In this document: positions 1 to 64,000 of the stretch, piece by piece
Numbering within the stretch: position 1 is the stretch's first letter
How the letters are laid out: each line of letters starts with the position of its first letter
From: Deltaproteobacteria bacterium
GTDB lineage: Bacteria > Myxococcota_A > Polyangia > Polyangiales > JADJMO01
Direction: 5' to 3'
Length of the DNA stretch: 64,000 nt
NCBI GenBank assembly: GCA_025363655.1
Contig: JANYDK010000134.1
Span: 1 to 64,000, forward strand
Translations under genes and position numbers: made by a program
The notes under the pieces: model-generated
Databases searched by the model: none
Told to the model about the DNA's origin: nothing
The model's input: the letters and a program-made list of their open reading frames with translations, nothing else

Positions 1-64
1 GGCGGAGGATACAGCTGTGCGGATCATAGAGCATCCGCGGCGTATGACCCTCGCCCGAGCTGGC

Positions 65-101
65 CAGGGCTCATCGACACTGCGGGAAAGCCCTGATTTT
101 T
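65..101 (+). terminator. Possible rho-independent terminator
   Basis: The arms CAGGGCT (65-71) and AGCCCTG (89-95) are perfectly complementary around a 17-base loop and are followed by ATTTTTCG. The T run lies on the plus strand, so it would end a plus-strand transcript entering from left of the window. The large loop weakens the call. Nothing else was recognised in positions 1-119. Confidence 0.4.
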
Positions 102-117
102 CGACGAATCCGACCTA

Positions 118-196
<79 letters not shown>

Positions 197-236
197 TCAG
201 GCTCCGAAGAACCTTCCTCCCGAAAGAGGGTGCGCA

Positions 237-265
237 AGCTCTCATGCCATGACCCCAGCTGTCAA
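237..265 (-). promoter_or_regulatory. Candidate promoter for tRNA-Pro
   Basis: On the minus strand TTGACA (265-260) is a perfect -35 box, lying 64 bases before the tRNA. It overlaps the TGA stop of the upstream acyltransferase. The hexamer 17 bases downstream (AGAGCT) is a poor -10, so the call rests on the -35 box and its position. Confidence 0.3.
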
Positions 266-1197
266 CACGTCCAGCGGTCATGCATCCAAATCCATCGCGT
301 GGGGTCCTGACGAATCGCCTCGCCGACCTGCTGCGCGATCGTCCTGGTCAGCGAAATTACCTGTTCTTCGCTGATTTCTCGCATCGGCGGCGCAGCGCCA
401 CGGAGGAGTCGGGCCTCGACCGCTTCGCGCCCGGCGATCGCCAAGACGATCGGAGCACCCGTTCGCAACGCTAGGCGGGCAGGGGCGGTCACGGCCTTCG
501 CCGGATGTCCGAGGAACAGCACCGTCGTCGAGGTCGCGCGCGTCTGCAAATCGACGAGGAACCCGGCGAGCTCGTTGCGCTTGAGGGCCCGCAGGAGCGC
601 GATCGGCGTCGCCGCGCCATCACGATCGACCGCACGCACGCCACGCGACGTCCGCAGCTTCGAGAGCACGTCGCGTTCGAGGCGCGGATCGTAGCTCGGC
701 TTCACGGGCGTGGTCAGCGGCAGCCCGGACTCGACGAGGAGGGCCGCCATCCGCTCCCACGCGCCGAAGTGTGCCGTGACGAGGACGACGCCACGTCCAT
801 GCACGCGCGCTTCGGCGAAGACCGCAGCGGCGGCGTCGGGCATCGCCAAACTTCGAGCCGCGCGCTCGCTCGTTCGGAAGAGCGTCACGGTGTCGCCGAG
901 GAGCCCGCCGAGCTCGACGAAGCACGCACGAGCCTTCACGCGAGCTTCACGAGACGGCAGCTCGAGGACGCGCTCGAGGTTGCCGATCGCCGTCCGTCGC
1001 GCACTCGCCGCGAAAAAGTAGACGAAGAACCCGACGAGCCGTCCGAGCGGAGACAACCAGCTTCGGGGGATGATCGAGACGCACGCCAACGCGCCGCGCG
1101 CCAAGACGTAGATGGCGTCGTTTTTTCGACGTCGTCTACGAGGCCAACTCGCGCGCGTGGCCGCGATGTCGTTGGGTGTCAGCCGAGTGTCGGCCAT
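262..1197 (-). CDS. Lysophospholipid/lipid A acyltransferase (LpxL/HtrB family)
   Basis: The 311-residue product fits the LpxL/HtrB family, inner-membrane enzymes that add a secondary acyl chain to lipid A or a related acceptor. Visible marks are a basic N-terminus, a hydrophobic segment near residues 30-63, the HX4E catalytic motif HFGAWE (about 143-148) and the terminal RWIWMHDRW typical of the family. Length matches the usual 290-320. The start ATG at 1197 lies two bases past the stop of the upstream lipoprotein gene, so the pair is probably one operon. Which acyl acceptor is used cannot be told; myxobacterial relatives are often loosely annotated. Confidence 0.85.
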
Positions 1198-1198
1198 C

Positions 1199-1591
1199 TC
1201 ACGGCGCGTCGCATGGTGCGCAGGTGCTGGCGACCTGGGCCGAGGCTTGCCGATCGCGCTGCGTGGCGTCGAGACACTCTGGCGAGCTCGCCCTCACGCA
1301 GAGACGCGTGCGCGCGTGCGAGATGTGGCGAAGTGCCTCGCATGCGGACGCGCAATCTCCGGCGGCAACTGCGAGCTGCCGCTCTCCCGCATCGAGCTCC
1401 TCGGCTGCCGCCTTTCGTTCTTCCGGCGTGTCGGTCGGTGCCACGTTCGTCTCGGTGATCGGCGTCTTCGGGGCGGGCGCCGTGCCTGCTGGGTCGGCGC
1501 AACCGATCCAACACCCAAGGCTCCCGAGCGTCCCGAGAGTGATGACGAAAGGAAGCACCCGAGCCTGAATTCCGCAACGGCGGATGGACAT
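1199..1591 (-). CDS. Small Cys-containing lipoprotein, unknown function
   Basis: The 130-residue product begins with a basic end, a hydrophobic segment (about residues 11-26) and candidate lipidation cysteines C27 (GSLGC) and C31 (WIGC). A Pro/Ala/Thr-rich linker follows, then a C-terminal half with several Cys (ACEALRH, RLCVRA, PECLDA, CAPC) that looks like a small helical domain. ATG 1591 was chosen because it places the signal directly at the N-terminus; an in-frame start at 1846 would add an implausible Arg/Ser-rich extension. The stop is immediately before the acyltransferase start, suggesting co-transcription. No family was recognised. Confidence 0.65.
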   Translation of the reverse strand: MSIRRCGIQARVLPFVITLGTLGSLGCWIGCADPAGTAPAPKTPITETNVAPTDTPEERKAAAEELDAGERQLAVAAGDCASACEALRHISHARTRLCVRASSPECLDATQRDRQASAQVASTCAPCDAP

Positions 1592-1872
1592 CGTGGCGAC
1601 TCTAGGATTTTGTCGGCGCGACGACAAACCTGAGGGGTGAGGCGGCATGGCCATTTGAATCCCCGGGTGACCAAAGCCGTCCCCTCCACTGACATCCCCA
1701 CGAGCCCCGCATCGATCGTTCGACTCGCGAGGGCAAAACGGAAGGGCTAGACTGCTTTCGCCCCGCGCACTCGCCACGTAGGCACGCGGGGCCTCTCGCA
1801 ATGATGGATGATGTTTCGAATGCACCGTGGCCCTTCGGCCACCCAAGCTTAGTCAGCACAAGGAGGCTTTGG

Positions 1873-3198
1873 ATGCGTTACAGCAAGCAGCTTCGTACGG
1901 CGGTAGCCCTCGGCGGGCTCATGGGAGCTGCCTGGGCGCTCCCCAATTGCTCAGCCAAGGATCTGGCGAATGCCGCCAAGGGCTGCGATGGCCTCGACAC
2001 CAAGGCCAATCAGGCCGACGTGACGGTGAAGGCCTTCGCCGACGCCGCCGCCAAGCTCAAGGTCGCCGCGATCGCGCTCGAAGGACAATGGAAAGACGTC
2101 TGCAACGGCATCATGAAAGATGTCGATCCGACGTACGTCGCCAAGAGCGACGCTGCCGGTGCCTGCGCCGCCCTCAACGTGCGCGTCGCTGCCGCCCTCA
2201 AGAAGGGCGTGACGATCAGCCTCGAGGTCCAAGGCGGTTGCACGGCGAGCCTCGACGTCCAGGCCAACTGCGAAGCCGAGTGTACCGTCGCCGCCGCGTG
2301 CGACGTGAAGGCGAACTGCGAAGCGGGCAAGCTGGTCGTCGAATGCAACGGCAGCTGCGACGCCGAATGCGACATCCGCGCGCCGGAAGTCGCGTGCAAC
2401 GGCACCTGCGACGCCGACTGCACCGTCGACATCGCCGCCTCCTGCACCGGTCAGTGCGTCGGCACCTGTGAAGGTCCGAAGTGGACGGGCACCTGCGAGG
2501 CGGGCTGTTCGGCCACGTTCACGGGCACCTGCGGCGGCAACTGCGCCGGCAAGTGCGACGGCACCGCGACCGCCGGTTCGGCCGACGGCAACTGCGCCGG
2601 CAAGTGCGAAGGCACCTGCACCGCGAAGGCGAACGGCTCTTGCGAAGCCAAGTGCACCGGAAACTTCAACGGGCCCAGCTGCGCCGGCAGCTGCACGGGA
2701 AAGTGCACCGGCAAGGCGACGGGCACCTGCACCGGTACGTGCAGCGGCACCTGCACCACCAAGCCGGGCGCCGCGTCCTGCAAGGGAACCTGCCACGGCA
2801 AGTGCGGGGTCGAGACGTCTCCGCCGCGTTGCACGGGCTCGCTCAAGTGCTCGGTCGATGCCAAGTGCCAGTCGTCGTGCCAGGCGCAGGTCCAGGCCGA
2901 GGCGAAGTGCTCCGGTCACGCGAACTGGGTCATCACCGGCGACAAGCCGCTCTACGACGCCTTCATCAAGCACGAGGCCGAGGTCGGCGCCGCCTTCAAG
3001 GCGACCGCTGCTCTCGCCGATCCGATCCAGAAGACGCTCGCCTCGCTTGGTAGCGCGATCCAGGCCGTCGCCAGCCTCTCGGCTGCCGGTGGTGTCTGCA
3101 TCGCCACGTCGATCGCCGTCGCGGCCGACGTCCAGGCGAGCTTCAAGGTGAGCTTCCAGGCCAGCGCCACCGTCTCGGGCAACGCTTCGGCGAGCTGA
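1873..3198 (+). CDS. Secreted cysteine-rich CxxxC-repeat protein
   Basis: The 441-residue product has a signal peptide (hydrophobic stretch about residues 9-22, then ALPNCSA), an N-terminal helical region to about 120, a Cys-rich middle (about 123-346) and a C-terminal Ala-rich helical region with Val/Ser/Ala alternation at the end. The middle holds 38 Cys, mostly spaced CxxxC in units such as GTCxGxC, AGKCxGTC and GNCAGKC, with Gly, Thr, Lys and Ala between. ATG 1873 is preceded by AGGAGG at 1861, which fixes the start. A strong terminator follows. It is probably exported and either disulfide-bonded or metal-loaded; this is inference and the function is unknown. Confidence 0.85.
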   Translation: MRYSKQLRTAVALGGLMGAAWALPNCSAKDLANAAKGCDGLDTKANQADVTVKAFADAAAKLKVAAIALEGQWKDVCNGIMKDVDPTYVAKSDAAGACAALNVRVAAALKKGVTISLEVQGGCTASLDVQANCEAECTVAAACDVKANCEAGKLVVECNGSCDAECDIRAPEVACNGTCDADCTVDIAASCTGQCVGTCEGPKWTGTCEAGCSATFTGTCGGNCAGKCDGTATAGSADGNCAGKCEGTCTAKANGSCEAKCTGNFNGPSCAGSCTGKCTGKATGTCTGTCSGTCTTKPGAASCKGTCHGKCGVETSPPRCTGSLKCSVDAKCQSSCQAQVQAEAKCSGHANWVITGDKPLYDAFIKHEAEVGAAFKATAALADPIQKTLASLGSAIQAVASLSAAGGVCIATSIAVAADVQASFKVSFQASATVSGNASAS

Positions 3199-3222
3199 GA
3201 CGCGGTCAACGTCGAAAACGAA

Positions 3223-3262
3223 CGCGGCGCGGTCCCTTCGGGGAGCGCGCCGCGTGGTTTTT
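3223..3262 (+). terminator. Rho-independent terminator after the Cys-rich gene
   Basis: The arms CGCGGCGCG (3223-3231) and CGCGCCGCG (3246-3254) are perfectly complementary. The inner bases TCCC-TTCG-GGGA extend the stem to a TTCG tetraloop, and TGGTTTTT follows. It starts 25 bases after the stop codon. Confidence 0.85.
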
Positions 3263-3280
3263 GGGGCTCGAAAAACAGCT

Positions 3281-3317
3281 TCTCGTTTCGCCAAAGATTG
3301 CTTCGCAACTTTGGCCG
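3281..3317 (+). repeat. Dispersed stem-loop repeat, copy 1
   Basis: This intergenic element shares TCTCGTTTCGCC, AAGATTGCTTCGCAAC and GGCCG with a second copy at 19987-20022. The core folds as CCAAAG-A-TTGC-TTC-GCAA-CTTTGG (3291-3314), a ten-pair stem with one bulged A and a three-base loop. Similarity seems to fade after GGCCG. It sits between the terminator of the Cys-rich gene and the end of the convergent TerB-like gene. Confidence 0.6.
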
Positions 3318-3379
3318 CTTCGGTCAATCTCGCTCCGCTCGGTTGCCGAAGCTTCTCGAGCGAAGACACGAAGAGGAGC

Positions 3380-3772
3380 TCAGTCGAGGAGCTTGAGGTA
3401 CTTCTTCGCGCGGGCCGCGCTCGCCGCGCAGATGGCGTCGGCTTCTTCCTTGGGGATGCGCAAGTGCTTGGCGAGCGCCTCGAGGAATTCCTTCTCGCTC
3501 TCGGCCTGCTCGCCGTCGACGAACGACAGGAGCACGGCGTGCGACATCAGCATGCGGCGATCGTCCGAGGACAGATCGCTCAAGGGGATGTCGTCGATCT
3601 TCTTCGGGTCCTTGGCGTAGTCGTGGATGTTGGAGGTCTCTTCCTCGCTCGCACCGAAGGCGGCGAGGAGACCGTCGAGCGCTTGCTTCTCGGAGTCGGC
3701 GAAGACGCCGTCTGCCCAAGCGACGGCGACGAGACCTTTGAGAATGGCGACGTTCTGCTCATGCATCGACAT
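3380..3772 (-). CDS. TerB-like cytosolic protein
   Basis: The 130-residue all-helical product resembles TerB-type domains: KGLVAVAWADGVFADSEK near residues 12-29 and a second acidic repeat, SFVDGEQAESEKEFL, near 83-97. The paired xADGxxxxSEK/xxDGExxxSEK signature is typical of this fold and contributes metal-binding acidic residues in TerB. No tellurite-resistance cluster surrounds it, so a stress or metal role is only a guess. Two in-frame ATGs (3772, 3766) compete; the longer form is given. Confidence 0.75.
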   Translation of the reverse strand: MSMHEQNVAILKGLVAVAWADGVFADSEKQALDGLLAAFGASEEETSNIHDYAKDPKKIDDIPLSDLSSDDRRMLMSHAVLLSFVDGEQAESEKEFLEALAKHLRIPKEEADAICAASAARAKKYLKLLD

Positions 3773-3834
3773 AGGCGGAGAAAGTAACGCAAGAGACGGC
3801 GCTGGGCAAACGTCGAAGCGGACTTTTCGCGACC

Positions 3835-4869
3835 TCAGCGTCGAAGGAGCGCGCGCAGCTCGGGCTTGAGCGTCTCGAGGCCCGGCGCCTTCGACAGGAG
3901 CGCGGAGAACGGCTCGGGAGCCGCCAGCGTGTGCCAATAGAGGACGACGTCACCCGAGCGCCGCGCTCGCGCTTCGACCAGAGCACCGGCGAAGGTCTTT
4001 GCGGTGTAGGTCGGATCGAGCACCAGCTCGTCGGTGATGGCGAGACGCGTCGCCTCGTCTCCCGCCGGCGTCGAGTGTCCGTAGCCGCCTCCGAGCTGCG
4101 CGCGCACGACCCGGAGCGAGCGGCTGAGCGTGGCGATCGAAGCGCGTCGCAACGGCTCGCGCAGTTTGCGTCGCACGGCTAGCGCGAGGGCGAGCGTCGC
4201 CGGACCGGAAGAAAGCGGTGGATCGACGACCTGCACTGCTAGGAGCTCGATCGGAAGTGCACCCTGTGGGGTCGGCGCCAAAAGCCCTTCGCGCAAGAGA
4301 CCGACGAGGAGACCCGCGGCCGTTCCGCCGCTGCCGAGCGCGACGACGATCACGGTCGGCCTCGGCATGTCGCCACGGGCGATTTGTCGCGCCAACTCGC
4401 GCGCCGCCTCGACGTACCCGAGAGAGCCACTCGCCGACGAGCCACCCGGCGGGATGAAATACGTGCCTTGGCCGATGCGACGGGCGAGCGCGAGCGGCAC
4501 GCCGGCGAACGAACCGACCGGATACGACTGGAGGCCGAGCCCTGCAGCCACGCGCGCGACCTGCTCGACATGAGGCGTCCACGGTTGCGGCGTGAGAATC
4601 GCGCCGACCTCGAACCCGGCGCGAGTTCCGAAGAGTGTCGTCGCCAGGACGTGGTGTGAGCCGACCGCGCCGATGGTGAGGAGTCGCTTCGCGCCTTTCG
4701 CCGTCGCCTCGTCGAGCAGGTGCTCGAGTTTGCGGATTTTGTTGCCGCCGTAGAGCGGGCTCGTGCGCTCGTCGTGCTTGCACCACAGCTGGACGCCCGA
4801 AGGCAACGCGGCGGCTCGCTCGACGTTCTCGAGCCGCGAGACCTTGGTCGGGTAGTCGCCGAGGAGCAC
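3835..4869 (-). CDS. PLP enzyme, ACC deaminase/D-cysteine desulfhydrase family
   Basis: The 344-residue product is a fold-type II pyridoxal-phosphate enzyme. The Schiff-base lysine is K44 in GGNKIRKLE, and the family motif TIGAVGSHH follows at about residues 65-73. A phosphate-binding glycine run (VALGSGGTAAG) lies near 177-187. Members either open the ring of 1-aminocyclopropane-1-carboxylate or break down D-cysteine to pyruvate, ammonia and sulfide. The substrate cannot be separated by eye. The gene is divergent from hisG and apparently stands alone. Confidence 0.85.
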   Translation of the reverse strand: MLLGDYPTKVSRLENVERAAALPSGVQLWCKHDERTSPLYGGNKIRKLEHLLDEATAKGAKRLLTIGAVGSHHVLATTLFGTRAGFEVGAILTPQPWTPHVEQVARVAAGLGLQSYPVGSFAGVPLALARRIGQGTYFIPPGGSSASGSLGYVEAARELARQIARGDMPRPTVIVVALGSGGTAAGLLVGLLREGLLAPTPQGALPIELLAVQVVDPPLSSGPATLALALAVRRKLREPLRRASIATLSRSLRVVRAQLGGGYGHSTPAGDEATRLAITDELVLDPTYTAKTFAGALVEARARRSGDVVLYWHTLAAPEPFSALLSKAPGLETLKPELRALLRR

Positions 4870-4971
4870 GGAGCTAGTTCACCACAAACTCGGGCCCGCC
4901 GATGCGCGTCGAGCGTTCCCACGCCGAGACGACGGTGGACGCGCGACGTCGATCGTACTTACCGCCAGAGA

Positions 4972-5640
4972 ATGGAGGGTTTGCCCCGAGCCGGACGTGA
5001 CGTCCTCACCCTCGCCGTGCCCAAGGGCCGGGTGCTTCGCGCGCTCGCGCCGCTCCTCGCCCGTGTCGGCGTCGATCCGGTCACCGTCCTCGGCGAAGGC
5101 GAAGACCGTCGTCTCATTCGCGAGGTGCCGGCGCTCGGCTGGCGGCTACTCTTGCTCAAGCCCGACGACGTGCCGACGTGGGTCGAATACGGCGCCGCCG
5201 ATCTCGGCGTGTGCGGTCGCGACGTGCTCCTCGAGCGCGGCTTCGATCTCTACCAACCGCTCGATCTCGGCGTCGGCCGCTGCCAGATGGTCGTCGCTAC
5301 GCGCCAAGGCATGAAGACGCTTCCCGATCCGCCACGCATCGCCACCAAGTATCCCCGTTGCGCCGCCGCTCACTTCGCCAGCAAGGGCATCCAGGCCGAG
5401 GTGATCTACGTACAGGGCTCCGTCGAGCTGGCGCCGCTCACCGGCCTCGCCGACGCAATCGTCGATCTCGTCGAGACGGGCGAGACGCTTCGGCAGAACG
5501 CTCTCGAGGTGCGCGAGGTCGTCTTCGACGTCAGCTCGGTGCTGGTCGCCAATCGCGCCGCGTACAAGCTCCGTGGCGCGCGGGCGCGGGCAGCCGTCGA
5601 AGCTTTCCGAGCCGCCTTCGATACCGAGAAATCACCCTAG
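4972..5640 (+). CDS. hisG: ATP phosphoribosyltransferase HisG (short form)
   Basis: This enzyme joins PRPP to ATP in the first step of histidine synthesis. The 222-residue product is the short form: LTLAVPKGRV at the N-terminus, the DLGVCGRDVL segment, and the PRPP-binding region EVIYVQGSVELAPLTGLADAIVDL near 143-166. There is no C-terminal ACT-like regulatory domain, so in most organisms this form needs HisZ as a partner; no hisZ or other his gene is in the window. ATG 4972 gives the family-typical N-terminus. No His-rich leader frame was found upstream. Confidence 0.93.
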   Translation: MEGLPRAGRDVLTLAVPKGRVLRALAPLLARVGVDPVTVLGEGEDRRLIREVPALGWRLLLLKPDDVPTWVEYGAADLGVCGRDVLLERGFDLYQPLDLGVGRCQMVVATRQGMKTLPDPPRIATKYPRCAAAHFASKGIQAEVIYVQGSVELAPLTGLADAIVDLVETGETLRQNALEVREVVFDVSSVLVANRAAYKLRGARARAAVEAFRAAFDTEKSP

Positions 5641-5670
5641 TCTCGGGACGTTTCGATATTTATATATTGG

Positions 5671-6774
5671 TTATGTGTCTCCGCCACGCGGCGGGTCGAC
5701 CTGCACGCAGACGTAGTCGAGGTGGAAGCTCTTGGTGAGCGCGGTCTCGACGCTCGAAGCGAGCGTGAGGCCGAATCCTGGCCTTGCGCGCACGTGCACC
5801 GTGAGCGCGTCATAGCCAGTGCCGAGCGTCCAGACCCGAAGGCGATGCACGCAATCGACGCCAGGCACCGCGGCCGCCACCTTCTCGATCGCCTCGACCG
5901 GGAGGTGGGCCGGGGCTGCTTCGAGGAGCACCACGCCAGCGTCGCGGATGAGCTTGAGCGCTCCGACGACGAGCAGCGCGGCGACGAAGAAGCTGGCGAT
6001 CGGATCGACGCTCGGAGGCGCGCCGAAGCGGATGGCCGCGGCGGCGATGAGCGCGACGAGCGCGCCGAGAGCGTCCCCGACGACGTGTAGCCACGCGCCA
6101 TGGACGTGGAGCGCCTTCGGCCTCTGCCCGACGTGAAGGTGCGGCGACTCGTGCACGTGTCCGTGTCCGTGGAGATCGCGATGGAGGAGGGTGGCGTTGA
6201 GCCCGTGCACCACCAGCGCCGACGCGGCGATGCCGAGCATGATTCCGGTGCGCGGCGTCGTGGTGCTCCCCAGCGCCTCGATGCCCTCGTGCACGATTTC
6301 CGCGGCGCCGAGCATCACGAGGACCGCGTTCACCAGCGCCGCCACCGCTTCGATGCGTCGCAATCCGAAGGTGAAGCGCGCGCTCGGTCGACGGTCGGCG
6401 AGCCGGAACGCGCTGTAGGCGATGCCGATCGCCGCGACGTCGGCGAGGAGGTGGATGGCGTCGGCCCGCAGCGCGTTGGAGTGTGCGTACGAGGCCGCGG
6501 CCATTTCGACGCCGAAGAACGTCAGCGTCAGCGCGAGGACATAGGGAAGCTTGGAGGCCGCCGCCGCATCGCCACGCGCATGGGCGTGTCCACCATCGGC
6601 GCGCTCGTCACGCGGATGATCGTGCGGGTGGTCGTGACCGTGGTCGTGACCGTGACCGTGGTCGTGTTCGTCATGCGCATTGCCATGCGGGTGTTCATGC
6701 GCGTGATCGTGCCCGCCGTGGGCGTGCCCGTCGTCGCCATCGCGCACGTGCGCGTCTTTCGCTGCCTTGTCCAC
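5671..6774 (-). CDS. Cation diffusion facilitator (CzcD/ZitB-type metal exporter)
   Basis: The product (about 367 residues) begins with a His/Asp/Gly-rich cytosolic tail with many HGHDH-type repeats (about residues 10-60), followed by about six membrane segments and a C-terminal cytosolic domain. The zinc-site pattern is present: HSNALRADAIHLLAD in one helix and HVVGDALG in the later one. Such proteins exchange protons for Zn, Co or Cd and protect against metal excess. No ATG exists at the N-terminus; GTG 6774, 18 bases after the upstream stop, was chosen, with GTG 6747 as alternative. It likely shares a transcript with the cNMP-binding gene. Confidence 0.88.
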   Translation of the reverse strand: MDKAAKDAHVRDGDDGHAHGGHDHAHEHPHGNAHDEHDHGHGHDHGHDHPHDHPRDERADGGHAHARGDAAAASKLPYVLALTLTFFGVEMAAASYAHSNALRADAIHLLADVAAIGIAYSAFRLADRRPSARFTFGLRRIEAVAALVNAVLVMLGAAEIVHEGIEALGSTTTPRTGIMLGIAASALVVHGLNATLLHRDLHGHGHVHESPHLHVGQRPKALHVHGAWLHVVGDALGALVALIAAAAIRFGAPPSVDPIASFFVAALLVVGALKLIRDAGVVLLEAAPAHLPVEAIEKVAAAVPGVDCVHRLRVWTLGTGYDALTVHVRARPGFGLTLASSVETALTKSFHLDYVCVQVDPPRGGDT

Positions 6775-6791
6775 GGTTTCGTCGAACGGGC

Positions 6792-8141
6792 CTAGACGAG
6801 CACGTAGTCGTCCGCGGAGGTGGCTTCCTGGGCCACGACGCTGGTCGTCTCTTCGTCGCGCTTCACGGCCAAATCGTAGAGCTCGGCGAGCAGGCGGGGA
6901 TGGGCGCGGAGCATCTCGTGGAAGCCGGTGCCAGAGAGGTGGAGCGTGACGGAGGGGTGCACGGCGACGACGTCGGCGTTGGCCGGACGACGGAGGATCA
7001 TCGCCACTTCGCCGACCACTTCGCCGGCGCCGAGCGTGGCGAGGACGAGCTTCTCGCCGCTCTCGTCGATGGTCACCGCTTCGACGTTGCCCGAGGCGAT
7101 GAGGTGGAGACCCGTTGCGGTCTCGCCGCGGCGAATCAGGTAGTCGCCCGCTTCGTAGGTGCGGGTCTCGAAGCTGCTGACGAGATCGACCCGTTCGTCG
7201 GGGGCGACAGCACGGAGCATCGGGCTCGTGCGGACGAGGTTCTGCAGCATGCGCTCGCGACAAAAGCTGGCGAGCTGCTCGCCGACCTCGGGCGCGCGCG
7301 TCGCCACCGTCTCGAGCTCTTCGACCTGCGCCGAGAGCACCAGCGAAGGACGGCTGGCGAGGACGCTGGCCGCACGCGGAGAGCGCGAAACGAGCGCCAT
7401 TTCCCCGAAGACCTGGCCGCTTTGGAGGCGCGCGAGGATGACGCCGTTGCGTTTCACCTCGAGCTCGCCGCGGGCGACGATGAACGCTTCGGTGCCGGGC
7501 AATCCTTCTTCGATGACGAGGCCGCCCGCCGGGATGACCCGCATCGCGAACGCTTCGATGAGCGCGCGCAGACCATCGCGGCTGAGCGACGAGAAGAGCG
7601 GCAAGCGCGGGATCATCGGCGGCGGCGAGCTCTCGCGCTCTTCCGAGACCGCGTCCTTGATGAGGCTGGTCGCCGAGCGGAGAATTTCGACGGCCTTGTT
7701 GAGGAGCGCGGGGCCCATCAGGAGCGAGGAGAGCGGCGGCAAATCGCGCTTCGGAGGAGGGGGCGGCGCCATCTGCGAGTCGTCGTCGAGACGCGGCGAG
7801 CCAGAGTGGAACGCGTCGGCGATGGCGTCGTAGGAGTCCGTGGCGTCGACGCCGAGATCTTTCAGGGTGACGCAGGCGGCGACCGCGAGCGGGAGAATTC
7901 CCGCGTCGATCGCCCGCACGACGCACGCCTCGAGACCTTCACGTGCGGGCTCACGACGACCGAGCTCGGCGAGCAATTGCGACACGAGGAGGAGCGCGGT
8001 CGGCATCTCCGGTTCGGCCTGCAGGGCGGCGGCGGCCCAACGCAACGCCGTCTCGGTCTCCCCGGCGAGACGCAAGGTCAGCGCACGATCGATCGGCGTT
8101 TCGCCGGCGTGCAGACCAGGTAGGGCAGGAGGCGAGCTCAC
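6792..8141 (-). CDS. Protein with two cyclic-nucleotide-binding domains
   Basis: The 449-residue product has an N-terminal helical, TPR-like region (about 15-100), a Pro-rich linker (MAPPPPPKRDLPP), and two cNMP-binding (CRP-type) beta-barrels at about 180-290 and 300-415. Both carry phosphate-binding-cassette-like loops (SGQVFGEMALVSRSPRAAS and GAGEVVGEVAMILRRPANA). There is no DNA-binding or catalytic domain, so it probably senses a nucleotide and acts through protein contacts. The Arg/Ala pattern of the first cassette is closest to a functional pocket; whether cAMP or cGMP binds is unknown. The metal exporter gene follows by 17 bases. Confidence 0.85.
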   Translation of the reverse strand: MSSPPALPGLHAGETPIDRALTLRLAGETETALRWAAAALQAEPEMPTALLLVSQLLAELGRREPAREGLEACVVRAIDAGILPLAVAACVTLKDLGVDATDSYDAIADAFHSGSPRLDDDSQMAPPPPPKRDLPPLSSLLMGPALLNKAVEILRSATSLIKDAVSEERESSPPPMIPRLPLFSSLSRDGLRALIEAFAMRVIPAGGLVIEEGLPGTEAFIVARGELEVKRNGVILARLQSGQVFGEMALVSRSPRAASVLASRPSLVLSAQVEELETVATRAPEVGEQLASFCRERMLQNLVRTSPMLRAVAPDERVDLVSSFETRTYEAGDYLIRRGETATGLHLIASGNVEAVTIDESGEKLVLATLGAGEVVGEVAMILRRPANADVVAVHPSVTLHLSGTGFHEMLRAHPRLLAELYDLAVKRDEETTSVVAQEATSADDYVLV

Positions 8142-8200
8142 GGCGTGGATCCTACCACCGGCATGTCCTGGTGTACCGATCGACCGCTACGCATGGCCCG

Positions 8201-9148
8201 CTAACCGCCGCGAAGAGGGCGCGGCCTGCGTTCGGCATCGATGACCGCGTCGCTCGCCTTGCGACTCTGGCGGCGCTCCACGTAGCGTTCGGCGCGGGCG
8301 ATGATGCGATCGGCGACGTCGATGTTGGTCGCGCGCTCGATGCCCTCGAGCCCCGGCGAGGAGTTGATCTCGAGGATCTTCGGCCCGCTGTTGCTCTCGA
8401 GCATGTCGACGCCGGCGACCTCGAGGCCCATCACCTTCGTCGCTGCGACCGCCGCCTTTTGGTAGACGGGGTCGAGCTGCACCTTGTGACCGGCGCCGCC
8501 GCGATGGAGATTGCTGCGGAATTCTCCAGCCTTGGCGGCACGACGCATCGACGCGACGACGCGATTGCCGACGACGAAGGCGCGCACGTCCCGCCCCTTC
8601 GACTCGGCGATGTACTGCTGCACGATGATGTCTTGACCCATGCCCCAGAGCGTCTCGAGAAGCGACGACACCGCTTGGCGCGTCTCGGCGATCATCACGC
8701 CGATGCCCTGCGTGCCCTGCTGCAGCTTGACGATGACGGGCGTGCCGCCGACCAGCTCGAGCATCAAATCGAGGTCTTTCGGCGTGCGCGCGCAGACCGT
8801 GATGGGGACGTCGATGTCCTTCTTGGTGAGCAGCTGCATCGCCCGCAGCTTGTCGCGTGAACGAGCGATGGCGATGGCGCCGTTGAGGCAGGGCACGCCC
8901 ATCATCTCGAAGTGCCGGACGACCGCGAGGCCGTAGCTGGTGATCGATGCGCCGATGCGCGGGATGACGAGGTCGTAACGAGGCGGAGGCGCGCCGCGGA
9001 AGTAGATCTCGGGGCGACCGCGCTTCACGCAGAGGTAGAACTGAAGCGCATCGGCGACGTCGACCTCGTGCCCACGAGCGCGCGCCGCGAGGACCAGCCG
9101 GGTCGTCGAGTACAGCGTGGCGCTGCGCGAGAGGACGAGGATGCGCAT
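8201..9148 (-). CDS. rimK: RimK-like ATP-grasp ligase
   Basis: The 315-residue product matches the RimK family, which adds glutamate residues to the C-terminus of ribosomal protein S6 or makes related amide bonds. It starts MRILVLSRS as E. coli RimK does. The lid-loop LQQGTQGIGVMI (about 145-156) and the metal-binding end PKILEINSSPGLEGIE (about 268-283) are clear. A longer frame reaches 9346 but adds low-complexity residues; ATG 9148 gives the family length. The gene is divergent from gltX. The target protein is inferred from family only. Confidence 0.87.
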   Translation of the reverse strand: MRILVLSRSATLYSTTRLVLAARARGHEVDVADALQFYLCVKRGRPEIYFRGAPPPRYDLVIPRIGASITSYGLAVVRHFEMMGVPCLNGAIAIARSRDKLRAMQLLTKKDIDVPITVCARTPKDLDLMLELVGGTPVIVKLQQGTQGIGVMIAETRQAVSSLLETLWGMGQDIIVQQYIAESKGRDVRAFVVGNRVVASMRRAAKAGEFRSNLHRGGAGHKVQLDPVYQKAAVAATKVMGLEVAGVDMLESNSGPKILEINSSPGLEGIERATNIDVADRIIARAERYVERRQSRKASDAVIDAERRPRPLRGG

Positions 9149-9302
9149 CGGCGGCAGACCGTAAGCAACGTCACCCAGGGAGCGCAACGACCTCTTCGCT
9201 TCCCCAAATTTCTCGCCGTTTTTTTCGGCGTTCGTCGACGCCTCCCCTGAGCTCGCCTCTCTTCTCCGGGCCGGGGAAGAGGCGTGGTAGAGATGCGGAC
9301 CC

Positions 9303-10778
9303 ATGTCTGCTTCGCCCGTACGCGTCCGCTTCGCGCCGTCGCCCACCGGCTATCTCCACATCGGTGGCGTGCGCACCGCGCTCTTCAATTGGCTCTGGGC
9401 GCGCAAGACCGGCGGCGTCTTCGTCCTCCGCATCGAAGACACCGATCAGGAGCGCAGCACCGACGAGAGTCGCAACGTCATCTTCGACTCGATGAAGTGG
9501 CTCGGACTCGATTGGGACGAAGGTCCCGGCGCCGGTGGCTCCTTCGGGCCCTACACGCAGATGGAGCGGCTCGCGCTCTACAAAGAGTACGCAGAGAAGC
9601 TCATTTCCGAGGGCAAAGCGTATCGCTGCACGTGCACCAAGGAAGAGCTCGATGGCCAGCGAGCCGCCCTCAAGGCGAAAGATCCGAAGGCGCAGTTCGT
9701 CTATCCGGGCACCTGTCGAGACGCCAAACGTTCGGCGAGCGACAAGCACGTCGTCCGCTTCGCTTCGCCGCGCGAGGGCGCGATCACCTACAAAGATCTG
9801 GTCTTCGGCGCCGTCACCACGCCCAACTCGGCGCAGCAGGATTTCGTCCTCCTCCGCAGCGACGGCGTGCCGCTCTACAATTTCGGCGCGGTCGTCGACG
9901 ACGCGTCGATGAAGATCACGCTCGTCGCGCGCGGAAGAGACCACATGGTCAACACGCCGCCGCAAATCATGCTCTACGAGGCCCTCGGCGCGCCGGTGCC
10001 GGAGTTCGCGCACCTGCCGATGCTTCTCGCGCCGTCGGGTGAGAAGCTCTCGAAGAGGCACGGCGCGGTCGGCGTCGACGAGTTTCGCAACGCCGGCTTC
10101 TCGCCGGTCGGGCTCCTCAACTACCTCGTACGCTTCGGCTGGAGCTCGGGCGACGAAGAGATTTTCAGCCTGCAGGCCATGATCGAGAAATTCGATTGGT
10201 CGCCTCGCAACAAGAGCGACGGCAAGTGGGACACGAAGAAGCTCGCGGCGATCAACCACGAGCACCTCAAGCAAGAGCGCCTGACCCCGCTCGCGAAGTA
10301 CATCGAAGGCGTGACGCCGATGCTCGCCGCGCGCGGGGTGAAGGTCGATGCCGAGAAGCTCGCGCGCGCCGTTCCGACGGTCCGTGAGCGCGCCCGTACC
10401 TTCCTCGAGGCCGCAGAATCGCTCGATTTCTACTTCCGCGAGACCCTCGAGTACGAGCCCAAGGCCGACGCCAAGTTCCTCGTCGCCAGCGCCGCCGCCG
10501 GGTTGCGCGAGCTCGCCGATGTCATCGAATCCGTCGCCGATTGGTCGGTCGCCGGGATCGAAGCCGCGTTCACCAAGTACCTCGAGGCGAAGCAGCTCCA
10601 CATCAAGGACGTGGCGCAGCCGGCCCGCGTCGCGCTCACCGGTCGCAGCGTCTCGCCTGGTCTCTACGAGAGCATCGAGGTCCTCGGCAAGGCAGTGACC
10701 GTGGCTCGTCTCCGCGAAGGTGCGACGCGCGCGGCAGCTCGTGAGGACGCGCAGGCCGGCGGGGCATCCGCCGGGTGA
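9303..10778 (+). CDS. gltX: Glutamyl-tRNA synthetase
   Basis: This class I enzyme charges tRNA-Glu and possibly tRNA-Gln. The 491-residue product has the HIGH motif as HIGG (residues 19-22), the zinc-type insert with CTCTKEEL, the ATP-loop as KLSKR (about 247-251) and a helical anticodon-binding C-terminus, as in bacterial GluRS. Its stop overlaps the start of the next gene by one base (TGATG), so translation of the protease is probably coupled. An imperfect hairpin (9254-9284) lies in the short leader; its role is unknown. Confidence 0.95.
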   Translation: MSASPVRVRFAPSPTGYLHIGGVRTALFNWLWARKTGGVFVLRIEDTDQERSTDESRNVIFDSMKWLGLDWDEGPGAGGSFGPYTQMERLALYKEYAEKLISEGKAYRCTCTKEELDGQRAALKAKDPKAQFVYPGTCRDAKRSASDKHVVRFASPREGAITYKDLVFGAVTTPNSAQQDFVLLRSDGVPLYNFGAVVDDASMKITLVARGRDHMVNTPPQIMLYEALGAPVPEFAHLPMLLAPSGEKLSKRHGAVGVDEFRNAGFSPVGLLNYLVRFGWSSGDEEIFSLQAMIEKFDWSPRNKSDGKWDTKKLAAINHEHLKQERLTPLAKYIEGVTPMLAARGVKVDAEKLARAVPTVRERARTFLEAAESLDFYFRETLEYEPKADAKFLVASAAAGLRELADVIESVADWSVAGIEAAFTKYLEAKQLHIKDVAQPARVALTGRSVSPGLYESIEVLGKAVTVARLREGATRAAAREDAQAGGASAG

Positions 10779-12088
10779 TGTGGCAGCTGGTGCACGTGCC
10801 CGAAGGCTTGATTCCGGGGGTCAACGGCGTTCCGCTTCCCGTCGGGATCATGGGATGGATCGAGCATCCCTACGTGAAGTGGGCGGTGCCGATTCCGCTC
10901 CTCATCGCCCTCGCGCCGTGGATCTGGCTCCTCTTCCGCAGCACCTGGCGTGAGCTCGAATCAGAGGCGCTCGCCGCGCGCAAGCTCCTCGCCGAAGCCG
11001 GGAAAATCGACTACCGCCCCATCTTCGCGCTCGCCCTCGGCGCCGTGATCCTCACGCTCCAGGAGTACTACGGCGGTCGCGTCACCTACGACGCCGTCGT
11101 CCGTCCATTCCTCACCGAGTACGAAGGCAACCACCCCGGCGGCATCGTCAAGCTCGCCAAGTACGAGGAGCTCTACGCGCTCAGCTGGTGGGCAGCGACG
11201 CGCATGGGTGGATACATTTTACCCTTGGTTTTGTGGGTAATCGTCTTTCGTCGCGATCGCATCCTCGACTTCGGAATGCGCACCACCGGCTTCTTCGAGC
11301 ACGCGTGGATTTACGCGTTCTTCGTCGCGGTGATGATCCCGGTGATGCGCATCGTCGCCAAGAACCCCGACTTCGGCACCTACTACCCGTTCTATCGAAA
11401 CTCGATTCGCTCGTGGATGGACTTCGGGATGTGGGAGGTCCTCTACATCGGTCAGTTCTTCTGCCTCGAGATCTTCTTCCGCGGTTGGTGGGTGCGCGCG
11501 GCGCGTGGCTTCGGCGTCGGCGCCATCTTCTCGATGGTGGTGCCCTACTGCATGATCCACTTCGGCAAGCCGTACCTCGAGGCCTGCGGAGCGATCGTCG
11601 CAGGCACCGTCCTCGGCTCGCTCTCCATGAAGACGCGGAGCATTTGGGCCGGTTTTCTCGTGCACATCACCGTCGCCATCTTGATGGATCTCCTCGCGCT
11701 CGATCGTCGTCACGCGCTCCCGACGTTCATCACGCCCGACGGCACCAAGACCTTCGTCTTCACGCAGCTTCATCTCGTGTTCTGGGTGGTCTGGGGCGCA
11801 GCGATTCTCCTCCTCGCGCTCACCGCGGTGCGACGACGCAAGGCCATCTCGGCGGGTGCGCACGGATTCTTCGCCACGCTCGCGCGTCCGCCACGCCTCG
11901 CCGGGCCCTACGTCTTGATGGTGCTCGGCGTCGTCGTCGGTCTCCTCGGCGCGCACGTGCTCAAGACCTCGCCGCTCGGAAGGTGGGCGCTCCTCTCGGT
12001 GCTCGGCGCCACCTTCGGTTTCTCGGGTGTGCTCTGGCTCGTCGTGCGATGGGTCGAGCCGGCTGACACGCGCCTCTCGCGAGGTTAG
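10778..12088 (+). CDS. CPBP-family intramembrane metalloprotease
   Basis: The 436-residue product is polytopic, with at least eight hydrophobic segments. The CPBP (CAAX protease and bacteriocin processing) signature is visible: E231xxxR235 in LEIFFRGWW, His 261 in MIHFGKP, and H296...D304 in GFLVHITVAILMD. The family normally has EExxxR; here the residue before the second E is Leu, as in a minority of members. ATG 10778 shares one base with the gltX stop; a GTG at 10775 is also possible. Substrate and role are unknown. Confidence 0.8.
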   Translation: MWQLVHVPEGLIPGVNGVPLPVGIMGWIEHPYVKWAVPIPLLIALAPWIWLLFRSTWRELESEALAARKLLAEAGKIDYRPIFALALGAVILTLQEYYGGRVTYDAVVRPFLTEYEGNHPGGIVKLAKYEELYALSWWAATRMGGYILPLVLWVIVFRRDRILDFGMRTTGFFEHAWIYAFFVAVMIPVMRIVAKNPDFGTYYPFYRNSIRSWMDFGMWEVLYIGQFFCLEIFFRGWWVRAARGFGVGAIFSMVVPYCMIHFGKPYLEACGAIVAGTVLGSLSMKTRSIWAGFLVHITVAILMDLLALDRRHALPTFITPDGTKTFVFTQLHLVFWVVWGAAILLLALTAVRRRKAISAGAHGFFATLARPPRLAGPYVLMVLGVVVGLLGAHVLKTSPLGRWALLSVLGATFGFSGVLWLVVRWVEPADTRLSRG

Positions 12089-12097
12089 AGCGACCCG

Positions 12098-12655
12098 ATG
12101 CAACGGCTCCTTCCCAAGGCCACCGCCCTCCTCGTCGTCGACATCCAAGAGCGCCTCGCGCCGGCCATCGATCCGAGCGCATTCGAGCGGCTGGTGAAGA
12201 GCACCGATCTCCTCCTGACGGCGGCGCAGCTCCTCGGCGTGCCGACGATCGCGACCGAGCAGTATCCGAAGGGGCTCGGTCCGACGATCGAAGCGCTGCG
12301 CGGTCCCCTCGATGCGGTGAACGCGCCGCGCATCGACAAGACCACCTTCAGCGCGCTCGATCACGAAGCCGTCTCTCGATGGCTCGTCGCTCGTGCCCCG
12401 CGCGCGGTGGTCGTCGTCGGCGTCGAGGCTCACGTCTGCGTCTTCCAAACGGTGCGCGATCTCGTCGCTCGCGGCCTCGAGGTGCACGTCCCCCACGACG
12501 CCGTTGGCTCTCGCCGCGAAGCCGATCGCCTGATCGCGCTCGATCTCTACCGCCGCGCCGGCGCCGTGGTCACCACGAGTGAGAGCGTCGTCTTCGACTG
12601 GCTCGAGCGCGCCGAGGGCGACGCTTTCAAAGCGCTGTCCAAGAAGATGCGCTAG
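12098..12655 (+). CDS. Isochorismatase-fold cysteine hydrolase
   Basis: The 185-residue product has the triad of this family: D15 in LLVVDIQERL, K81 in RIDKTTFSA and the nucleophile C114 in GVEAHVCVFQT. It is closest in layout to the YcaC/ISOC1 type of small hydrolases, whose substrates are mostly unknown. It starts nine bases after the protease stop and may belong to the gltX transcript. A nicotinamidase is less likely because the usual His-rich metal motif was not seen. Confidence 0.85.
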   Translation: MQRLLPKATALLVVDIQERLAPAIDPSAFERLVKSTDLLLTAAQLLGVPTIATEQYPKGLGPTIEALRGPLDAVNAPRIDKTTFSALDHEAVSRWLVARAPRAVVVVGVEAHVCVFQTVRDLVARGLEVHVPHDAVGSRREADRLIALDLYRRAGAVVTTSESVVFDWLERAEGDAFKALSKKMR

Positions 12656-12720
12656 GTCGGGCCGCGCGAGGCGCGAGGACACTTCGATCACGCCAGTCGC
12701 GGTGCTAAGCAAGCGCCATC

Positions 12721-15567
12721 ATGACCGAGCCGAGCGCCGAGCTCCCGAACGCCCAGGAAAACGAGCTTCCCAAGACGTACGAACCGCGTGACGTCGAGTC
12801 GCGCTGGTATCCGCGGTGGGTCGAGCAGGGCCTCTTCGCCGCCAAGGACGATCCGGCGCACCCCGAGAAGACGTTCACCATCGTCATTCCGCCGCCCAAC
12901 GTCACCGGCTCGCTCCACTGTGGCCACGCGCTCTTCGCCACGCTCCAAGACGTCCTCACCCGCCACGCGCGCATGCAGGGCAAGAACACGCTCTGGCTGC
13001 CGGGCACCGATCACGCGGGCATCGCCACCCAAGTCGTCGTCGAGCGCCTCCTCAAGAAGGAAGGCAAGACGCGCCACGACCTCGGCCGCGCCGGCTTCCT
13101 CGAGCGCGTCTGGCAGTGGAAAGAGCAGAGCGGCAACCGCATCAACGAGCAGCTCAAGGTCATCGGCAGCGGCCTCGATTGGCCGCGCGAGCGCTTCACG
13201 ATGGACCCGCACATGTCGCGCGCGGTGCGCGAAGCCTTCGTCCGCCTCTACGAAGAAGGCTTGATTTACCGCGCCGAACGCCTCGTCAACTGGTCGCCCG
13301 GGAGCCAAACCGTGCTCTCCGATCTCGAGGTCGACTCCGAGGAAGAAGACGGCGAGCTCTACAGCTTCGCTTACGAAGTCGCCGATGTGCCCGGCAGCGA
13401 GATCATCGTCGCCACCACGCGTCCCGAGACGATGCTCGGCGACACAGCGGTCGCGGTGCACCCCGACGACGATCGCTACAAGCACCTCATCGGCCGCATG
13501 CTCAGGCACCCCTTCGTCGAGCGGCGCATCCCCGTCATCGCCGACTCGATCTTGGTCGATCCCAAGTTCGGCACCGGCGCCGTGAAGGTGACGCCGGCGC
13601 ACGACTTCAACGACTTCGCCACCGGCAAGCGCCACCAGCTCCCGATGATCTCCATCCTCAACAAGGACGGGACGATGAACGATCAAGCGGGCGAGTTCCG
13701 TGGGCTCGATCGCTTCGTCGCGCGCAAGGCGGTGAAGAAGAAGCTCGCCGAGCTCGGCTTCGAGCGTGGCACGAAGAACCACCGCCTCGCCGTCCCGCGC
13801 GATCAACGCACCGGCACCATCGTCGAGCCGATGCTCAGCGAGCAGTGGTACGTGAAGACCGAACCGCTCGCGAAGCCGGCGATCGAGGCCGTCGAGAAGG
13901 GCTTCACCAAGATCCTCCCCGAAGAGTGGACGAAGACGTACATGCACTGGATGGTCAACATCCAGGACTGGTGCATCTCGCGTCAGCTTTGGTGGGGGCA
14001 CCAAATCCCGGCGTGGCACTGCTCGGCGTGCAAAGCGATCACCGTCTCACGCGAAGACGTCACCCACTGCGGCACGTGCAAGTCCGACCAGATCAAGCAG
14101 GACGACGACGTCCTCGACACCTGGTTCTCCAGCGGCCTCTGGCCCTTCGCCACGCTCGGCTGGCCTGAAAATACCGACGCGCTGCGCACGTTCTACCCCG
14201 GCACCATCCTCGAGACGGGCCCCGACATCCTCTTCTTCTGGGTCGCCCGCATGATGATGATGGGCATCCACTTCATCGGGCAGCAGCGGCCGAACGCGAA
14301 GCTCGAAGACGTCGTTCCCTTCACCAAGGTCTACCTCCACGGCATGGTGGTCGACGAGAAGGGCGAGAAGATGTCGAAAGTGAAGGGGAACGTGATGGAT
14401 CCCCTCGACGTCATCAACGGCATCGAGGCCGAGAAGCTCTGGGAGAAGATGGCCGGCGACGCCAGCGACGGCATCAAGGCGCAGGTGAAGAAGACCTTCC
14501 CCGAAGGCATTCCGGCGTATGGCGCCGACGCGCTCCGCTGGACGCTCGCCAACTATCCGCCGCAGCAGCGAAAAATCCCGCTCTCGGTCAAGCGCGTCGA
14601 AGGCTCGCGCTTCCTTTGCAACAAGCTGTGGAACGCGACGCGTTTCGCCTTGCCGCTCGTCGCCGGCACCTCGCTCGACGAGAAGCCGGCGCCGACCTCG
14701 CTCGTCGATCGTTGGATCCTCTCGCGTCTCGCCGAGACCGTGAAGACCGTGAACGCGGCCATCGAGGGCTTCCGCCTCGACGAGGCGACGTCGGCCATCT
14801 ACCGCTTCTTCTGGAACGATCTCTGCGACTGGTACCTCGAGCTGAGCAAGCCCGTGCTGCACCCCAAGGAAGGCGCGCCTCCGGTCGATCCTGCTGAAGC
14901 CGCCAAGACGCGCCTCGTGCTTGCGACGGCGCTGAACGCGACGCTGCGGCTGATGCATCCGTTCCTACCCTTCGTCACCGAAGAGCTCTGGCAGAAGGTG
15001 CCGAAGGCGACCGGCGCGCCGGCATCGATCGTCGTTGCCCCGTTCCCGGGCCAGACCACGGGCCTCGCCGACGCCGCCGCCGAGCGCGACATGAACGCGA
15101 TTCAGGCGGTGATTTCCGCCATTCGCACCATCCGCAGCGAGCACGAGGTGCACCCGGGGGCGAGCGTCGAAGTCCGTCTCCGCGCGAGCAACGTCGCCGT
15201 TCGTGAGCTCCTCGTCCGCGAGCTCTCCGCCGTCCGTACGCTCGCCAAGACCACCGACGAGGTGCGCATCGAGGAGGGCGGTCCGCGTCCGGCCGGCTTC
15301 GCGACGTCGAGCGCAGGCGAGGTCGAAGTCCTGGTGATGCTCAAGGGCCTCGTCGATCGCGCGCACGAGACGGCGCGCATCGAGCGCGAGCTGAAGCGCA
15401 TCGACAAAGATCTGACGGGGACCGAGAAGAAGCTCTCGCAGCCGAGCTTCACCGACAAGGCGCCGCCGGAAGTCGTCGCCGAGACGCGCGCGCGCCTCGA
15501 AGAGCTCAAGGTCGCGCGCACGCGCTTGGAAGAAGGACGCGCGCTGGTCGACGAGCTCGACGCCTGA
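12721..15567 (+). CDS. valS: Valyl-tRNA synthetase
   Basis: This 948-residue class I enzyme charges tRNA-Val. It shows the HIGH motif as HCGH (66-69), a large CP1 editing insert, the ATP loop KMSKVKGN (about 549-556), and the C-terminal coiled arm rich in Arg/Glu/Lys (about 870-945) that is characteristic of ValRS rather than IleRS. The catalytic-core sequence WWGHQIPAWHC with a CxxC pair around residues 435-460 suggests a zinc knuckle. ATG 12721 gives the normal N-terminus. A perfect hairpin follows the stop. Confidence 0.96.
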   Translation: MTEPSAELPNAQENELPKTYEPRDVESRWYPRWVEQGLFAAKDDPAHPEKTFTIVIPPPNVTGSLHCGHALFATLQDVLTRHARMQGKNTLWLPGTDHAGIATQVVVERLLKKEGKTRHDLGRAGFLERVWQWKEQSGNRINEQLKVIGSGLDWPRERFTMDPHMSRAVREAFVRLYEEGLIYRAERLVNWSPGSQTVLSDLEVDSEEEDGELYSFAYEVADVPGSEIIVATTRPETMLGDTAVAVHPDDDRYKHLIGRMLRHPFVERRIPVIADSILVDPKFGTGAVKVTPAHDFNDFATGKRHQLPMISILNKDGTMNDQAGEFRGLDRFVARKAVKKKLAELGFERGTKNHRLAVPRDQRTGTIVEPMLSEQWYVKTEPLAKPAIEAVEKGFTKILPEEWTKTYMHWMVNIQDWCISRQLWWGHQIPAWHCSACKAITVSREDVTHCGTCKSDQIKQDDDVLDTWFSSGLWPFATLGWPENTDALRTFYPGTILETGPDILFFWVARMMMMGIHFIGQQRPNAKLEDVVPFTKVYLHGMVVDEKGEKMSKVKGNVMDPLDVINGIEAEKLWEKMAGDASDGIKAQVKKTFPEGIPAYGADALRWTLANYPPQQRKIPLSVKRVEGSRFLCNKLWNATRFALPLVAGTSLDEKPAPTSLVDRWILSRLAETVKTVNAAIEGFRLDEATSAIYRFFWNDLCDWYLELSKPVLHPKEGAPPVDPAEAAKTRLVLATALNATLRLMHPFLPFVTEELWQKVPKATGAPASIVVAPFPGQTTGLADAAAERDMNAIQAVISAIRTIRSEHEVHPGASVEVRLRASNVAVRELLVRELSAVRTLAKTTDEVRIEEGGPRPAGFATSSAGEVEVLVMLKGLVDRAHETARIERELKRIDKDLTGTEKKLSQPSFTDKAPPEVVAETRARLEELKVARTRLEEGRALVDELDA

Positions 15568-15576
15568 ACCACGCAA

Positions 15577-15600
15577 CCGTCGGCCGAGTCGTGCCGACGG
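15577..15600. repeat. Perfect inverted repeat after valS
   Basis: CCGTCGGC (15577-15584) and GCCGACGG (15593-15600) form an eight-pair stem with an eight-base loop, nine bases after the valS stop. No T run follows, so it is not a clear intrinsic terminator. It would bury the GTG at 15591 and so favours ATG 15606 for the next gene. Confidence 0.5.
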
Positions 15601-15605
15601 AGTGC

Positions 15606-16052
15606 ATGACGTTCATCGACCCCAACGACGACGAGCCCACCTGGGTCCCCACCGGCGACGAAGCCCAGACCCAGGAAATTTCGCCTATTTTTCCAGAGAG
15701 CGAGGACGGCAACGACACCGTCGAGGTCGACACCTCCGAGCTGTTCGCCACCTCTCCCACCCCGAGCCAAAGCCCGACCCCGGTCACCGCGTACCTCGTC
15801 GAGGTTCACAGCAGCGCACGCTCGGCCAGGCTGTTGGCGATTCGCGGCACTTTCGTGGAAGCCCACGCGATCGCCGACGCAGCCCCACCCGACGCCGACG
15901 TGGTGGTACGCGAGCTCGCCCTTCCGTGCGACGCCGAAGCGATCGTCAACGCAGCGGCTGGACGATGTCGCTTCTGGCGAAGGCCGCCGCTCGGCGACTC
16001 TTACGAACCGAGCACCGACCCGCACGCCACGCTTCTCGACGGAGGCTTTTGA
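15606..16052 (+). CDS. Hypothetical acidic protein
   Basis: The product (148 residues) has an acidic, Ser/Thr/Pro-rich disordered first half and a second half predicted to fold, with VTAYLVEVHSSARSARLLAI and DADVVVRELALP looking like beta strands. It ends RPPLGDSYEPSTDPHATLLDGGF. ATG 15606 follows GGAG at short spacing; GTG 15591 would lie inside the hairpin. It converges on nuoI with only six bases between stops. No family was recognised, and the gene is supported mainly by composition and fit in the gap. Confidence 0.55.
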   Translation: MTFIDPNDDEPTWVPTGDEAQTQEISPIFPESEDGNDTVEVDTSELFATSPTPSQSPTPVTAYLVEVHSSARSARLLAIRGTFVEAHAIADAAPPDADVVVRELALPCDAEAIVNAAAGRCRFWRRPPLGDSYEPSTDPHATLLDGGF

Positions 16053-16058
16053 AGGGAA

Positions 16059-16721
16059 TCAGTGATGACCGGCGAGGCGCTCGATCGGTCCGTAGTCTGC
16101 GTCGGGCGGCTCGGCGCGCGGGTTCTCGTGCTTCTGCTTGCCCGCTTGGCTGGCCATCGCGAGGAGCATGTTCTTCCCGTAGATGAACTGATCGCGCGAG
16201 TCGTACGGCACCGGGTGGACGCCGGTGTCCATGCGAATCGCGTCGCACGGACAAGCCTCGACGCAGTAGCCGCAGAAGATGCAGCGCAGCTCGTCGATGA
16301 CGAACTTCACCGGATAGCGCTCGTAACCGTGGCGCTTGTCCTTGCCGCCATACTCGCCGGCCTCGATGTAGATGCATTGCGCGGGGCACGCCGTCGAGCA
16401 GCAGAGGCAGGCCACGCAACGCGGTGAGCCGTCGTCACGATGTGTGAGCCGGTGCACGCCACGAAAACGCTCCGGATAGGGGCGCTTCTGATCGGGATAC
16501 TCGAGCGTGGTGATGCCCTCGGACATCGGATCGACCACCGGATCGGGACGCTCGCCGCGGACCATCGCGCGCGTGTTCTTGAAGAAGTGGGTCATCGTCA
16601 CCGCGATGCCCTTGGTGATCTCGCTGACGTACCCCTGCTCGGAGGCCGTGCGCGTGGGCTTGGGAACGGCGGTGCCCTTCACCTTGTCGTACGGAAACGA
16701 ACCCACCAGCGGCTGCGGCAT
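16059..16721 (-). CDS. nuoI: NADH-quinone oxidoreductase subunit I
   Basis: NuoI carries two [4Fe-4S] clusters (N6a, N6b) that pass electrons towards NuoB in complex I. The 220-residue product has both CxxCxxCxxxCP motifs: C102/C105/C108/C112 and C147/C150/C153/C157. The N-terminus contains the amphipathic region before the clusters. It is the last gene of the nuo operon here; in most bacteria nuoJ follows, but the next gene is an unrelated convergent one. Confidence 0.95.
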   Translation of the reverse strand: MPQPLVGSFPYDKVKGTAVPKPTRTASEQGYVSEITKGIAVTMTHFFKNTRAMVRGERPDPVVDPMSEGITTLEYPDQKRPYPERFRGVHRLTHRDDGSPRCVACLCCSTACPAQCIYIEAGEYGGKDKRHGYERYPVKFVIDELRCIFCGYCVEACPCDAIRMDTGVHPVPYDSRDQFIYGKNMLLAMASQAGKQKHENPRAEPPDADYGPIERLAGHH

Positions 16722-16795
16722 GTGTGACGGCTCCTGCAGAACGAGAACAGGGGAGGGCGGAAGCGAGAAGCGGGAAAAGACGGGAGAAGGAACCG

Positions 16796-18298
16796 CTACG
16801 AGGCGAGTGCCTTCTCCACGATTTCACCCGCGCTACGTGCGCGCTTGTTGAAGGCGTTTCGACGAATCGCCGGCTGCGTCGAGCCGAAGAATCCGATGAC
16901 GATCCAGAGCTGCACGAAGGTGATGGCGATGGCGGTGGCGAGGTTGACGAAGTCGCCGACGACGCCCATGCGCTCTTGGAACTCGGTGCCCGTGCGGTCG
17001 AAGGCGATGAGGATGACGCCGGTGAGGAAGATGTTGGCGAGCGCCGCGGGGAGCAGCATGCGCCAACCGAGCTTCATCAGCTGGTCGTAGCGGAAGCGCG
17101 GGAGCGTCCAGCGAACGAACATCTGGAACCAGCAGAGGACGAAGATTTTCCCGAAGAACGCGCCCGCCTGCATGAGGATGACGAGGATGTGCGGGATGTG
17201 CTGCTTCCAGACGACCGCGTCACCAACCGCGATGGTGATGCCGTCGCGGTGGAGGAACGGCATGTTGTAGCCGCCGAGGAAGATGGCGACGAGCAGCGCC
17301 GAGCTGGTGGCGATCTCGATGAATTCGCCCATGTAGAACATGCCGAACTTCATGCCCGAGTACTCGACGAGGTACCCGGCGACGATCTCGCTCTCACCTT
17401 CCGGCAAGTCGAAGGGCGCGCGCTTAGTCTCGGCGATGGCGGCGGTGAGGAAGAGGATGAAGGCGAGCGGCTGGACGAAGACGCCCCAGACGTGGTCGCC
17501 CTGCCAGCGGGTCATTTCGTCGAGGCGGATGGTGCCGTACACCATGATCGCGCCGACGATGGAGAGGCCCATCGCCACTTCGTAGCTGACGAGCTGCGAG
17601 GCGGCGCGGAGACCACCCATCAGCGAGAACTTGTTGTCGCTCGACCAGCCGGCGATCGAAGCGCCGACGATGCCCATTCCGGCGAGCGCGAAGACGTAGA
17701 GGACGCCCGGGTTGAAGTCGATGACCTGCATGTGGATGGCGCCGATCATTCCCGGCGCCACGTTCGCGGGGCAGGTGCCGAAGTGCTCGGCCCACGGCTG
17801 GTGGACGACGCCCGCGGTCTGGCAACCGATGACGCAACACCCGTCGATGAAGTTCTTGGCGCCAGGGAGGCTGCAGCTCGGCTGCTCGATCCACGAGCTG
17901 AAGAAGTGCCAATTCGAGGCGACGACGCCGTTTTTCTGGACGACCTCGTGGAGGTTGTCGAGGCAGAGGGTGTCGGTGAAGGGCACGACGCCGAGGACGA
18001 CGAGCGGCGGGAAGAGCGAGAGCATCGGCGCGAGCGAGTGGAGGACTTTGTCCGCGTTGGGCGGGATGAAGTCCTCCTTGGTGAACATCTTCACCGCGTC
18101 GGCGATCGGATAGAGGAGCCCGAAGAGGCGGATTTTATAGCCAAAAACCGTGATTTCGGCGCGGTTTGGGCCGACGCGATCTTGCATCATCGCGCTCTGG
18201 CGGCGCTCCATCCACGTGAGGATGGCCGACAGATTGACGATGAAACCGACGACGATGAGGATTTTGACGACGGTCCAGATGATCGATGAGAGCGTCAT
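16796..18298 (-). CDS. nuoH: NADH-quinone oxidoreductase subunit H, with an extra Cys-rich loop
   Basis: NuoH is the membrane subunit that forms the quinone channel next to NuoB/NuoD. Conserved family segments are present: LTWMERRQSAMMQDRVGPNR (about 28-47), AGWSSDNKFSLMGGLRAAS, and ETKRAPFDLPEGESEIVAGY. The product is 500 residues, far longer than the usual 320-350. An insert at about residues 108-190, between VLGVVPF and the DFNPGVLYVFAL helix, carries six Cys (112, 142, 154, 155, 159, 176); a smaller insert precedes the helix near HIPHILVIL. Four bases separate it from the nuoG stop. Confidence 0.93.
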   Translation of the reverse strand: MTLSSIIWTVVKILIVVGFIVNLSAILTWMERRQSAMMQDRVGPNRAEITVFGYKIRLFGLLYPIADAVKMFTKEDFIPPNADKVLHSLAPMLSLFPPLVVLGVVPFTDTLCLDNLHEVVQKNGVVASNWHFFSSWIEQPSCSLPGAKNFIDGCCVIGCQTAGVVHQPWAEHFGTCPANVAPGMIGAIHMQVIDFNPGVLYVFALAGMGIVGASIAGWSSDNKFSLMGGLRAASQLVSYEVAMGLSIVGAIMVYGTIRLDEMTRWQGDHVWGVFVQPLAFILFLTAAIAETKRAPFDLPEGESEIVAGYLVEYSGMKFGMFYMGEFIEIATSSALLVAIFLGGYNMPFLHRDGITIAVGDAVVWKQHIPHILVILMQAGAFFGKIFVLCWFQMFVRWTLPRFRYDQLMKLGWRMLLPAALANIFLTGVILIAFDRTGTEFQERMGVVGDFVNLATAIAITFVQLWIVIGFFGSTQPAIRRNAFNKRARSAGEIVEKALAS

Positions 18299-18302
18299 GG
18301 CG

Positions 18303-19931
18303 TCACTCGGCCGGTGCGGCGGCGGCCGCTGATTCGGGGTTCGCAGCGGCGGGGGAGGGGAGCGCGGCCTTCATCGCCGCGCGAACGTCGAGGAACGACT
18401 TCCAGTCGATGGGCTTGCCGAGCTGCCGCGCGAGGCGCGCGAGGATGTCCCAGCCGGCGAGCGAGTCGCCCGCGGGCTCCGGTCCTGCGGAGAAGCGCTG
18501 CTCGGTGCCCTGACGGTTGATGAACGAGCCGTCCTGCTCGGCGAAGCTCGCCGCCGGGAGGATGACCTCGGCGTTCTCGGTGAGCGGTCCGTGGTTGGCG
18601 GCGATGGCGATGAGCTTGGCGCGTCCGAGCGCACCGACGGTGGTGGCATCGCTGATGTCGGCTTCTCCGCCGAGGGCGATGAGGACGCTGATTTGCTGTC
18701 CTGCGACCGGCTCGGCGAGCTCGGAGAGGGGGCTCAGCGAGGTGTCACCCGCCCCGCGCTGAGCGCCGCGGACGTTGGGGTTGGCGTCGTTGTCACGAAG
18801 GATGTCGTCGCCGTCCCAATCGCCGACGCGCGCGAGGAAGAGCTCCTTCACGTCGAGGTGCTTCTTCGCCAGGTACGCGAGCGCGAAGTTGTCTTCGGTC
18901 GAGCGCTGCGCCGAGAGGATGATCGCGACCTTGCCCGGCGCGTCCTTGATCAGCTGCGCAGCCGCCTTGAGCGCGGCGATCGGCGAGACCTCTTTGCGCG
19001 CCTTGCCCTTGCCGACATAGGCATGGAGCGTGCGCTTCTCTTGCACGCGACGGTGCGTGAGGATGCCGTCGTCGCACATCCAGTACTTGTTGACCGCGAG
19101 GTTCTCGCGCGGACGAAGGCGCGGCACTTCACCGGTGCGCGCGTCGTAGTCGAGCCAGGTGTTGCAACCGGTCGCGCAGCCCGGGCAGATGCTCGGCACC
19201 TTCTTGAGGAACCAGACGCGCGCCTTGAAGCGGAAGTCTTTGGTGGTGAGGGCGCCGACGGGGCAGACCTCGTCGACCATCATCGTGTAGTGCCCTTCGA
19301 GCTTGCGCCCGGGGCTGACGAAGATTTCACCGAGGTTGCCGCGCTCGCGCTTGTCGAGGACCGGATCCTTGGCGATCTCGTCCATGAAACGCACGCAGCG
19401 GGTGCAGACGATGCAGCGCTCGGCGTCGTAGACGATGGTGTCGCCGAACTCGACGGCCTTCGGCTTGTGGAGGATCTCCTCCGTCTTGCGCTTTGGCTGC
19501 TTGTCTTCGGAGAGCCAGTAATCCTGCAGCTTGCACTCACCAGCCTGGTCGCAGATGGGGCAGTCGACCGGGTGGTTGAGGAGGAGGAACTCCTGCACGT
19601 GCTTGCGCGCGTCGGAGACGTTGGGCGAAGTGTCGCTCTTCACCACCAACCCGTCGATGCACTCGACCTGACAAGCGGGCTCGAGCTTCGGCTTGCGACC
19701 GGGGACGTAGTCTTGCTTCTTCTCGTCCCACGCGAGCACGTCGAGGACGAGCTGACGGCGCGTCGGCGTCGCGTCGATTTCGACGAGGCACATGCGGCAG
19801 TTGGCGGCGACGGAGAGGCCCGGGTGCCAGCAGTAGTGAGGGATCTCGACGCCCGCTTTGTGCGCGGCCGTGATGATCGTCTCCCCCTTCTCGAAGGGGA
19901 TCTCTTTTCCATCCAGCTTGATCGAAGGCAT
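18303..19931 (-). CDS. nuoG: NADH-quinone oxidoreductase subunit G
   Basis: NuoG carries [2Fe-2S] N1b and [4Fe-4S] N3/N4/N5-type clusters in the electron-input arm. The 542-residue product shows C34, C45, C48 for N1b (CWHPGLSVAANCRMC), the His/Cys motif HPVDCPICDQAGEC, the pair CIVCTRC with a later CPVGAL, and the molybdopterin-family-like motif CPGCATGC. The C-terminal half is shorter than in E. coli (about 900 residues), and ends in an Ala-rich tail. NuoE and NuoF, the normal partners, are not in the window. Confidence 0.94.
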   Translation of the reverse strand: MPSIKLDGKEIPFEKGETIITAAHKAGVEIPHYCWHPGLSVAANCRMCLVEIDATPTRRQLVLDVLAWDEKKQDYVPGRKPKLEPACQVECIDGLVVKSDTSPNVSDARKHVQEFLLLNHPVDCPICDQAGECKLQDYWLSEDKQPKRKTEEILHKPKAVEFGDTIVYDAERCIVCTRCVRFMDEIAKDPVLDKRERGNLGEIFVSPGRKLEGHYTMMVDEVCPVGALTTKDFRFKARVWFLKKVPSICPGCATGCNTWLDYDARTGEVPRLRPRENLAVNKYWMCDDGILTHRRVQEKRTLHAYVGKGKARKEVSPIAALKAAAQLIKDAPGKVAIILSAQRSTEDNFALAYLAKKHLDVKELFLARVGDWDGDDILRDNDANPNVRGAQRGAGDTSLSPLSELAEPVAGQQISVLIALGGEADISDATTVGALGRAKLIAIAANHGPLTENAEVILPAASFAEQDGSFINRQGTEQRFSAGPEPAGDSLAGWDILARLARQLGKPIDWKSFLDVRAAMKAALPSPAAANPESAAAAAPAE

Positions 19932-19986
19932 CGTCCGCTTTCTTCCTAGATCCGCAACTACCCGACTCGACCTGTACTGCGACTCT

Positions 19987-20022
19987 CTCGTTTCGCCGAA
20001 GATTGCTTCGCAACCTCGGCCG
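19987..20022 (+). repeat. Dispersed stem-loop repeat, copy 2
   Basis: The core CCGAAG-A-TTGC-TTC-GCAA-CCTCGG (19996-20019) matches copy 1 at 3281-3317. One A:T pair of copy 1 is replaced here by a G:C pair, and another pair is lost to an A/C mismatch. It sits in the 123-base gap between nuoD and nuoG, within the operon, so it would be transcribed. Confidence 0.6.
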
Positions 20023-20054
20023 TTCGCTGGATCTCGCCTAACGGCTCGGTCCGC

Positions 20055-21269
20055 TCACCGATCACACTCGCCACCGATCATGTTCACGCTGCCGAAGGTG
20101 GGGACGATGTCCGCCACCATGTGCCCGCGGATCATCCGCGGGAAACCTTGCAACGTGAAGACGCACGGCGGCCTGACGCGGACTCGATAGGGAGTGCCGC
20201 TGCCGTCGGAGACGATGAAGAACCCGAGCTCGCCGTTGCCCGCCTCGGTGTACGAGTAGACCTCGCCCGCGGGAATCAGCGCGCCCTCCATCACCAGCTT
20301 GAAGTGCTGGATGGTGCCTTCGATCGTCTTGTAGACGGCCTCCTTCTCGGGGAGCACGATTTCAGGGCGTTCGACGTTGACCGGGCCGTCGTCGGGCATC
20401 TGCTCGCACGCCTGCGCGAGGATGCGGCAGCTCTGCCGAATCTCGTAGAGGCGGCACATGAAGCGGTCCCAGTTGTCGCCGTCGGTGCCGACCGGGACGT
20501 CGAACTCCATGCGATCGTAGACGAGGTAGGGATGCGCCTTGCGGACGTCGTAGGCGACGCCGGTGGCGCGGAGCACCGTGCCGGTGAAGCCGTACTGCAC
20601 GGCCTCGGCGGCGGTGATGTGTCCGACACCTTGCAGACGATCGACGAAGATGCGGTTCTTCAGGAGCAGCTTCTCGGACTCGTCGAGGATGAGGAGCACC
20701 GCGTCGACCACCTCGCGTACGCGGGCCTTCAGCTCTGGACGAGGCGGCTTGGCGACGCCGCCGATGCGGAAGAACGAGTGCGTCAGGCGCGCGCCGGTCT
20801 CTTCTTCGAGGAGATCCCAGATGTGCTCGCGGCCTTTCATGATCCAGAGGAACGGCGTGAAGGCGCCTAGCTCCATCGCCATCGCGCCGTTGCACGTGAG
20901 GTGGTCGCTGATGCGCGCCAGCTCGCCGAGGATCACGCGGTAGTACTGGCAACGCTCCGGCACCACGATGCCCGCGAGCTTCTCGACCGCGAGGGCATAG
21001 CCGACGTTGTTGAGGATCGGCGAGACGTAGTTGAGCCGATCGGTGTACGGGAAGACCTGCGCCCACGTCCCGCGCTCGCACATCTTCTCGAAGCCGCGGT
21101 GCAGATAGCCGAGCTGCACGTCGACCTTCTCGACGGACTCGCCGTCGAGCTCGAGGACCATGCGAATCGTGCCGTGCATCGCCGGGTGCGACGGGCCCAT
21201 GTTGAGGCGCATCGGCTCGGCGGGGAGCTCGAGATCGGTCTCGTCGATGTCGTAGTCGGTCGGTTCCAT
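20055..21269 (-). CDS. nuoD: NADH-quinone oxidoreductase subunit D
   Basis: NuoD is the 49-kDa-type subunit that forms the quinone-reduction site with NuoB. The 404-residue product has the family N-terminus NMGPSHPAMHGTIR (about residues 23-36), LGYLHRGFEKMCE, and the C-terminal VADIVPTFGSVNMIGGECDR. Length is normal for a separate NuoD, so this is not the fused NuoCD of enterobacteria. A 56-base gap separates it from nuoC and a 123-base gap holding a stem-loop repeat separates it from nuoG. Confidence 0.96.
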   Translation of the reverse strand: MEPTDYDIDETDLELPAEPMRLNMGPSHPAMHGTIRMVLELDGESVEKVDVQLGYLHRGFEKMCERGTWAQVFPYTDRLNYVSPILNNVGYALAVEKLAGIVVPERCQYYRVILGELARISDHLTCNGAMAMELGAFTPFLWIMKGREHIWDLLEEETGARLTHSFFRIGGVAKPPRPELKARVREVVDAVLLILDESEKLLLKNRIFVDRLQGVGHITAAEAVQYGFTGTVLRATGVAYDVRKAHPYLVYDRMEFDVPVGTDGDNWDRFMCRLYEIRQSCRILAQACEQMPDDGPVNVERPEIVLPEKEAVYKTIEGTIQHFKLVMEGALIPAGEVYSYTEAGNGELGFFIVSDGSGTPYRVRVRPPCVFTLQGFPRMIRGHMVADIVPTFGSVNMIGGECDR

Positions 21270-21325
21270 TTCGCCTCGGATCGATGTCGCTCGATCGCTC
21301 TCGTCAGCTCGAACTCAGCTCGAAA

Positions 21326-21940
21326 TCAGCTATCTGCGTCCCACTTCGAGGTCTTGGGCAGCCAGTCCTTGCGCGTGAAGGCGAGGCCTTCGTCGTCGCC
21401 GAACGGCGGCAGCTTGCCCATGACGTCGGGCCCCTCGCGGTAGGGCACGAGCGGCTGCGTCTTCTGCACCGGATAGTCTTTGCGCAGCGGGTGCCCTTGA
21501 AACTCTTCGTACAGCAGGAGGCGGCGCAGGTCGGGGTGCCCGGTGAAGCGGACGCCGAACATGTCCCACACCTCGCGCTCGAACCAGTTGGCGGCGAGCC
21601 AGACGTCGCACACCGTCGGTACCTCGGTCGGCGTCGCTTCGCCGTGCTTGCGCGCGTCGGTCTCGTGGAAGAGGCGAGTCTTCAGCCGAATGCGGTGCTT
21701 CTTGTGCAACGAGTATAGGAAGAGGATGACGTCGAAGCGTCGGTCGCGATTCGGATAGTCGACCGCGGTGATGTCGATGAACATCGACATGTCGCAGGCC
21801 GGATCGTCGCGAAGAAATAGGGCGATTTCGTGCCACGCCGAGGGCTCGACGACTGCGCAGTCGTCCCCGAAGGCGCTCGAGGTCTCGAGGATTTTGGCGC
21901 CGAATTTCGCCTGCAGGTGCTCGAGAACGGCCTTGCTCAT
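21326..21940 (-). CDS. nuoC: NADH-quinone oxidoreductase subunit C
   Basis: NuoC is the 30-kDa-type subunit that scaffolds the junction between NuoD and NuoI. The 204-residue product contains the signature EREVWDMFGVRFTGHPDLRR (about 121-140) and KDYPVQKTQPLVPYREG. The start ATG overlaps the nuoB stop (ATGA), and GGAGG lies just upstream, which fixes it although the open frame runs on to 22507. Confidence 0.95.
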   Translation of the reverse strand: MSKAVLEHLQAKFGAKILETSSAFGDDCAVVEPSAWHEIALFLRDDPACDMSMFIDITAVDYPNRDRRFDVILFLYSLHKKHRIRLKTRLFHETDARKHGEATPTEVPTVCDVWLAANWFEREVWDMFGVRFTGHPDLRRLLLYEEFQGHPLRKDYPVQKTQPLVPYREGPDVMGKLPPFGDDEGLAFTRKDWLPKTSKWDADS

Positions 21941-22569
21941 TTGCCGCCTCCCACCTTGACCACCAGCGCCTCCGTCGTTGCCTGCAGGTGGTCGAGCGAG
22001 CGCGGCTGCGGACCGACGTCGAGCTGCTTCGGCGTGCGGCCGAGCTGCACGAGCTTCTCTTCGACGGGATCGGCGTGGGGCTTGAGCGTGCCGGTGTGGC
22101 GCGAGCCGCCCTGCGCGATTTTGTCCATCAAGAGCATGAGGCCGTCGATGACCGCCTCGGGGCGCGGCGGGCAGCCAGGGATGTAGACGTCCACCGGCAC
22201 GATGCGATCGACACCTGGCACCGTCGTGTAGTTGTCGTAGAAGCCGCCACACGAAGCGCAGGTCCCGAAGGCGACGACCCATTTCGGATCGCACATCTGC
22301 TCGTAGATGCGCTTGAGGGCAGGGGCCTGCTTCTGGCTGATGGTGCCGACGACCCACATGAGGTCGGCTTGGCGCGGCGAGAAGCGGGGAGCCTCGGCGC
22401 CGAAGCGGGCGAGCCCGTCGAAGCGCGGCCCGTTGAGGGACATGAACTCCATCCCGCAGCACGCGGTGACGAAGGGGTACTGGAAGAGCGAATACTTCCG
22501 TGCCCACCCGAGCAGCGCGTCGAGCCGCGTGGTCGCGAACCCCGACTCGCTGCCGTCGATGACCTTCAT
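21937..22569 (-). CDS. nuoB: NADH-quinone oxidoreductase subunit B
   Basis: NuoB carries the terminal [4Fe-4S] cluster N2, the electron donor to quinone. The 210-residue product has the adjacent cysteines of ACCGMEF, the motif GTCASCGGF and IPGCPPRPE, which together supply the N2 ligands. The start overlaps the nuoA stop by four bases (ATGA). The C-terminal tail (about residues 165-210) is longer than in E. coli and mostly polar. Confidence 0.96.
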   Translation of the reverse strand: MKVIDGSESGFATTRLDALLGWARKYSLFQYPFVTACCGMEFMSLNGPRFDGLARFGAEAPRFSPRQADLMWVVGTISQKQAPALKRIYEQMCDPKWVVAFGTCASCGGFYDNYTTVPGVDRIVPVDVYIPGCPPRPEAVIDGLMLLMDKIAQGGSRHTGTLKPHADPVEEKLVQLGRTPKQLDVGPQPRSLDHLQATTEALVVKVGGGK

Positions 22570-22922
22570 TTCTCCCACTCGAGCGCTCCCTTCTTCCAGC
22601 AGTACACGAGGCCGACGACGAGCACGGACAGGAAGCCGAGCATCGAGACGAGGCCGCTCCATCCGAGTGAGCGGAATTTCACGCCCCACGGGTAGAGGAA
22701 GACCGCCTCGATGTCGAAGACGACGAAGAGAATCGCCGTCAGATAGAATTTGACGGAGAGCCGAATGTGCCGACCGCCGGTCGACTCGCTGCCGCACTCG
22801 AAGGGCAGTTGATGCTCCGCGCCCTTGTTCTTCGGCCCGAGCAGGGATGTGCCGACGAAGAAGGCGAGGACGAGAAGCAGCCCTACTGCGAACAGTAGGA
22901 ACATCGGCGCGTAGGCGGACAT
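22566..22922 (-). CDS. nuoA: NADH-quinone oxidoreductase subunit A
   Basis: NuoA is a small membrane subunit with three transmembrane helices next to the quinone site. The 118-residue product shows helix 1 (about 6-28), the conserved loop LPFECGSESTGGRHIRLSVKFYL (key residues E-C-G and the Lys/Phe/Tyr), and helices 2 and 3 at about 61-78 and 88-107. It is the first gene of the nuo operon, with a candidate promoter about 90 bases upstream. Confidence 0.95.
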   Translation of the reverse strand: MSAYAPMFLLFAVGLLLVLAFFVGTSLLGPKNKGAEHQLPFECGSESTGGRHIRLSVKFYLTAILFVVFDIEAVFLYPWGVKFRSLGWSGLVSMLGFLSVLVVGLVYCWKKGALEWEK

Positions 22923-23013
22923 TCGTGAGCGCTCCGAGCGGCCAGGTCTTGGAGCGACCAGGCGCGGGTGGAAACATAAACTGCCCGAAATAACCGCGGA
23001 TTTCCGCTCTGCG

Positions 23014-23042
23014 GCTCTAGTGTCGTGCGCCTTGGCTGTCAA
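23014..23042 (-). promoter_or_regulatory. Candidate promoter for the nuo operon
   Basis: On the minus strand, TTGACA (23042-23037) and TAGAGC (23019-23014) are spaced by 17 bases. The -35 is perfect; the -10 matches at three positions. The inferred start lies near 23007, about 85 bases before nuoA. The region 22923-23152 holds no other gene. Confidence 0.5.
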
Positions 23043-23152
23043 TCACAGCGAATCGTCGACGGCAGCATGGCAAAAATGGCTGCGACCGCCCTGGGAGCCA
23101 GAGCGGCCGCGTATGCTCGTGATGGGATTGGGACCGTGTCGAGAGCGAAGGC

Positions 23153-23821
23153 CTACGGCGCGGCGAGCTTGTCCTTCATCTTCTTGATGACGTCCGGCCA
23201 ACCATCCTTGCCGTCGGTGCTGCCCTTCTTCAAGGCCTTGGTGAACTCCTTGTTGTACGTCTTGATCATCGAAGCGTTTTCCGGCTTCAAGTCGACGACG
23301 ATGAACTCCTTGTCCTTCTTTTCGACGACGTAGTCGATGAGGACCTCGGTGTCGCGCTTGTCTTCGGTGTTCGTCGCCTTGGTGTGGACGATGGTCTGCG
23401 CGCCGACGGTCTCTTCGCTGGTGTACTCGATCAAGTACTTCTGCGTGTCCTTCAGCTTCTTCTTGTAGTTCTTCTTGATGAGCTGCTTCAGGAGGTCGGT
23501 GAACTCCGAGCGCTCTTTGTCGGTGCGCTTGTCGTACTCGGCGCCGAGCGCGTCCTTCGCCATGCGCGTGTAGTCGACGAGCTTGTCGAGCTCGCCGTCG
23601 ATGGCGTCGGAGTTCTTCTTCTCGTCGGCAGGCGTCTTGGCCGTCGCCTTGATGAGATTGGTGACCGTCTCGTGCTTGGTCTTGAGGAACGCGCTCGCCG
23701 GCGGCAGCGTGGTCTTCGTCTCGGCGTTGGCGTCACTGGCCAGCATGCCGACCGCGGGAACGAGCCCGACGGCAAGAACGAGGGCGAGAGCGGTACGACG
23801 AACGAAATGGAGATGGGCCAT
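23153..23821 (-). CDS. MlaC/Ttg2D-like periplasmic lipid-binding protein
   Basis: The 222-residue product has a signal peptide (hydrophobic residues about 9-27, cleavage after DANA) and then the MlaC/Tol-tolerance fold: an early helical half with ERSEFTDLLKQLIKKNY and a later Lys-rich half with VVDLKPENASMIKTYNKEF. MlaC proteins shuttle phospholipid between outer and inner membranes with MlaA and MlaFEDB. None of those genes are here, so this copy is solitary. The very high Lys content is unusual next to its Arg-rich neighbours. ATG 23821 was preferred to 23899 because it puts the signal peptide first. Confidence 0.8.
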   Translation of the reverse strand: MAHLHFVRRTALALVLAVGLVPAVGMLASDANAETKTTLPPASAFLKTKHETVTNLIKATAKTPADEKKNSDAIDGELDKLVDYTRMAKDALGAEYDKRTDKERSEFTDLLKQLIKKNYKKKLKDTQKYLIEYTSEETVGAQTIVHTKATNTEDKRDTEVLIDYVVEKKDKEFIVVDLKPENASMIKTYNKEFTKALKKGSTDGKDGWPDVIKKMKDKLAAP

Positions 23822-23883
23822 GGTGATCCTCAATCCTCTGACGCTCTGACGAGCGGCGGTTCTGCAGGAAGACATATGCATGG

Positions 23884-24873
23884 ATGAGGCCGCTGTCACG
23901 GAAGGCGCAACGTAGTCGTCACTTCATGCGTATCTGTCGGAATGTGCTCGCGAAACATCCATCTCGCGAGGGTCCGTCCCTGCGGGCCGTCTCGGGGAGG
24001 GCTGCCTCTGGTATCGTGGTGGCTGTGAGCGGTCGTACACACCCGGGCCACCGACCCTCCAGCAGTGCCCCGGCTTCTGGAGCCACCGTGGCGAAATCCA
24101 CCGGGCGGCCTGCCCTCGAGCGACGCACCAGCCATCCGCCGCCGGCGCTCTCTGAAGATGGTGTCCGTGGCCGTCTCGAACGTCTCGCGGCGCTCGGTGC
24201 GCGATCGGCCGAAGTGGCGCACGAGCTCCGCAACGCGCTCTCGGTGCTCGAGACGTCGTTGCACCTGGCGCGCCGTGCGCTCAAGGGCAGCGAGGCCGCG
24301 AGCAAGGTCGAGCCTCATCTTGCGCGGATCTCGGAGCAGATCCACGCCGGTCAAGCGATCGTGCGTGAAGCGCTCGAAGAGGGCCGTGATGGAGTCGAGC
24401 TCGCCGCCGTCGAGCTCCGTCAACTGGTGCTCGAATCGGTCGCTGGCGTCGGGCATCCCGAGCATGTCGCGTTCGACGTCGAGGTGCCGCGCGTGCGCGT
24501 CGTCGTCGACCAGCGGTTGCTCCGCCAGATGCTGCTCAACCTCGTGCGCAACGCCGTCGAGGCCCTCTCGGCGAGGGGCTCGATCGCGCTCGGACACGTT
24601 CGCGTCACCGCCGCGATCGAAGGCGAGCGTCTCTGTCTCGCCGTCGAAGACGACGGTCCGGGCATCGATCCGGCGATCGCCGCGCGTCTCTTCCAACCGT
24701 TCGCGACCGGCAAGCGTGGTGGAACGGGCCTCGGCCTCGCGCTCTGCAAACGCATCGCCGAGGCGCATGGCGGTTCGATCGTCGCCGAAGCAGCGTCTCC
24801 GCGAGGAACCCGGATGAAGGTCATGCTCCCGTTGCCGAAGGGCTCCGAAGGCAAGCTTCGAGTGTCGAAGTAG
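23884..24873 (+). CDS. Sensor histidine kinase, soluble
   Basis: The product (up to 329 residues) has a HisKA dimerisation helix with the phospho-acceptor H113 in EVAHELRNALSVLE, then an ATPase domain with the N box LLRQMLLNLVRNAVEAL, G1 DDGPGID, F box LFQPFA and G2 GGTGLGLALC. No sensor domain or membrane segment is visible; the N-terminal 90 residues are Arg/Ser/Pro-rich. The true start is uncertain (23884, 23926 or GTG 24025), and a shorter start would remove most of that region. No response regulator is adjacent, so it is an orphan kinase. Confidence 0.82.
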   Translation: MRPLSRKAQRSRHFMRICRNVLAKHPSREGPSLRAVSGRAASGIVVAVSGRTHPGHRPSSSAPASGATVAKSTGRPALERRTSHPPPALSEDGVRGRLERLAALGARSAEVAHELRNALSVLETSLHLARRALKGSEAASKVEPHLARISEQIHAGQAIVREALEEGRDGVELAAVELRQLVLESVAGVGHPEHVAFDVEVPRVRVVVDQRLLRQMLLNLVRNAVEALSARGSIALGHVRVTAAIEGERLCLAVEDDGPGIDPAIAARLFQPFATGKRGGTGLGLALCKRIAEAHGGSIVAEAASPRGTRMKVMLPLPKGSEGKLRVSK

Positions 24874-24902
24874 CCGTCGAAGTCGAGCCCGTCGAAGTCG
24901 AG

Positions 24903-26792
24903 CTAGAGCTCGATGACCGCGAGCGTCGCCGCGAGGACCTTGGCGTGGACCTCTTCGGCGCTCGGCGAAGCATCGATGACGACGATGCGATCGCTCGGTC
25001 GCAGCTCGGAGAGTCGGAGATATCCGGCGCGGATTCGACGCTGCAATTCCAGCCGATCGTAGAGCTCCTGCGGTGTGCCACGCTTTTCACGTCGTGCGGC
25101 AGCGAGCTCCGGATCGAGGTCGAGCACCAACGTCAGATCGGGGCGACGCGCCCGTCCGTTGACGTCGGTGATGAAGGTCGTGAGCGAGGGATCGCCGGCG
25201 CTCGCCGCTTGGTAGACGATGCTCGAGCCGTCGTAGCGATCGCAGAGGACGGTGGTCTTGCTCGCGAGGGCAGGCTCGATTTCCTGTTCGAGGTGCTGCA
25301 ATCGATCGGCGGCGAAGAGGAGCGCCATCGCCGCTGGACCGGGCGTCCGTTCGCCGAGCTCGCGTCGCAGGCATCGTCGCAGCAGCTCGCCGATGGGCAA
25401 TGTGCTCGGCTCGCAAGTGACGTGCACCGCTCGTCCACGCGCCCGTAGCGCCGCCGCGAGGAGCTCGAGTTGGGTGCCTTTTCCCGCGCCATCGACGCCT
25501 TCGATGACGACGAAGGGCGCTCTCGCGGTGGGACTGTCGAGGCTCACGTCGCGGAATCGAGCACGATCACACGGCCGCGGGAAGGTCGGCAGGAGCTCGC
25601 GATGGAGCACGCGTACGAGCTCGTCGACGCGCGCTTCTTCGACGACCAACGTCGCGCGGAGCGGACCGACCAGCGCAGCGTGGAGCGTGACGCCGGCTTC
25701 GCGCGCGAGAGCCGCGAGCTTCGGCGCGCCGAAGGGACCATGCAGGCCGGTGAGCCCGTCGCCGACCACCGTCGCGGCCGCGAGCCCTTCGCGCAAGGTC
25801 AGACGATCGCCGAGGGCCGACTGCAGCGCGCGCTTGGCCTTGGGAAAATCGGGCGCATTGAGGAGCGAGAAGAGGCCCGTCGAGGTGCCGCCTTCGTGCA
25901 CCGAGAGATCGCGCGGCGCGAGGCCGGACTCTTCCATCGCGCGTGCCAGCTCGTCGAGCGCGACGCCGCGCGCCGTGACGAGGACGACGCCACGTTCGGC
26001 CGAGACCGCCGAGGCTCGAGCCTCTCGACCGCGCGCGCGAACCAAGGTCTGACGTGCACCTTCGGCCGGCACGGCGCCCTCGTAGCGCTGGCCGGTGTGC
26101 CGCGCGTGGATGACGATGCCGGCGCGTTTGGCCCACTCGACGGCTTGCGCGTTGAGCACCTTGGCCCCTGCTTCGGCGGCCGTCTGCAACGTCTCGTAGT
26201 CGATTTCGGGGAGATGGCGCGCTTCGGGGACGACGCGCGGATCGGCCGAGTAGACGCCGTCGACGTCGCTGTAGATTTCGCAGCGTTCGGCGCCGAGCGC
26301 GGCAGCCAGCGCCACCGCGGTGGTGTCGGAGCCGCCGCGGCCGAGGGTGGTGATCTCCTTCGAGACGCTCACGCCTTGGTATCCGGCGACGATGACGATG
26401 CGCCCTTTTTCCAGCTCTTGTTCGATTCGATTCGGCCTTACCTCGACGATGCGGGCGTCGAAGTGGCGATCGTCGGTGATGATGCCGGCCTGCGAGCCGG
26501 TGAAGCTGATCGCCTCGCAACCGCGCTTTTGAATGGCGATCGACAAGAGCGCCATCGAGACGCGCTCGCCCGTCGAGACGAGCATGTCGAGCTCACGTCG
26601 CGGCGGCTCGGGATCGACCTCGCGGGCTTGCGCGAGGAGGCCGTCCGTCGTCTTTCCCATCGCCGAGACCACGACCACCACCGGGTGCCCGGCGCGCTTG
26701 GTCTCGACGACTTTGTCGGCGACCTTGCCGAGTCGCTCGAGGTCGGCGACCGACGAGCCGCCGTATTTTTGCACGACCACGTTCTTCGACAT
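24903..26792 (-). CDS. Aspartokinase-thymidylate kinase fusion
   Basis: One uninterrupted frame of 629 codons encodes two unrelated kinases. Residues 1 to about 405 are aspartokinase (first step from aspartate to lysine, threonine and methionine): K9[33 protein letters not shown] and two C-terminal ACT-like segments. Residues about 425-629 are a complete thymidylate kinase (dTMP to dTDP): P-loop [10 protein letters not shown] (432-441), [11 protein letters not shown] and the C-terminal lid. The junction (25547-25620) was translated base by base and contains no stop or frame change. A GTG at 25547 could start a separate Tmk but has no ribosome site. A conserved unknown gene lies 22 bases upstream. 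Confidence 0.9.
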
Positions 26793-26814
26793 CGCTCGGG
26801 ACTCTCGTCGGACG

Positions 26815-27387
26815 TCAGCCTTCGCGGCAGAGCACGAACCAGTTGTCCATGATCTTGTCGTTGCGGCGGGCGCGGCCGATCGACACGTGTTTGCTCACGC
26901 GGCGCATGTAATCGCGCGTGTGGTGGTAGACGAAGCGGCTGAGGCGCGCCGAGTTCGAGAGGATGGTCGGCCAACCGACGGGCGGCGGGCCCTTCGGCAC
27001 CACCCAGTAGTCGATGACCACCTCGTCCTCGCCCTCGTCGCGCGCGATGAAGTAGCCGGGCCCGGTGAAGATGCCCATCGCCTGCTGGTTGTAGCCCCAG
27101 AGCTCGGTGCCGCCTTCGGTCGGGCGGCAGAAGCGTTTTTCGAAGATGCGGAAGATGGGCAGCGAGTTGCGGCCGTAGTGGATGACCGGTGTCATCGGCT
27201 TCGTCGAGTCGGAGACGAAATCGGCGACGCGGATGCGATGACCCTGTGCCGCCTCGAAGAGCCGCGCCTGATCGCGTGCGCCGATCGAGCGTGCGGCTTC
27301 GACGCGCGCACTCGAGGAGAGCCCGTCGAGGTGCGCCGCCAACTTGTCGAGGTCGAGCGAATCGGGCGACGAGAAAAATTCGCGCAT
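26815..27387 (-). CDS. Conserved-looking protein of unknown function
   Basis: The 190-residue product looks cytosolic, with an N-terminal helical part (about 1-60) and a mixed alpha/beta core with aromatic residues: [38 protein letters not shown] and [10 protein letters not shown]. The C-terminus carries several basic residues ([17 protein letters not shown]). The pattern of well-spaced aromatic and Gly residues suggests a real conserved fold, but no family was recognised. It ends 22 bases before the aspartokinase-Tmk gene and is probably co-transcribed. Confidence 0.7.
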
Positions 27388-27446
27388 TTCGCCGAGCCTC
27401 TTGCCACTGCCCGAAGCGGAGGGCGAGCCCGTATTTTCAGTACTAG

Positions 27447-27528
27447 TGCGAAGGAGGGGACTTGAACCCCTACGGTTTTACCCGCTAGCACCTCAAGCTA
27501 GTGCGTCTGCCAATTCCGCCACCTTCGC
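27447..27528 (-). tRNA. tRNA-Leu (GAG anticodon)
   Basis: On the minus strand the acceptor arm GCGAAGG (27528-27522) pairs with CCTTCGC (27454-27448). The anticodon stem CTAGC/GCTAG encloses TTGAGGT, giving anticodon GAG (codon CTC). A long variable arm between the anticodon and T arms identifies a type II tRNA. The T arm has GGTTCAAGTCC. CCA is not encoded, unlike in tRNA-Pro here. Confidence 0.95.
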
Positions 27529-27602
27529 GCTGCGTCTCCCTCATGAGGTACTCGAGGGCTCCGCGCTCCCGCGCACGCTTTGGGCGTCGCGAGGAGGACG
27601 GC

Positions 27603-27630
27603 ACCTTAGGCAAATCCAAAACGAAGTCAA
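27603..27630 (-). promoter_or_regulatory. Candidate promoter for tRNA-Leu
   Basis: On the minus strand TTGACT (27630-27625) and TAAGGT (27608-27603) are spaced by 16 bases in a locally A+T-richer stretch. The predicted start falls about 70 bases upstream of the tRNA. Confidence 0.6.
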
Positions 27631-27741
27631 CATCAAATCGTCATCGGCATGCGCGCGCATTCTCATCGACGAGCGTGCGTCAACCCGAAGCAGAAATCGA
27701 TCAGGCTTGCACGCGCGTCGCGCACGGCTAGCGTCGCGCCA

Positions 27742-28062
27742 ATGTCTCTGCCTCGGGTGAACGCGACCCCTCAACGACTCGCAGTGGTGCGTGACGGCGT
27801 CGACTTGCCGGAAGAACAAGCGCGCGCGCTCTGGCGAGCCTTCTCCGAGCACATGGATCGCAACCGCGACGACCTCGAAGGGTTTGCGCGGGGGCATGGC
27901 TTCGTCTCGGTGCGACCAGAGCATCGGCGCGGCCGCGCGGTGCTGGTGGTGTCGACGACGGCCTCGATTCCGCCGCAGGCCTCCCGTGGTGCCAAGCCTC
28001 CCGTGCGAGCTGGCTCGTCCAAAGCGACCCCCGCTCGCCGCACGTCTTCCTCGCGTCGCTGA
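27742..28062 (+). CDS. Small basic protein, unknown function
   Basis: The 106-residue product has a folded-looking core, LAVVRDGVDLPEEQARALWRAFSEHM, followed by DLEGFARGHGFVSVRPEHRRGRAVLVVS, then a disordered Ser/Arg/Ala tail. ATG 27742 gives the compact form; an upstream in-frame start at 27649 adds an Arg/Ser region overlapping the tRNA-Leu promoter, so it is unlikely. The core reads like a conserved domain, but no family was recognised. Confidence 0.6.
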   Translation: MSLPRVNATPQRLAVVRDGVDLPEEQARALWRAFSEHMDRNRDDLEGFARGHGFVSVRPEHRRGRAVLVVSTTASIPPQASRGAKPPVRAGSSKATPARRTSSSRR

Positions 28063-28082
28063 CGTTTGCTCGTCGGTTTTGC

Positions 28083-28112
28083 CGGCGATTGCCAGCGATT
28101 GCCGGTGATTGC
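28083..28112 (+). repeat. Three 10-bp direct repeats upstream of the FTR1 gene
   Basis: CGGCGATTGC, CAGCGATTGC and CGGTGATTGC lie head to tail, each one helical turn apart, 73 to 102 bases before the FTR1 start. Such phasing suits a regulator binding one face of the DNA, but none is known for this sequence. No Fur-box-like inverted repeat was seen. Confidence 0.5.
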
Positions 28113-28184
28113 TCGCGAGCGCTCGTGTTTGCGAGACCTGGGTTGTCTTCGTGACGCCAGGGTTTCATACTCGGCCAGGTTCAG

Positions 28185-30056
28185 TTGAAAACGACTTTCA
28201 AAATCATCCTTTTCGCTCTCGGTCTCTTCCTCGTCACCGGAGTCTTCACCGCGAGGACAGCCCGTGCCGGCGAGGCGATGGCGTCACCACAGTCCGATTT
28301 TCAACGGCTGGTGGCCGTCCTCCAGTACCTGCAAGGCGACTACCCGACGGCGGTGGCGAGCAAGGACGAGGGTGAGCTGAAGGAACAGAGCTCGTTCATC
28401 GCAGAGGCCGTCGAGATCGCTCACAAGGCGGGCGCTCCAGCCGAGAGCTATCTTGCGCGACTCGAGTCGATCGCAGCGCGCATCGGCAAGGGTGAAGACG
28501 CGACCGGCGTCAGTCGAGACTGCTCGGCGTTGGTGGAGGCGATCGTCGCCGAGAAGGGCCTGACACGGAGCCCACGCGAGACGCCGGATTTCGAGCGGGG
28601 CCGCGCGCTCTTTTCGTCGAGCGGGTGCACGACCTGTCACGGGGAGACGGGCCACGCCGACACCGAGGCGGCGAAGAAGCTCGATCCTCCGCCGGCGAAT
28701 TTCTTCGATCCTGAGCGCATGGCGCAATTGACGCCGTTTCGCGCCTTCAACGCCGTCACCTACGGGCTCAAGGGCACGGCGATGGTCGGTTTCGCGCAGA
28801 CGCTCGAGGAGCGCGATCGTTGGGCGCTCGCGTTCTACGTCACGTCGTTGCGTCACGCGACGTGTGCCGGGGAGCCGCCGCGGGCCCCGCTCGAGCAGCT
28901 CGCCAATTCGACCGACGCGCAGCTCGCAGCGGCCTACGGGGATGGCGCGGTCGCGTGTCTTCGTACGAAGTTCGCCGGGCTCGACGATCAGCAGCAGCTC
29001 GTCTTCGCGCAGAGCGAGGTCGAGCGCGCCGCCAAGCTCGCCGCCGAAGGTCGATGGGACGAGGCGCGACAGGCGGTGCTCGACGCCTATCTCAAGGGCG
29101 TGGAGCCCGTCGAAGTGCTGCTCCGGGCGCGTGATGCCTCGCTCGTCACCGAGCTCGAGGCGGCGTTCCTCGAGACGCGCGTCTCGCTCGAGCACCACGA
29201 TACGAAGGCGGTCGAACAGTCGAAGCGCCTCGTCGAAATCCTCGAGCGGGCGCGGCGATCGGGGGCCTCACGGAGCTCGGCGGCGTCGGTCTTCTGGTTC
29301 TCGCTGCTCATCATCGTCCGCGAAGGTTTCGAGGCGACGGTGATCATCGCCGCGCTCCTGGCGGTGCTGAAGAAGCTCGGTCAGCGCGCGCAGGCGAGGG
29401 TGGTCCACGCGGGATGGATCAGCGCCATCGCGGTCGGCGCCGTCGCCTTCGTCTTCGGTCAGCAGCTCGTCACCGGAGAGAACCGCGAAAAGATCGAAGG
29501 CATCTTCGCCCTCCTCGCCGTCGGGATGCTCCTCCACGCGGCGCTCTGGCTCAACGCCCGGTCGACGACCCGCAAAATGATGGGCGATCTGCGGCAAAAA
29601 ATGACGTCGGCGGCGATGAAGCAGAGCAGCGTCGCGCTCTTCGCCATCTCGTTTTCGGCGATGTTCCGCGAGAGCTTCGAGACGGCGATTTTCCTCCAAG
29701 GCCTCTCCATCGACGCGCCGCGCGCGGTCGTCTGGGGGACCATCGTCGGCGTCGTCGTGCTCCTCGGGCTCGTCTTCGGGGTCGATCGTCTGGGGCTGCG
29801 TCTACCGATGCAGACGCTCTTCCGAGTCTCGACGATCGTACTCGTCGTCACCGCGGTGGTGCTCCTCGGCAAGGGGATTCACGCGCTGCAAGAGGTGGGA
29901 ATTCTCCCGCTTCGTCCGGTGCGCTTCGTTCGCTTCGAGCTGCTCGGTGTCTTCCCCGACGTGCTCAGTCTCGCGCCCCAGGTCGTCCTCGCGCTCGCGC
30001 CGCTGATCTGGAGGTTCGTCAAGCGCGCGCCGACACCTGCGAGCGATCGCGCGTAG
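28185..30056 (+). CDS. FTR1-family iron permease with a cytochrome c domain
   Basis: The 623-residue product has a signal peptide, a periplasmic part with a class I heme site CTTCH (148-152), and a C-terminal FTR1/EfeU-like membrane domain of about seven helices. The iron-binding motifs REGFEATVII (about 379-388) and RESFETAIFL (about 495-504) match the REGxE pattern. FTR1 permeases take up ferric iron; the fused cytochrome may handle the electron for oxidation of ferrous iron. The start is TTG 28185, the only codon that gives a proper signal peptide. The gene has three direct repeats upstream. Confidence 0.88.
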   Translation: MKTTFKIILFALGLFLVTGVFTARTARAGEAMASPQSDFQRLVAVLQYLQGDYPTAVASKDEGELKEQSSFIAEAVEIAHKAGAPAESYLARLESIAARIGKGEDATGVSRDCSALVEAIVAEKGLTRSPRETPDFERGRALFSSSGCTTCHGETGHADTEAAKKLDPPPANFFDPERMAQLTPFRAFNAVTYGLKGTAMVGFAQTLEERDRWALAFYVTSLRHATCAGEPPRAPLEQLANSTDAQLAAAYGDGAVACLRTKFAGLDDQQQLVFAQSEVERAAKLAAEGRWDEARQAVLDAYLKGVEPVEVLLRARDASLVTELEAAFLETRVSLEHHDTKAVEQSKRLVEILERARRSGASRSSAASVFWFSLLIIVREGFEATVIIAALLAVLKKLGQRAQARVVHAGWISAIAVGAVAFVFGQQLVTGENREKIEGIFALLAVGMLLHAALWLNARSTTRKMMGDLRQKMTSAAMKQSSVALFAISFSAMFRESFETAIFLQGLSIDAPRAVVWGTIVGVVVLLGLVFGVDRLGLRLPMQTLFRVSTIVLVVTAVVLLGKGIHALQEVGILPLRPVRFVRFELLGVFPDVLSLAPQVVLALAPLIWRFVKRAPTPASDRA

Positions 30057-30077
30057 TCAGCCTCGCGCAGGTCGTCC

Positions 30078-30905
30078 TCAGCCGCCGTCGGTGGCGTCGG
30101 TGCTGGTGTCGGTCACGGCGTCGGTTCCGCCATCCGTGCCGCTGTCGGCGGCGTCGCTGCTGGTGTCGGGGCCTGCATCGGAGGCGATCGGCTCGGGGCA
30201 GCCGGCAATCGTATCGACGACGGCGAGTGCTTTCTTGCAGGCTGCGCTGGCATCGCAGGCGGTGAAGCCGGTGGGCATGCTGCTGGTGGCGGTGCCGTCG
30301 AAGCCGATGAAGACGTCCTCGGGCGCGCTCGGGTTGCAAAAGCATCCCTTGGCAGCGCCGACGACGTCACGACAGCCACGCGTCAGCACCGCGGTGGCGC
30401 AGCCGCGAGCGGTGTCGATGCGGACGTCGCGCGCGAAGACGCAGCTCGTGGTCGGACAGTAGTGAATCTTGTCCTCGAGGTGCTTCGGTGGCTCGCATGG
30501 ACCGAGGTCGCTGTACGGCAGGTCCGTCACGTTGAAGAGGAAGCTGCCGCCGTGCACGCAGTCTTTCGGCGCGTAGATGGCGACGCCGTCGGTGCGCACG
30601 TAGCAGCGCTCCTGCGTGCCGCACGGCGCGATGCCGCCCTTGCCGTCGTCGTCGGGGTGACCGATGGCGGTCGGCGGATCGAAGCAGCGCGTGTCGGGAT
30701 GGAACGGCTTGAGGAGGATGACTCGACCCGCCGGCGTGTCGCCGAGATCGGGCTCTTCGTAGGGCGCGGTGTCGATGCCAGCCTCGTCGCCGGCGTCGGG
30801 CGAGTCGGTGTTGCTGCTGCTGCTGCAACCGAGGGAGCCGAGAGAGAAGAGCGCGAGCACAGACGTCCAAGCGAAGCACTTCCGAACGATCATCGACTCC
30901 TTCAT
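30078..30905 (-). CDS. Cys-rich lipoprotein with an Asp/Thr/Gly tail
   Basis: The 275-residue product has a signal peptide ending in GSLGC, then a Ser/Asp spacer. The body contains many Cys (TRCFDPP, APCGTQERC, DCVHGG, CPTTSCV, CATAVLTRGC, GCFCNPS) and probably forms disulfides in the periplasm or at the surface. The last about 40 residues are a low-complexity run of D, S, T, G and A. ATG 30905 fits the signal peptide; 30893 is also possible. It converges on the FTR1 gene with 21 bases between stops. No family was recognised. Confidence 0.7.
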   Translation of the reverse strand: MKESMIVRKCFAWTSVLALFSLGSLGCSSSSNTDSPDAGDEAGIDTAPYEEPDLGDTPAGRVILLKPFHPDTRCFDPPTAIGHPDDDGKGGIAPCGTQERCYVRTDGVAIYAPKDCVHGGSFLFNVTDLPYSDLGPCEPPKHLEDKIHYCPTTSCVFARDVRIDTARGCATAVLTRGCRDVVGAAKGCFCNPSAPEDVFIGFDGTATSSMPTGFTACDASAACKKALAVVDTIAGCPEPIASDAGPDTSSDAADSGTDGGTDAVTDTSTDATDGG

Positions 30906-30988
30906 GAACCGGCGGGCGCGGTGCTGGAAGCGCAAAAGTGTGCGACTCCATGCGTCCCCGCGCTCGATCGTGATAACGGCTGCGCACC

Positions 30989-32221
30989 GTGAGCACCCCG
31001 ATCGTTCATTTGCGTCCTGGGCACGTGCAGCCGATTTGGGCCGGCCATCCGTGGGTCTACGCGCAAGCCATCGCGCGCATCGAAGGCGCCGCTCCGACGC
31101 CCGGCGACGAGGTGCGCGTCGTCGATCCGCACGGTCACTCGCTCGGTCGCGGCTTCTATTCGCCGCGCAAGGCGATTCCGGTGCGGCTCTTCACGCGCGA
31201 CGACGCCGAGTCGCTCGACGACGATCTCTGGCTCGTCGATCGTTTGCAGCGCGCCCTCGCGCGACGACGTGCGATTGGGCTTCCCGCGGCCATCGATCCC
31301 GCGCGGCGCACCGACGGCTATCGACTGCTCCACGCCGAGGGCGACTTCGTTCCGGGGCTCGTCGTCGACTGCTTCGGGGTCGACGACGACGGTCGCGGTG
31401 GAGTCGTGGTCGTTCAAGTCGGCACGGCAGGATTGCGACGGCGTGCGGCGCTCCTGGTTTCGGCGATCGAGAAGACGCTGGCCCCGAGCGCGATCATCGA
31501 TCGCACGACCACCAGCGTCGCCCAGGGCGAAGGATTCACCCTCGCACCGGGCACCTTCGATCGGGGCAAAGCCGAGAGCCTGCGCTTCCGCGAGCGCGGC
31601 CTCAGTTACGAAATTCCCCTCGAAATCGGCCAAAAAACGGGCTTCTACTTCGATCAGCGCGGCCTCCGTGATCGCGTCGAAACGCTCGCGCGCGATCGCA
31701 AGGTGCTCGATACGTACTGCTACGTCGGTCCGATCGCGCTCGCCGCGGCGCGGGGTGGCGCGCGTTCGGTGCTCGCCATCGACGACAGCATGAAGGCGCT
31801 CGAGGTCGGCGCGGCCAACGCGCGGGCGAACGGTCTCAAGGTCGCGTTCGAGCGCGGTGACGTGCGCAAGGAGCTGCCGAAGCTCGCGGCGCTGGGCGAG
31901 CGCTTCGACCTGGTGATCCTCGATCCGCCGAAGCTCGCGCCGACGCGTGGCGATCGCGATGCGGCTGCGCAGTACCAAACCAAGCTGGTCGAAGCGGCCT
32001 GCGCGGTGACCGCGAAGGACGGCCTCCTCGTCGTCTGCTCGTGCTCGACCGCGCTCGGCATGCCCGAGCTCGCGCGTTCGTTGGCCATCGGTGCGCGTAA
32101 GGGCGGGCGCGTGGCGACGGTCCTCGAGCGACTGGGGCAGGGGCCCGATCACCCGGTTCCGGCGGCTTTTCCCGAGGGAATCTATCTCTCGACGTTGATC
32201 GCGGAGCTCGGCGGCGGATGA
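30989..32221 (+). CDS. RlmI-like 23S rRNA (cytosine-C5) methyltransferase
   Basis: The 410-residue product matches the RlmI/RlmK group: an N-terminal PUA domain (RPGHVQPIWAGHPWVYAQAI), a middle domain, and a Rossmann methyltransferase domain with the signature GFYFDQRGLRDRV (about 217-229), VLDTYCYVG for SAM, the LDPPKLA motif and the Cys motif VVCSCSTA. It probably makes m5C in 23S rRNA. The start is GTG 30989. Its last four bases overlap the start of the HAD gene (ATGA), so the two are translationally coupled. Confidence 0.87.
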   Translation: MSTPIVHLRPGHVQPIWAGHPWVYAQAIARIEGAAPTPGDEVRVVDPHGHSLGRGFYSPRKAIPVRLFTRDDAESLDDDLWLVDRLQRALARRRAIGLPAAIDPARRTDGYRLLHAEGDFVPGLVVDCFGVDDDGRGGVVVVQVGTAGLRRRAALLVSAIEKTLAPSAIIDRTTTSVAQGEGFTLAPGTFDRGKAESLRFRERGLSYEIPLEIGQKTGFYFDQRGLRDRVETLARDRKVLDTYCYVGPIALAAARGGARSVLAIDDSMKALEVGAANARANGLKVAFERGDVRKELPKLAALGERFDLVILDPPKLAPTRGDRDAAAQYQTKLVEAACAVTAKDGLLVVCSCSTALGMPELARSLAIGARKGGRVATVLERLGQGPDHPVPAAFPEGIYLSTLIAELGGG

Positions 32222-33012
32222 AGTCGCTGACCACGCTCGATCGCGACGAGGCGCTCGGCCTGACGACGTTGCTCTTCGATCTCGACGACACACTCCTCAC
32301 GCACGGTCGCCTCACGCGCGAGGCCTTCGGCGCGCTCCACGATCTGGCGGAAGCAGGCATCGACTTGCTCGCGGTCACCGGTCGTCCGGCGGGTTGGGGC
32401 GAGGTGATCGCGCGTCAGTGGCCGGTGCTCGGGGTGGTGGCGGAGAATGGCGCAGTGCTCCTCCTTCGCGAGGGCGCGGGCATCGCCATTCGCACGCGGG
32501 GTGGACCGGAGTCGCGCCTTCGCGATCGCGTTCGGCTCGAAGCACTGGTGGCCGAAGCGCGGGCAGCGTTCCCCGACATCGAGCTCGCCGACGACGTGCG
32601 CGCGCGCGTGACCGACGTCACCTTCGACGTCGGCGAGCGCGTGAAAATCGCTTCGGCGCGGGTCGGCGAGCTGCGGGGCTTCCTCGTCGGCCGCGGCGCC
32701 CGCACCCTACTCTCGAGCGTTCACCTCCACGCCACCTTCGAAGGCGACGACAAAGCGAGCGGCGCTCTCCACGCGCTCGGCGTGCTTCGTTCCGTCGATC
32801 CCTCGTCGGCCCGCGTCCGTGCCGCCTTCGTCGGCGACAGCGAGAACGACGCCGCGTGTTTCTCCTGCTTTCGCACGACCATCGGGGTTGCCAACGTCCG
32901 CGCTTGGGTCGGGCGCCTGAGCGTCCCGCCTCGCTACGTCACCATGGGCACGATGGGGGAGGGGTTCGCCGAGCTCGCGCGGACGTTGCTCGAGCGGCGA
33001 AAACCGCGATGA
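32218..33012 (+). CDS. HAD-superfamily phosphatase (class IIB type)
   Basis: The 264-residue product carries the HAD motifs: I FDLDDTLLT (about 20-28), II AVTGRP, and IV FVGDSENDAACF near 204-215, preceded by the Lys-containing EGDDKASG. The cap inserted between motifs II and III is the C2 type, as in mannosyl-3-phosphoglycerate or sucrose-phosphate phosphatases. The substrate is unknown. The start overlaps the methyltransferase stop by four bases. Confidence 0.85.
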   Translation: MKSLTTLDRDEALGLTTLLFDLDDTLLTHGRLTREAFGALHDLAEAGIDLLAVTGRPAGWGEVIARQWPVLGVVAENGAVLLLREGAGIAIRTRGGPESRLRDRVRLEALVAEARAAFPDIELADDVRARVTDVTFDVGERVKIASARVGELRGFLVGRGARTLLSSVHLHATFEGDDKASGALHALGVLRSVDPSSARVRAAFVGDSENDAACFSCFRTTIGVANVRAWVGRLSVPPRYVTMGTMGEGFAELARTLLERRKPR

Positions 33013-33016
33013 ACGC

Positions 33017-33044
33017 TTGACCGCTGCGTTCTCCCGCCTATAAT
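33017..33044 (+). promoter_or_regulatory. Strong sigma-70 promoter for rplC
   Basis: TTGACC (33017-33022) and a perfect TATAAT (33039-33044) are spaced by 16 bases. It is the best match to consensus in the window. It begins two bases after the HAD stop codon, so the promoter occupies the entire gap. The transcript would start near 33051. Confidence 0.85.
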
Positions 33045-33075
33045 GCGCGCCCCTTCATTCGCGTAAGGACGAAAC

Positions 33076-33119
33076 CCCTGGTTTTCCAGGGAAACACGTC
33101 ACCCGGCACGTCGCCGGGT
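33076..33119 (+). promoter_or_regulatory. Two-hairpin leader of rplC
   Basis: Two perfect stem-loops lie in the 90-base leader: CCCTGG-TTTT-CCAGGG (33076-33091) and ACCCGGC-ACGTC-GCCGGGT (33101-33119). A purine-rich ribosome site (GAGGAACGGAG) follows before ATG 33142. Neither hairpin is followed by a T run, so translational control or mRNA stability is more likely than termination. Confidence 0.55.
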
Positions 33120-33141
33120 CGAAAGAGGAACGGAGCGAGAC

Positions 33142-33810
33142 ATGAACCAGTACCCCGGCGTCCTCGGACGCAAGCTCGGAAGCACCCAGGTCTTCAAGGC
33201 CGACGGCAATGTCGCCAACTGCGCGGTCGTCGAGGCCTCCCCCTGCGTCGTCGTCGGCCACCGCACCAAGGAGAAGGACGGCTACACCGCCGTCGTCCTC
33301 GGCTTCGGCAAGCGCAAGGCCGCCCGCACCAACAAGCCCCAAGCGGGCCAGTTCAAGAAGGCCGGCGTCGAGCCGCAGCAGCACGTCAAAGAGTTCCGCC
33401 TCCCGGCCGAAGAGCTCGCCAAGTACACCATCGGCACCGTCGTCGACCTCACCGCCGTCTTCACCGAGGGCCAGATCGTCGACGTCCAAGGCCGCACGCG
33501 CGGTCGCGGCTTCACCGGCGTCGTTCGTCGCTGGGCGTTCGCCGGCGGCGTGCAGACGCACGGTACGCACGAGTACCGTCGTCACGGCGGCTCGATCGGT
33601 ACCAACATGACCCCGGGTCGTACGCTCCCCAACATCAAGATGGGTGGTCACTACGGCGACGAGAACTGGTCGACCCTCAACCTCAAGATCGTCAAGATCG
33701 ACACCGAGCGCGGCCTCCTCCTCATCGAGGGCGGCGTCCCCGGCTCGCGCAACAGCATCGTCATCGTGCGCGGCGCGGTGAAGAAAATGGGCGGCAAGCC
33801 CAAGGCCTGA
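33142..33810 (+). CDS. rplC: Ribosomal protein L3
   Basis: L3 is an early-assembling protein of the 50S subunit near the peptidyl-transferase centre. The 222-residue product has GVLGRKLGSTQVF, the central loop GRTRGRGFTGVVRRW, and GGSIGTNMTPGRTLPNIKMGGHYG, all typical of L3, where the Gln methylated in E. coli lies. It is normally second in the S10 operon, but here neither rpsJ, rplD nor any other ribosomal gene is beside it, and it has its own promoter and leader. Confidence 0.96.
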   Translation: MNQYPGVLGRKLGSTQVFKADGNVANCAVVEASPCVVVGHRTKEKDGYTAVVLGFGKRKAARTNKPQAGQFKKAGVEPQQHVKEFRLPAEELAKYTIGTVVDLTAVFTEGQIVDVQGRTRGRGFTGVVRRWAFAGGVQTHGTHEYRRHGGSIGTNMTPGRTLPNIKMGGHYGDENWSTLNLKIVKIDTERGLLLIEGGVPGSRNSIVIVRGAVKKMGGKPKA

Positions 33811-33818
33811 GTCGATAA

Positions 33819-33837
33819 CGTCACTATTCGAGTGACG
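33819..33837. repeat. Perfect inverted repeat after rplC
   Basis: CGTCACT (33819-33825) and AGTGACG (33831-33837) are complementary around ATTCG, nine bases after the rplC stop. With no T run it is an uncertain terminator; it could also be a protein-binding palindrome ahead of plsB. The rest of the 169-base gap shows no gene. Confidence 0.5.
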
Positions 33838-33979
33838 TACGGCGAAACGTGACGGTCCTCCCGGGGAACACTCTCGGGGGGATCGTTCGTTTTTGCACTC
33901 GGCGTTCTCCGTTTACCTCCTTGGGCGACGCGGCGTTGCCGCCGATGCGTCCCTCTGTTGGAGTGCCGCTCTCCTGCTC

Positions 33980-36811
33980 ATGTCGACCGAGCCTCACGAA
34001 GACGACGCCAAGGTCGCAAGGCCGGCGAGCACGCAGCCGGATGCTGCCGAGCTCGAAGCGAGCCTGCGCGCGTTGCCGCCTCGCTACGAGCCGAACGCGC
34101 TCCTTCGCTGGCTCTATCGACGCTTCTTCGATCGCATCGAGGTCGACCCGGCCTGGACCGAGATGGTGCGGCAAGCGGCCGCGCGCGGCACGGTCGTCTA
34201 TGCGCTGCGCAATCTCTCGCTGCTCGATTTTCTCGCGCTCGATCACCTGACCAAGCGATACGGCCTGCCGCAGGTGCGCTTCGCGAACAACCTCGGGCTG
34301 TGGATCCTCGAGCCGTTCGGCAAGGGCGTGCAGCACGCGCTACGGCCGCGTCGGCGTGAAGACGACGTCGAAGATCTGCGCGCCGCGGTGACGCGCGGAG
34401 AGAGCGCCGCGGTCTTCCTCAAGAGGCCGCCGACGGTGCTCGCCGGCAGCGCGACGGGGCGCGGGCTCCTCGAAGGCGACGACTTCCTCCACGAGCTGGT
34501 CGAGCTGCAGAGGCGACGCACCGCGGGTGGCGACACGCGACCGATCATCGTCGTGCCGCAGCTCTTCGTGTGGACCAAGCGACCCGACACGCGGCAGCGC
34601 TCGATCGTCGACGCGGTGCTCGGCACGCGGGAGTGGCCGGGCGCGGTGCGTACCGCGGGGCAATTCCTCCTCAACTATCGCGACGTGACCGTGCGTGCCG
34701 GCGAGCCCCTCGATTTGCGCCAATTTCTCGTGAACGAGGACCAGGAGGCGGAGACCGGACGCGCTGCCACCGACGTCGTCGTCCGGCGCGTCGTCTATCT
34801 CCTCCTCAAGCGACTGGAGCGCGAACGGCGGGTCATCGTCGGGCCGGTGGTGAAGGCGAGCGATCGCATCGTCGAAGAGATCGTCCGTACGCCGCGCGTG
34901 CGCAAGGTGATCGACGAGCTCGCGGGCGAAGGTGCACGCGAACGGTTCATCGTCGAAGCGCGCGCGCGCTCGATGCTCCGCGAGATGGCGGCGGCGATGG
35001 AGCCGGACGTCATCAAGGCCTTCGGCTCGTTGATGGAGGCGATCTTCCATCGCATCTACGACGGCCTCGAGATCGACATGCCGGGCATCGAGCGGGTCCG
35101 CGAGGCCGCGCGCAAGGGGACCGTCATCCTCTTGCCGTCGCACAAGAGCCACGTCGACTACTTGCTCGTCAGCTACGTCCTCTGGCGCAACGCGATCACG
35201 CCGCCGCTCATCGCCGCCGGCGACAACCTCACGTTCTTCCCGATGGGGCCGATTTTTCGGCGCGCCGGGGCCTTCTTCATCCGTCGCTCGATCGGCACCG
35301 ATCGCCTCTATTCGGCGGTGCTCGATGCGTACGTGCACAAGATCGTCCGCGAGGGGTACTCGATCGAGTTCTTCCTCGAGGGAGGTCGTTCGCGCACCGG
35401 CAAGCTCCTCGCGCCCAAGCTCGGTCTCCTCGGGATGGTCGTCGACGCCGCCTACGAGCTGCCTTCGCGCACCGTGTACTTCGTTCCCATCTCCATCGGC
35501 TACGAGCGCGTCGTCGAAGCCAAGAGTTACGTGCGGGAGCTCTCGGGAGGCGAAAAAGAAGGCGAAAGCGTCACCGGGCTGGTGCGTGCGCTGCGCGTCC
35601 TCGCCGAACGGTACGGTCGACTCAACCTCCAGTTCGGCGAGATTCTCACGCTCGATCGCATCCGCAGCGACGTAGAGGCGACCGCGACGCGTGGTGGCGG
35701 CGCGAGCGCGTTCGTCCCCAAGCGCGCCATCGTCGCGCGCCTCGGCCATCAGATCACCTACGAGATCAACCGCGCCACGGCGGTGACGGGCGGCTCCCTG
35801 GTCGCGCTCTCGCTCCTGACGCATCCAGGACGAGGCGTGCCTCACAGCGTGCTCGAGCGAACTTGCGCGAGGCTCCTCGCCACGCTCGATCACCTCGGCG
35901 CACGGGTGCAGCCCTCGGTTCGAGGGGAGGGCGGTGGTCCGTCGCTTCGCGCGATCACCGACGCGCTCGCGCTCTTCGTCTCCGCGGGGTGGGTCGAGGT
36001 CCACGACGAGGAGGGCGCCGTCGAAGAGGCGAGCCCACTTTTTCGGCCCTTCGGACGATCGCGCAAGAAGGCCATCGAACAGGACGATGCGCCCGAGCCG
36101 GTCTACGTCGTCCCCGACGAGAAGCGTCTGAGTGTCGATCTCTCGAAGAACGTCATCATCCACTTCTTCGTCCCCTATGCGCTCATCTGCACCGCGCTCC
36201 TCGTCGCCCCGGGACCGGCGACGCGGCGCGCGCTCTTGCGTGAGCGAGTCCAGCGTCTCTCGCGGCTCTTCAAGTTCGAATTCATGTTCCGCGCCGACGC
36301 GACGTACGACGAAATCTTCGATCGCACGCTCGCCGATCTCTCGGCGCAGGGCACTCTCGTCGCATCCGCTCCGGGTGGCAGTCAGGAAGGCGAGGAGGCG
36401 CTCATCGACGTCGCGGCCGGCGAAGAGGCCCGCGCGCTGGTGTCGCTCTACGCCGCTACCATCGCCTCGTTCCTCGAGGGCTATCGCGTCGTCGCGCGCA
36501 CGCTCTCGATGTTGCTGAAGCAGCCGAAGGGCGTCGCGCAGAAAGACTTGATCAAACGCGCGATCAGCGTCGGCAAGCGGATGGCGCTCGCCGGCGAGGT
36601 CACGCGTCGCGAAGGCATCTGTCGCCCGGTGCTGGAAAACGCGGTCAGCGCCTTCCTCGATCAGGGCTACCTCGCGAAGTCGGAAGGGAAGTTGGTCCTT
36701 CCCGCATCTTTTGCCACGATCTCGGCGGTGAAGGCGATCGAGTCCCGGGTGGCGAGCTATCTCTCGACGGGCGCGCAGGTGCTCGCGTCGGCCGTTCCGG
36801 AGGCGGAGTGA
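33980..36811 (+). CDS. plsB: Glycerol-3-phosphate acyltransferase (PlsB family)
   Basis: The enzyme puts the first acyl chain on glycerol-3-phosphate in phospholipid synthesis. The 943-residue product shows the PLSB motifs: HX4D in SHKSHVDYLL (H388-D393), GDNLTFFPMGPIFRRAGAFF, FFLEGGRSRTGKLL and VYFVPISIGYERV. Length agrees with PlsB (about 800-830) plus extensions. ATG 33980 was chosen because an earlier frame start at 33893 adds a hydrophobic stretch with no ribosome site. The first 330 residues also look acyltransferase-like (ALRNLSLLDFLAL), perhaps a degenerate copy. The stop overlaps the next start by one base. Confidence 0.9.
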   Translation: MSTEPHEDDAKVARPASTQPDAAELEASLRALPPRYEPNALLRWLYRRFFDRIEVDPAWTEMVRQAAARGTVVYALRNLSLLDFLALDHLTKRYGLPQVRFANNLGLWILEPFGKGVQHALRPRRREDDVEDLRAAVTRGESAAVFLKRPPTVLAGSATGRGLLEGDDFLHELVELQRRRTAGGDTRPIIVVPQLFVWTKRPDTRQRSIVDAVLGTREWPGAVRTAGQFLLNYRDVTVRAGEPLDLRQFLVNEDQEAETGRAATDVVVRRVVYLLLKRLERERRVIVGPVVKASDRIVEEIVRTPRVRKVIDELAGEGARERFIVEARARSMLREMAAAMEPDVIKAFGSLMEAIFHRIYDGLEIDMPGIERVREAARKGTVILLPSHKSHVDYLLVSYVLWRNAITPPLIAAGDNLTFFPMGPIFRRAGAFFIRRSIGTDRLYSAVLDAYVHKIVREGYSIEFFLEGGRSRTGKLLAPKLGLLGMVVDAAYELPSRTVYFVPISIGYERVVEAKSYVRELSGGEKEGESVTGLVRALRVLAERYGRLNLQFGEILTLDRIRSDVEATATRGGGASAFVPKRAIVARLGHQITYEINRATAVTGGSLVALSLLTHPGRGVPHSVLERTCARLLATLDHLGARVQPSVRGEGGGPSLRAITDALALFVSAGWVEVHDEEGAVEEASPLFRPFGRSRKKAIEQDDAPEPVYVVPDEKRLSVDLSKNVIIHFFVPYALICTALLVAPGPATRRALLRERVQRLSRLFKFEFMFRADATYDEIFDRTLADLSAQGTLVASAPGGSQEGEEALIDVAAGEEARALVSLYAATIASFLEGYRVVARTLSMLLKQPKGVAQKDLIKRAISVGKRMALAGEVTRREGICRPVLENAVSAFLDQGYLAKSEGKLVLPASFATISAVKAIESRVASYLSTGAQVLASAVPEAE

Positions 36812-37683
36812 TGCGCGCGGCTCGCGTCCATGTTGCACGCGCATTCGTCTTCGCGTCGATGCTCGGCGTCTCGATGGTCGGTGGTTGCTCGATGCCCTCG
36901 GCGATCGCGCCCTCGTATCGCGGGTCGGTCGGAGTTCCGCACGCCGGCTTCCTCACCGACGGGGTCGAGCTGCCGAAAGAAGGCAAAGGCTTTCGTTGGA
37001 AGTCCGCAGCCGACCATCACTATGGCCTCCCGCGGATGATCGGTCTCCTCGAAGGCGCAGCGGCGAGCGTCGCCGAGCTGCGGCCGGGAATGCCTCCCGT
37101 CTACGTCGGCGAGATCAGCGCCAAGGGCGGCGGCGCGCTCCTCCCGAAGCATCGCTCACATCGCACCGGGCGTGACGTCGACGTCATGTTCTTCACGACC
37201 ACGCTCGATGGGGCCAAGGTGCCAGGCACCGGCTTCACCGTCTTCGGTCCCGATGGGCTCGGCGTCGAAGCGGGCGGCCGATTTCTCCGATTCGACGTCG
37301 ATCGCGAGTGGCTCCTCATCAAGTCGCTCGTGGCCTCCGACAAGGCGCACGTGCAGTGGATCTTCATCGCCCGGTGGCTCGAGGCGCTGCTCGTCGAGCA
37401 CGCAATCGCGCTCGGCGAGCCTTCGCCGATCATCGCGCGCGCCGAACAAGTGATGCAGCAGCCGGGTGACTCGCTCCCCCACGACGATCACATCCACGTC
37501 CGAATCGCTTGCGAGCCCGACGAGCTGGCGACCGGATGCGATGGAGGTGGGCCTCGTTGGGCTTGGATTCCACAGCCGACGAAGATCGAGGCCGACGCCC
37601 CGACGCTCCTCGAAGCGCTCCTCGGTCCGAGCGTCACGCCCGACGGCAAGGGCGTCGCCTCGCCCGTCGCTGCCTCTCCGTGA
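36811..37683 (+). CDS. MepA-like murein endopeptidase lipoprotein
   Basis: The 290-residue product has a lipoprotein signal (SMVGGC, about residues 20-25). It then resembles MepA, the penicillin-insensitive metallo-endopeptidase that cuts D-Ala-meso-DAP cross-links. The zinc motifs are SHRTGRDVDVMF and PHDDHIHVRI, the latter with the His-x-His pair. ATG 36811 shares one base with the plsB stop. The closing tail is Pro/Ala-rich. The overlap with plsB and the methyltransferase implies one transcript of at least three genes. Confidence 0.83.
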   Translation: MRAARVHVARAFVFASMLGVSMVGGCSMPSAIAPSYRGSVGVPHAGFLTDGVELPKEGKGFRWKSAADHHYGLPRMIGLLEGAAASVAELRPGMPPVYVGEISAKGGGALLPKHRSHRTGRDVDVMFFTTTLDGAKVPGTGFTVFGPDGLGVEAGGRFLRFDVDREWLLIKSLVASDKAHVQWIFIARWLEALLVEHAIALGEPSPIIARAEQVMQQPGDSLPHDDHIHVRIACEPDELATGCDGGGPRWAWIPQPTKIEADAPTLLEALLGPSVTPDGKGVASPVAASP

Positions 37684-38630
37684 TCGTCTCCGCTCGTTCG
37701 GTGCGGCCGGTGCGGCTCTTCCACGGCGACAATCTCGGCGTCACGCGCCGGCTCGCCGACGAGGGCGCGCTCTTCGATTTGCTCTACCTCGATCCGCCGT
37801 TCGGCGTCGGCACCACGCACGGCGCGCGAACCACGCGAGGGGAGTCGCGGGCAGATCGCACGAAGGTCGCCTACGACGACGCGTTTCATGGGATCGATCG
37901 ATTCATCGAGGCTCTCGAGCCGCGTCTTCGCGCTTTCCATGCGCTCCTCTCGGCGCGAGGCACGATGTACCTCCACCTCGATCACCGTGCGGTGCACGAG
38001 GCGAAGGTGGCGTGCGATCGCGTGTTCTCGCGTGACGCCTTTCGCGGGGAGATCGTCTGGGTGCCGGGCAACGGTGCACGCAGTCGTCGGGAGTGGGGCG
38101 CCACCCATCAGACGATGCTCGTTTACTCGCGCGACGATCGCGCCGCGCCGAAGGAGCCGGCGTGGATCTTTCACCCCGACGACGAGACCTTGCGCGAGCC
38201 CTACGCGGAGACGAGCACGGCGCGGCACTTCCGTGCGGGAAAAGACGGCACGCGCGTGCGAGAGCGGACCGTCATGCTCAAGGACGGCCCCAAGACCTAT
38301 CGCTACGAGCTCGATCGCGGCCGGCGGCTCGGCACCGTCTGGACCGACGTGCCGTCGATGAGCGCGAACACGCCGCTCGCCCGCGAGACCACCGGCTATC
38401 CGCACCAGAAACCGGAAAAACTTCTGCAGCGCGTGATCCGCGCGTCGAGTGACGAGGGCTCTGTGGTCGGTGATTTCTTCTGTGGATCGGGGACCACGTT
38501 GCACGTCGCCGCGCGTGAGGGCCGCATTGCGATCGGCTGCGATGCCTCGGCGCTGGCGATCGAGACGACCGCGCGGAGGTTGCGTGCGGCGAAGATCGAA
38601 GTGCAAATCGAAAATGCGACTGGACGGTGA
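37680..38630 (+). CDS. Orphan DNA methyltransferase (amino-group type)
   Basis: The 316-residue product has D38PPF41 in LLYLDPPFGVG, then a central target-recognition region with IVWVPGNGARSRREWG and GTVWTDVPSMSA, followed by the SAM motif FCGSGTT (about 267-273). The order catalytic motif then SAM motif is that of beta-class N6-adenine or N4-cytosine methyltransferases, similar to type III Mod proteins. No restriction gene is near. GTG 37680 overlaps the previous stop by four bases and removes an Arg-rich shadow extension from 37509. The methylated sequence is unknown. Confidence 0.88.
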   Translation: MIVSARSVRPVRLFHGDNLGVTRRLADEGALFDLLYLDPPFGVGTTHGARTTRGESRADRTKVAYDDAFHGIDRFIEALEPRLRAFHALLSARGTMYLHLDHRAVHEAKVACDRVFSRDAFRGEIVWVPGNGARSRREWGATHQTMLVYSRDDRAAPKEPAWIFHPDDETLREPYAETSTARHFRAGKDGTRVRERTVMLKDGPKTYRYELDRGRRLGTVWTDVPSMSANTPLARETTGYPHQKPEKLLQRVIRASSDEGSVVGDFFCGSGTTLHVAAREGRIAIGCDASALAIETTARRLRAAKIEVQIENATGR

Positions 38631-38632
38631 GG

Positions 38633-40744
38633 TCACCCAGCGTGGAGAGCATGCTCGATGGCGTCGAGGAGGAGTTTTTCCCCCGCGCTCGTTGGCGGTT
38701 CGCGTTCGAGACGGAGCGGCGCGGTCGCCGGGGTGAGCCCGCCGAGCTTGTAGAGACGTAGGTGTGCGCCGAGGGTGGTGAGGAAGCGACCACGCGCACC
38801 GGCGACGAGCGCGACGAGATCGGGACCGACGGCGCGGCGCGGCCCAGGGCGGACGACGAGGATGCGCCCATCGCGCAGGCGGGCGACGAGGCCTGCCAGC
38901 GGGTGATCGACCGGGTCCACCCAACGGTCGAAACTGCCGGGATAACCAGCGTCGACGTAGGCGCCGACGGTCATCTCGAGCACGCCTCCCGAGCCCGAGT
39001 GCGAGCCCGAGTGCGAGCCTGAGTCGAGACCCAGCGTGAGGCCGAGCGTGCGGGCCGCGTCTTCGATCGTCGACAGCTTGGTGGTTGCCGGCGCCTGCGC
39101 GAGGAGGCTGGTCTCGTCGATTTCGAGGCGCGTAGGGATCGCGCTCTCGGACGCGCCGGGGTGTCTCGGCGAGTCGGGGAGGAGGTTGCCGAGGTTGAAG
39201 ATTTTCCCCGGATCGAACGCGGCCTTGAGCAGTCGCACGACGTCGACGCCGACACCGAGCTCCTGGCCGAGACGCGGAGCCTTCGAGCGTCCAACGCCGT
39301 GGTGATGCGAGGCGGTGCCGCCCGCGCCGATCGCTGCATCGAGCGCGTCACGCCACGCGCGATCGTAGGTCTCTTCGGTGCTCTTGCCGCCGTCGCCGAC
39401 CTTGCCAGCGGCACCCGCGAACGTGAAATAGATGCTGCAGCCGTCGGGGTAGGCGTGGCTGAGGTGCGCCATGACGAAGACGTGTTTGCCGAGGGCCTTG
39501 CGCACGTCGTGATAGAGCCCGCCAAGCTTCGACCACGGCGCCGCGACCTCCATCGTGTCGAGGAACGCGCCGGTGCGGATGGTCGGCGGCTGGCGATAAC
39601 TGACCGCGTAGCGATGCGTGAGCCAACGTTGCGCCGGGCCTTCGCCGAGATCTTCGCCGCCGCTGGCTGTGATGAGGGCGCGCGCAGCGTCGACGCCGTC
39701 ACGGGTGTGCGTCGCGTCGCCTTCGAACACGAGGACGAGCATTGCCCTGAATTTCCCGCTCGCCGGCACTCGCTCCAGCGCTTCGATGAGGCCGTTGAGC
39801 GCGCGCGGGGCACGCAAGATTGCCTGCAACGCCTTGCCGCCGGCACCGACCGTGCGGACCTTGCTCTGGCTCTTTGCTTGTCCTTGCGCCGGTGATTTCA
39901 CGCCACCCATGCGGGCGATCGCGGCGTCGAACGGATCGTAGAGGCGTGCGACCGCCGGGCGCAGGCCGTGCTGGAAGAGGAGACGCATCGCCTCCCAACC
40001 GGCCTCGGTGCTGCGGAACGCGAAGCTGGCGAAACCGCGCGTCGCCGGCGCTGGGTGGAGGCGCATCGTCGCGGAGGTGATGACACCGAGCGTGCCCTCG
40101 CTGCCGATGACCAAGGGGAGCAAATCGGGCGAGCCGAAGCGTCGTGAGAGCTTGGCGACGTCGCCGCGACCATCGACCATCTCCAGATCGACGACCATGT
40201 CTTCGATTTTTCCGTAGCGACCGCTCGCCTGTCCGGCGCCGCGCGCGGCGATCCAACCGCCGACCGTCGAGCAGAGAATCGACGAGGGAAAGTGGCCGAT
40301 CGTGAACCCGTCGCGCTGGAGATCTTCCTCGAGCGTGATGCCCATCGCGCCCGCTTCGACGTCGAGGGTCGGCGCGTCGCGATCGAGCTTGCGCCAGTTC
40401 TTCATGCGCTTGAGATCGACGACGACGGTGCGCGCGTCCGGGAGGATGCCACCACAGACGCCGCTGCCCGCGCCGTAGGGGACGATCGGCACGCCTTCTT
40501 GGGCGCACCAGCGGACGAGGCTGGCGACTTGCTCGGTCGACTCGGGCCAGGCGATCGCTTGCGGACGCTCGCCCGGCGCGCGGCCCTCGCGGAGCCCTAC
40601 CAGATGACGCGGCCAAAGATCACGCGCGTAGGCGACGCGATCGGACTCGTCGGTGGAGACGCGGACGCGGCTGGTGGAGGTCGTGCTCTTCGACAGCGCC
40701 TCGGTGAGGCCTCTTGCGACGGAGGCGACGGTGGGCTCGCTCAT
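38633..40744 (-). CDS. FAD-linked oxidase, alkylglycerone-phosphate synthase-like
   Basis: The 703-residue product has the FAD-binding (PCMH) domain with VPYGAGSGVCGG (about 89-100), FPSSILCSTVGGWIAARGAG and GSEGTLGVIT. It then carries the motif GGTASHHHGVGRSK seen in alkylglycerone-phosphate synthase, which swaps the acyl chain of acyl-DHAP for a fatty alcohol in ether-lipid synthesis. The normal end LFNLGNLLPD-like (FNLGNLLP) comes near residue 529. A further 170 residues follow, beginning after a Ser/Gly/His repeat (SGSHSGSHSGSG), with no recognised domain. Ether lipids are known in myxobacteria, which fits. Confidence 0.8.
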   Translation of the reverse strand: MSEPTVASVARGLTEALSKSTTSTSRVRVSTDESDRVAYARDLWPRHLVGLREGRAPGERPQAIAWPESTEQVASLVRWCAQEGVPIVPYGAGSGVCGGILPDARTVVVDLKRMKNWRKLDRDAPTLDVEAGAMGITLEEDLQRDGFTIGHFPSSILCSTVGGWIAARGAGQASGRYGKIEDMVVDLEMVDGRGDVAKLSRRFGSPDLLPLVIGSEGTLGVITSATMRLHPAPATRGFASFAFRSTEAGWEAMRLLFQHGLRPAVARLYDPFDAAIARMGGVKSPAQGQAKSQSKVRTVGAGGKALQAILRAPRALNGLIEALERVPASGKFRAMLVLVFEGDATHTRDGVDAARALITASGGEDLGEGPAQRWLTHRYAVSYRQPPTIRTGAFLDTMEVAAPWSKLGGLYHDVRKALGKHVFVMAHLSHAYPDGCSIYFTFAGAAGKVGDGGKSTEETYDRAWRDALDAAIGAGGTASHHHGVGRSKAPRLGQELGVGVDVVRLLKAAFDPGKIFNLGNLLPDSPRHPGASESAIPTRLEIDETSLLAQAPATTKLSTIEDAARTLGLTLGLDSGSHSGSHSGSGGVLEMTVGAYVDAGYPGSFDRWVDPVDHPLAGLVARLRDGRILVVRPGPRRAVGPDLVALVAGARGRFLTTLGAHLRLYKLGGLTPATAPLRLEREPPTSAGEKLLLDAIEHALHAG

Positions 40745-40765
40745 GATGCCGGCGATGCTAGCAGG

Positions 40766-41671
40766 TCAAGCTTTCTCCGCGGCCGCGCGCTTCGCCTCTT
40801 CCCAGTACCCGTCCATCTCTTCGAGCGTCACCTTGGTCCCGCTCGCGGTGGCGAAACCGCCATGTTTTTCGCGCACGCGCTGTTCGACGTGGGCGAAGCG
40901 GCCGATGAACTTGTCGCTGGTCCGGCGCAGCGCACCCTCGGCGTCGACGCCGCCGCCGTCTTTCGTCTTCACGTGGCGGGCGAGGTTCACGAGGGCGAAG
41001 AGCACGTCGCCGAGCTCCTCTTCGATGGCGCCGAAGTCTCCGCTGGCGATCGCCTCGTCGAGCTCGCCAAGCTCCTCGTTCACCTTTTCGCGCGAACCGT
41101 CGATGCTCGGCCAATCGAAGCCGACGCGGGCCACCTTCTCGCCGATGCGCTGCGCGCGGACGAGCGCCGGGAGCGAACGCGGGATGCCCTCGAGGAGACC
41201 GCGGTTGCCCTTCTCCTTCGCCTTGATCTGCTCCCAGTTGCGCAGCACCTCGTCGGCGTCCTTCGCCTTCGCCGCGTCGGCGGCAAAGACGTGCGGATGG
41301 CGATGGACGAGCTTGGCGACGATTCCCTCGACCACGTCATCGGGGCCGAAATCGCCTGTTTTACGGGCAATTTCTGCTTGAAAGACGACCTGCAAGAGCA
41401 AGTCGCCGAGCTCTTCCTGGAGGTGCTTCTGATCCTTCGACTCGATGGCGTCGATGACCTCGCACGCCTCTTCGAGCACGTAGCGCTTGAGCGTGTCAGG
41501 CGTCTGCTCGCGGTCCCAGGGGCAGCCATCGGGGGCGAGGAGCCGCCGCATGACCGCGACGAGGCGGGGAAAGGCGCCTCCGATTTGCCGATCGAGCGCG
41601 ACCGGCTCGGCGGGCTGAGTGGGATCGGGGAGGGTGACGTCGGGGGCGAGCGGACCGCTGCGATCGGGCAC
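40766..41671 (-). CDS. mazG: Nucleoside triphosphate pyrophosphohydrolase MazG
   Basis: MazG hydrolyses nucleoside triphosphates to monophosphates, removing abnormal dNTPs and affecting ppGpp levels. The 301-residue product has two MazG repeats: the first with CPWDREQT (50-57) and the EExxE pattern LEEACEVIDAI with EELGDLLLQVVF; the second with EELGELDEAI and EEELGDVLFALV. Length is slightly over E. coli MazG (263), the excess being a Pro-rich N-terminus. It lies 21 bases upstream of the AGPS-like gene on the other side and is probably transcribed independently. Confidence 0.93.
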   Translation of the reverse strand: MPDRSGPLAPDVTLPDPTQPAEPVALDRQIGGAFPRLVAVMRRLLAPDGCPWDREQTPDTLKRYVLEEACEVIDAIESKDQKHLQEELGDLLLQVVFQAEIARKTGDFGPDDVVEGIVAKLVHRHPHVFAADAAKAKDADEVLRNWEQIKAKEKGNRGLLEGIPRSLPALVRAQRIGEKVARVGFDWPSIDGSREKVNEELGELDEAIASGDFGAIEEELGDVLFALVNLARHVKTKDGGGVDAEGALRRTSDKFIGRFAHVEQRVREKHGGFATASGTKVTLEEMDGYWEEAKRAAAEKA

Positions 41672-41765
41672 GTCGGGCGAGTGCCACGCTCAGGGGCGGG
41701 GGGCTACTGGTTGCGCGTGATCAGGACGCGCTTTGGCGGCGGCTCGGTCGTTGGTGCTACTGTGC

Positions 41766-43427
41766 ATGGCGGTCGCGCGGAGGACTCACCTGTGGGCAGT
41801 CGCCTGGGTGGTGGCGCTTGCGCCGTTGGCGGCGGTGGCGTGGGCGCAGCCGGGGCCGCCTGGGGTTGGGGCAGCGGGGAGCGCGAGCGCGGCGAGTGGG
41901 AGCGCGAGCGTGAGTGCGGGTGCGAGCGTGAGTGCAGGCGCGAGCGTGAGTGCAGGCGCGAGCGCGAGTGCAGGCGCGAGTGCGAGTGCGAGTGTTGGGG
42001 ACGCCGAGGTCGAGGCGCAGGTAAGCGAAGAGTCGGGGGAAGAGGGGAAGCTCAACCTTCACTACGAGCTCGAAACGGTTCGGATTCGGGGGGCGAAGCG
42101 GACTCGGGAGCGCGTAATCTTGCGGTACGTGCCGTTTCGGCCGGGCGATCAGCTCGACGTCGACGATCCGCGGCTCGAGCTGGTGCGGTTCCGGTTGCTC
42201 GGGACGGGGTACTTCAGCGACGTCCAGATTTCGTTGTCGAAGGGGCCGCGGCGGGGCGTCGTCATCCTCAACATCGACGTCAAAGAACGGAACACGCTCG
42301 TCATCAACGATCTCTGGCTGGGGCTCTCGGCCGATGCGACGCCGGAAGGAAACAGCAAGCCGCTGACGGGATACGGCGGGCTCGACGTCGCGGAGAACAA
42401 TTTCTACGGCACCGGCGTCTCGCTCGGCGCCGCGTTCGCGGTCTCCGATCGGCAACAGGCCTATCGCTTGCGCTTCGCCGATCCGTCGTTCCTCGGCAGC
42501 AAGTGGATCGTCTCGACGAGCTTCCTTTACAACAACGCCCGCGATTTTTTCGGCACCCGCGACGTCCTCTTCGATCCGCCGCCGGGTGAGTCGCCGAACA
42601 CCGACTATGCGATCGCGACCTACACGCGCACCGGCGGGGACGTCGCGGCAGGCCTCGACATCTCCGAGAGCGCGCGTCTGCGCATGGGGTACCACCTCGA
42701 ACGCATTCACGCCCACGTGCCGCTCGCCGCCACGCAGAGGCGCGGTCTCGACGTCGAGCCCATTGCCTTCCATCTCATCCCCGATCGTTCGGTGCTCTCG
42801 TATCTCACGCTCTCCCTCGACGAGGACACGCGTGACGATCCCATTCTCCCCACGCAGGGCCACTTCGTGCAGCTGGGGACCGACTTCGGTCTCGCCTCGC
42901 TTGCCAGCGACTACTCGTTCCTCCGCCTGCAGGCGCGCGCGCAGCAGTGGTGGACGACGAACTCGAAGGGACACGTGCTGCGGCTCGACCTCTTCGGTGG
43001 CGCGGTCTTCGGCGACGCGCCGCTCTTCATGCGGTTCTACGTCTGCGATCTCTCCGACTTCCTCCCCGACCGCGCGCTCGATCTCAACTTCGATCGTCGT
43101 CCGGCGCCGAATTTTCTCGGCACCAACATCATCGAGATGCGCAACGAGGAGCTCGCCTTTCGCTTCAACGGCGAGTACCGCATCCCCATCTATCGCGGCA
43201 GCCGCTCGATCTACGGCATCGATTTCTTCGGCTCGGCCGGCTTCTTCGCGCTCGCCAGCCAGCGTGATTTTCGCGATCCGGCCCGCGGCTACCACGGCTT
43301 TTCACGCATCCCGATCGACCTCACGTTCAACGTCGGCGTGCGCATGCAGACGAGCGCGGGGGGGTTCGTCTTCGCCCTCTCCAACGCCCTCGGCTTCTTC
43401 CCGATCCGCAACGAGGCCGCACCGTGA
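41766..43427 (+). CDS. BamA/Omp85-like outer-membrane protein
   Basis: The 553-residue product has a signal peptide (about 1-27), an Ala/Ser/Gly low-complexity segment encoded by an 18-base tandem repeat, one POTRA-like domain (about 90-170: ELETVRIRGAKRTRERVIL and VILNIDVKERNTL) and a C-terminal 16-strand type barrel with IIEMRNEELAFRFNGEYRIPI. Omp85 proteins insert or export proteins across the outer membrane. BamA itself has five POTRA domains, so this is a short paralogue. ATG 41766 gives the signal peptide. Its stop overlaps the next start (GTGA). Confidence 0.85.
   Translation: MAVARRTHLWAVAWVVALAPLAAVAWAQPGPPGVGAAGSASAASGSASVSAGASVSAGASVSAGASASAGASASASVGDAEVEAQVSEESGEEGKLNLHYELETVRIRGAKRTRERVILRYVPFRPGDQLDVDDPRLELVRFRLLGTGYFSDVQISLSKGPRRGVVILNIDVKERNTLVINDLWLGLSADATPEGNSKPLTGYGGLDVAENNFYGTGVSLGAAFAVSDRQQAYRLRFADPSFLGSKWIVSTSFLYNNARDFFGTRDVLFDPPPGESPNTDYAIATYTRTGGDVAAGLDISESARLRMGYHLERIHAHVPLAATQRRGLDVEPIAFHLIPDRSVLSYLTLSLDEDTRDDPILPTQGHFVQLGTDFGLASLASDYSFLRLQARAQQWWTTNSKGHVLRLDLFGGAVFGDAPLFMRFYVCDLSDFLPDRALDLNFDRRPAPNFLGTNIIEMRNEELAFRFNGEYRIPIYRGSRSIYGIDFFGSAGFFALASQRDFRDPARGYHGFSRIPIDLTFNVGVRMQTSAGGFVFALSNALGFFPIRNEAAP
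41904..41975 (+). repeat. 18-bp tandem repeat inside the Omp85-like gene
   Basis: Four units of GCGAGCGTGAGTGCAGGC or close variants run from 41904 to 41975, then break down into GCGAGT hexamers to about 41994. The unit length is a multiple of three, so copy-number changes stay in frame and would vary an Ala/Ser/Gly linker between the signal peptide and the POTRA domain. Confidence 0.8.
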
Positions 43428-44080
43428 CCTCGTGCGGTCCGCGGCGCTCGGGCGCACTGTTCGTCGGCCTCGTCGTCGCCAGCTCTCTCTCGCTGCTCGC
43501 CGTGGCCCGTGCGGCCCTCCCCATGCGCACCGCGACCTTCGCCTGGACCAAAGGCGGCACGCTCCTCGGCACCTTCAACTACCGCGACGCCATCAACAAC
43601 TCGGTCATCGCCAAGAAGTTGAAAGACGGACTCGAGGTGCGAGTCTTCATGCGCGGCTACGTCTACCCGGCGGCGGGCGGAGATCCGATCGCGCTCACGG
43701 CTGCGTCGTGCAAGGTCGCCTATCAGCTGTGGGACGAGGTCTACAGGGTGGTGCGCAACGGCGGGGCGACCAAGACCGTCGCCAACTTGAAGGGCGTCTA
43801 TCGACTCTGCACCGACATGGATGGGCTCCCGATCGCCGACAAGGCGACGCTCAACAACAACCCGACGGCCTATTACCTCGCGGTCAAGGTCGAGGTGAAC
43901 CCGATGAGCGCGCAGACCATCGCCAAGATTCAGCAATGGGTGACACGCCCTGCCGGGGCCAACACCAGTATCGGCCCCGGCGACGCTCTCTTCGCCAGCT
44001 TCGTTGGCGTGTTCATGAAGAACCTGGCGACCGCCGACTACGTCGTCGATTTCCAGACCGCCGCCTTCCCGCCGCCCTGA
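43424..44080 (+). CDS. Exported protein of unknown function, partner of the Omp85-like gene
   Basis: The 218-residue product has a signal peptide (cleavage probably after AVARA, about residue 30) and then a compact beta-rich body with TATFAWTKGGTLLGTFNY, EVRVFMRGYVYP and TAYYLAVKVEVNPMSAQTI. It ends VVDFQTAAFPPP. GTG 43424 overlaps the Omp85 stop by four bases, so translation is coupled and the two products probably work at the same membrane. The stop is three bases from the end of the convergent thrS gene. No family was recognised. Confidence 0.72.
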   Translation: MTSCGPRRSGALFVGLVVASSLSLLAVARAALPMRTATFAWTKGGTLLGTFNYRDAINNSVIAKKLKDGLEVRVFMRGYVYPAAGGDPIALTAASCKVAYQLWDEVYRVVRNGGATKTVANLKGVYRLCTDMDGLPIADKATLNNNPTAYYLAVKVEVNPMSAQTIAKIQQWVTRPAGANTSIGPGDALFASFVGVFMKNLATADYVVDFQTAAFPPP

Positions 44081-44083
44081 GCG

Positions 44084-45283
44084 TCAAGGTGGCGCGCTCC
44101 CTTCCGCGACCAGCGCCTCGATCGCCTCCTCGAGCGGCACCACGCGTGAACCCCGCTCGCTCCTGATTGCCACCGATCGCGCCTCCGCCTCGCGCCTCCC
44201 GATCGCCCAAAAACGAGGTACTCCGCGCTCGTGGGCGAGGGCGACTTTGCGCGCGATGGTGGAACCTTCCACGTCGAGGACGACCCTCGCGCCGCGCGCC
44301 TGCAGTCGCCTTCCGATCTCCTCCGCGTACGCGCGCTGATCTTCGGCGATGCTCGCGATCACCACTTGCTCGGGCGCGAGCCAGAGCGGCAAGACGCCAT
44401 GGTGATGCTCCAGGAGCACGCCGACGAAGCGCTCGAGGCTGCCGAGCACGGCGCGGTGGAGCATCACCGGCCGAACCCGTTCACCGCGTGCGTCGATGTA
44501 GTGGAGGCCGAGCCGCTCGGGCAGCACCATGTCGAGCTGGATGGTGCCGCACGACCAGGCGCGCCCGTGGACGTCGCGAAGGACGAACTCCAGCTTCGGT
44601 CCGTAGAACGCGCCTTGCCCCGGCTGCGGCTCGAGCTCGCCGAGCTCCGCCTCGACGGCGCACGCTCGCAGCATCGCCTCTGCGCGATCCCAGACCTCGT
44701 CGCTCCCCGCGCGCACCGCGGGCCTGCTGGAGAAGCGCACGAGCATCGAATCGAATCCGAAGTCTCGGTAGACGCGCCGGAGCAAGTGACAGAATCGACG
44801 GATTTCTCCGCCGATTTGTTCCTCTGCGCAGAAGATATGCGCGTCGTCCTGCACGAAGTTCCGCACCCGCAAGAGTCCATGGAGCACGCCGCTCGGCTCG
44901 TTGCGATGGCACGAACCGAACTCGGCGAGCCGCATCGGCAGATCGCGGTACGACGGGGCGCTGCGCTGGAAAATCTGCCCGTGACCGGGACAGTTCACCG
45001 GCTTCATCGCCATCACGCGATCACCGTCGCGCACTTGGTACATGTGCTCCGCGAAATTCACCCAGTGACCGCTCGCCTCCCAAAGGGCGCGATCGATCAG
45101 CTGCGGCGTCCGTACTTCTTGGTAGCCGTCTTCGGCGACGCGACGGCGAATGTGCTCTTCGACGGCGCGGTAGAGCGCGAAGCCGCGCGGATGCCAGAAG
45201 ACCATTCCAGGGGCTTCGTCTTGGAGATGGAACAGCGACATGCGCTGACCGATGGCGCGGTGATCATGAATGTCGAGAGACAT
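44084..45283 (-). CDS. thrS: Threonyl-tRNA synthetase without TGS and editing domains
   Basis: The 399-residue product covers only the class II catalytic core and the anticodon-binding domain. Key parts are DHRAIGQRMSLFHLQDEAPG, the zinc-binding MKPVNCPGHGQIF, FGSCHRNEPSG, QDDAHIFC, MLHRAVLGSLERFVG, then WLAPEQVVIASI for anticodon binding. Normal bacterial ThrRS is about 640 residues; the TGS and the editing domain that clears Ser-tRNA-Thr are missing. ATG 45283 follows AGAGGA and has no in-frame room for them upstream. A Thr-rich leader frame and hairpin precede it, suggesting induction when Thr-tRNA is short. Confidence 0.92.
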   Translation of the reverse strand: MSLDIHDHRAIGQRMSLFHLQDEAPGMVFWHPRGFALYRAVEEHIRRRVAEDGYQEVRTPQLIDRALWEASGHWVNFAEHMYQVRDGDRVMAMKPVNCPGHGQIFQRSAPSYRDLPMRLAEFGSCHRNEPSGVLHGLLRVRNFVQDDAHIFCAEEQIGGEIRRFCHLLRRVYRDFGFDSMLVRFSSRPAVRAGSDEVWDRAEAMLRACAVEAELGELEPQPGQGAFYGPKLEFVLRDVHGRAWSCGTIQLDMVLPERLGLHYIDARGERVRPVMLHRAVLGSLERFVGVLLEHHHGVLPLWLAPEQVVIASIAEDQRAYAEEIGRRLQARGARVVLDVEGSTIARKVALAHERGVPRFWAIGRREAEARSVAIRSERGSRVVPLEEAIEALVAEGSAPP

Positions 45284-45349
45284 GAGATTCCTCTTATTTT
45301 TCCGTGGTTTTCGGTGCTGCGGGCGCGCCGGACACGGGAGGAATCCTTC

Positions 45350-45384
45350 GAAACGACGAAGGCCCAACCGTCTCCGGCTGGGCC
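45350..45384 (-). terminator. Attenuator hairpin ahead of thrS
   Basis: On the minus strand GGCCCAGCCG (45384-45375) and CGGTTGGGCC (45370-45361) form a ten-pair stem (one G-T) with a GAGA loop, followed by TTCGTCGTTT. It lies 26 bases after the leader stop and 77 before thrS. An alternative pairing of GGCTTGG in the leader frame with CCCAGCC of this stem would prevent it. Confidence 0.65.
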
Positions 45385-45410
45385 CTTGTTTCGCGTTCGC
45401 GTGGCTGTCT

Positions 45411-45488
45411 TCAGCGCAGCGGAACGACGACCAAGCCCGCCGGGGCGGAGGTCGTCGTCGTCGTTTGCTGGAGGGACATCACGGACAT
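45411..45488 (-). CDS. Threonine leader peptide of thrS
   Basis: A 25-codon frame starts with ATG at 45488 and stops with TGA at 45413-45411. Codons 9-13 are ACG, ACG, ACG, ACG, ACC, giving five threonines in a row (QQTTTTTS). A GC stem (CCGCC-CCG-GCGG) lies directly after the Thr codons, then the region GGCTTGG that can pair with the downstream attenuator. This is the textbook layout by which ribosome stalling at scarce Thr-tRNA lets transcription continue. The inferred transcription start is at or next to the ATG, so it may be leaderless. Confidence 0.75.
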   Translation of the reverse strand: MSVMSLQQTTTTTSAPAGLVVVPLR

Positions 45489-45494
45489 GCGCCG

Positions 45495-45523
45495 AAGATG
45501 AGGCCTGTCGTCGTCTTTGTCAA
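45495..45523 (-). promoter_or_regulatory. Candidate promoter for the thr leader and thrS
   Basis: On the minus strand TTGACA (45523-45518) and CATCTT (45500-45495) are spaced by 17 bases. The -35 is perfect; the -10 matches at three positions. The start would fall about 45488, the first base of the leader ATG. It lies after the stop of the TonB-like gene (45543). Confidence 0.55.
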
Positions 45524-45542
45524 ACACGCGGCTCGTCGTCGA

Positions 45543-46850
45543 TCAGTGCAAACGCCATCCACCTTGCACCGGCACACGAATCGTCACCGCGCCCATCGAC
45601 AGCTGATCGGGCACCGGCTCGAGCAGACCGGCGGCGCGAATGGCGAAGACCACGTTCTTGTCGAAGATGCCGAAGCCGCTCGGACGAATCACCACCACGT
45701 CGACGACGTTGCCGGTCTTGGCGATGGTGAGATCGACGATCACCGTGCCGCTCCGCAAATCGAGCTCTTCTTCCTTGGGGAACGTCTCGCGCACGATCGG
45801 CTCGAGGCGTTTTTGCAGCTGATGGAAGAAGGCGAGTCGCCTCGCTTCGCGGAGTGCATCGAGCGCCCCCGGACCATCTCCGAGCGCGACCGTCTTGCTT
45901 CCGCCGCCGCTCGTCCCGCCGGCGCCAGGATCGCCGCCGCCGCCAGCGCCCCCGACGCCTTCGCCCGTCTTGCCGCCGCCGAACGTCGAGGTGTCGACGA
46001 GGCTCTTGAGCGCAGCGTTCGCTTGATCGGCGTTGCCGTTGTCGGCCGCGGCGCCTTTGTCGTTCGCCATCACGCTCGGCTTGCCCTTGTCGACGTCGGG
46101 GCGAGCCTTCACCACCGACGCCCCGGCGAGCTGCATCGAGCCGATGCTGGTGCCGTAGTCGGCGCCCGGAGTCTTCGCAGCGATCTTCCCCCCGAGCGTC
46201 TCGCCACCGGGGCTCTTTTGCTTCTCGCCCTCGCCGTCTTTCGGTGTCCCGGCGGCGCCGAGCGTCTGTCCGAGCACGGTCGCCGGCGCCATCGAAGACC
46301 CTGCAGCGGCATCGCTCACCGCCGACGGATGGCGCTCGAAGCGGAAGCCCTTGCCCGACGAAACGAACGTCAGCTCCATCGGTTCGACCGCCTCGCGTCG
46401 ATCGACCTCGGTCTTTCGGTCCTTCGAAGCGTCGAGGTGGTTCTCCTGATCGCGCACGACGTCGTCGCGCAGCGCGGAGGCGACGGTGTCCTGCTCGGGA
46501 CGCGGCGAGAGGTTCTTCGCCGTCGTCGTCACCATCGAATCGCCGCCCTTTCCAGCCTTTTCGTCATCGATCATCGCCACCTTGGCGCCGCCGGCGAGCT
46601 CGGGTGCGTTGGGCGGCGGAGGCGTGATCGGCGCAGCTGGCTCGGCCTGCTCGTCGGTTCCTTCGGAGGTCGGGAGCTCGACGATGATCGGCTCGTCGGT
46701 GGCCGGCGTCGGGAACGAATGATCGGGCTCGGGTTGCGGCGGCTCGGTTCGACCAATCCCGCGCGCGACGGCGATCGCGCCGACGACGGCGACGAAGCCA
46801 TGAAGGACGAGCGACACGATCCCTGCCGGGAGCGCGCCACCACCTCTCAC
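45543..46850 (-). CDS. TonB-like protein with a C-terminal TonB domain
   Basis: The product (435 residues from GTG 46850) has one N-terminal membrane segment (IVSLVLHGFVAVVGAIAVA), a long Pro-, Gly- and Ala-rich periplasmic spacer (about 40-330) and a C-terminal TonB/TolA-like domain with SGTVIVDLTIAKTGNVVDVVVIRPSGFG and FDKNVVFAIRAAG. It could pass energy from ExbBD to outer-membrane receptors. No exbB/exbD is near. GTG 46907 would overlap the fabH remnant; GTG 46850, 16 bases after its stop and with GAGG upstream, is preferred. Confidence 0.75.
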   Translation of the reverse strand: MRGGGALPAGIVSLVLHGFVAVVGAIAVARGIGRTEPPQPEPDHSFPTPATDEPIIVELPTSEGTDEQAEPAAPITPPPPNAPELAGGAKVAMIDDEKAGKGGDSMVTTTAKNLSPRPEQDTVASALRDDVVRDQENHLDASKDRKTEVDRREAVEPMELTFVSSGKGFRFERHPSAVSDAAAGSSMAPATVLGQTLGAAGTPKDGEGEKQKSPGGETLGGKIAAKTPGADYGTSIGSMQLAGASVVKARPDVDKGKPSVMANDKGAAADNGNADQANAALKSLVDTSTFGGGKTGEGVGGAGGGGDPGAGGTSGGGSKTVALGDGPGALDALREARRLAFFHQLQKRLEPIVRETFPKEEELDLRSGTVIVDLTIAKTGNVVDVVVIRPSGFGIFDKNVVFAIRAAGLLEPVPDQLSMGAVTIRVPVQGGWRLH

Positions 46851-46866
46851 GCGCGGCGGGTCGACC

Positions 46867-47166
46867 TCAGAATCTGACAATCGCGCTCCCCCAGGTGAAC
46901 CCGGCACCGAAGGCCGCCATGAGCACCGTGCTCCCGGCCTTGATCGCGCCCGACTTCCACGACTCGGAGATGCCGATCGGGATCTTCGCCGCCGGGACTG
47001 CCAGGTCGCTGGCGCCGATGCCGTCGTGCTCGATGAAGCGACGCTCTTTGATGCCCGTACGTTGGTGAATCCACTCGTCGGTGGTCGGCATGAGCTTCGA
47101 CAGATCGTCGTTGGTGACCACCCTGCTCGGCAGGAAGTGGCCTGCTCCCGTGATACGTGCGCGCAT
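46867..47166 (-). pseudogene. Internally deleted fabH (3-oxoacyl-ACP synthase III remnant)
   Basis: The 99-codon frame begins like FabH (GAGHFLPSRVVTNDDL, TTDEWIHQRTGIKERRF, SDLAVPAAK) and then jumps to the FabH C-terminus (IPIGISESWKSGAIKAG, AAFGAGFTWGSAIVRF). A full FabH has about 320 residues, so roughly 220 are missing, including the regions of the catalytic Cys, His and Asn. The junction lies near 46981-46990 and is in frame. It cannot be an active condensing enzyme, although the frame is open and could still be translated. It may share a transcript with the TonB-like gene. Confidence 0.85.
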
Positions 47167-47338
47167 GCTGGAAGTGACTCCTAGGGCAACTCCGCAAGTG
47201 ACATCGTGACGGCGAGACCGCCTCCCCGCCATCCAGCATCGCGCAACAACTTCTCGGAGACGGCAAGGTGCGCCGCGTCACGCCATCAGACGCCTGGCCG
47301 AGGCCATTTCTTGGGTCGAAGGTGGCTTGGGCCGCGGC

Positions 47339-48499
47339 TCAGGTTTTGCGCTGAAAACAACGATCGGGCACCCCGCGGTGGGCGCGGATGGGGGCGCTCG
47401 CGAGGATGAGCCGCTTGGTGTGCGGGTCGCGATACCCGCTGGCGGTGGCGAGCTCGCCGCTCGGGAGCGTCTCGGGGGTCGCCGCGTGCCGCAAATAATG
47501 GACGACGCGGCCCATCATCAGTTCGCGCAGATACTTGCCGACGAGGGAAGCGAGCCCGACGAAAGGGTCGGTGGCGTCGGCGTCGACGAGGAAAGTGACC
47601 CGACCGAGCCCAGGAAATCGATAGGCGCTCGCGTTGTGCCCTTCGGCCTCGATGGCGTGAAGACGCGACGAGAGCGGACCGAAGTAGTCCGAATAGTAGC
47701 CCATGCCCCCGACCTTTCCGCACACCGCATCGAGCGGCACGGGAACGGGGGAGGCCGCATGGAGGGCGAGCGCGAGTCGTTCCATCTCGTGCAAGTCGAC
47801 GGTCAGCTTGTTGCGACCGCGCTCGCCGGCGTCGTTCATGCGACTGACGCAGACGACGCTCGCCCGGATGCCTGCCAGCTCGAGTGGCGAGCGGCGCGCG
47901 AACCGACCGCCGGTGGCGTTGCCAGCCCAGCGCTCGAGCGCTTCGGTGCAGGCAGCGACCTGCGCGTCGTCGGCGAGAAAAGCGTCGTCGTCGTCGCGCC
48001 AACAAAGCCGATGGGGCTCGTGCGAAGCGTCGCCGCGCGAGGGGCAGGGGGCCTGCAGCTCGCCCAGCGAATCGAGCGAGATGCGCGCGAGCACCTCCGC
48101 GGGGCTCTTCGGCGTTGGACCAAGCGTGGCGAGGAGCGCGCGTGCCCAGGCTTCCCCGAGCGAGACGTCATGGTTGGAGACGAGCGCCTTCGAGTCGCCG
48201 ACCAGCGAACCGAGCGTAGTCGGCCGTTTTCCTCGGGTGCGAAAGGCGACAGCGGTGACGATGAGCGGCCCCAGCACCGGCCCGAGCCCGTTCTCGTCGA
48301 TGCCGACGTGGAGCACGGTGTCCTCGGAGAGCGGCGGGAGCTTGGCGAGGAACGAACGCGGGGTACGCGCCTCGACCCGCTCCAACTCGCTCTCGTTCGC
48401 GGTCTCAATCGCGGTCTCAATCGCGGTCTCGCTGTCTGGCCCGACCTCGACGCTCACGCTTGCGGCCTGCACCGGCGGCGGCCGGGGGTCCATGCCCAA
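47339..48499 (-). CDS. Divergent RNase HII-like protein
   Basis: The 386-residue product has a disordered, Glu-rich N-terminus (with TAIETAIETAN from a 12-base repeat) and then an RNase H-like core: VLHVGIDENGLGPVLGPLIV (about 63-82), matching the HII signature GvDExGRGPlxGP, then VGDSKALVS. Later parts are CGKVGGMGYYSDYFG and ASLVGKYLRELMM, analogous to AASILAKVTRD, and ASGYRDPHTKRL, analogous to GYxTxxH. The Arg of the first motif is Leu and the last acidic residue is shifted to Glu, so substrate or activity may differ. It is divergent from the DksA-like gene. Confidence 0.65.
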   Translation of the reverse strand: MGMDPRPPPVQAASVSVEVGPDSETAIETAIETANESELERVEARTPRSFLAKLPPLSEDTVLHVGIDENGLGPVLGPLIVTAVAFRTRGKRPTTLGSLVGDSKALVSNHDVSLGEAWARALLATLGPTPKSPAEVLARISLDSLGELQAPCPSRGDASHEPHRLCWRDDDDAFLADDAQVAACTEALERWAGNATGGRFARRSPLELAGIRASVVCVSRMNDAGERGRNKLTVDLHEMERLALALHAASPVPVPLDAVCGKVGGMGYYSDYFGPLSSRLHAIEAEGHNASAYRFPGLGRVTFLVDADATDPFVGLASLVGKYLRELMMGRVVHYLRHAATPETLPSGELATASGYRDPHTKRLILASAPIRAHRGVPDRCFQRKT

Positions 48500-48684
48500 C
48501 GTGCGCCCGGATCATCTAATGCTCGTTCGGGGTCGTCGGGTGTCGTTCGGTGTGGATCCTCCGTCGCCGTTCGTGCATCCGAGGTCGCCGAGCACACCCC
48601 GAATACGTTCGCGAAGCGCGTAGGCGGAGGTTTCTTTCGCGGCTGGCCCCTGCAGCCGCATTTCTCCCTTGCCACCGAGGGCCA

Positions 48685-49359
48685 ATGAACGGCACGCTCA
48701 CTCGACGAACGACCATGGCATCCCCGCGTAGCGCTCCCTCCAAGTCCGCGAAGGTCACGAAGCCTGCTGCCGCCCCCGCCGCCAAGGCGAAGGACGCGAA
48801 GCACGACAAACCGTCTACCAAGACGGTCGTCGCAGCTCCGGTCAAAGGGAAGGAGAAGGACGCGAAGCATGATCACAAACACGAAACGCATGGAAAAGAT
48901 GCCAAGCCCGAGAAGCGGGAAGAGCCGTTGACGATGCCCCGCATTGCCGCCGCTCCGCCTGTCGAAGAAGTGGTGAAGCCCCTGGTCACCACGACCATGA
49001 ACAAGGCGCAACTCAAGCGTTTTCGCACGCTCCTCGAAGAGAAGCGCGACGACATCATCAAGAAGGCGAAGCAGACGCTCGACGAGGACATGACCCTCGA
49101 CGCGAACGATCTGCCCGACGAGATGGACCTCGCCTCCAGCGAGTACCTCCAGAGCTTCACCTTCCGCCTCCGCGGTCGCGAGAAGTCCTTCCTCGACAAG
49201 ATCGAGAAAGCGCTCGTCCGCATCGACGACGGCACCTTCGGCATTTGCGAAGAGTGCGCCGAAGAAATCTCGGTCAAGCGCCTCGAAGCGCGCCCCGAGA
49301 CCACGCTCTGCATCCGCTGCAAAGAGGATCAAGAGCGCGCCGAAAAAGACTACGGCTGA
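48685..49359 (+). CDS. DksA/TraR-like zinc-finger protein with a Lys-rich N-terminal extension
   Basis: The 224-residue product has a Lys/Ala/His/Asp-rich unfolded N-terminus (about 1-100), then the DksA coiled-coil (QLKRFRTLLEEKRDDIIKKA) with LPDEMDLASSEY and a C4 zinc finger, CEECAEEI...CIRC. DksA-like proteins enter the RNA polymerase secondary channel, often with ppGpp. The coiled-coil tip Asp/Ala motif corresponds to DLPDEMDLAS, but was not proven equivalent. ATG 48685 follows GAGGG at good spacing. The stop overlaps the end of the convergent NHL gene by ten bases. Confidence 0.82.
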   Translation: MNGTLTRRTTMASPRSAPSKSAKVTKPAAAPAAKAKDAKHDKPSTKTVVAAPVKGKEKDAKHDHKHETHGKDAKPEKREEPLTMPRIAAAPPVEEVVKPLVTTTMNKAQLKRFRTLLEEKRDDIIKKAKQTLDEDMTLDANDLPDEMDLASSEYLQSFTFRLRGREKSFLDKIEKALVRIDDGTFGICEECAEEISVKRLEARPETTLCIRCKEDQERAEKDYG

Positions 49360-51050
49360 ACGGCCGGTTTTGGCGCCGAGAGACCGGTGATCGGCCACGC
49401 TTTGGGCGGGGCCGAGTCCCCGACCAAATACGAGACGATGCGATCGTGGTCGGTATCGGCGACGAGCAGCAGCGTGCCTGCGTTCGTCGTCGGCATCACC
49501 GCGAGGCCCGCCGGCTCGAAGAGGTCGCCGTGCGCCGCGCCAGGGCTCGCCACCGTTTTGGTCGCGCCGGTCTTCGGATCGACGCGCTTGAGCTTCGAGT
49601 TGTAGGTGTCGGCGACCCAAAGCGCGCCGTCGCCATACGCGAGGCCGACGGGGTGTTGCAGGCGCGCCGTCTCTTTGTCGCCGTCGACGTCGCCGAAGGT
49701 GAAGAGCGACTTGCCGACGAGCGTCGAGACCACGCCGGCCTTGCGATCGACGCGGCGGACGCTCGACGTCTCGCTGTCGAGGACGAAGAGCGAAACGCCG
49801 TCCGTGGCCAGGCCGCTCGGCTGCGCAAAGGCCGATTTTCCCAGGCGCGCGCCATCGATGCGATCTTCGCGGCCGGTGCCGGCGTAGAGCGCGATGACGT
49901 CTTCTTTCGGATCGTAGGTCGCGAGCTGATGGGAGCCGGCGAGCGCGATGTAGACGAGGCCATCGAGCGCGAGCACGTCCCACGGTGACCGCAAGGTCGT
50001 CTTCTTCGCCGGCTTGCTCCCCTCGAGGTGTCCTTCGCCGAGCTTCCCGTCGCCGGCGATGGTCTTGACCGTCTTCGCTTTCAGGTCGATCGCGCGCAGC
50101 TCGTGGTTCTCGGTGTCGGCGACGTAGAGCACGCCGCCGAGCGCGGTCATGCCTTGCGGGTGGGCGAAGCGAGCAGTCGCGAACGGTCCGTCGACGTTGC
50201 CGCGCGCGCCGTCACCGACGACGTCGACGAGCTTGCCGCTCTCGTCGGTGAGGACGATGCGATCGTGTCCGCTGTCGGCGATCGCGTATCCACCTGGAAT
50301 TCTCGCGATTTTTTCGGGGAAGGCGAGCGGGCTCGCGGCGTCGAACTCCTGGCCGACGAACGAGGCAGGCTCCTTCGTCAGCGAGCCGTCCTTGTTTCCT
50401 TCGGCGAGCGCGGACTGGATGACGTCGTCGAGCTCGGCCTCGTCGGGCTCGCCGGCGCTCTCCCAGACGATGCGACCTTGCGTGTCGAGGACGACGACGG
50501 TCGGCCACGCCGTGACGCCCCATGCCTCCCAGATGCCGCGATCGCCGTCGATGGCGACGGGGTGATGGATGCCGAGGCGGATGACCGACTCGCGTAGCCT
50601 TTCGACCTCCGGCTCGGCGTCGAACTTCTGCGTGTGCACGCCGACGACGAGGACTGGATCGGTCGAGTATTTGGCCTCGAGACGGGCCAAAGTGGGGATC
50701 GTCTGCATGCAGTTGATGCAGCACGAGGTCCAGAAATCGAGGACGACGATGCGGCCACGGAGGTCTCCGCTGGTCGGCTTGCGCGTGACGTTGAGCCAGC
50801 CGCGGGCGAGGTCGAGGCCCGGCGACGTCTCACGGCTCCCTGCCGGTGGGAGCATCGTCTTCTGCACGTAGGCCTTGCCCACGAGCGCATGCTGCGGGGC
50901 CGCGACGACGCCTCCTTGGTGCGCGTTCGCCGTCGTCGACGCGGGCGCCTCGGCCGCGTGCTTCACCGCGATGGTGGCCGCACCGCAGCCGAAGAGGCAG
51001 GCGAGGAGCGCGAGCGCGGGACGGAGGCGACGGCGATCGGTCATGCCCAT
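49350..51050 (-). CDS. Thioredoxin-fold/NHL-repeat protein (NHLRC2-like)
   Basis: The 566-residue product has a lipoprotein-like signal (ALLACLFGCGA), a thioredoxin-like domain with the motif WTSCCINCMQTIPTL and AWGVTAWPTVVVLD (cis-Pro), and then about six NHL beta-propeller repeats with the DSGHDRIV, ADTENHELRAID, LDSETSSVRRVD, ADTYNSKLKRVD and ADTDHDRIV patterns. This arrangement and the CCINC motif match NHLRC2-like proteins. A redox or thiol role outside the cytoplasm is likely. The signal makes 51050 or 51044 the start. A Cys-rich lipoprotein gene lies 40 bases upstream. Confidence 0.85.
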   Translation of the reverse strand: MGMTDRRRLRPALALLACLFGCGAATIAVKHAAEAPASTTANAHQGGVVAAPQHALVGKAYVQKTMLPPAGSRETSPGLDLARGWLNVTRKPTSGDLRGRIVVLDFWTSCCINCMQTIPTLARLEAKYSTDPVLVVGVHTQKFDAEPEVERLRESVIRLGIHHPVAIDGDRGIWEAWGVTAWPTVVVLDTQGRIVWESAGEPDEAELDDVIQSALAEGNKDGSLTKEPASFVGQEFDAASPLAFPEKIARIPGGYAIADSGHDRIVLTDESGKLVDVVGDGARGNVDGPFATARFAHPQGMTALGGVLYVADTENHELRAIDLKAKTVKTIAGDGKLGEGHLEGSKPAKKTTLRSPWDVLALDGLVYIALAGSHQLATYDPKEDVIALYAGTGREDRIDGARLGKSAFAQPSGLATDGVSLFVLDSETSSVRRVDRKAGVVSTLVGKSLFTFGDVDGDKETARLQHPVGLAYGDGALWVADTYNSKLKRVDPKTGATKTVASPGAAHGDLFEPAGLAVMPTTNAGTLLLVADTDHDRIVSYLVGDSAPPKAWPITGLSAPKPAVQP

Positions 51051-51090
51051 CTCTACGATGGATCGACCCGATCGGTTTCGCTCCTGATTT

Positions 51091-51558
51091 TCAGGGCTTT
51101 CCGCCGGGCAAGAGCGCGCACTTCTTGCCGCCGCTCGGCGCCGCCGCACATCCGCAGTGGTTGAAGCCGCAGTCGACGGTGCCGCCGCGGCAGTCCATCG
51201 TGCAGAGCATTCCCTTCGGCATGGTGCCCGCGTTGGCGACGGCGGCGCACTGGCTCGAGTGACAGGTCGCCACCGGCAAGCAATCGGCGTCGACGTTGCA
51301 CGCGTCGGTGGAGAACACGGGGCTCTTCACCGCGCCCGCCGCCGACTTGAGCGTCGCGGTCGAAGACGGCTCCGTCGTCGGCGCGGTCGTGTCGGACGCG
51401 CTCGCGATCGGCGCGATCGGCGCGATCGCGGCCGACGAAGTCGCGCCGACGTCACCCGTCGCCGGTCCCTTGGGCCCCGGCGTCGACGAAGGACACGCCG
51501 CGAGGCCGACACCGAACGCGAGGGCGAGAGGGGCGACGGACAGTGTACGTGTTTTCAT
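51091..51558 (-). CDS. Cys-rich lipoprotein
   Basis: The 155-residue product has a clear lipobox, VGLAAC, after a hydrophobic signal. A Ser/Thr/Pro/Ala-rich spacer follows, then a C-terminal Cys-rich domain (about 85-155) with DACNVDADCLPVATCHSSQC, CTMDCRGG, DCGFNHCGC and KKCALLP. The pattern of Cys suggests several disulfides. It sits next to the thioredoxin-NHL gene, which could act on such a protein; that link is inference. ATG 51558 was chosen over 51564. No family was recognised. Confidence 0.72.
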   Translation of the reverse strand: MKTRTLSVAPLALAFGVGLAACPSSTPGPKGPATGDVGATSSAAIAPIAPIASASDTTAPTTEPSSTATLKSAAGAVKSPVFSTDACNVDADCLPVATCHSSQCAAVANAGTMPKGMLCTMDCRGGTVDCGFNHCGCAAAPSGGKKCALLPGGKP

Positions 51559-51585
51559 GGGCATTCTCGCTTCGACGATGCGTGA

Positions 51586-52950
51586 TCACAGATCGGTGAT
51601 CTTGTAATCCTTGAGCTTGTAGAGCAGCGCGCGGTGGCTGATTTCGAGCACCTCTGCGGCGCGCGTGCGGTTGCCCTTCGTCTTCTGCAACGCGCGACGG
51701 ATGAGCACCTCTTCGATGATCCGCGTCGTCTTCTTGATCGACAGCTCGCCGCTCGCGAGCTGCATCTGCACCGGATCACGCGCCTCGCGGACGCGTTCGG
51801 GGAGATCTTGGACGTGGAGCAAATCGCTGTCGGCGAGCACCATCGCGCGCTCGATGGTGTTCTCCAGCTCGCGGACGTTGCCCGGCCACGCGTAGTCGAT
51901 GAGCGCTTTGCGCGCCTCGGCGTCGAGCCCTCGGATCGAGGTGCCGAGCCGCGTGTTGTTGCGGGCGAGGAAGTGATCGATGAGCAGCGGCACGTCCTCG
52001 CGGCGCTCGCGGAGCGGAGGAATCGTCAGCGGCAACACGTTGAGGCGATAAAATAGGTCTTCGCGGAACCGTCCGGCCTTCACCTCGCTGTGCAAGTCGC
52101 GGTGCGTGGCGGCGATGATGCGGACGTCGATCTTCACGTCCTTGACGTCGCCGAGCCGGCGAATCGTCTCTTCCTGGAGCACGCGCAACAGCTTCACCTG
52201 CAAGGGGAGGGGGAGCTCGCCAATCTCGTCGAGGAAGAGCGAGCCGGTGGTGGCCTCCTCGAAGAGGCCGCGGCGATCGCTGTTGGCGTCGGTGAAGGCG
52301 CCCTTCTTGTGTCCGAAGAGCTCGCTCTCGAGGAGGTTCTCGGGGATCGCGCCGCAGTTGATGGCGACGAACGGCCCGTGCGCGCGCGAGCTCCGACGAT
52401 GGAGGGCGCGGGCGATCAGCTCCTTGCCGACGCCGCTCTCACCGATGACCAGGACCGTCGTCTTGTAGTCGGCGATCTTGGTGATGGTGCGGAAGATCTC
52501 GAGCATCGGCGCCGATTTGGCGAGGATCTCGTCGAACTTGTTCTCCTTGCGGATCTCTTCGCGGAGCTTCTGGTTCTCGCGTCGCAGCGTCTCGCGCTCT
52601 TCGGCCTTGCGCAGGCAGAGCAAAATCTCGTCGGGCTTGAAGGGCTTCGCGACGTAGTCGTAGGCGCCCGCCTTCATCGCCTCGAGCGCGAGATCGACCG
52701 AGCCATACGCGCTCATCACGATCACCGTCGCCGACGAGCTCTTGGCCTTGAGCGCGGCGAGCAGATCGAGCCCGCTCATTTTCGGCATGCGTACGTCGGT
52801 GAGGACGACGTCGGGCCCGAAGCTCTCCACCTTGGCGAGCGCCTCTTCACCGCCCGAAGCCGTCTCCACGTCGTAGCCGGCGCGCTTGAGGAGCGTGCGG
52901 AGAACCAGGCGGAGGTTCTCCTCGTCGTCGACCACGAGGACGCGTCGCAT
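51586..52950 (-). CDS. Sigma-54 response regulator (NtrC type)
   Basis: The 454-residue product has a receiver domain with phospho-acceptor D52 (VVLTDVRMPKMSG) and K near 104, an AAA+ domain with Walker A GESGVGKELIARA, Walker B SLFLDEIGELP, an Arg-finger region and WPGNVRELENTIERA, and a Fis-type DNA-binding helix-turn-helix (AAEVLEISHRALLYKLKDY). The sigma-54 contact loop GAFTGA reads GAFTDA here. Such regulators activate sigma-54 promoters. No kinase is beside it; the orphan histidine kinase at 23884 and the tandem kinase upstream are possible partners only by position. Confidence 0.92.
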   Translation of the reverse strand: MRRVLVVDDEENLRLVLRTLLKRAGYDVETASGGEEALAKVESFGPDVVLTDVRMPKMSGLDLLAALKAKSSSATVIVMSAYGSVDLALEAMKAGAYDYVAKPFKPDEILLCLRKAEERETLRRENQKLREEIRKENKFDEILAKSAPMLEIFRTITKIADYKTTVLVIGESGVGKELIARALHRRSSRAHGPFVAINCGAIPENLLESELFGHKKGAFTDANSDRRGLFEEATTGSLFLDEIGELPLPLQVKLLRVLQEETIRRLGDVKDVKIDVRIIAATHRDLHSEVKAGRFREDLFYRLNVLPLTIPPLRERREDVPLLIDHFLARNNTRLGTSIRGLDAEARKALIDYAWPGNVRELENTIERAMVLADSDLLHVQDLPERVREARDPVQMQLASGELSIKKTTRIIEEVLIRRALQKTKGNRTRAAEVLEISHRALLYKLKDYKITDL

Positions 52951-53054
52951 GTGTGCAACTATTTCTAGGCCCCAGCCAGGCAAAGCGCAACTGGCATGCA
53001 AAGGCCTGGCAAAATCACCGCAAGCGTTGCGGTCTCCACGCGCGAGGTGCCGAC

Positions 53055-56000
53055 TCAGATCGTCGTGCTGCTGCGGTGCTTGGTCGCCTTGGTCGGCTTC
53101 GGCTTGCTCGCTTTTGCCTTCCCCGCGTCGTTCTTGCCGGGAACCTTCTTCGCCGCGAGGGCTTCGAGATCCCTCAGCATCGACTTCGCCTCCGCGCACC
53201 CCGCGTGCGTCTCGAGGATCTCGCGGAGGCGCGCCTTCGCCTCGTCGTCGCGGCCCGCCGCGTGGAGCGCGCGTGCGTCCAGCATCTTTGGCTCGATCTC
53301 GTCGCCGACCTTGGCGATCCACATCGTCGCCGCTTCGTGCGCCTCGCCGTAGCGGGCGTTGGCGAAGGCAGCTCGTGCCCACGCGCGGAGGGAGCTCGGC
53401 GTCCCATCGATTTTGGCGATGCGCGCCGCGGCGAGTGCGCCTTCGACGTCGCCAGCGGCGAGTTTGAGATCGACGTCCGAAGGCGCGCTGGTCGCGCCCG
53501 CGCCGGAAGCCGCAGCGCTCGGCATCGGCGCCGTCGCCATCGCAGCCGGAGCAACTTTCGTCGTCGTCGTCGTCGTCGCCACGGCAGCGGGCGTCACCTG
53601 CACCGGCTTCGGCGCAAAGAGCTCGGTCTTCTTCGGGAGCCCGCCCGTCTCCGTCGACGCGCCGGTCGCGTTCGTCGCGTTCGTCGCGTTCGCGTCTGTG
53701 CGCGGCTTGTTCGTCGCCGGGGCCATCGTCGAGTCGATGCGACGCAGGAGCTTCTCGTACCCCGAACGAAGCGCGTCCTTCTGGAGGTAACCCGCGCCCG
53801 CGAGGAGGGAGAGGCCGAGCGCGAAAGCAGCCAATTTTCCGCCGATTCCGCGACGTCGCGGCACCTTGCGTCCAAGGAGAGGCGTCTCGTCGGCGCTGCT
53901 CGCGGCCACTTGGACGCGCTCGTCGTCGCTTTCGTCGCTTTCGTCGCCTTCGTCCTCGTCCTCGTCCTCGTCCTCGTCGTCGCTTTCGTCGCCTTCACCG
54001 GCCGCTGCGCCCGCCGAGAGGATCGCCGCTGCAGGAGCCGAAAGTCGTGCGTGCTTCTCGTGGAGCCCGAGCTCCAACATGATGTCGACCGCTTCGTCCT
54101 TGGGCCCGCCCGCGTTCTCGGAATTCTCGAAGAACGAACCGTAGATCGCGTCCTCGAGCGACTCGCGCATCTCGCTCGCGTCGGCGAAGCGATCGTTCGG
54201 ATCCTTCGAGAGCGCGCGGAGGATGACTTGCTCGACCGCTTCGGGGATCCCGCGCAGCGGCGCCACCTCGCGCGGGGGCTTCGGCAGGTCGCGCATGTGG
54301 CACGACATGAGGAGAATCGGCGACGGTGCGTCGAACACCGGTTGACCGGTGACGAGCTGGTAGAGCACGCAACCGAGGCCGTAGAGATCGGCGCGGCCAT
54401 CGACCACGCCGGCGCTCGCCTGCTCCGGGGCCATCGTCTCGGGGGTGCCGAAGATCGCACCCGCCTTCGAGAGGTTCGGATCGTCGGCGAGCGCGCCGAC
54501 GTCGTGAGAGCCCTTGGCGACCCCGAAATCGAGCAGCTTGAGGCCGACGTCGTGGAGCGACCGCGGCGGCTGGCCGGCGTACGTGAGGAAGAGGTTGGCG
54601 GGCTTGAGATCGCGATGCACGAGCCCAGCCGCGTGGGCAGCCTCGAGCGCGCGGCAGGTCTTGATCGCCAACTCGCAGGCGTCGCGATAGTCGAGGCCTT
54701 GCTCGCGAGTGAGATAGTCCTCGAGCGTCTCGCCTTCGAGTCTCTCCATCACGAAGAAGAGGCGCGAGGCCTCGTCGTCGGTCTCTTTGGTCTGACCGAA
54801 GTCGTAGACGTGCACCAGGTTCGGATGGCTGAGCCCGGCGATGGCGCGCGCCTCGCGACGGAAGCGCGCGATGAACTCCGGCGTCGCCGCGTGCTTGCCC
54901 TGCAGCACCTTGACGGCGACGCGGCGTCCGAGATCGACGTGCTCGGCCTCGTAGACCACGCCCATGGCGCCCTCGCCGAGCTTACGGACGAGGCGATAGC
55001 GCGTGCCGGGGAGCGCATCGGGGACGCCCGTCAGCGGCTCACCATCGGGCGTGCTGTCGTCGCGACGCTGCGCGCGCTTCATCGCGCCGCTCGGCGGATC
55101 GCTCAGCTCGGACGCGAGCACCTTGCGGGCACGCGCCACCAGCCTTGCGAAGTCGACCCGCGAGGCCGAGGGCTCACCTGGATAGAGCCGCGTCAGCATC
55201 GCCTTGACGCGTGCCCGCACGCCGCGCTCCTCGACCGGCTTGCGCGGCGCCTGGGTGAGGATTCCGGCGAGCGCCTTGGCGGCTTCACGCGCACGGCCAC
55301 AGCGCTCGCTCGCGACCGGCTCGGTCATCCACGCGATCACGCGGTCGAGGTCGGCCGGCACCGGACCATCGCCCAGCTGCGCCAGCGTCGGATCGCCGCA
55401 GAGTGCGCGCGGTCGCAGCGAACCGTTGGTCACCGCAGCGACGTGCTCGGTCGCATCACCTTCGAGGAAACGACGGCCGATGACCAGCTCCCAGAGCATC
55501 ACCCCGAGCGCATAGATGTCGGCGCGCGCGGTGGCCGACTCGCCCTTGGCGACCTCGGGTCCGACGTAACCCGGCTTCGCCAAGACCGTGCCCGAGACGG
55601 TGTGGCAGCGGCGGTTCTCTCCGCGCGCGGTGCCGAAGTCGATGAGCTTCACGTCGCCGCCGAAGCCGATCATCACGTTCTGCGGCGAGAGATCGCGGTG
55701 GACGATGCCGAGCGGCGCGCCGTCGGCACCGGTGCGCTCGTGGACATGGGTGAGGGCGCTGGCGATCTCGAGCGTGACCGCGACGGCGTCGGCCCAGGGG
55801 AGCGTCTTGCCCTGTCGCGAGAGCCGGCTACGAACGTCGGCGAGCGAACGACCTTCGACGAATTCGACGACCACGTACGGGTCGCCGCCGGCATCGACCG
55901 ACGCCTCCATGATGCGCGCGACGCCGGGATCGTCGAGCTGCGATTGCACGCGGGCCTCGTCGAGGAAGCGCGCTTGAAACGAAGGATCCTCGCGGTAGTC

Positions 56001-56234
56001 GCTACGAATGCGCTTGACGACGCAAGGCCGCTCGGCGCCTTCGATGCCGATCGTCGTCGCCAGGTAGACCTCTCCCATCCCGCCACGCACGAGCAGCTTG
56101 AGGAGCGCGTAGCGTCCGACGAGGCGGGGCAGACCGTCGTCTTCGCGCTCGTGGCCATCACCGGACTTGCGGGGCAGCGACTTCGGTCCGGCGGCGGCGA
56201 CGGTGGCGGCAGAGGAAGAGGGCCGAGTCGTCAT
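53055..56234 (-). CDS. Membrane Ser/Thr protein kinase with two kinase domains
   Basis: The 1059-residue product carries two eukaryotic-type kinase domains in tandem. Kinase 1 (about 40-300) has RGGMGEVYLA, VVKRIR, HRDLSPQNVM and LIDFGTARG. Kinase 2 (about 410-690) has GEGAMGVVYEAEH, VAVKVLQ, HRDLKPANLF and LLDFGVAKG. Both keep the catalytic Lys, HRD and DFG. An acidic run of D/E/S (about 746-770) precedes a membrane segment (about 800-818), a Thr/Ala/Pro linker and a C-terminal TPR-like region. ATG 56234 starts the protein; the open frame continues to 56309. Tandem kinase architecture is unusual. Confidence 0.9.
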   Translation of the reverse strand: MTTRPSSSAATVAAAGPKSLPRKSGDGHEREDDGLPRLVGRYALLKLLVRGGMGEVYLATTIGIEGAERPCVVKRIRSDYREDPSFQARFLDEARVQSQLDDPGVARIMEASVDAGGDPYVVVEFVEGRSLADVRSRLSRQGKTLPWADAVAVTLEIASALTHVHERTGADGAPLGIVHRDLSPQNVMIGFGGDVKLIDFGTARGENRRCHTVSGTVLAKPGYVGPEVAKGESATARADIYALGVMLWELVIGRRFLEGDATEHVAAVTNGSLRPRALCGDPTLAQLGDGPVPADLDRVIAWMTEPVASERCGRAREAAKALAGILTQAPRKPVEERGVRARVKAMLTRLYPGEPSASRVDFARLVARARKVLASELSDPPSGAMKRAQRRDDSTPDGEPLTGVPDALPGTRYRLVRKLGEGAMGVVYEAEHVDLGRRVAVKVLQGKHAATPEFIARFRREARAIAGLSHPNLVHVYDFGQTKETDDEASRLFFVMERLEGETLEDYLTREQGLDYRDACELAIKTCRALEAAHAAGLVHRDLKPANLFLTYAGQPPRSLHDVGLKLLDFGVAKGSHDVGALADDPNLSKAGAIFGTPETMAPEQASAGVVDGRADLYGLGCVLYQLVTGQPVFDAPSPILLMSCHMRDLPKPPREVAPLRGIPEAVEQVILRALSKDPNDRFADASEMRESLEDAIYGSFFENSENAGGPKDEAVDIMLELGLHEKHARLSAPAAAILSAGAAAGEGDESDDEDEDEDEDEGDESDESDDERVQVAASSADETPLLGRKVPRRRGIGGKLAAFALGLSLLAGAGYLQKDALRSGYEKLLRRIDSTMAPATNKPRTDANATNATNATGASTETGGLPKKTELFAPKPVQVTPAAVATTTTTTKVAPAAMATAPMPSAAASGAGATSAPSDVDLKLAAGDVEGALAAARIAKIDGTPSSLRAWARAAFANARYGEAHEAATMWIAKVGDEIEPKMLDARALHAAGRDDEAKARLREILETHAGCAEAKSMLRDLEALAAKKVPGKNDAGKAKASKPKPTKATKHRSSTTI

Positions 56235-56359
56235 GGTTGGAAGGTGCCGATGTAGGTGTCGCGCGTACAACTTTTCGGCGCGGCTTTTTTGAGGCGTTTT
56301 CATGATCAATAACTAAGTAATGGTTTTTTCGGGCGGCCGGGCGATGCCGAAGGCCTCTA

Positions 56360-57892
56360 ATGTCCGAGCTCCTCATGTCGATGTGCCCTTGGTGCAAGTC
56401 TCACAATCCACCGCGCGCCGAGGTCTGCCTGAAGTGCGGGAAGAAGGCCGCCGACCACCCGTCGATGAGCGGGAGCGATCTTCCCGACACGTTCGGAGAC
56501 GACGGCGGACCGCCGCTCGCGGCCATCGAGCTCGGAGGGCAGGGGCCTGCGGTCGCGGGCAGCTTCGACGCCTCCGGCGCGGGTGGCGGCATGCAGACGT
56601 TCGGCGACGACTGGGGCGAAGGCGAAGCACCCCCAGCCGGACCGAGCCTCGATCTCGCCTCCGATATCCCCAACCGTTCCTCGACCAAACAAGCCGTTCC
56701 CGGGCCGGTGGCCTCGCCTCCGTCGTCCCGTCGTGAAGCCGGACCTCCGAGGCGCGCTTCGTCCGGGGGCATGCAGGCGGGCGGCGATGGCGGCGGAGCG
56801 GCACCCGCCGAGCGGACGACCATCGAGATCGATCGCTTCGAGATCCTCGCCTTTGCGGACTACGGCGCCGAGCCGAAATCGATTTTCTACACGTTGCCGT
56901 ACGCCATCCGGGTCAAACGGCGACAGCGCGAGCTTCGTCGGGCGCTCGCGGGCGTGCGGCTCGCGCTCAAAGATGCCGAATCGCGGCGTGACGATCGCTG
57001 CGTCGAGCTCGGCGAGCTCTTGCGGCCCCACGTCGAAGCCGACGCCCAGTTCGGCTCGTTCAAGGCGCTGCTCGGCGACGCGGAGAAGACCAAGCAGACG
57101 CGCGAACAAGCTCTCGCCGAAGCGAGCAGCTCCTTTCGCGAACGCGCCGCGCTGATCGACGCCGACGTCGCCGCCCAAGAGGCCCCGCTGGCGGCGGCGC
57201 AGCGCGAGGTTGCGGAGAAAGAGCGCTTGGCGAACGAAGCCGATCAGCTCCGAGGCCGGCACGAAGCACGTCGAAAACGCGTCGAAATCGAGACACGCAA
57301 CGCCGCGGTCACCCTCGAGAGACCCGACGCTCTCGGCCCGCAGCGCGCGCAGGCTCGCGCCGTCATCCAAGCCGCTCAACAAGAGAAAGACGCGCGCGCC
57401 GCGGAAGAACGGCAAGCCGCAGCGGTCGCCCAGGAAGCCGAAGGACGAGCCGCGGGGGCCCGACGTGCGCGCGCCGAGGTCGAAGGGCGCATCGGTGCCC
57501 TGCGGAAGAAACGGCGCGATCTCGAGGGCGAATACGCGAGGCAGGGCGAGATCCGCACCCAGGGAATCGACGCCGCCTCGAAGGACGTCCGTCACGCGTT
57601 CCTCCAGATTGGTCGTCGCTTGGCGACGGGCGGGCTCGACGTCCCCGGCGCCGACATTCGTCGCAAGGCCATCGCCGAAGCAGAGGCGAACGTGAAGCGC
57701 CTCCAGATCGAGCTCGAGAAGCACCTCCGGGCGCTCGACGCCGCCGACCCGGTGGCCGTCAAGAAGGGGCTCATCCTCCTCGTGGCCATCGTCGTCGTGC
57801 TCCTCGGCAGCTTCATCGCCTGGCGCGCCCTTCGCAAGAATCCCTACGTCGAGGATCGCCCCTCGACGACCAGCACCAAGCCTTCGAAATAG
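56360..57892 (+). CDS. Zinc-ribbon coiled-coil membrane protein
   Basis: The 510-residue product starts with a zinc ribbon (C9-x2-C12 and C23-x2-C26), then a Gly/Ala/Ser/Pro linker (about 35-155). A short folded segment around EIDRFEILAFADYGAEPKSI is followed by an Ala/Glu/Arg coiled coil (about 190-455), with heptad-like spacing in QREVAEKERLANEADQLRGR. One membrane helix (about 470-490) is near the C-terminus. The first 150 residues are probably cytosolic. No family was recognised; it may tether cytosolic partners to the membrane. It is divergent from the tandem-kinase gene. Confidence 0.72.
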   Translation: MSELLMSMCPWCKSHNPPRAEVCLKCGKKAADHPSMSGSDLPDTFGDDGGPPLAAIELGGQGPAVAGSFDASGAGGGMQTFGDDWGEGEAPPAGPSLDLASDIPNRSSTKQAVPGPVASPPSSRREAGPPRRASSGGMQAGGDGGGAAPAERTTIEIDRFEILAFADYGAEPKSIFYTLPYAIRVKRRQRELRRALAGVRLALKDAESRRDDRCVELGELLRPHVEADAQFGSFKALLGDAEKTKQTREQALAEASSSFRERAALIDADVAAQEAPLAAAQREVAEKERLANEADQLRGRHEARRKRVEIETRNAAVTLERPDALGPQRAQARAVIQAAQQEKDARAAEERQAAAVAQEAEGRAAGARRARAEVEGRIGALRKKRRDLEGEYARQGEIRTQGIDAASKDVRHAFLQIGRRLATGGLDVPGADIRRKAIAEAEANVKRLQIELEKHLRALDAADPVAVKKGLILLVAIVVVLLGSFIAWRALRKNPYVEDRPSTTSTKPSK

Positions 57893-57936
57893 CGCTGAAA
57901 CCCCACTCGAATCAAGTTCATCGAACGAGCTTCAAC

Positions 57937-58578
57937 GTGTCGAAAATGCACGTGAAAATCTGTGGCATCACCTGCGTGGAGGACGCCCTCCTCTGCGTGG
58001 CCGCGGGAGCCTCGGCGATCGGTCTCAACTTCGTTCCCTCGAGCCCCCGCGCGATCGATCTCGTGACCGCACGCGCGATCGTGGATGCGGTCGCTTCCGG
58101 CCGTTCGACGGGTGCCGACGTCCTCGTCGTCGGGGTGGTCGCCGACAAAACCATCTCCGAGCTCCACGAGCTGCTCGCCGAGGTGAAGCTCGGCTGTCTT
58201 CAGCTCCACGGGGACGAGCCGCCCGAGGCGCTGATGCCGTTCCTTCCGCACGCCTACAAGGCGCTGCGCATCGCCAGTCCGGACGACGTCGTGCGCGCCG
58301 ATGCTTATCCCGGCGACTATCTTCTCGTCGATGCCTACGTGCGCGGCGTCCTCGGTGGCACGGGCGCGCGTCTTCCGCCGTCGTGGGTCGAACCTCTCGC
58401 GCGGCGGCGCAAGCTCACGCTCGCCGGAGGTCTCGCGCCGGACAACGTCGCGGCCGCGATCGACGCGGTCCGGCCGCACGCCGTCGACGTCGCCAGCGGC
58501 GTCGAGCGAAGGGGCGACCCACGGCGCAAGGACGAGGGAGCGGTGCGCGCCTTCGTTGCCGAAGCTCGGCGTGCGTGA
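57937..58578 (+). CDS. trpF: Phosphoribosylanthranilate isomerase
   Basis: This TIM-barrel enzyme makes CdRP from PRA in tryptophan synthesis. The 213-residue product has the active-site Cys in VKICGIT, GLNFVPSSPRAI, CLQLHGDEPPE, DAYVRGVLGGTG, LAGGLAPDNVAAA and VDVASGVE, all diagnostic for TrpF. It stands alone, with no other trp gene in the window. The start is GTG 57937 or ATG 57946; both leave the KICGIT motif near the N-terminus. Confidence 0.95.
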   Translation: MSKMHVKICGITCVEDALLCVAAGASAIGLNFVPSSPRAIDLVTARAIVDAVASGRSTGADVLVVGVVADKTISELHELLAEVKLGCLQLHGDEPPEALMPFLPHAYKALRIASPDDVVRADAYPGDYLLVDAYVRGVLGGTGARLPPSWVEPLARRRKLTLAGGLAPDNVAAAIDAVRPHAVDVASGVERRGDPRRKDEGAVRAFVAEARRA

Positions 58579-58641
58579 GTGTCTCGTGCGTCCCATGCAC
58601 GGCTTCACGCACGGTTCATGCGCCCGATCGGCCAAGCTTTT

Positions 58642-58670
58642 TTGACCGACGATCCCGCAAGGTCTACCGT
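58642..58670 (+). promoter_or_regulatory. Candidate promoter for the CRP-like gene
   Basis: TTGACC (58642-58647) and TACCGT (58665-58670) are spaced by 17 bases in the 124-base gap after trpF. The -10 is weak, matching three positions. The gap contains no other gene. It would drive the CRP-like regulator and the overlapping phosphodiesterase-like gene. Confidence 0.4.
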
Positions 58671-58702
58671 GTGACGAACGCGCTTTCGTGGCGCGGCCAT
58701 CC

Positions 58703-59365
58703 ATGACGTCTGCCGACGCAATGTCCCGCTTCGTGCGAGATCTTCCCCCCGGAGAGGTGATCTTCCGCGAGGGAGAGCCGGGGGCGATCATGTTCGTCCT
58801 CCAGTCCGGGCGTGTGCGCATCGTCAAGCACGTAGGGGAAGGCGAACGCGTCCTCGCCACGCTCGGCCCTGGCGAGTTCTTCGGCGAGATGGCCATCCTC
58901 AACGACAAGGCACGCACCGCCACCGCGGTCGTCGCCGACGACGGCCCGGCGCGGGTGCTCGCCATCGACCGCAAGCGCTTCGAGCAGATGATCGCGAACA
59001 ACCGCGAAATCACGCTCCGTCTCATCAAGAAGCTCGCCTCCCGCCTCGAGAGCGCCGACGCGCTGATCGAAATCCTCATGCACAAGGATCCGAAGGCGCG
59101 GGTCATGCGCGCGCTCAGCCGTCACGCCCAGAGCTTCGGCGAGGTGACGGCCGACGGATTGCGCGTCGCCCTCACGCCCGTCGAGCTCGCTGCCCAGGTC
59201 AACGTCACCGACGAACAGGTCGAAGAAGTCCTCGGCCGCCTCCGACGCGTCCGCGTCATCTCCATCGAGCATTCCGGCACCATCCTCGTCCACGACGTCG
59301 ATCGGCTCCTCGACTTCCTCGAGTTCCTCGAAATGCCGCAAAAATTCGGAGGAGATCCGCCTTGA
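58703..59365 (+). CDS. CRP/FNR-family cyclic-nucleotide-responsive regulator
   Basis: The 220-residue product has an N-terminal cNMP-binding barrel (about 8-110) with GPGEFFGEMAILNDKARTATAV as the phosphate cassette, the dimer helix (about 112-135) and a winged helix-turn-helix (about 155-200: LTPVELAAQVNVTDEQVEEVLGRLRRVRVI). The Arg/Thr pair in the cassette suggests it binds cAMP or cGMP. Its stop overlaps the start of a cyclic-nucleotide phosphodiesterase-like gene, so sensor and degradation are probably made together. ATG 58703 was preferred; GTG 58688 adds five residues. Confidence 0.85.
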   Translation: MTSADAMSRFVRDLPPGEVIFREGEPGAIMFVLQSGRVRIVKHVGEGERVLATLGPGEFFGEMAILNDKARTATAVVADDGPARVLAIDRKRFEQMIANNREITLRLIKKLASRLESADALIEILMHKDPKARVMRALSRHAQSFGEVTADGLRVALTPVELAAQVNVTDEQVEEVLGRLRRVRVISIEHSGTILVHDVDRLLDFLEFLEMPQKFGGDPP

Positions 59366-60153
59366 TGCGCCTTCGCGTGGTCGGTTGTCACGGTGGGGAG
59401 ACCCCCAAACACCGCACCAGCGGCTTTTTGCTGCGTGGCAAGCGCGCGCGCGTCGCCGTCGACGCCGGTTGCCTCTCGAGCGGGCTCACCCTCGCCGAGC
59501 AGGCGAAGCTCGACGCCGTGCTCGTCTCGCACGCGCACATGGATCACCTCAAAGATCTGGCGACGCTGGCCGACAACCGCTGCCAGATGCGCGCGCCGCC
59601 GCTGGTCATCGCCGCCATCCCGCACACCCTCGGCGTCCTCAAGAAGCACTTCTTCAACGGCCTCCTATGGCCTGATTTTTCGCAGATTCCGAGCAAGCGT
59701 CAGCCGACCATCACCTATCTTCCGCTCTTGCCCGAGAAGCCCACGCTCATCGGGGGCGAGTTCGAAGTGCAGACGATCATGGTCAGCCACACCATCGACT
59801 CGAGCGCGTTCTTGATCCGCGGTCCGAAGGGGCAGGGGTCCATCGCCTACTCGGGCGACACGGGCCCGACCGATCGCCTCTGGGAAGTGCTCAACGAGGC
59901 GACCGACCTCCGCGCGATGTTGATGGAAGTGAGCTTCCCCGACGAAGAGCAGAAGCTCGCCACCGCGAGCGGTCACCACACGCCGCAGACGCTACGAAAA
60001 GAGCTGCGCAAGCTCGAACGCCGCCGCGACGTACCGATGTTCCTCTACCACATCAAGCCGACCTTCGAAAAAACGGTCTGGCGTCAGCTCGCGAAGATCA
60101 AAGAAGGCGTCGACCTCACCGTGCTCCGCATCGGCGACGAGTTTTTGCTCTAG
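59365..60153 (+). CDS. Class II cyclic-nucleotide phosphodiesterase-like MBL protein
   Basis: The 262-residue product has a metallo-beta-lactamase fold with HAHMDH (about residues 57-62; HxHxDH) followed by LKDLATLADN. Later metal ligands are in MVSHTIDSSAFLI, AYSGDTGPTDRLWE and FLYHIKP. The pattern fits the class II (PDE1/CpdP) family of cAMP phosphodiesterases, including the conserved YSGDTG and HxKP. ATG 59365 shares a base with the upstream TGA and follows GGAGGAG. It may limit the signal sensed by the upstream regulator; related MBL hydrolases cannot be excluded. Confidence 0.8.
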   Translation: MRLRVVGCHGGETPKHRTSGFLLRGKRARVAVDAGCLSSGLTLAEQAKLDAVLVSHAHMDHLKDLATLADNRCQMRAPPLVIAAIPHTLGVLKKHFFNGLLWPDFSQIPSKRQPTITYLPLLPEKPTLIGGEFEVQTIMVSHTIDSSAFLIRGPKGQGSIAYSGDTGPTDRLWEVLNEATDLRAMLMEVSFPDEEQKLATASGHHTPQTLRKELRKLERRRDVPMFLYHIKPTFEKTVWRQLAKIKEGVDLTVLRIGDEFLL

Positions 60154-60221
60154 TTTTCACGCCAGTTCGAGCGCCGTCTTCAGCGGATCGACGCCGCCGC
60201 TCGTCGTCTCGAGTGAACGCT

Positions 60222-61121
60222 TCAGGCGAAGACGATCGACGCATACGCGACGACGGCCCCTCGATCACTCGGCACGTCGCTGCTCTTGCCGCGTGCCGTG
60301 ACCACGCCGGTCGGGCTCTCGAGCGCACGCAACACGTGAACGGCGGTGATCAGGGTGGCAGCGCCGCATGTCTCGAGGACCGGACCTTTGCGTCGCGTGA
60401 TCGCCGCGAGCGCCTCGGTGGTGCCGTCTTCGTCGAGCGCGCAGACGCTCTCGAGGAGCGGCGCGACGATTTCGTCCGCCTCGGCTGCAGGTGCATAGTG
60501 AACGAGATCGGTGGTGGCGACGACCGTGACGCCGCCGCCTCGGCCGACGATCGCATCGGCGATGGCTGCACCGACGCGCATGCAGATGACCGGGCTGGTG
60601 TCGTGCAAGAGGATCGGCACGATCGAGAGCCTCGGCCTTGCCGCGACGAGCAACGGAAGAATCGACTCGATGGCGTGCTCTTCCTCGAAGACGTTCGGCG
60701 CATCAGTGAGACCCGCGAGACCACGAATCGACTCGGCGAGGTGCTCTTCGATGGGCACCACCGCGCCGGGCAGCGCATAGGCGCCATGGCTGGTGATGGC
60801 GGCACGCGGCCCGGAGCCTGAGTGGTTGGGCGCGAGGATGACCACCGTCTCGGCGGGGCTCGCCGACGCGAGCGCGGCAGCGATGAGCGCACCGGTGTAC
60901 GCCAACGGTCCGTGCGGAAGCACCAGCCCACGGGCGATCTTCTCCGCCACATTGGGCACCAGCGTCTGCATCACCCGCCGAAGCTCGAGCGGGCTCTCCG
61001 GGTAGAGCCGACCCGCGTATCTCGGCTTGCGGACGTCGGCCGCCGCAACGTGGGCTGGCAGTGGCGACGCGGCGAGAATTCGCCCGCTGGTGAACGCATC
61101 CTCGCTCTCACGCGTCGCCAT
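60222..61121 (-). CDS. amrB: MEMO-like protein (AmmeMemoRadiSam system protein B)
   Basis: The 299-residue product resembles MEMO1/AmmeMemoRadiSam B. Visible are VRKPRYAGRLYPESPLEL (about 30-47), APNHSGSG, the EEHAIESILPLL motif and TTDLVHYAP. The conserved His of the APNH and EEHAIE motifs are retained. In many bacteria it is clustered with AmmeMemoRadiSam A and a radical-SAM partner (amrS), which are absent here. The family's chemical function is not settled. The 138-base region upstream is A+T-rich with an 11-base palindrome. Confidence 0.82.
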   Translation of the reverse strand: MATRESEDAFTSGRILAASPLPAHVAAADVRKPRYAGRLYPESPLELRRVMQTLVPNVAEKIARGLVLPHGPLAYTGALIAAALASASPAETVVILAPNHSGSGPRAAITSHGAYALPGAVVPIEEHLAESIRGLAGLTDAPNVFEEEHAIESILPLLVAARPRLSIVPILLHDTSPVICMRVGAAIADAIVGRGGGVTVVATTDLVHYAPAAEADEIVAPLLESVCALDEDGTTEALAAITRRKGPVLETCGAATLITAVHVLRALESPTGVVTARGKSSDVPSDRGAVVAYASIVFA

Positions 61122-61183
61122 GAGACCTCATGCGGCTCGTCTTATAGCCCGGGCTCCATCCCTGGAGGGTCAGCATATTAGTT

Positions 61184-61194
61184 TACATAATGTA
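61184..61194. promoter_or_regulatory. A+T-rich palindrome upstream of the MEMO-like gene
   Basis: TACATAATGTA is a perfect 11-base palindrome inside an A+T-rich island (about 61175-61202), 63-73 bases upstream of the MEMO-like start. It may be a protein-binding operator or part of a promoter; on the minus strand TAATAT just downstream could act as a -10. No consensus -35 was seen. Confidence 0.4.
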
Positions 61195-61259
61195 TCTTAT
61201 GCGATCTAAGCGTATGGGGATCGAGCGGGTTTTTCGGCGGATCCTCATCTCGTCTCTTC

Positions 61260-62105
61260 TCACTCACGCTCGTCCTCCGGGCCGTCGTGGAGCTCGTCGA
61301 GGAGGCCCGATTCGAGCAGTGACACGTGGCCTTGGTCGGCGACGATGACGTGATCGAGCAGCGGCGTGCCCACCAGCTCAGCCGCCGCCGAGACCTTTCG
61401 GGTGAGCGCGAGGTCTTCGCGGCTCGGACATGGATCGCCGCTGGGATGGTTGTGGACGAGAACGAACGCGCTCGCCGCCTCGCGGAGGACTGGCCGAAGG
61501 ACGTCGCGTGCGGTGACGGCGCAACCATGAACCCCTCCGCGTGCCAGCTGGCGCTCGGCGATGATGCGATTGCGACCGTCGACGAGGAGTGCCCACAGCT
61601 CTTCGTGCGGAAGGTGCATGAGGCGCGCCCTGCCCCAACGTTCGACCTCGCGCGCGGAGCCAATCGTCTCGCGACGAAGCTCGTGACGGGTGCGCCCGAC
61701 GCGGAGGCCGAGCTCGATGGCGGCGGCGAGTCGTGCCGCGCGTGTGAGCCCGAGCCCGAGCTCTTCGACCAGGCTCCCCACGCCATGGGCGGCGAGACCG
61801 TGGAGGCTGGTGGCCTCGTGCAGGAGCCGCTCGACGTCGACGCTGTCATCACCGCGATCACCGCGATCACCGTGATCATCGTGATCATCGTGATCATCGT
61901 GATCGATGAGGACGAGGTCGAGCAGCTCACGATCGTCGAGCTGTTCGACGCCGAGGCCGAGGGCGCGCTCGCGGATGCGAAGAGTTGGAGAGGTTGGCGG
62001 AGTTGGAGATGAGCTCGAGGACGGCGGACGATGCACTCGTCGACGTGGCACGAAGCCCTCGGAGCGTGTGTGTGGCGACCCTGTGCGTGATTCGCTGCGC
62101 ATCAT
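61260..62105 (-). CDS. radC: RadC/JAB-domain protein with a His/Asp insert
   Basis: The 281-residue product has a C-terminal RadC JAB-type metalloprotease fold with the metal motif HNHPSGDPCPSRED (HxHx10D) and LLDHVIVAD, and an N-terminal helix-hairpin-helix domain. At about residues 68-88 the usual RTG-type segment is replaced by a run rich in Asp and His (IDHDDHDDHDDHGDRGDR) encoded by six 9-base repeats. RadC's biological role is uncertain, so a repair function is not claimed. ATG 62105 is the first in-frame start and gives a Ser/Pro-rich extension of about 40 residues. Confidence 0.85.
   Translation of the reverse strand: MMRSESRTGSPHTRSEGFVPRRRVHRPPSSSSSPTPPTSPTLRIRERALGLGVEQLDDRELLDLVLIDHDDHDDHDDHGDRGDRGDDSVDVERLLHEATSLHGLAAHGVGSLVEELGLGLTRAARLAAAIELGLRVGRTRHELRRETIGSAREVERWGRARLMHLPHEELWALLVDGRNRIIAERQLARGGVHGCAVTARDVLRPVLREAASAFVLVHNHPSGDPCPSREDLALTRKVSAAAELVGTPLLDHVIVADQGHVSLLESGLLDELHDGPEDERE
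61848..61901. repeat. 9-bp tandem repeat inside radC
   Basis: Six head-to-tail units, two ATCACCGCG, one ATCACCGTG and three ATCATCGTG, run from 61848 to 61901. They encode the Asp/His/Arg/Gly run in the minus-strand protein. Unit size preserves frame, so copy number could vary between strains. Confidence 0.85.
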
Positions 62106-62428
62106 GGCAAGCGAATTCAGCAGGTCGCGTGCCGCAGCAGGTCGAATCGGCGAGATGCTGAAAAGGCATGAAAATCAAGTGAATGAGCGAGTGTCCCTGT
62201 CCTCGATTCGAGCGGCGGTGGCGGCGGCCGCCGGCGGTCCGCCGGCGTCGCGAGAAGGTTTCACGTCGAGTGCGCGTCTTGCTCTCTCTCTCCTCGGACA
62301 TGACGATTCACGGCCTCTGTGACCGCGCTGACCGCGCATTTCTTGACCCTGCGCTCGCACTTGCAGTAGCGGTCGGTCGCGATGTCGGAGAAGGATCTTC
62401 GGGGCGAGCGGTTCGAGAGGAGCGATCG
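62106..62428. other. Intergenic region between radC and ddl
   Basis: The 323-base divergent gap holds no supported gene. A tandem TGACCGCGC direct repeat occurs at 62318-62335. A possible -35, TTGACC, is at 62343-62348, but the hexamer 18 bases further (TAGCGG) is a poor -10. Open frames crossing the region have Arg/Ser-rich shadow composition. Confidence 0.4.
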
Positions 62429-63487
62429 ATGACGAAGCGGCGGATCGGCGTGCTCATGGGTGGTTGGTCGTCCGAGCGCGAAATTTCTCTGCGCACGGGC
62501 GGCGCCGTCGCCGACGCGCTCGAGGCGCGCGGACACGACGTGCTCCGAATCGATCTCTCCGGTGAAGACTTCGAAAAACCGCTGCGCATGGCGCGCCAGA
62601 GCTTCGGGATGGAGGTCGCGTTCATCGCCCTCCATGGCACCTTCGGCGAAGACGGCTGTGTGCAAGGCCTGCTCGAGTGCCTCGGCGTGCCCTACACTGG
62701 CTCGAGCGTCCTCGGCTCGGCGCTGGCGATGGACAAGCTGAAGGCGAAGGAGCTCTTCCGCCTCCACAACGTGCCGACGCCTCCGTACTACGTCGCGCGC
62801 GAAGCCGACCTCGCAGATCTCGAAGAGATCCACGGCAGCTTCGGCTTCCCCGCCATCGTCAAGCCACGCAGCGAAGGCTCGAGCGTCGGCATCACCAAGG
62901 CGATGAACCTCTCCGAGCTTCACGCCGGTACGCGTCGCGCCCTCGAGTTCGGGGACAGTGCGCTCGTCGAACGCTTCATCAAGGGCGCCGAGGTCGGCGT
63001 CGGCATCCTCGGCGGCCGCGTGCTCGGCACGGTCGAGATCGCCACCAAGCGTCCATTCTACGATTTCCAAGCCAAATACACGCCTGGAATGAGCGAGTAC
63101 CACGTCCCCGCGCGCCTTTCGCCGACGCGTCTTCGTGGGGTGATGAACCTCGCCGAGCGCGCCGCCCAAGCGTTGGGGACGAGCGGCGCGTGCCGGGTCG
63201 ATCTCCTCGTCACCGAGGGCGAAAACGAATACGTGCTCGAGGTCAACACGCTGCCGGGAATGACGCCGACGTCGCTCCTCCCGAAAATCGCCGAAGCTGC
63301 TGGCTACGATTTTGGATCGCTCTGCGAAGCGATCGTCGATCTCGCGAAGCTACACGTCGCTCGTCCGCGGACGAACGTTGCTGCTGCGTCGATCGCGCCT
63401 GCTGTGCCCGCTGCCAATGATGCGCGCTTGCCGGCGCAAGTGGCGGCGATCGCCCCCCGCCCTGCCCGCGTGGCTACGCGACGCTGA
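62429..63487 (+). CDS. ddl: D-alanine-D-alanine ligase
   Basis: The enzyme makes D-Ala-D-Ala for peptidoglycan. The 352-residue ATP-grasp product has RIGVLMGGWSSEREISLRTG (about 4-23), FIALHGTFGEDG, KPRSEGSSVGITK (about 146-158), and the metal-binding ending YVLEVNTLPGMTPTSL. Length is about 40 residues beyond the norm because of a Pro/Ala/Arg-rich tail. ATG 62429 follows GAGAGGAG at good spacing, and the earlier in-frame start at 62183 gives only Arg-rich shadow sequence. Confidence 0.94.
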   Translation: MTKRRIGVLMGGWSSEREISLRTGGAVADALEARGHDVLRIDLSGEDFEKPLRMARQSFGMEVAFIALHGTFGEDGCVQGLLECLGVPYTGSSVLGSALAMDKLKAKELFRLHNVPTPPYYVAREADLADLEEIHGSFGFPAIVKPRSEGSSVGITKAMNLSELHAGTRRALEFGDSALVERFIKGAEVGVGILGGRVLGTVEIATKRPFYDFQAKYTPGMSEYHVPARLSPTRLRGVMNLAERAAQALGTSGACRVDLLVTEGENEYVLEVNTLPGMTPTSLLPKIAEAAGYDFGSLCEAIVDLAKLHVARPRTNVAAASIAPAVPAANDARLPAQVAAIAPRPARVATRR

Positions 63488-63510
63488 TTGCGGATTCGCT
63501 TCAGATCGCT

Positions 63511-64000
63511 TCAGATCACCGAGACGCCGAACAAGAGGCCGAACGTCCAACGATGGAGCGTTTGGCCTCCGGCGCCGAGGAAATCCCAGCTCGGAACGAC
63601 GTCGAAGGTGATGGCGGCGCGCTTCCACGCATCGCGGTCGCCCATCGCGCCGTGGTAGCCGACCGCGAAGCCGACGCCGATGCCGCTGAAGTCTGCGCCG
63701 TCGAGCTTGGCCTTGGCGTAGCCGAAGCCGAGGCGCAAATGCGCCTTTTCTCCGTACATGAACGCCGAGCCGCCGTAGCGCGCCGAGAGTGCAGCGCCGG
63801 CGCCCGTGCTGCCGTCGCCGTCGACCATGCCGTCGATTGTCGCGGCGACGCCGAGGCTCTGGTTGCGCCGGAGGGTCCACGCATAGCCGAGGCCGGCGTG
63901 GAACATCGGCCCGTGCGCGACCTTCGGATCGTGACCCTCGATGGCGCCGAAGACGCCCGCGCCGTAGCCGATGGAGGCTTCGACGACGAGGTTGTCCGCC
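63511..64000 (-). CDS. Outer-membrane beta-barrel-like protein (partial, 5' end outside window)
   Basis: The frame stays open from the stop at 63511 to the window edge; the visible part is about 162 residues. It is rich in short beta strands with alternating Gly and aromatic residues: VEASIGYGAGVFGAIEG, HAGLGYAWTLRRNQSLG, ALSARYGGSAFMYG, HLRLGFGYAKAKLDG, and ends WTFGLLFGVSVI, a barrel-like terminal strand. The start and any signal peptide lie outside the window. No family was recognised. Confidence 0.7.
   Translation of the reverse strand, partial: ADNLVVEASIGYGAGVFGAIEGHDPKVAHGPMFHAGLGYAWTLRRNQSLGVAATIDGMVDGDGSTGAGAALSARYGGSAFMYGEKAHLRLGFGYAKAKLDGADFSGIGVGFAVGYHGAMGDRDAWKRAAITFDVVPSWDFLGAGGQTLHRWTFGLLFGVSVI

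Follow-up and report, generated by a model that had tools for sequence, protein, structure and literature searches.

A threonine-codon leader that most likely switches on a spare threonyl-tRNA synthetase when charged threonine tRNA runs short

On the minus strand of the window, by which we mean the whole 64-kb stretch of DNA that was analysed, a short leader frame encoding MSVMSLQQTTTTTSAPAGLVVVPLR lies about 130 nt ahead of a gene for threonyl-tRNA synthetase (ThrRS) and is followed by a GC hairpin of 12 pairs. This arrangement raises the question of whether the leader serves as a sensor of threonine supply and, if so, which step of expression it controls and what kind of synthetase it serves. 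We consider it very probable that this gene, here called thrS2, is under ribosome-mediated attenuation through threonine codons, a degree of confidence that applies to attenuation as such and is lower for the split between its possible outputs, and the leader most likely switches on a spare ThrRS when charged threonine tRNA runs short. The argument is built on the following features, all on the minus strand, with RNA strands numbered 1 to 6 in the order of transcription and pairings written as 1:2, 2:3 and so on.

45523-45518, minus strand: -35 box TTGACA of the presumed leader promoter (from sequence).
45500-45495, minus strand: weak -10 element CATCTT at 17-nt spacing from the -35 box (from sequence).
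45488-45411, minus strand: leader peptide ORF of 25 codons, MSVMSLQQTTTTTSAPAGLVVVPLR followed by a stop codon (from sequence).
45464-45450, minus strand: run of five threonine codons, ACG ACG ACG ACG ACC, which is strand 1 and the presumed stall site (from sequence).
45444-45418, minus strand: strand 2 (GGCGGGCTTGGTCGTCGTT...), partner of either strand 1 or strand 3 (from folding and co-variation).
45386-45375 and 45370-45359, minus strand: strands 3 and 4, which form the 12-pair presumed attenuator hairpin (from folding and co-variation).
45358-45349, minus strand: moderately T-rich tail CGTCGTTTCG after the UU that closes the stem (from sequence).
45344-45338, minus strand: strand 5, ATTCCTC, complementary to the Shine-Dalgarno region of thrS2 (from co-variation of 5:6).
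45293-45287, minus strand: strand 6, GAGGAAT, the Shine-Dalgarno region of thrS2 (from sequence).
45283-44084, minus strand: thrS2, encoding a truncated ThrRS paralogue of 399 aa with its ATG at 45283 (from domain search).

A preliminary description of this DNA had proposed a frame of 25 codons with five consecutive threonine codons (four ACG, one ACC), which is indeed present, and a second in-frame ATG at 45479 on the minus strand offers an alternative start. Later within the same ORF lies GGTCGTCGT, which is complementary to the five threonine codons. The TTGACA element reported just upstream was found as well, 35 nt from the leader ATG and with a weak -10 element at suitable distance, and from the placement of these two boxes we infer a transcription start at the leader ATG or shortly ahead of it; a generic promoter scan of the leader region returned nothing relevant. 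Among the leaders of related genes introduced below, 19 of 33 clusters show a -35 motif TTG[AC]C at 28 to 48 nt upstream of the leader start, compared with a control frequency of 2.4% per 25-nt window.

The hairpin, which starts 24 nt past the leader stop codon, had been described as a GC stem of ten pairs, but comprises 12. The T-containing run behind it also exists as a T-rich tail, though it is broken (TTCGTCGTTT) and was missed by a generic terminator scan. A competition between GGCTTGG of the leader and CCCAGCC of the hairpin was recovered at 45437-45431 with 45382-45376 and turned out to be part of a longer 2:3 duplex (45444-45418 with 45401-45375, about -28.7 kcal/mol); strand 4 of the window has no good partner overlapping strand 5. 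The 251-nt leader folds more stably than 200 of 200 dinucleotide shuffles (z -4.0), and the leader ORF is the only short ORF with at least five consecutive threonine codons on either strand of the window, so that, together with the recurrence in relatives, this layout is not explained by chance. An Rfam search of the window detected no known riboswitch, leader or T-box at gathering score. A search of the leader at E up to 1 gave only a sub-threshold match to the molybdenum-cofactor riboswitch at 45346-45463 on the minus strand (20.5 bits against a gathering score of 36), which we take as chance similarity of GC hairpins.

The downstream gene had been named thrS and does encode a ThrRS, but a truncated, editing-less paralogue and not the housekeeping enzyme. 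Its 399-aa product contains only the class II core (PF00587) and the anticodon-binding domain (PF03129), with TGS and editing (tRNA_SAD) domains absent, and scores 436 bits against TIGR00418 (cut-off 384). Within E. coli ThrRS (1qf6), it matches the catalytic fragment of residues 242-628, which has been crystallised as 1evk and others. Residues C98, R127, H149 and H276, which correspond to the catalytic and zinc residues of E. coli ThrRS, are invariant among 24 relatives of the truncated protein and, since these residues required of a ThrRS are kept, ThrRS2 is probably an active threonine-charging enzyme without editing. The same genome also encodes, at another place (G000:C125), a full-length ThrRS that has the editing domain PF07973, and ThrRS2 is presumably a stand-by or back-up synthetase. 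A maximum-likelihood tree built from 75 catalytic domains places the 31 truncated proteins among them in one clade (support 100/99), separate from every full-length enzyme of myxobacteria and proteobacteria. Inspection by eye of the flanking ORFs of family members revealed no consistent neighbour gene.

We then assembled 53 truncated-ThrRS genes that were chosen by protein score and blind to the leader, comprising 44 from Myxococcota (found by order, class and phylum searches and with readable upstream DNA) and nine from Alpha- and Betaproteobacteria; several of these loci come from metagenome bins, and one (L043) matches a metagenome-assembled genome named Byssovorax (L063). A short leader ORF with at least four consecutive threonine codons precedes 50 of the 53, including all 44 myxobacterial members (e.g., MSLAFARTTTTTTTREAGR, MARLARSTATTTTRHGGPVVVRAPR and MLRRATTATTTTTLPGGVGRVRVR), with runs of four to nine threonine codons across the 50 genes. 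Alphaproteobacterial leaders follow the same plan (MHRVAHLCTTTTTTTRFGGPDGVVMR, MNAMRQNPSTTTTTTASGGRSCGRAR; two with TTTWT), and the betaproteobacteria Burkholderia arboris (MNARFVTTTTTTTTTANGGLGGGCTS) and Caballeronia sp. SBC2 also have a truncated ThrRS with a leader. Runs of at least four threonine codons were found upstream of only 1/32 full-length myxobacterial and 1/78 full-length proteobacterial thrS genes. The myxobacterial case (L027, genome G040) has four ACN codons about 154 nt upstream. Within the leader runs, ACC was counted 174 times, ACG 92 times, ACT 31 times and ACA once, and this variation at third positions fits selection on the peptide and not on a hairpin alone.

Two loci deserve a separate mention. 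The alphaproteobacterial locus L199 (genome G796) encodes a truncated ThrRS behind the same hairpin and has lost the threonine run, with only three threonines scattered among isoleucine and valine in its leader MQSIILTVATIKVTAVGGALGRCA, a change that might reflect an altered amino-acid specificity. A plasmid match from Acetobacter (H5) was rejected as a full-length ThrRS. On a plasmid of Acetobacter oryzifermentans (L205, 99084-103253), a full-length thrS lies beside annotated genes for a transcriptional repressor and an ABC transporter, a neighbourhood that resembles the setting of the second, zinc-regulated ThrRS in Anabaena.

For the co-variation analysis, we compared the duplex energies of own and foreign strand pairs, double-centred against composition, and permuted the cluster representatives 20,000 times. 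The final run covered 49 leaders in 33 clusters with six strands each and all 15 strand pairs. Each of the five adjacent pairs co-varies, most strongly 3:4 (z -11.2), followed by 2:3 (z -7.5), 5:6 (z -6.9), 1:2 (z -4.2) and 4:5 (z -3.0), while none of the ten non-adjacent pairs is significant (z -1.5 to +1.8). An earlier run with 29 clusters returned the same five adjacent pairs with a control pair, 3:5, at z -2.2, and trimming the boundary of 4:5 against a possible artefact brought this pair to z -1.9 in one version, while z -3.0 was retained in the final run. Compensatory changes are readily seen for 5:6, where ATTCCTC:GAGGAAT of the window corresponds to CCGTTCC:GGAATGG (L008), GGTCTCC:GGAGACC (L009), CTCCGTC:GACGGAG (L036) and TCCTTGG:CCAAGGA (L053) in relatives. 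The mutually exclusive pairings 1:2/3:4 and 2:3 that characterise an attenuator thus appear to be in place, and the comparison supports the leader ORF, its threonine run and the co-variation of the pairings. The preliminary description had named conservation in relatives as one test of its proposal of amino-acid attenuation ahead of thrS, and the proposal is upheld in that the threonine codons and both pairings are kept.

These comparative data also bear on the most trivial explanation of the locus, by which the hairpin would terminate the upstream gene and the leader ORF would be untranslated. That gene (454 aa) is co-directional with thrS2 and ends at 45543, with its stop codon about 20 nt before TTGACA, as such a coincidence would have it. 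It would leave unexplained why threonine-run ORFs recur before the orthologues, why their third positions vary and why the strands co-vary; being already contradicted by this comparison, it is hardly credible.

How the pairings might exclude each other was studied by folding. With all strands present at equilibrium and strand 1 blocked, the mean probability of 3:4 drops from 0.90 to 0.55-0.63 and 3:4 often still beats 2:3, while in the window this hairpin is unchanged at 0.82; predicted accessibility of the ribosome-binding site does not change on stalling either. As equilibrium folding with masked strand 1 discriminated poorly, we instead folded the RNA as it exists before strand 4. On average, 2:3 then forms with a probability of 0.15 if no ribosome is present, of 0.76 if one has stalled in the middle of the threonine run and of 0 if one has reached the stop codon, and the probability exceeds 0.5 under stalling in 28 of 29 clusters; shuffled versions of arm 2 also reach about 0.56 when stalled because this arm is G-rich. 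Since 3:4 outcompetes 2:3 at equilibrium in many leaders, the switch must be kinetic, i.e., co-transcriptional, and classical attenuators likewise rely on such kinetics.

We therefore picture the attenuator in conditional terms as follows. Transcription would begin at or just before the leader ATG and, as long as Thr-tRNA is plentiful, the translating ribosome would pass the threonine codons and reach the stop codon, so that strands 3 and 4 form their hairpin and RNA polymerase terminates there; in any read-through RNA, helix 5:6 would keep the ribosome-binding site masked. When Thr-tRNA is scarce, the ribosome would stall on the threonine run and cover strand 1, leaving strand 2 to pair with strand 3 before strand 4 exists, so that 3:4 would not form and thrS2 would be expressed. 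In some of the genomes, strand 4, left without its partner, may additionally pair with strand 5 and thereby unmask the ribosome-binding site.

The output of this switch may be termination, masked translation or both. Across all leaders, T is enriched directly after hairpin 3:4 (3.4 per 9 nt compared with 1.7 in the remaining spacer, p = 7e-5). Canonical terminators are found in alpha- and betaproteobacterial members (e.g., GGCCCCGCCGGCGACGACGGGGCCTTTTCTTTT), and textbook U-tracts are seen in these and a few myxobacterial members (e.g., GACGGGGCCTTTTCTTTT and GACGGGGCTTTTTTC), with strong ones also in L130, L150 and L137-L140. Given this T enrichment and these U-tracts, we favour the view that the switch ancestrally and commonly acts by terminating transcription and that the masked ribosome-binding site adds a second layer. 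It is conceivable, though in our view somewhat doubtful, that transcription attenuation is the whole story, with 3:4 as terminator and helix 5:6 devoid of any regulatory role. The strong U-tracts and overall T enrichment would agree with this simpler account, as would the weakness of 4:5, the faintest of the adjacent pairs in co-variation. Yet the co-variation of 5:6 comes close to that of the core pairs, this helix covers the ribosome-binding site in most clusters, and many myxobacterial tails, that of the window included, would make poor terminators.

The opposite extreme would be attenuation of translation without any termination, at least where U-tracts are weak, by an ermC-like relay of 1:2/3:4/5:6 against 2:3/4:5. 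U-tracts are indeed weak in the window, in Sorangium-like leaders and in most myxobacteria, and the Sorangium-like leaders feature a near-perfect 4:5 (CCGGACGGGGC with GCTCCGTCCGG, about -21 kcal/mol) that adds to the co-variation of 4:5 and 5:6. Nevertheless, the T enrichment after 3:4, the canonical terminators of proteobacterial members and the unchanged site accessibility predicted by folding make this account unlikely. In the thrS operator of the E. coli type, ThrRS binds tRNA-Thr-like hairpins at the ribosome-binding site of its own mRNA; helix 5:6 looks like a simple masking hairpin. Our best reading remains termination combined with masking. In its fullest form, it would be a six-strand relay in which one stalled ribosome controls both termination (3:4) and unmasking (5:6 against 4:5) of an editing-less ThrRS and which Myxococcota, Alphaproteobacteria and Betaproteobacteria have inherited as a single unit, a proposal that we put forward tentatively and hold at slightly less than an even chance.

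A different question is what the induced enzyme is good for. Myxobacteria and Burkholderia compete with antibiotic producers, and inhibition of ThrRS by natural compounds such as obafluorin or borrelidin would lower Thr-tRNA as well and thereby set off the switch, so that the leader could be an attenuator as proposed while ThrRS2 is an inducible resistance enzyme. The producer of obafluorin itself has a second, resistant ThrRS, ObaO (PMC11252418). A change of Gly463 in E. coli ThrRS confers resistance to both compounds (PMC11252418), but all 24 family members checked keep glycine at the equivalent position, and no biosynthetic cluster lies beside the gene within the short flanks inspected. Resistance to obafluorin or borrelidin is thus not supported at Gly463, the single residue examined, and we regard this role as improbable compared with that of a stand-by enzyme called upon when charged threonine tRNA runs short.

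Several known systems resemble parts of this arrangement. The attenuator of the E. coli thrABC operon (Rfam Thr_leader) similarly involves threonine codons read in a leader peptide, but it serves threonine biosynthesis with mixed threonine and isoleucine codons, whereas the leader described here precedes a synthetase gene, has a pure threonine run and gives no Rfam match. Closer in target are E. coli pheST with its PheM leader and the leuS and trpS attenuators of Streptomyces, which likewise place a leader with cognate codons and alternative hairpins before a synthetase gene; a survey of Actinobacteria describes leuS and trpS attenuators and also mentions pheST, but has none for threonine (PMC1262725). 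These systems control the housekeeping synthetase, while here the amino acid is threonine, the target is a truncated paralogue and a helix masking the ribosome-binding site is conserved. For Streptomyces lividans, a leader thrL with two threonine residues has been proposed before thrS (PMC8079986). It shares the idea of a threonine leader ahead of a ThrRS gene, but is a prediction from a single genome with one hairpin and no U-run, compared with four to nine threonines, 50 genes and co-variation in the present case. This was the one proposed threonine leader before thrS that we found in the open-access literature searched. Our searches of the same literature found no attenuator described for a synthetase in Myxococcota.

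In the course of these searches, we came across another set of threonine leaders in the betaproteobacterial family Chromobacteriaceae (L177-L195), first seen in Vogesella alkaliphila (L114:1115-1153), where the full-length housekeeping thrS has its own leader in 19 of 19 readable loci. These leaders (MFKRTTTTRISR, VKHWRTTTTRYSHAC and MSRTTTTGFSR) are followed by a strong intrinsic terminator (AAAGTGCGGCTCAAGCCGCACTTTTTTTTT), and most of them directly follow an apparent tRNA gene. From its sequence features, this looks like an independent, convergent ThrRS attenuator. Control of ThrRS by threonine leaders is, given these leaders and the S. lividans proposal, not confined to myxobacteria.

With regard to function, the nearest parallels to ThrRS2 are synthetase paralogues that come on once the main enzyme fails, namely Bacillus subtilis thrZ, the his-leader paralogues of bacilli and T2 of Anabaena. 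The thrZ gene encodes a full-length enzyme and is controlled by T-boxes, while thrS2 would combine a ribosome-read leader with an editing-less enzyme. In bacilli, the paralogues hisS*/hisZ are preceded by a histidine leader (PMC2965389) and, as with thrZ, a synthetase or synthetase-like paralogue is induced when the charged form of its own tRNA becomes scarce, as we propose for thrS2. Anabaena T2 (thrS2) is a stress-expressed second ThrRS with impaired editing that forms heterodimers with T1, which supply editing (PMC4787780). It is comparable to ThrRS2 in lacking proficient editing, but has kept a degenerate editing domain and is under Zur/zinc control, whereas in ThrRS2 the domain is absent and control would be exerted through threonine codons.

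The locus thereby raises the question of why an error-prone ThrRS should be used when Thr-tRNA is short, be it as a back-up, for deliberate mistranslation or as a rescue in which the main enzyme provides editing in trans, and how termination and translation might both be controlled by one stalled ribosome through one chain of strands. The compact module of leader and thrS2 appears to have moved between phyla. For the Myxococcota, these findings add a well-supported amino-acid attenuator and, with it, a threonine sensor tied to a naturally editing-less ThrRS.
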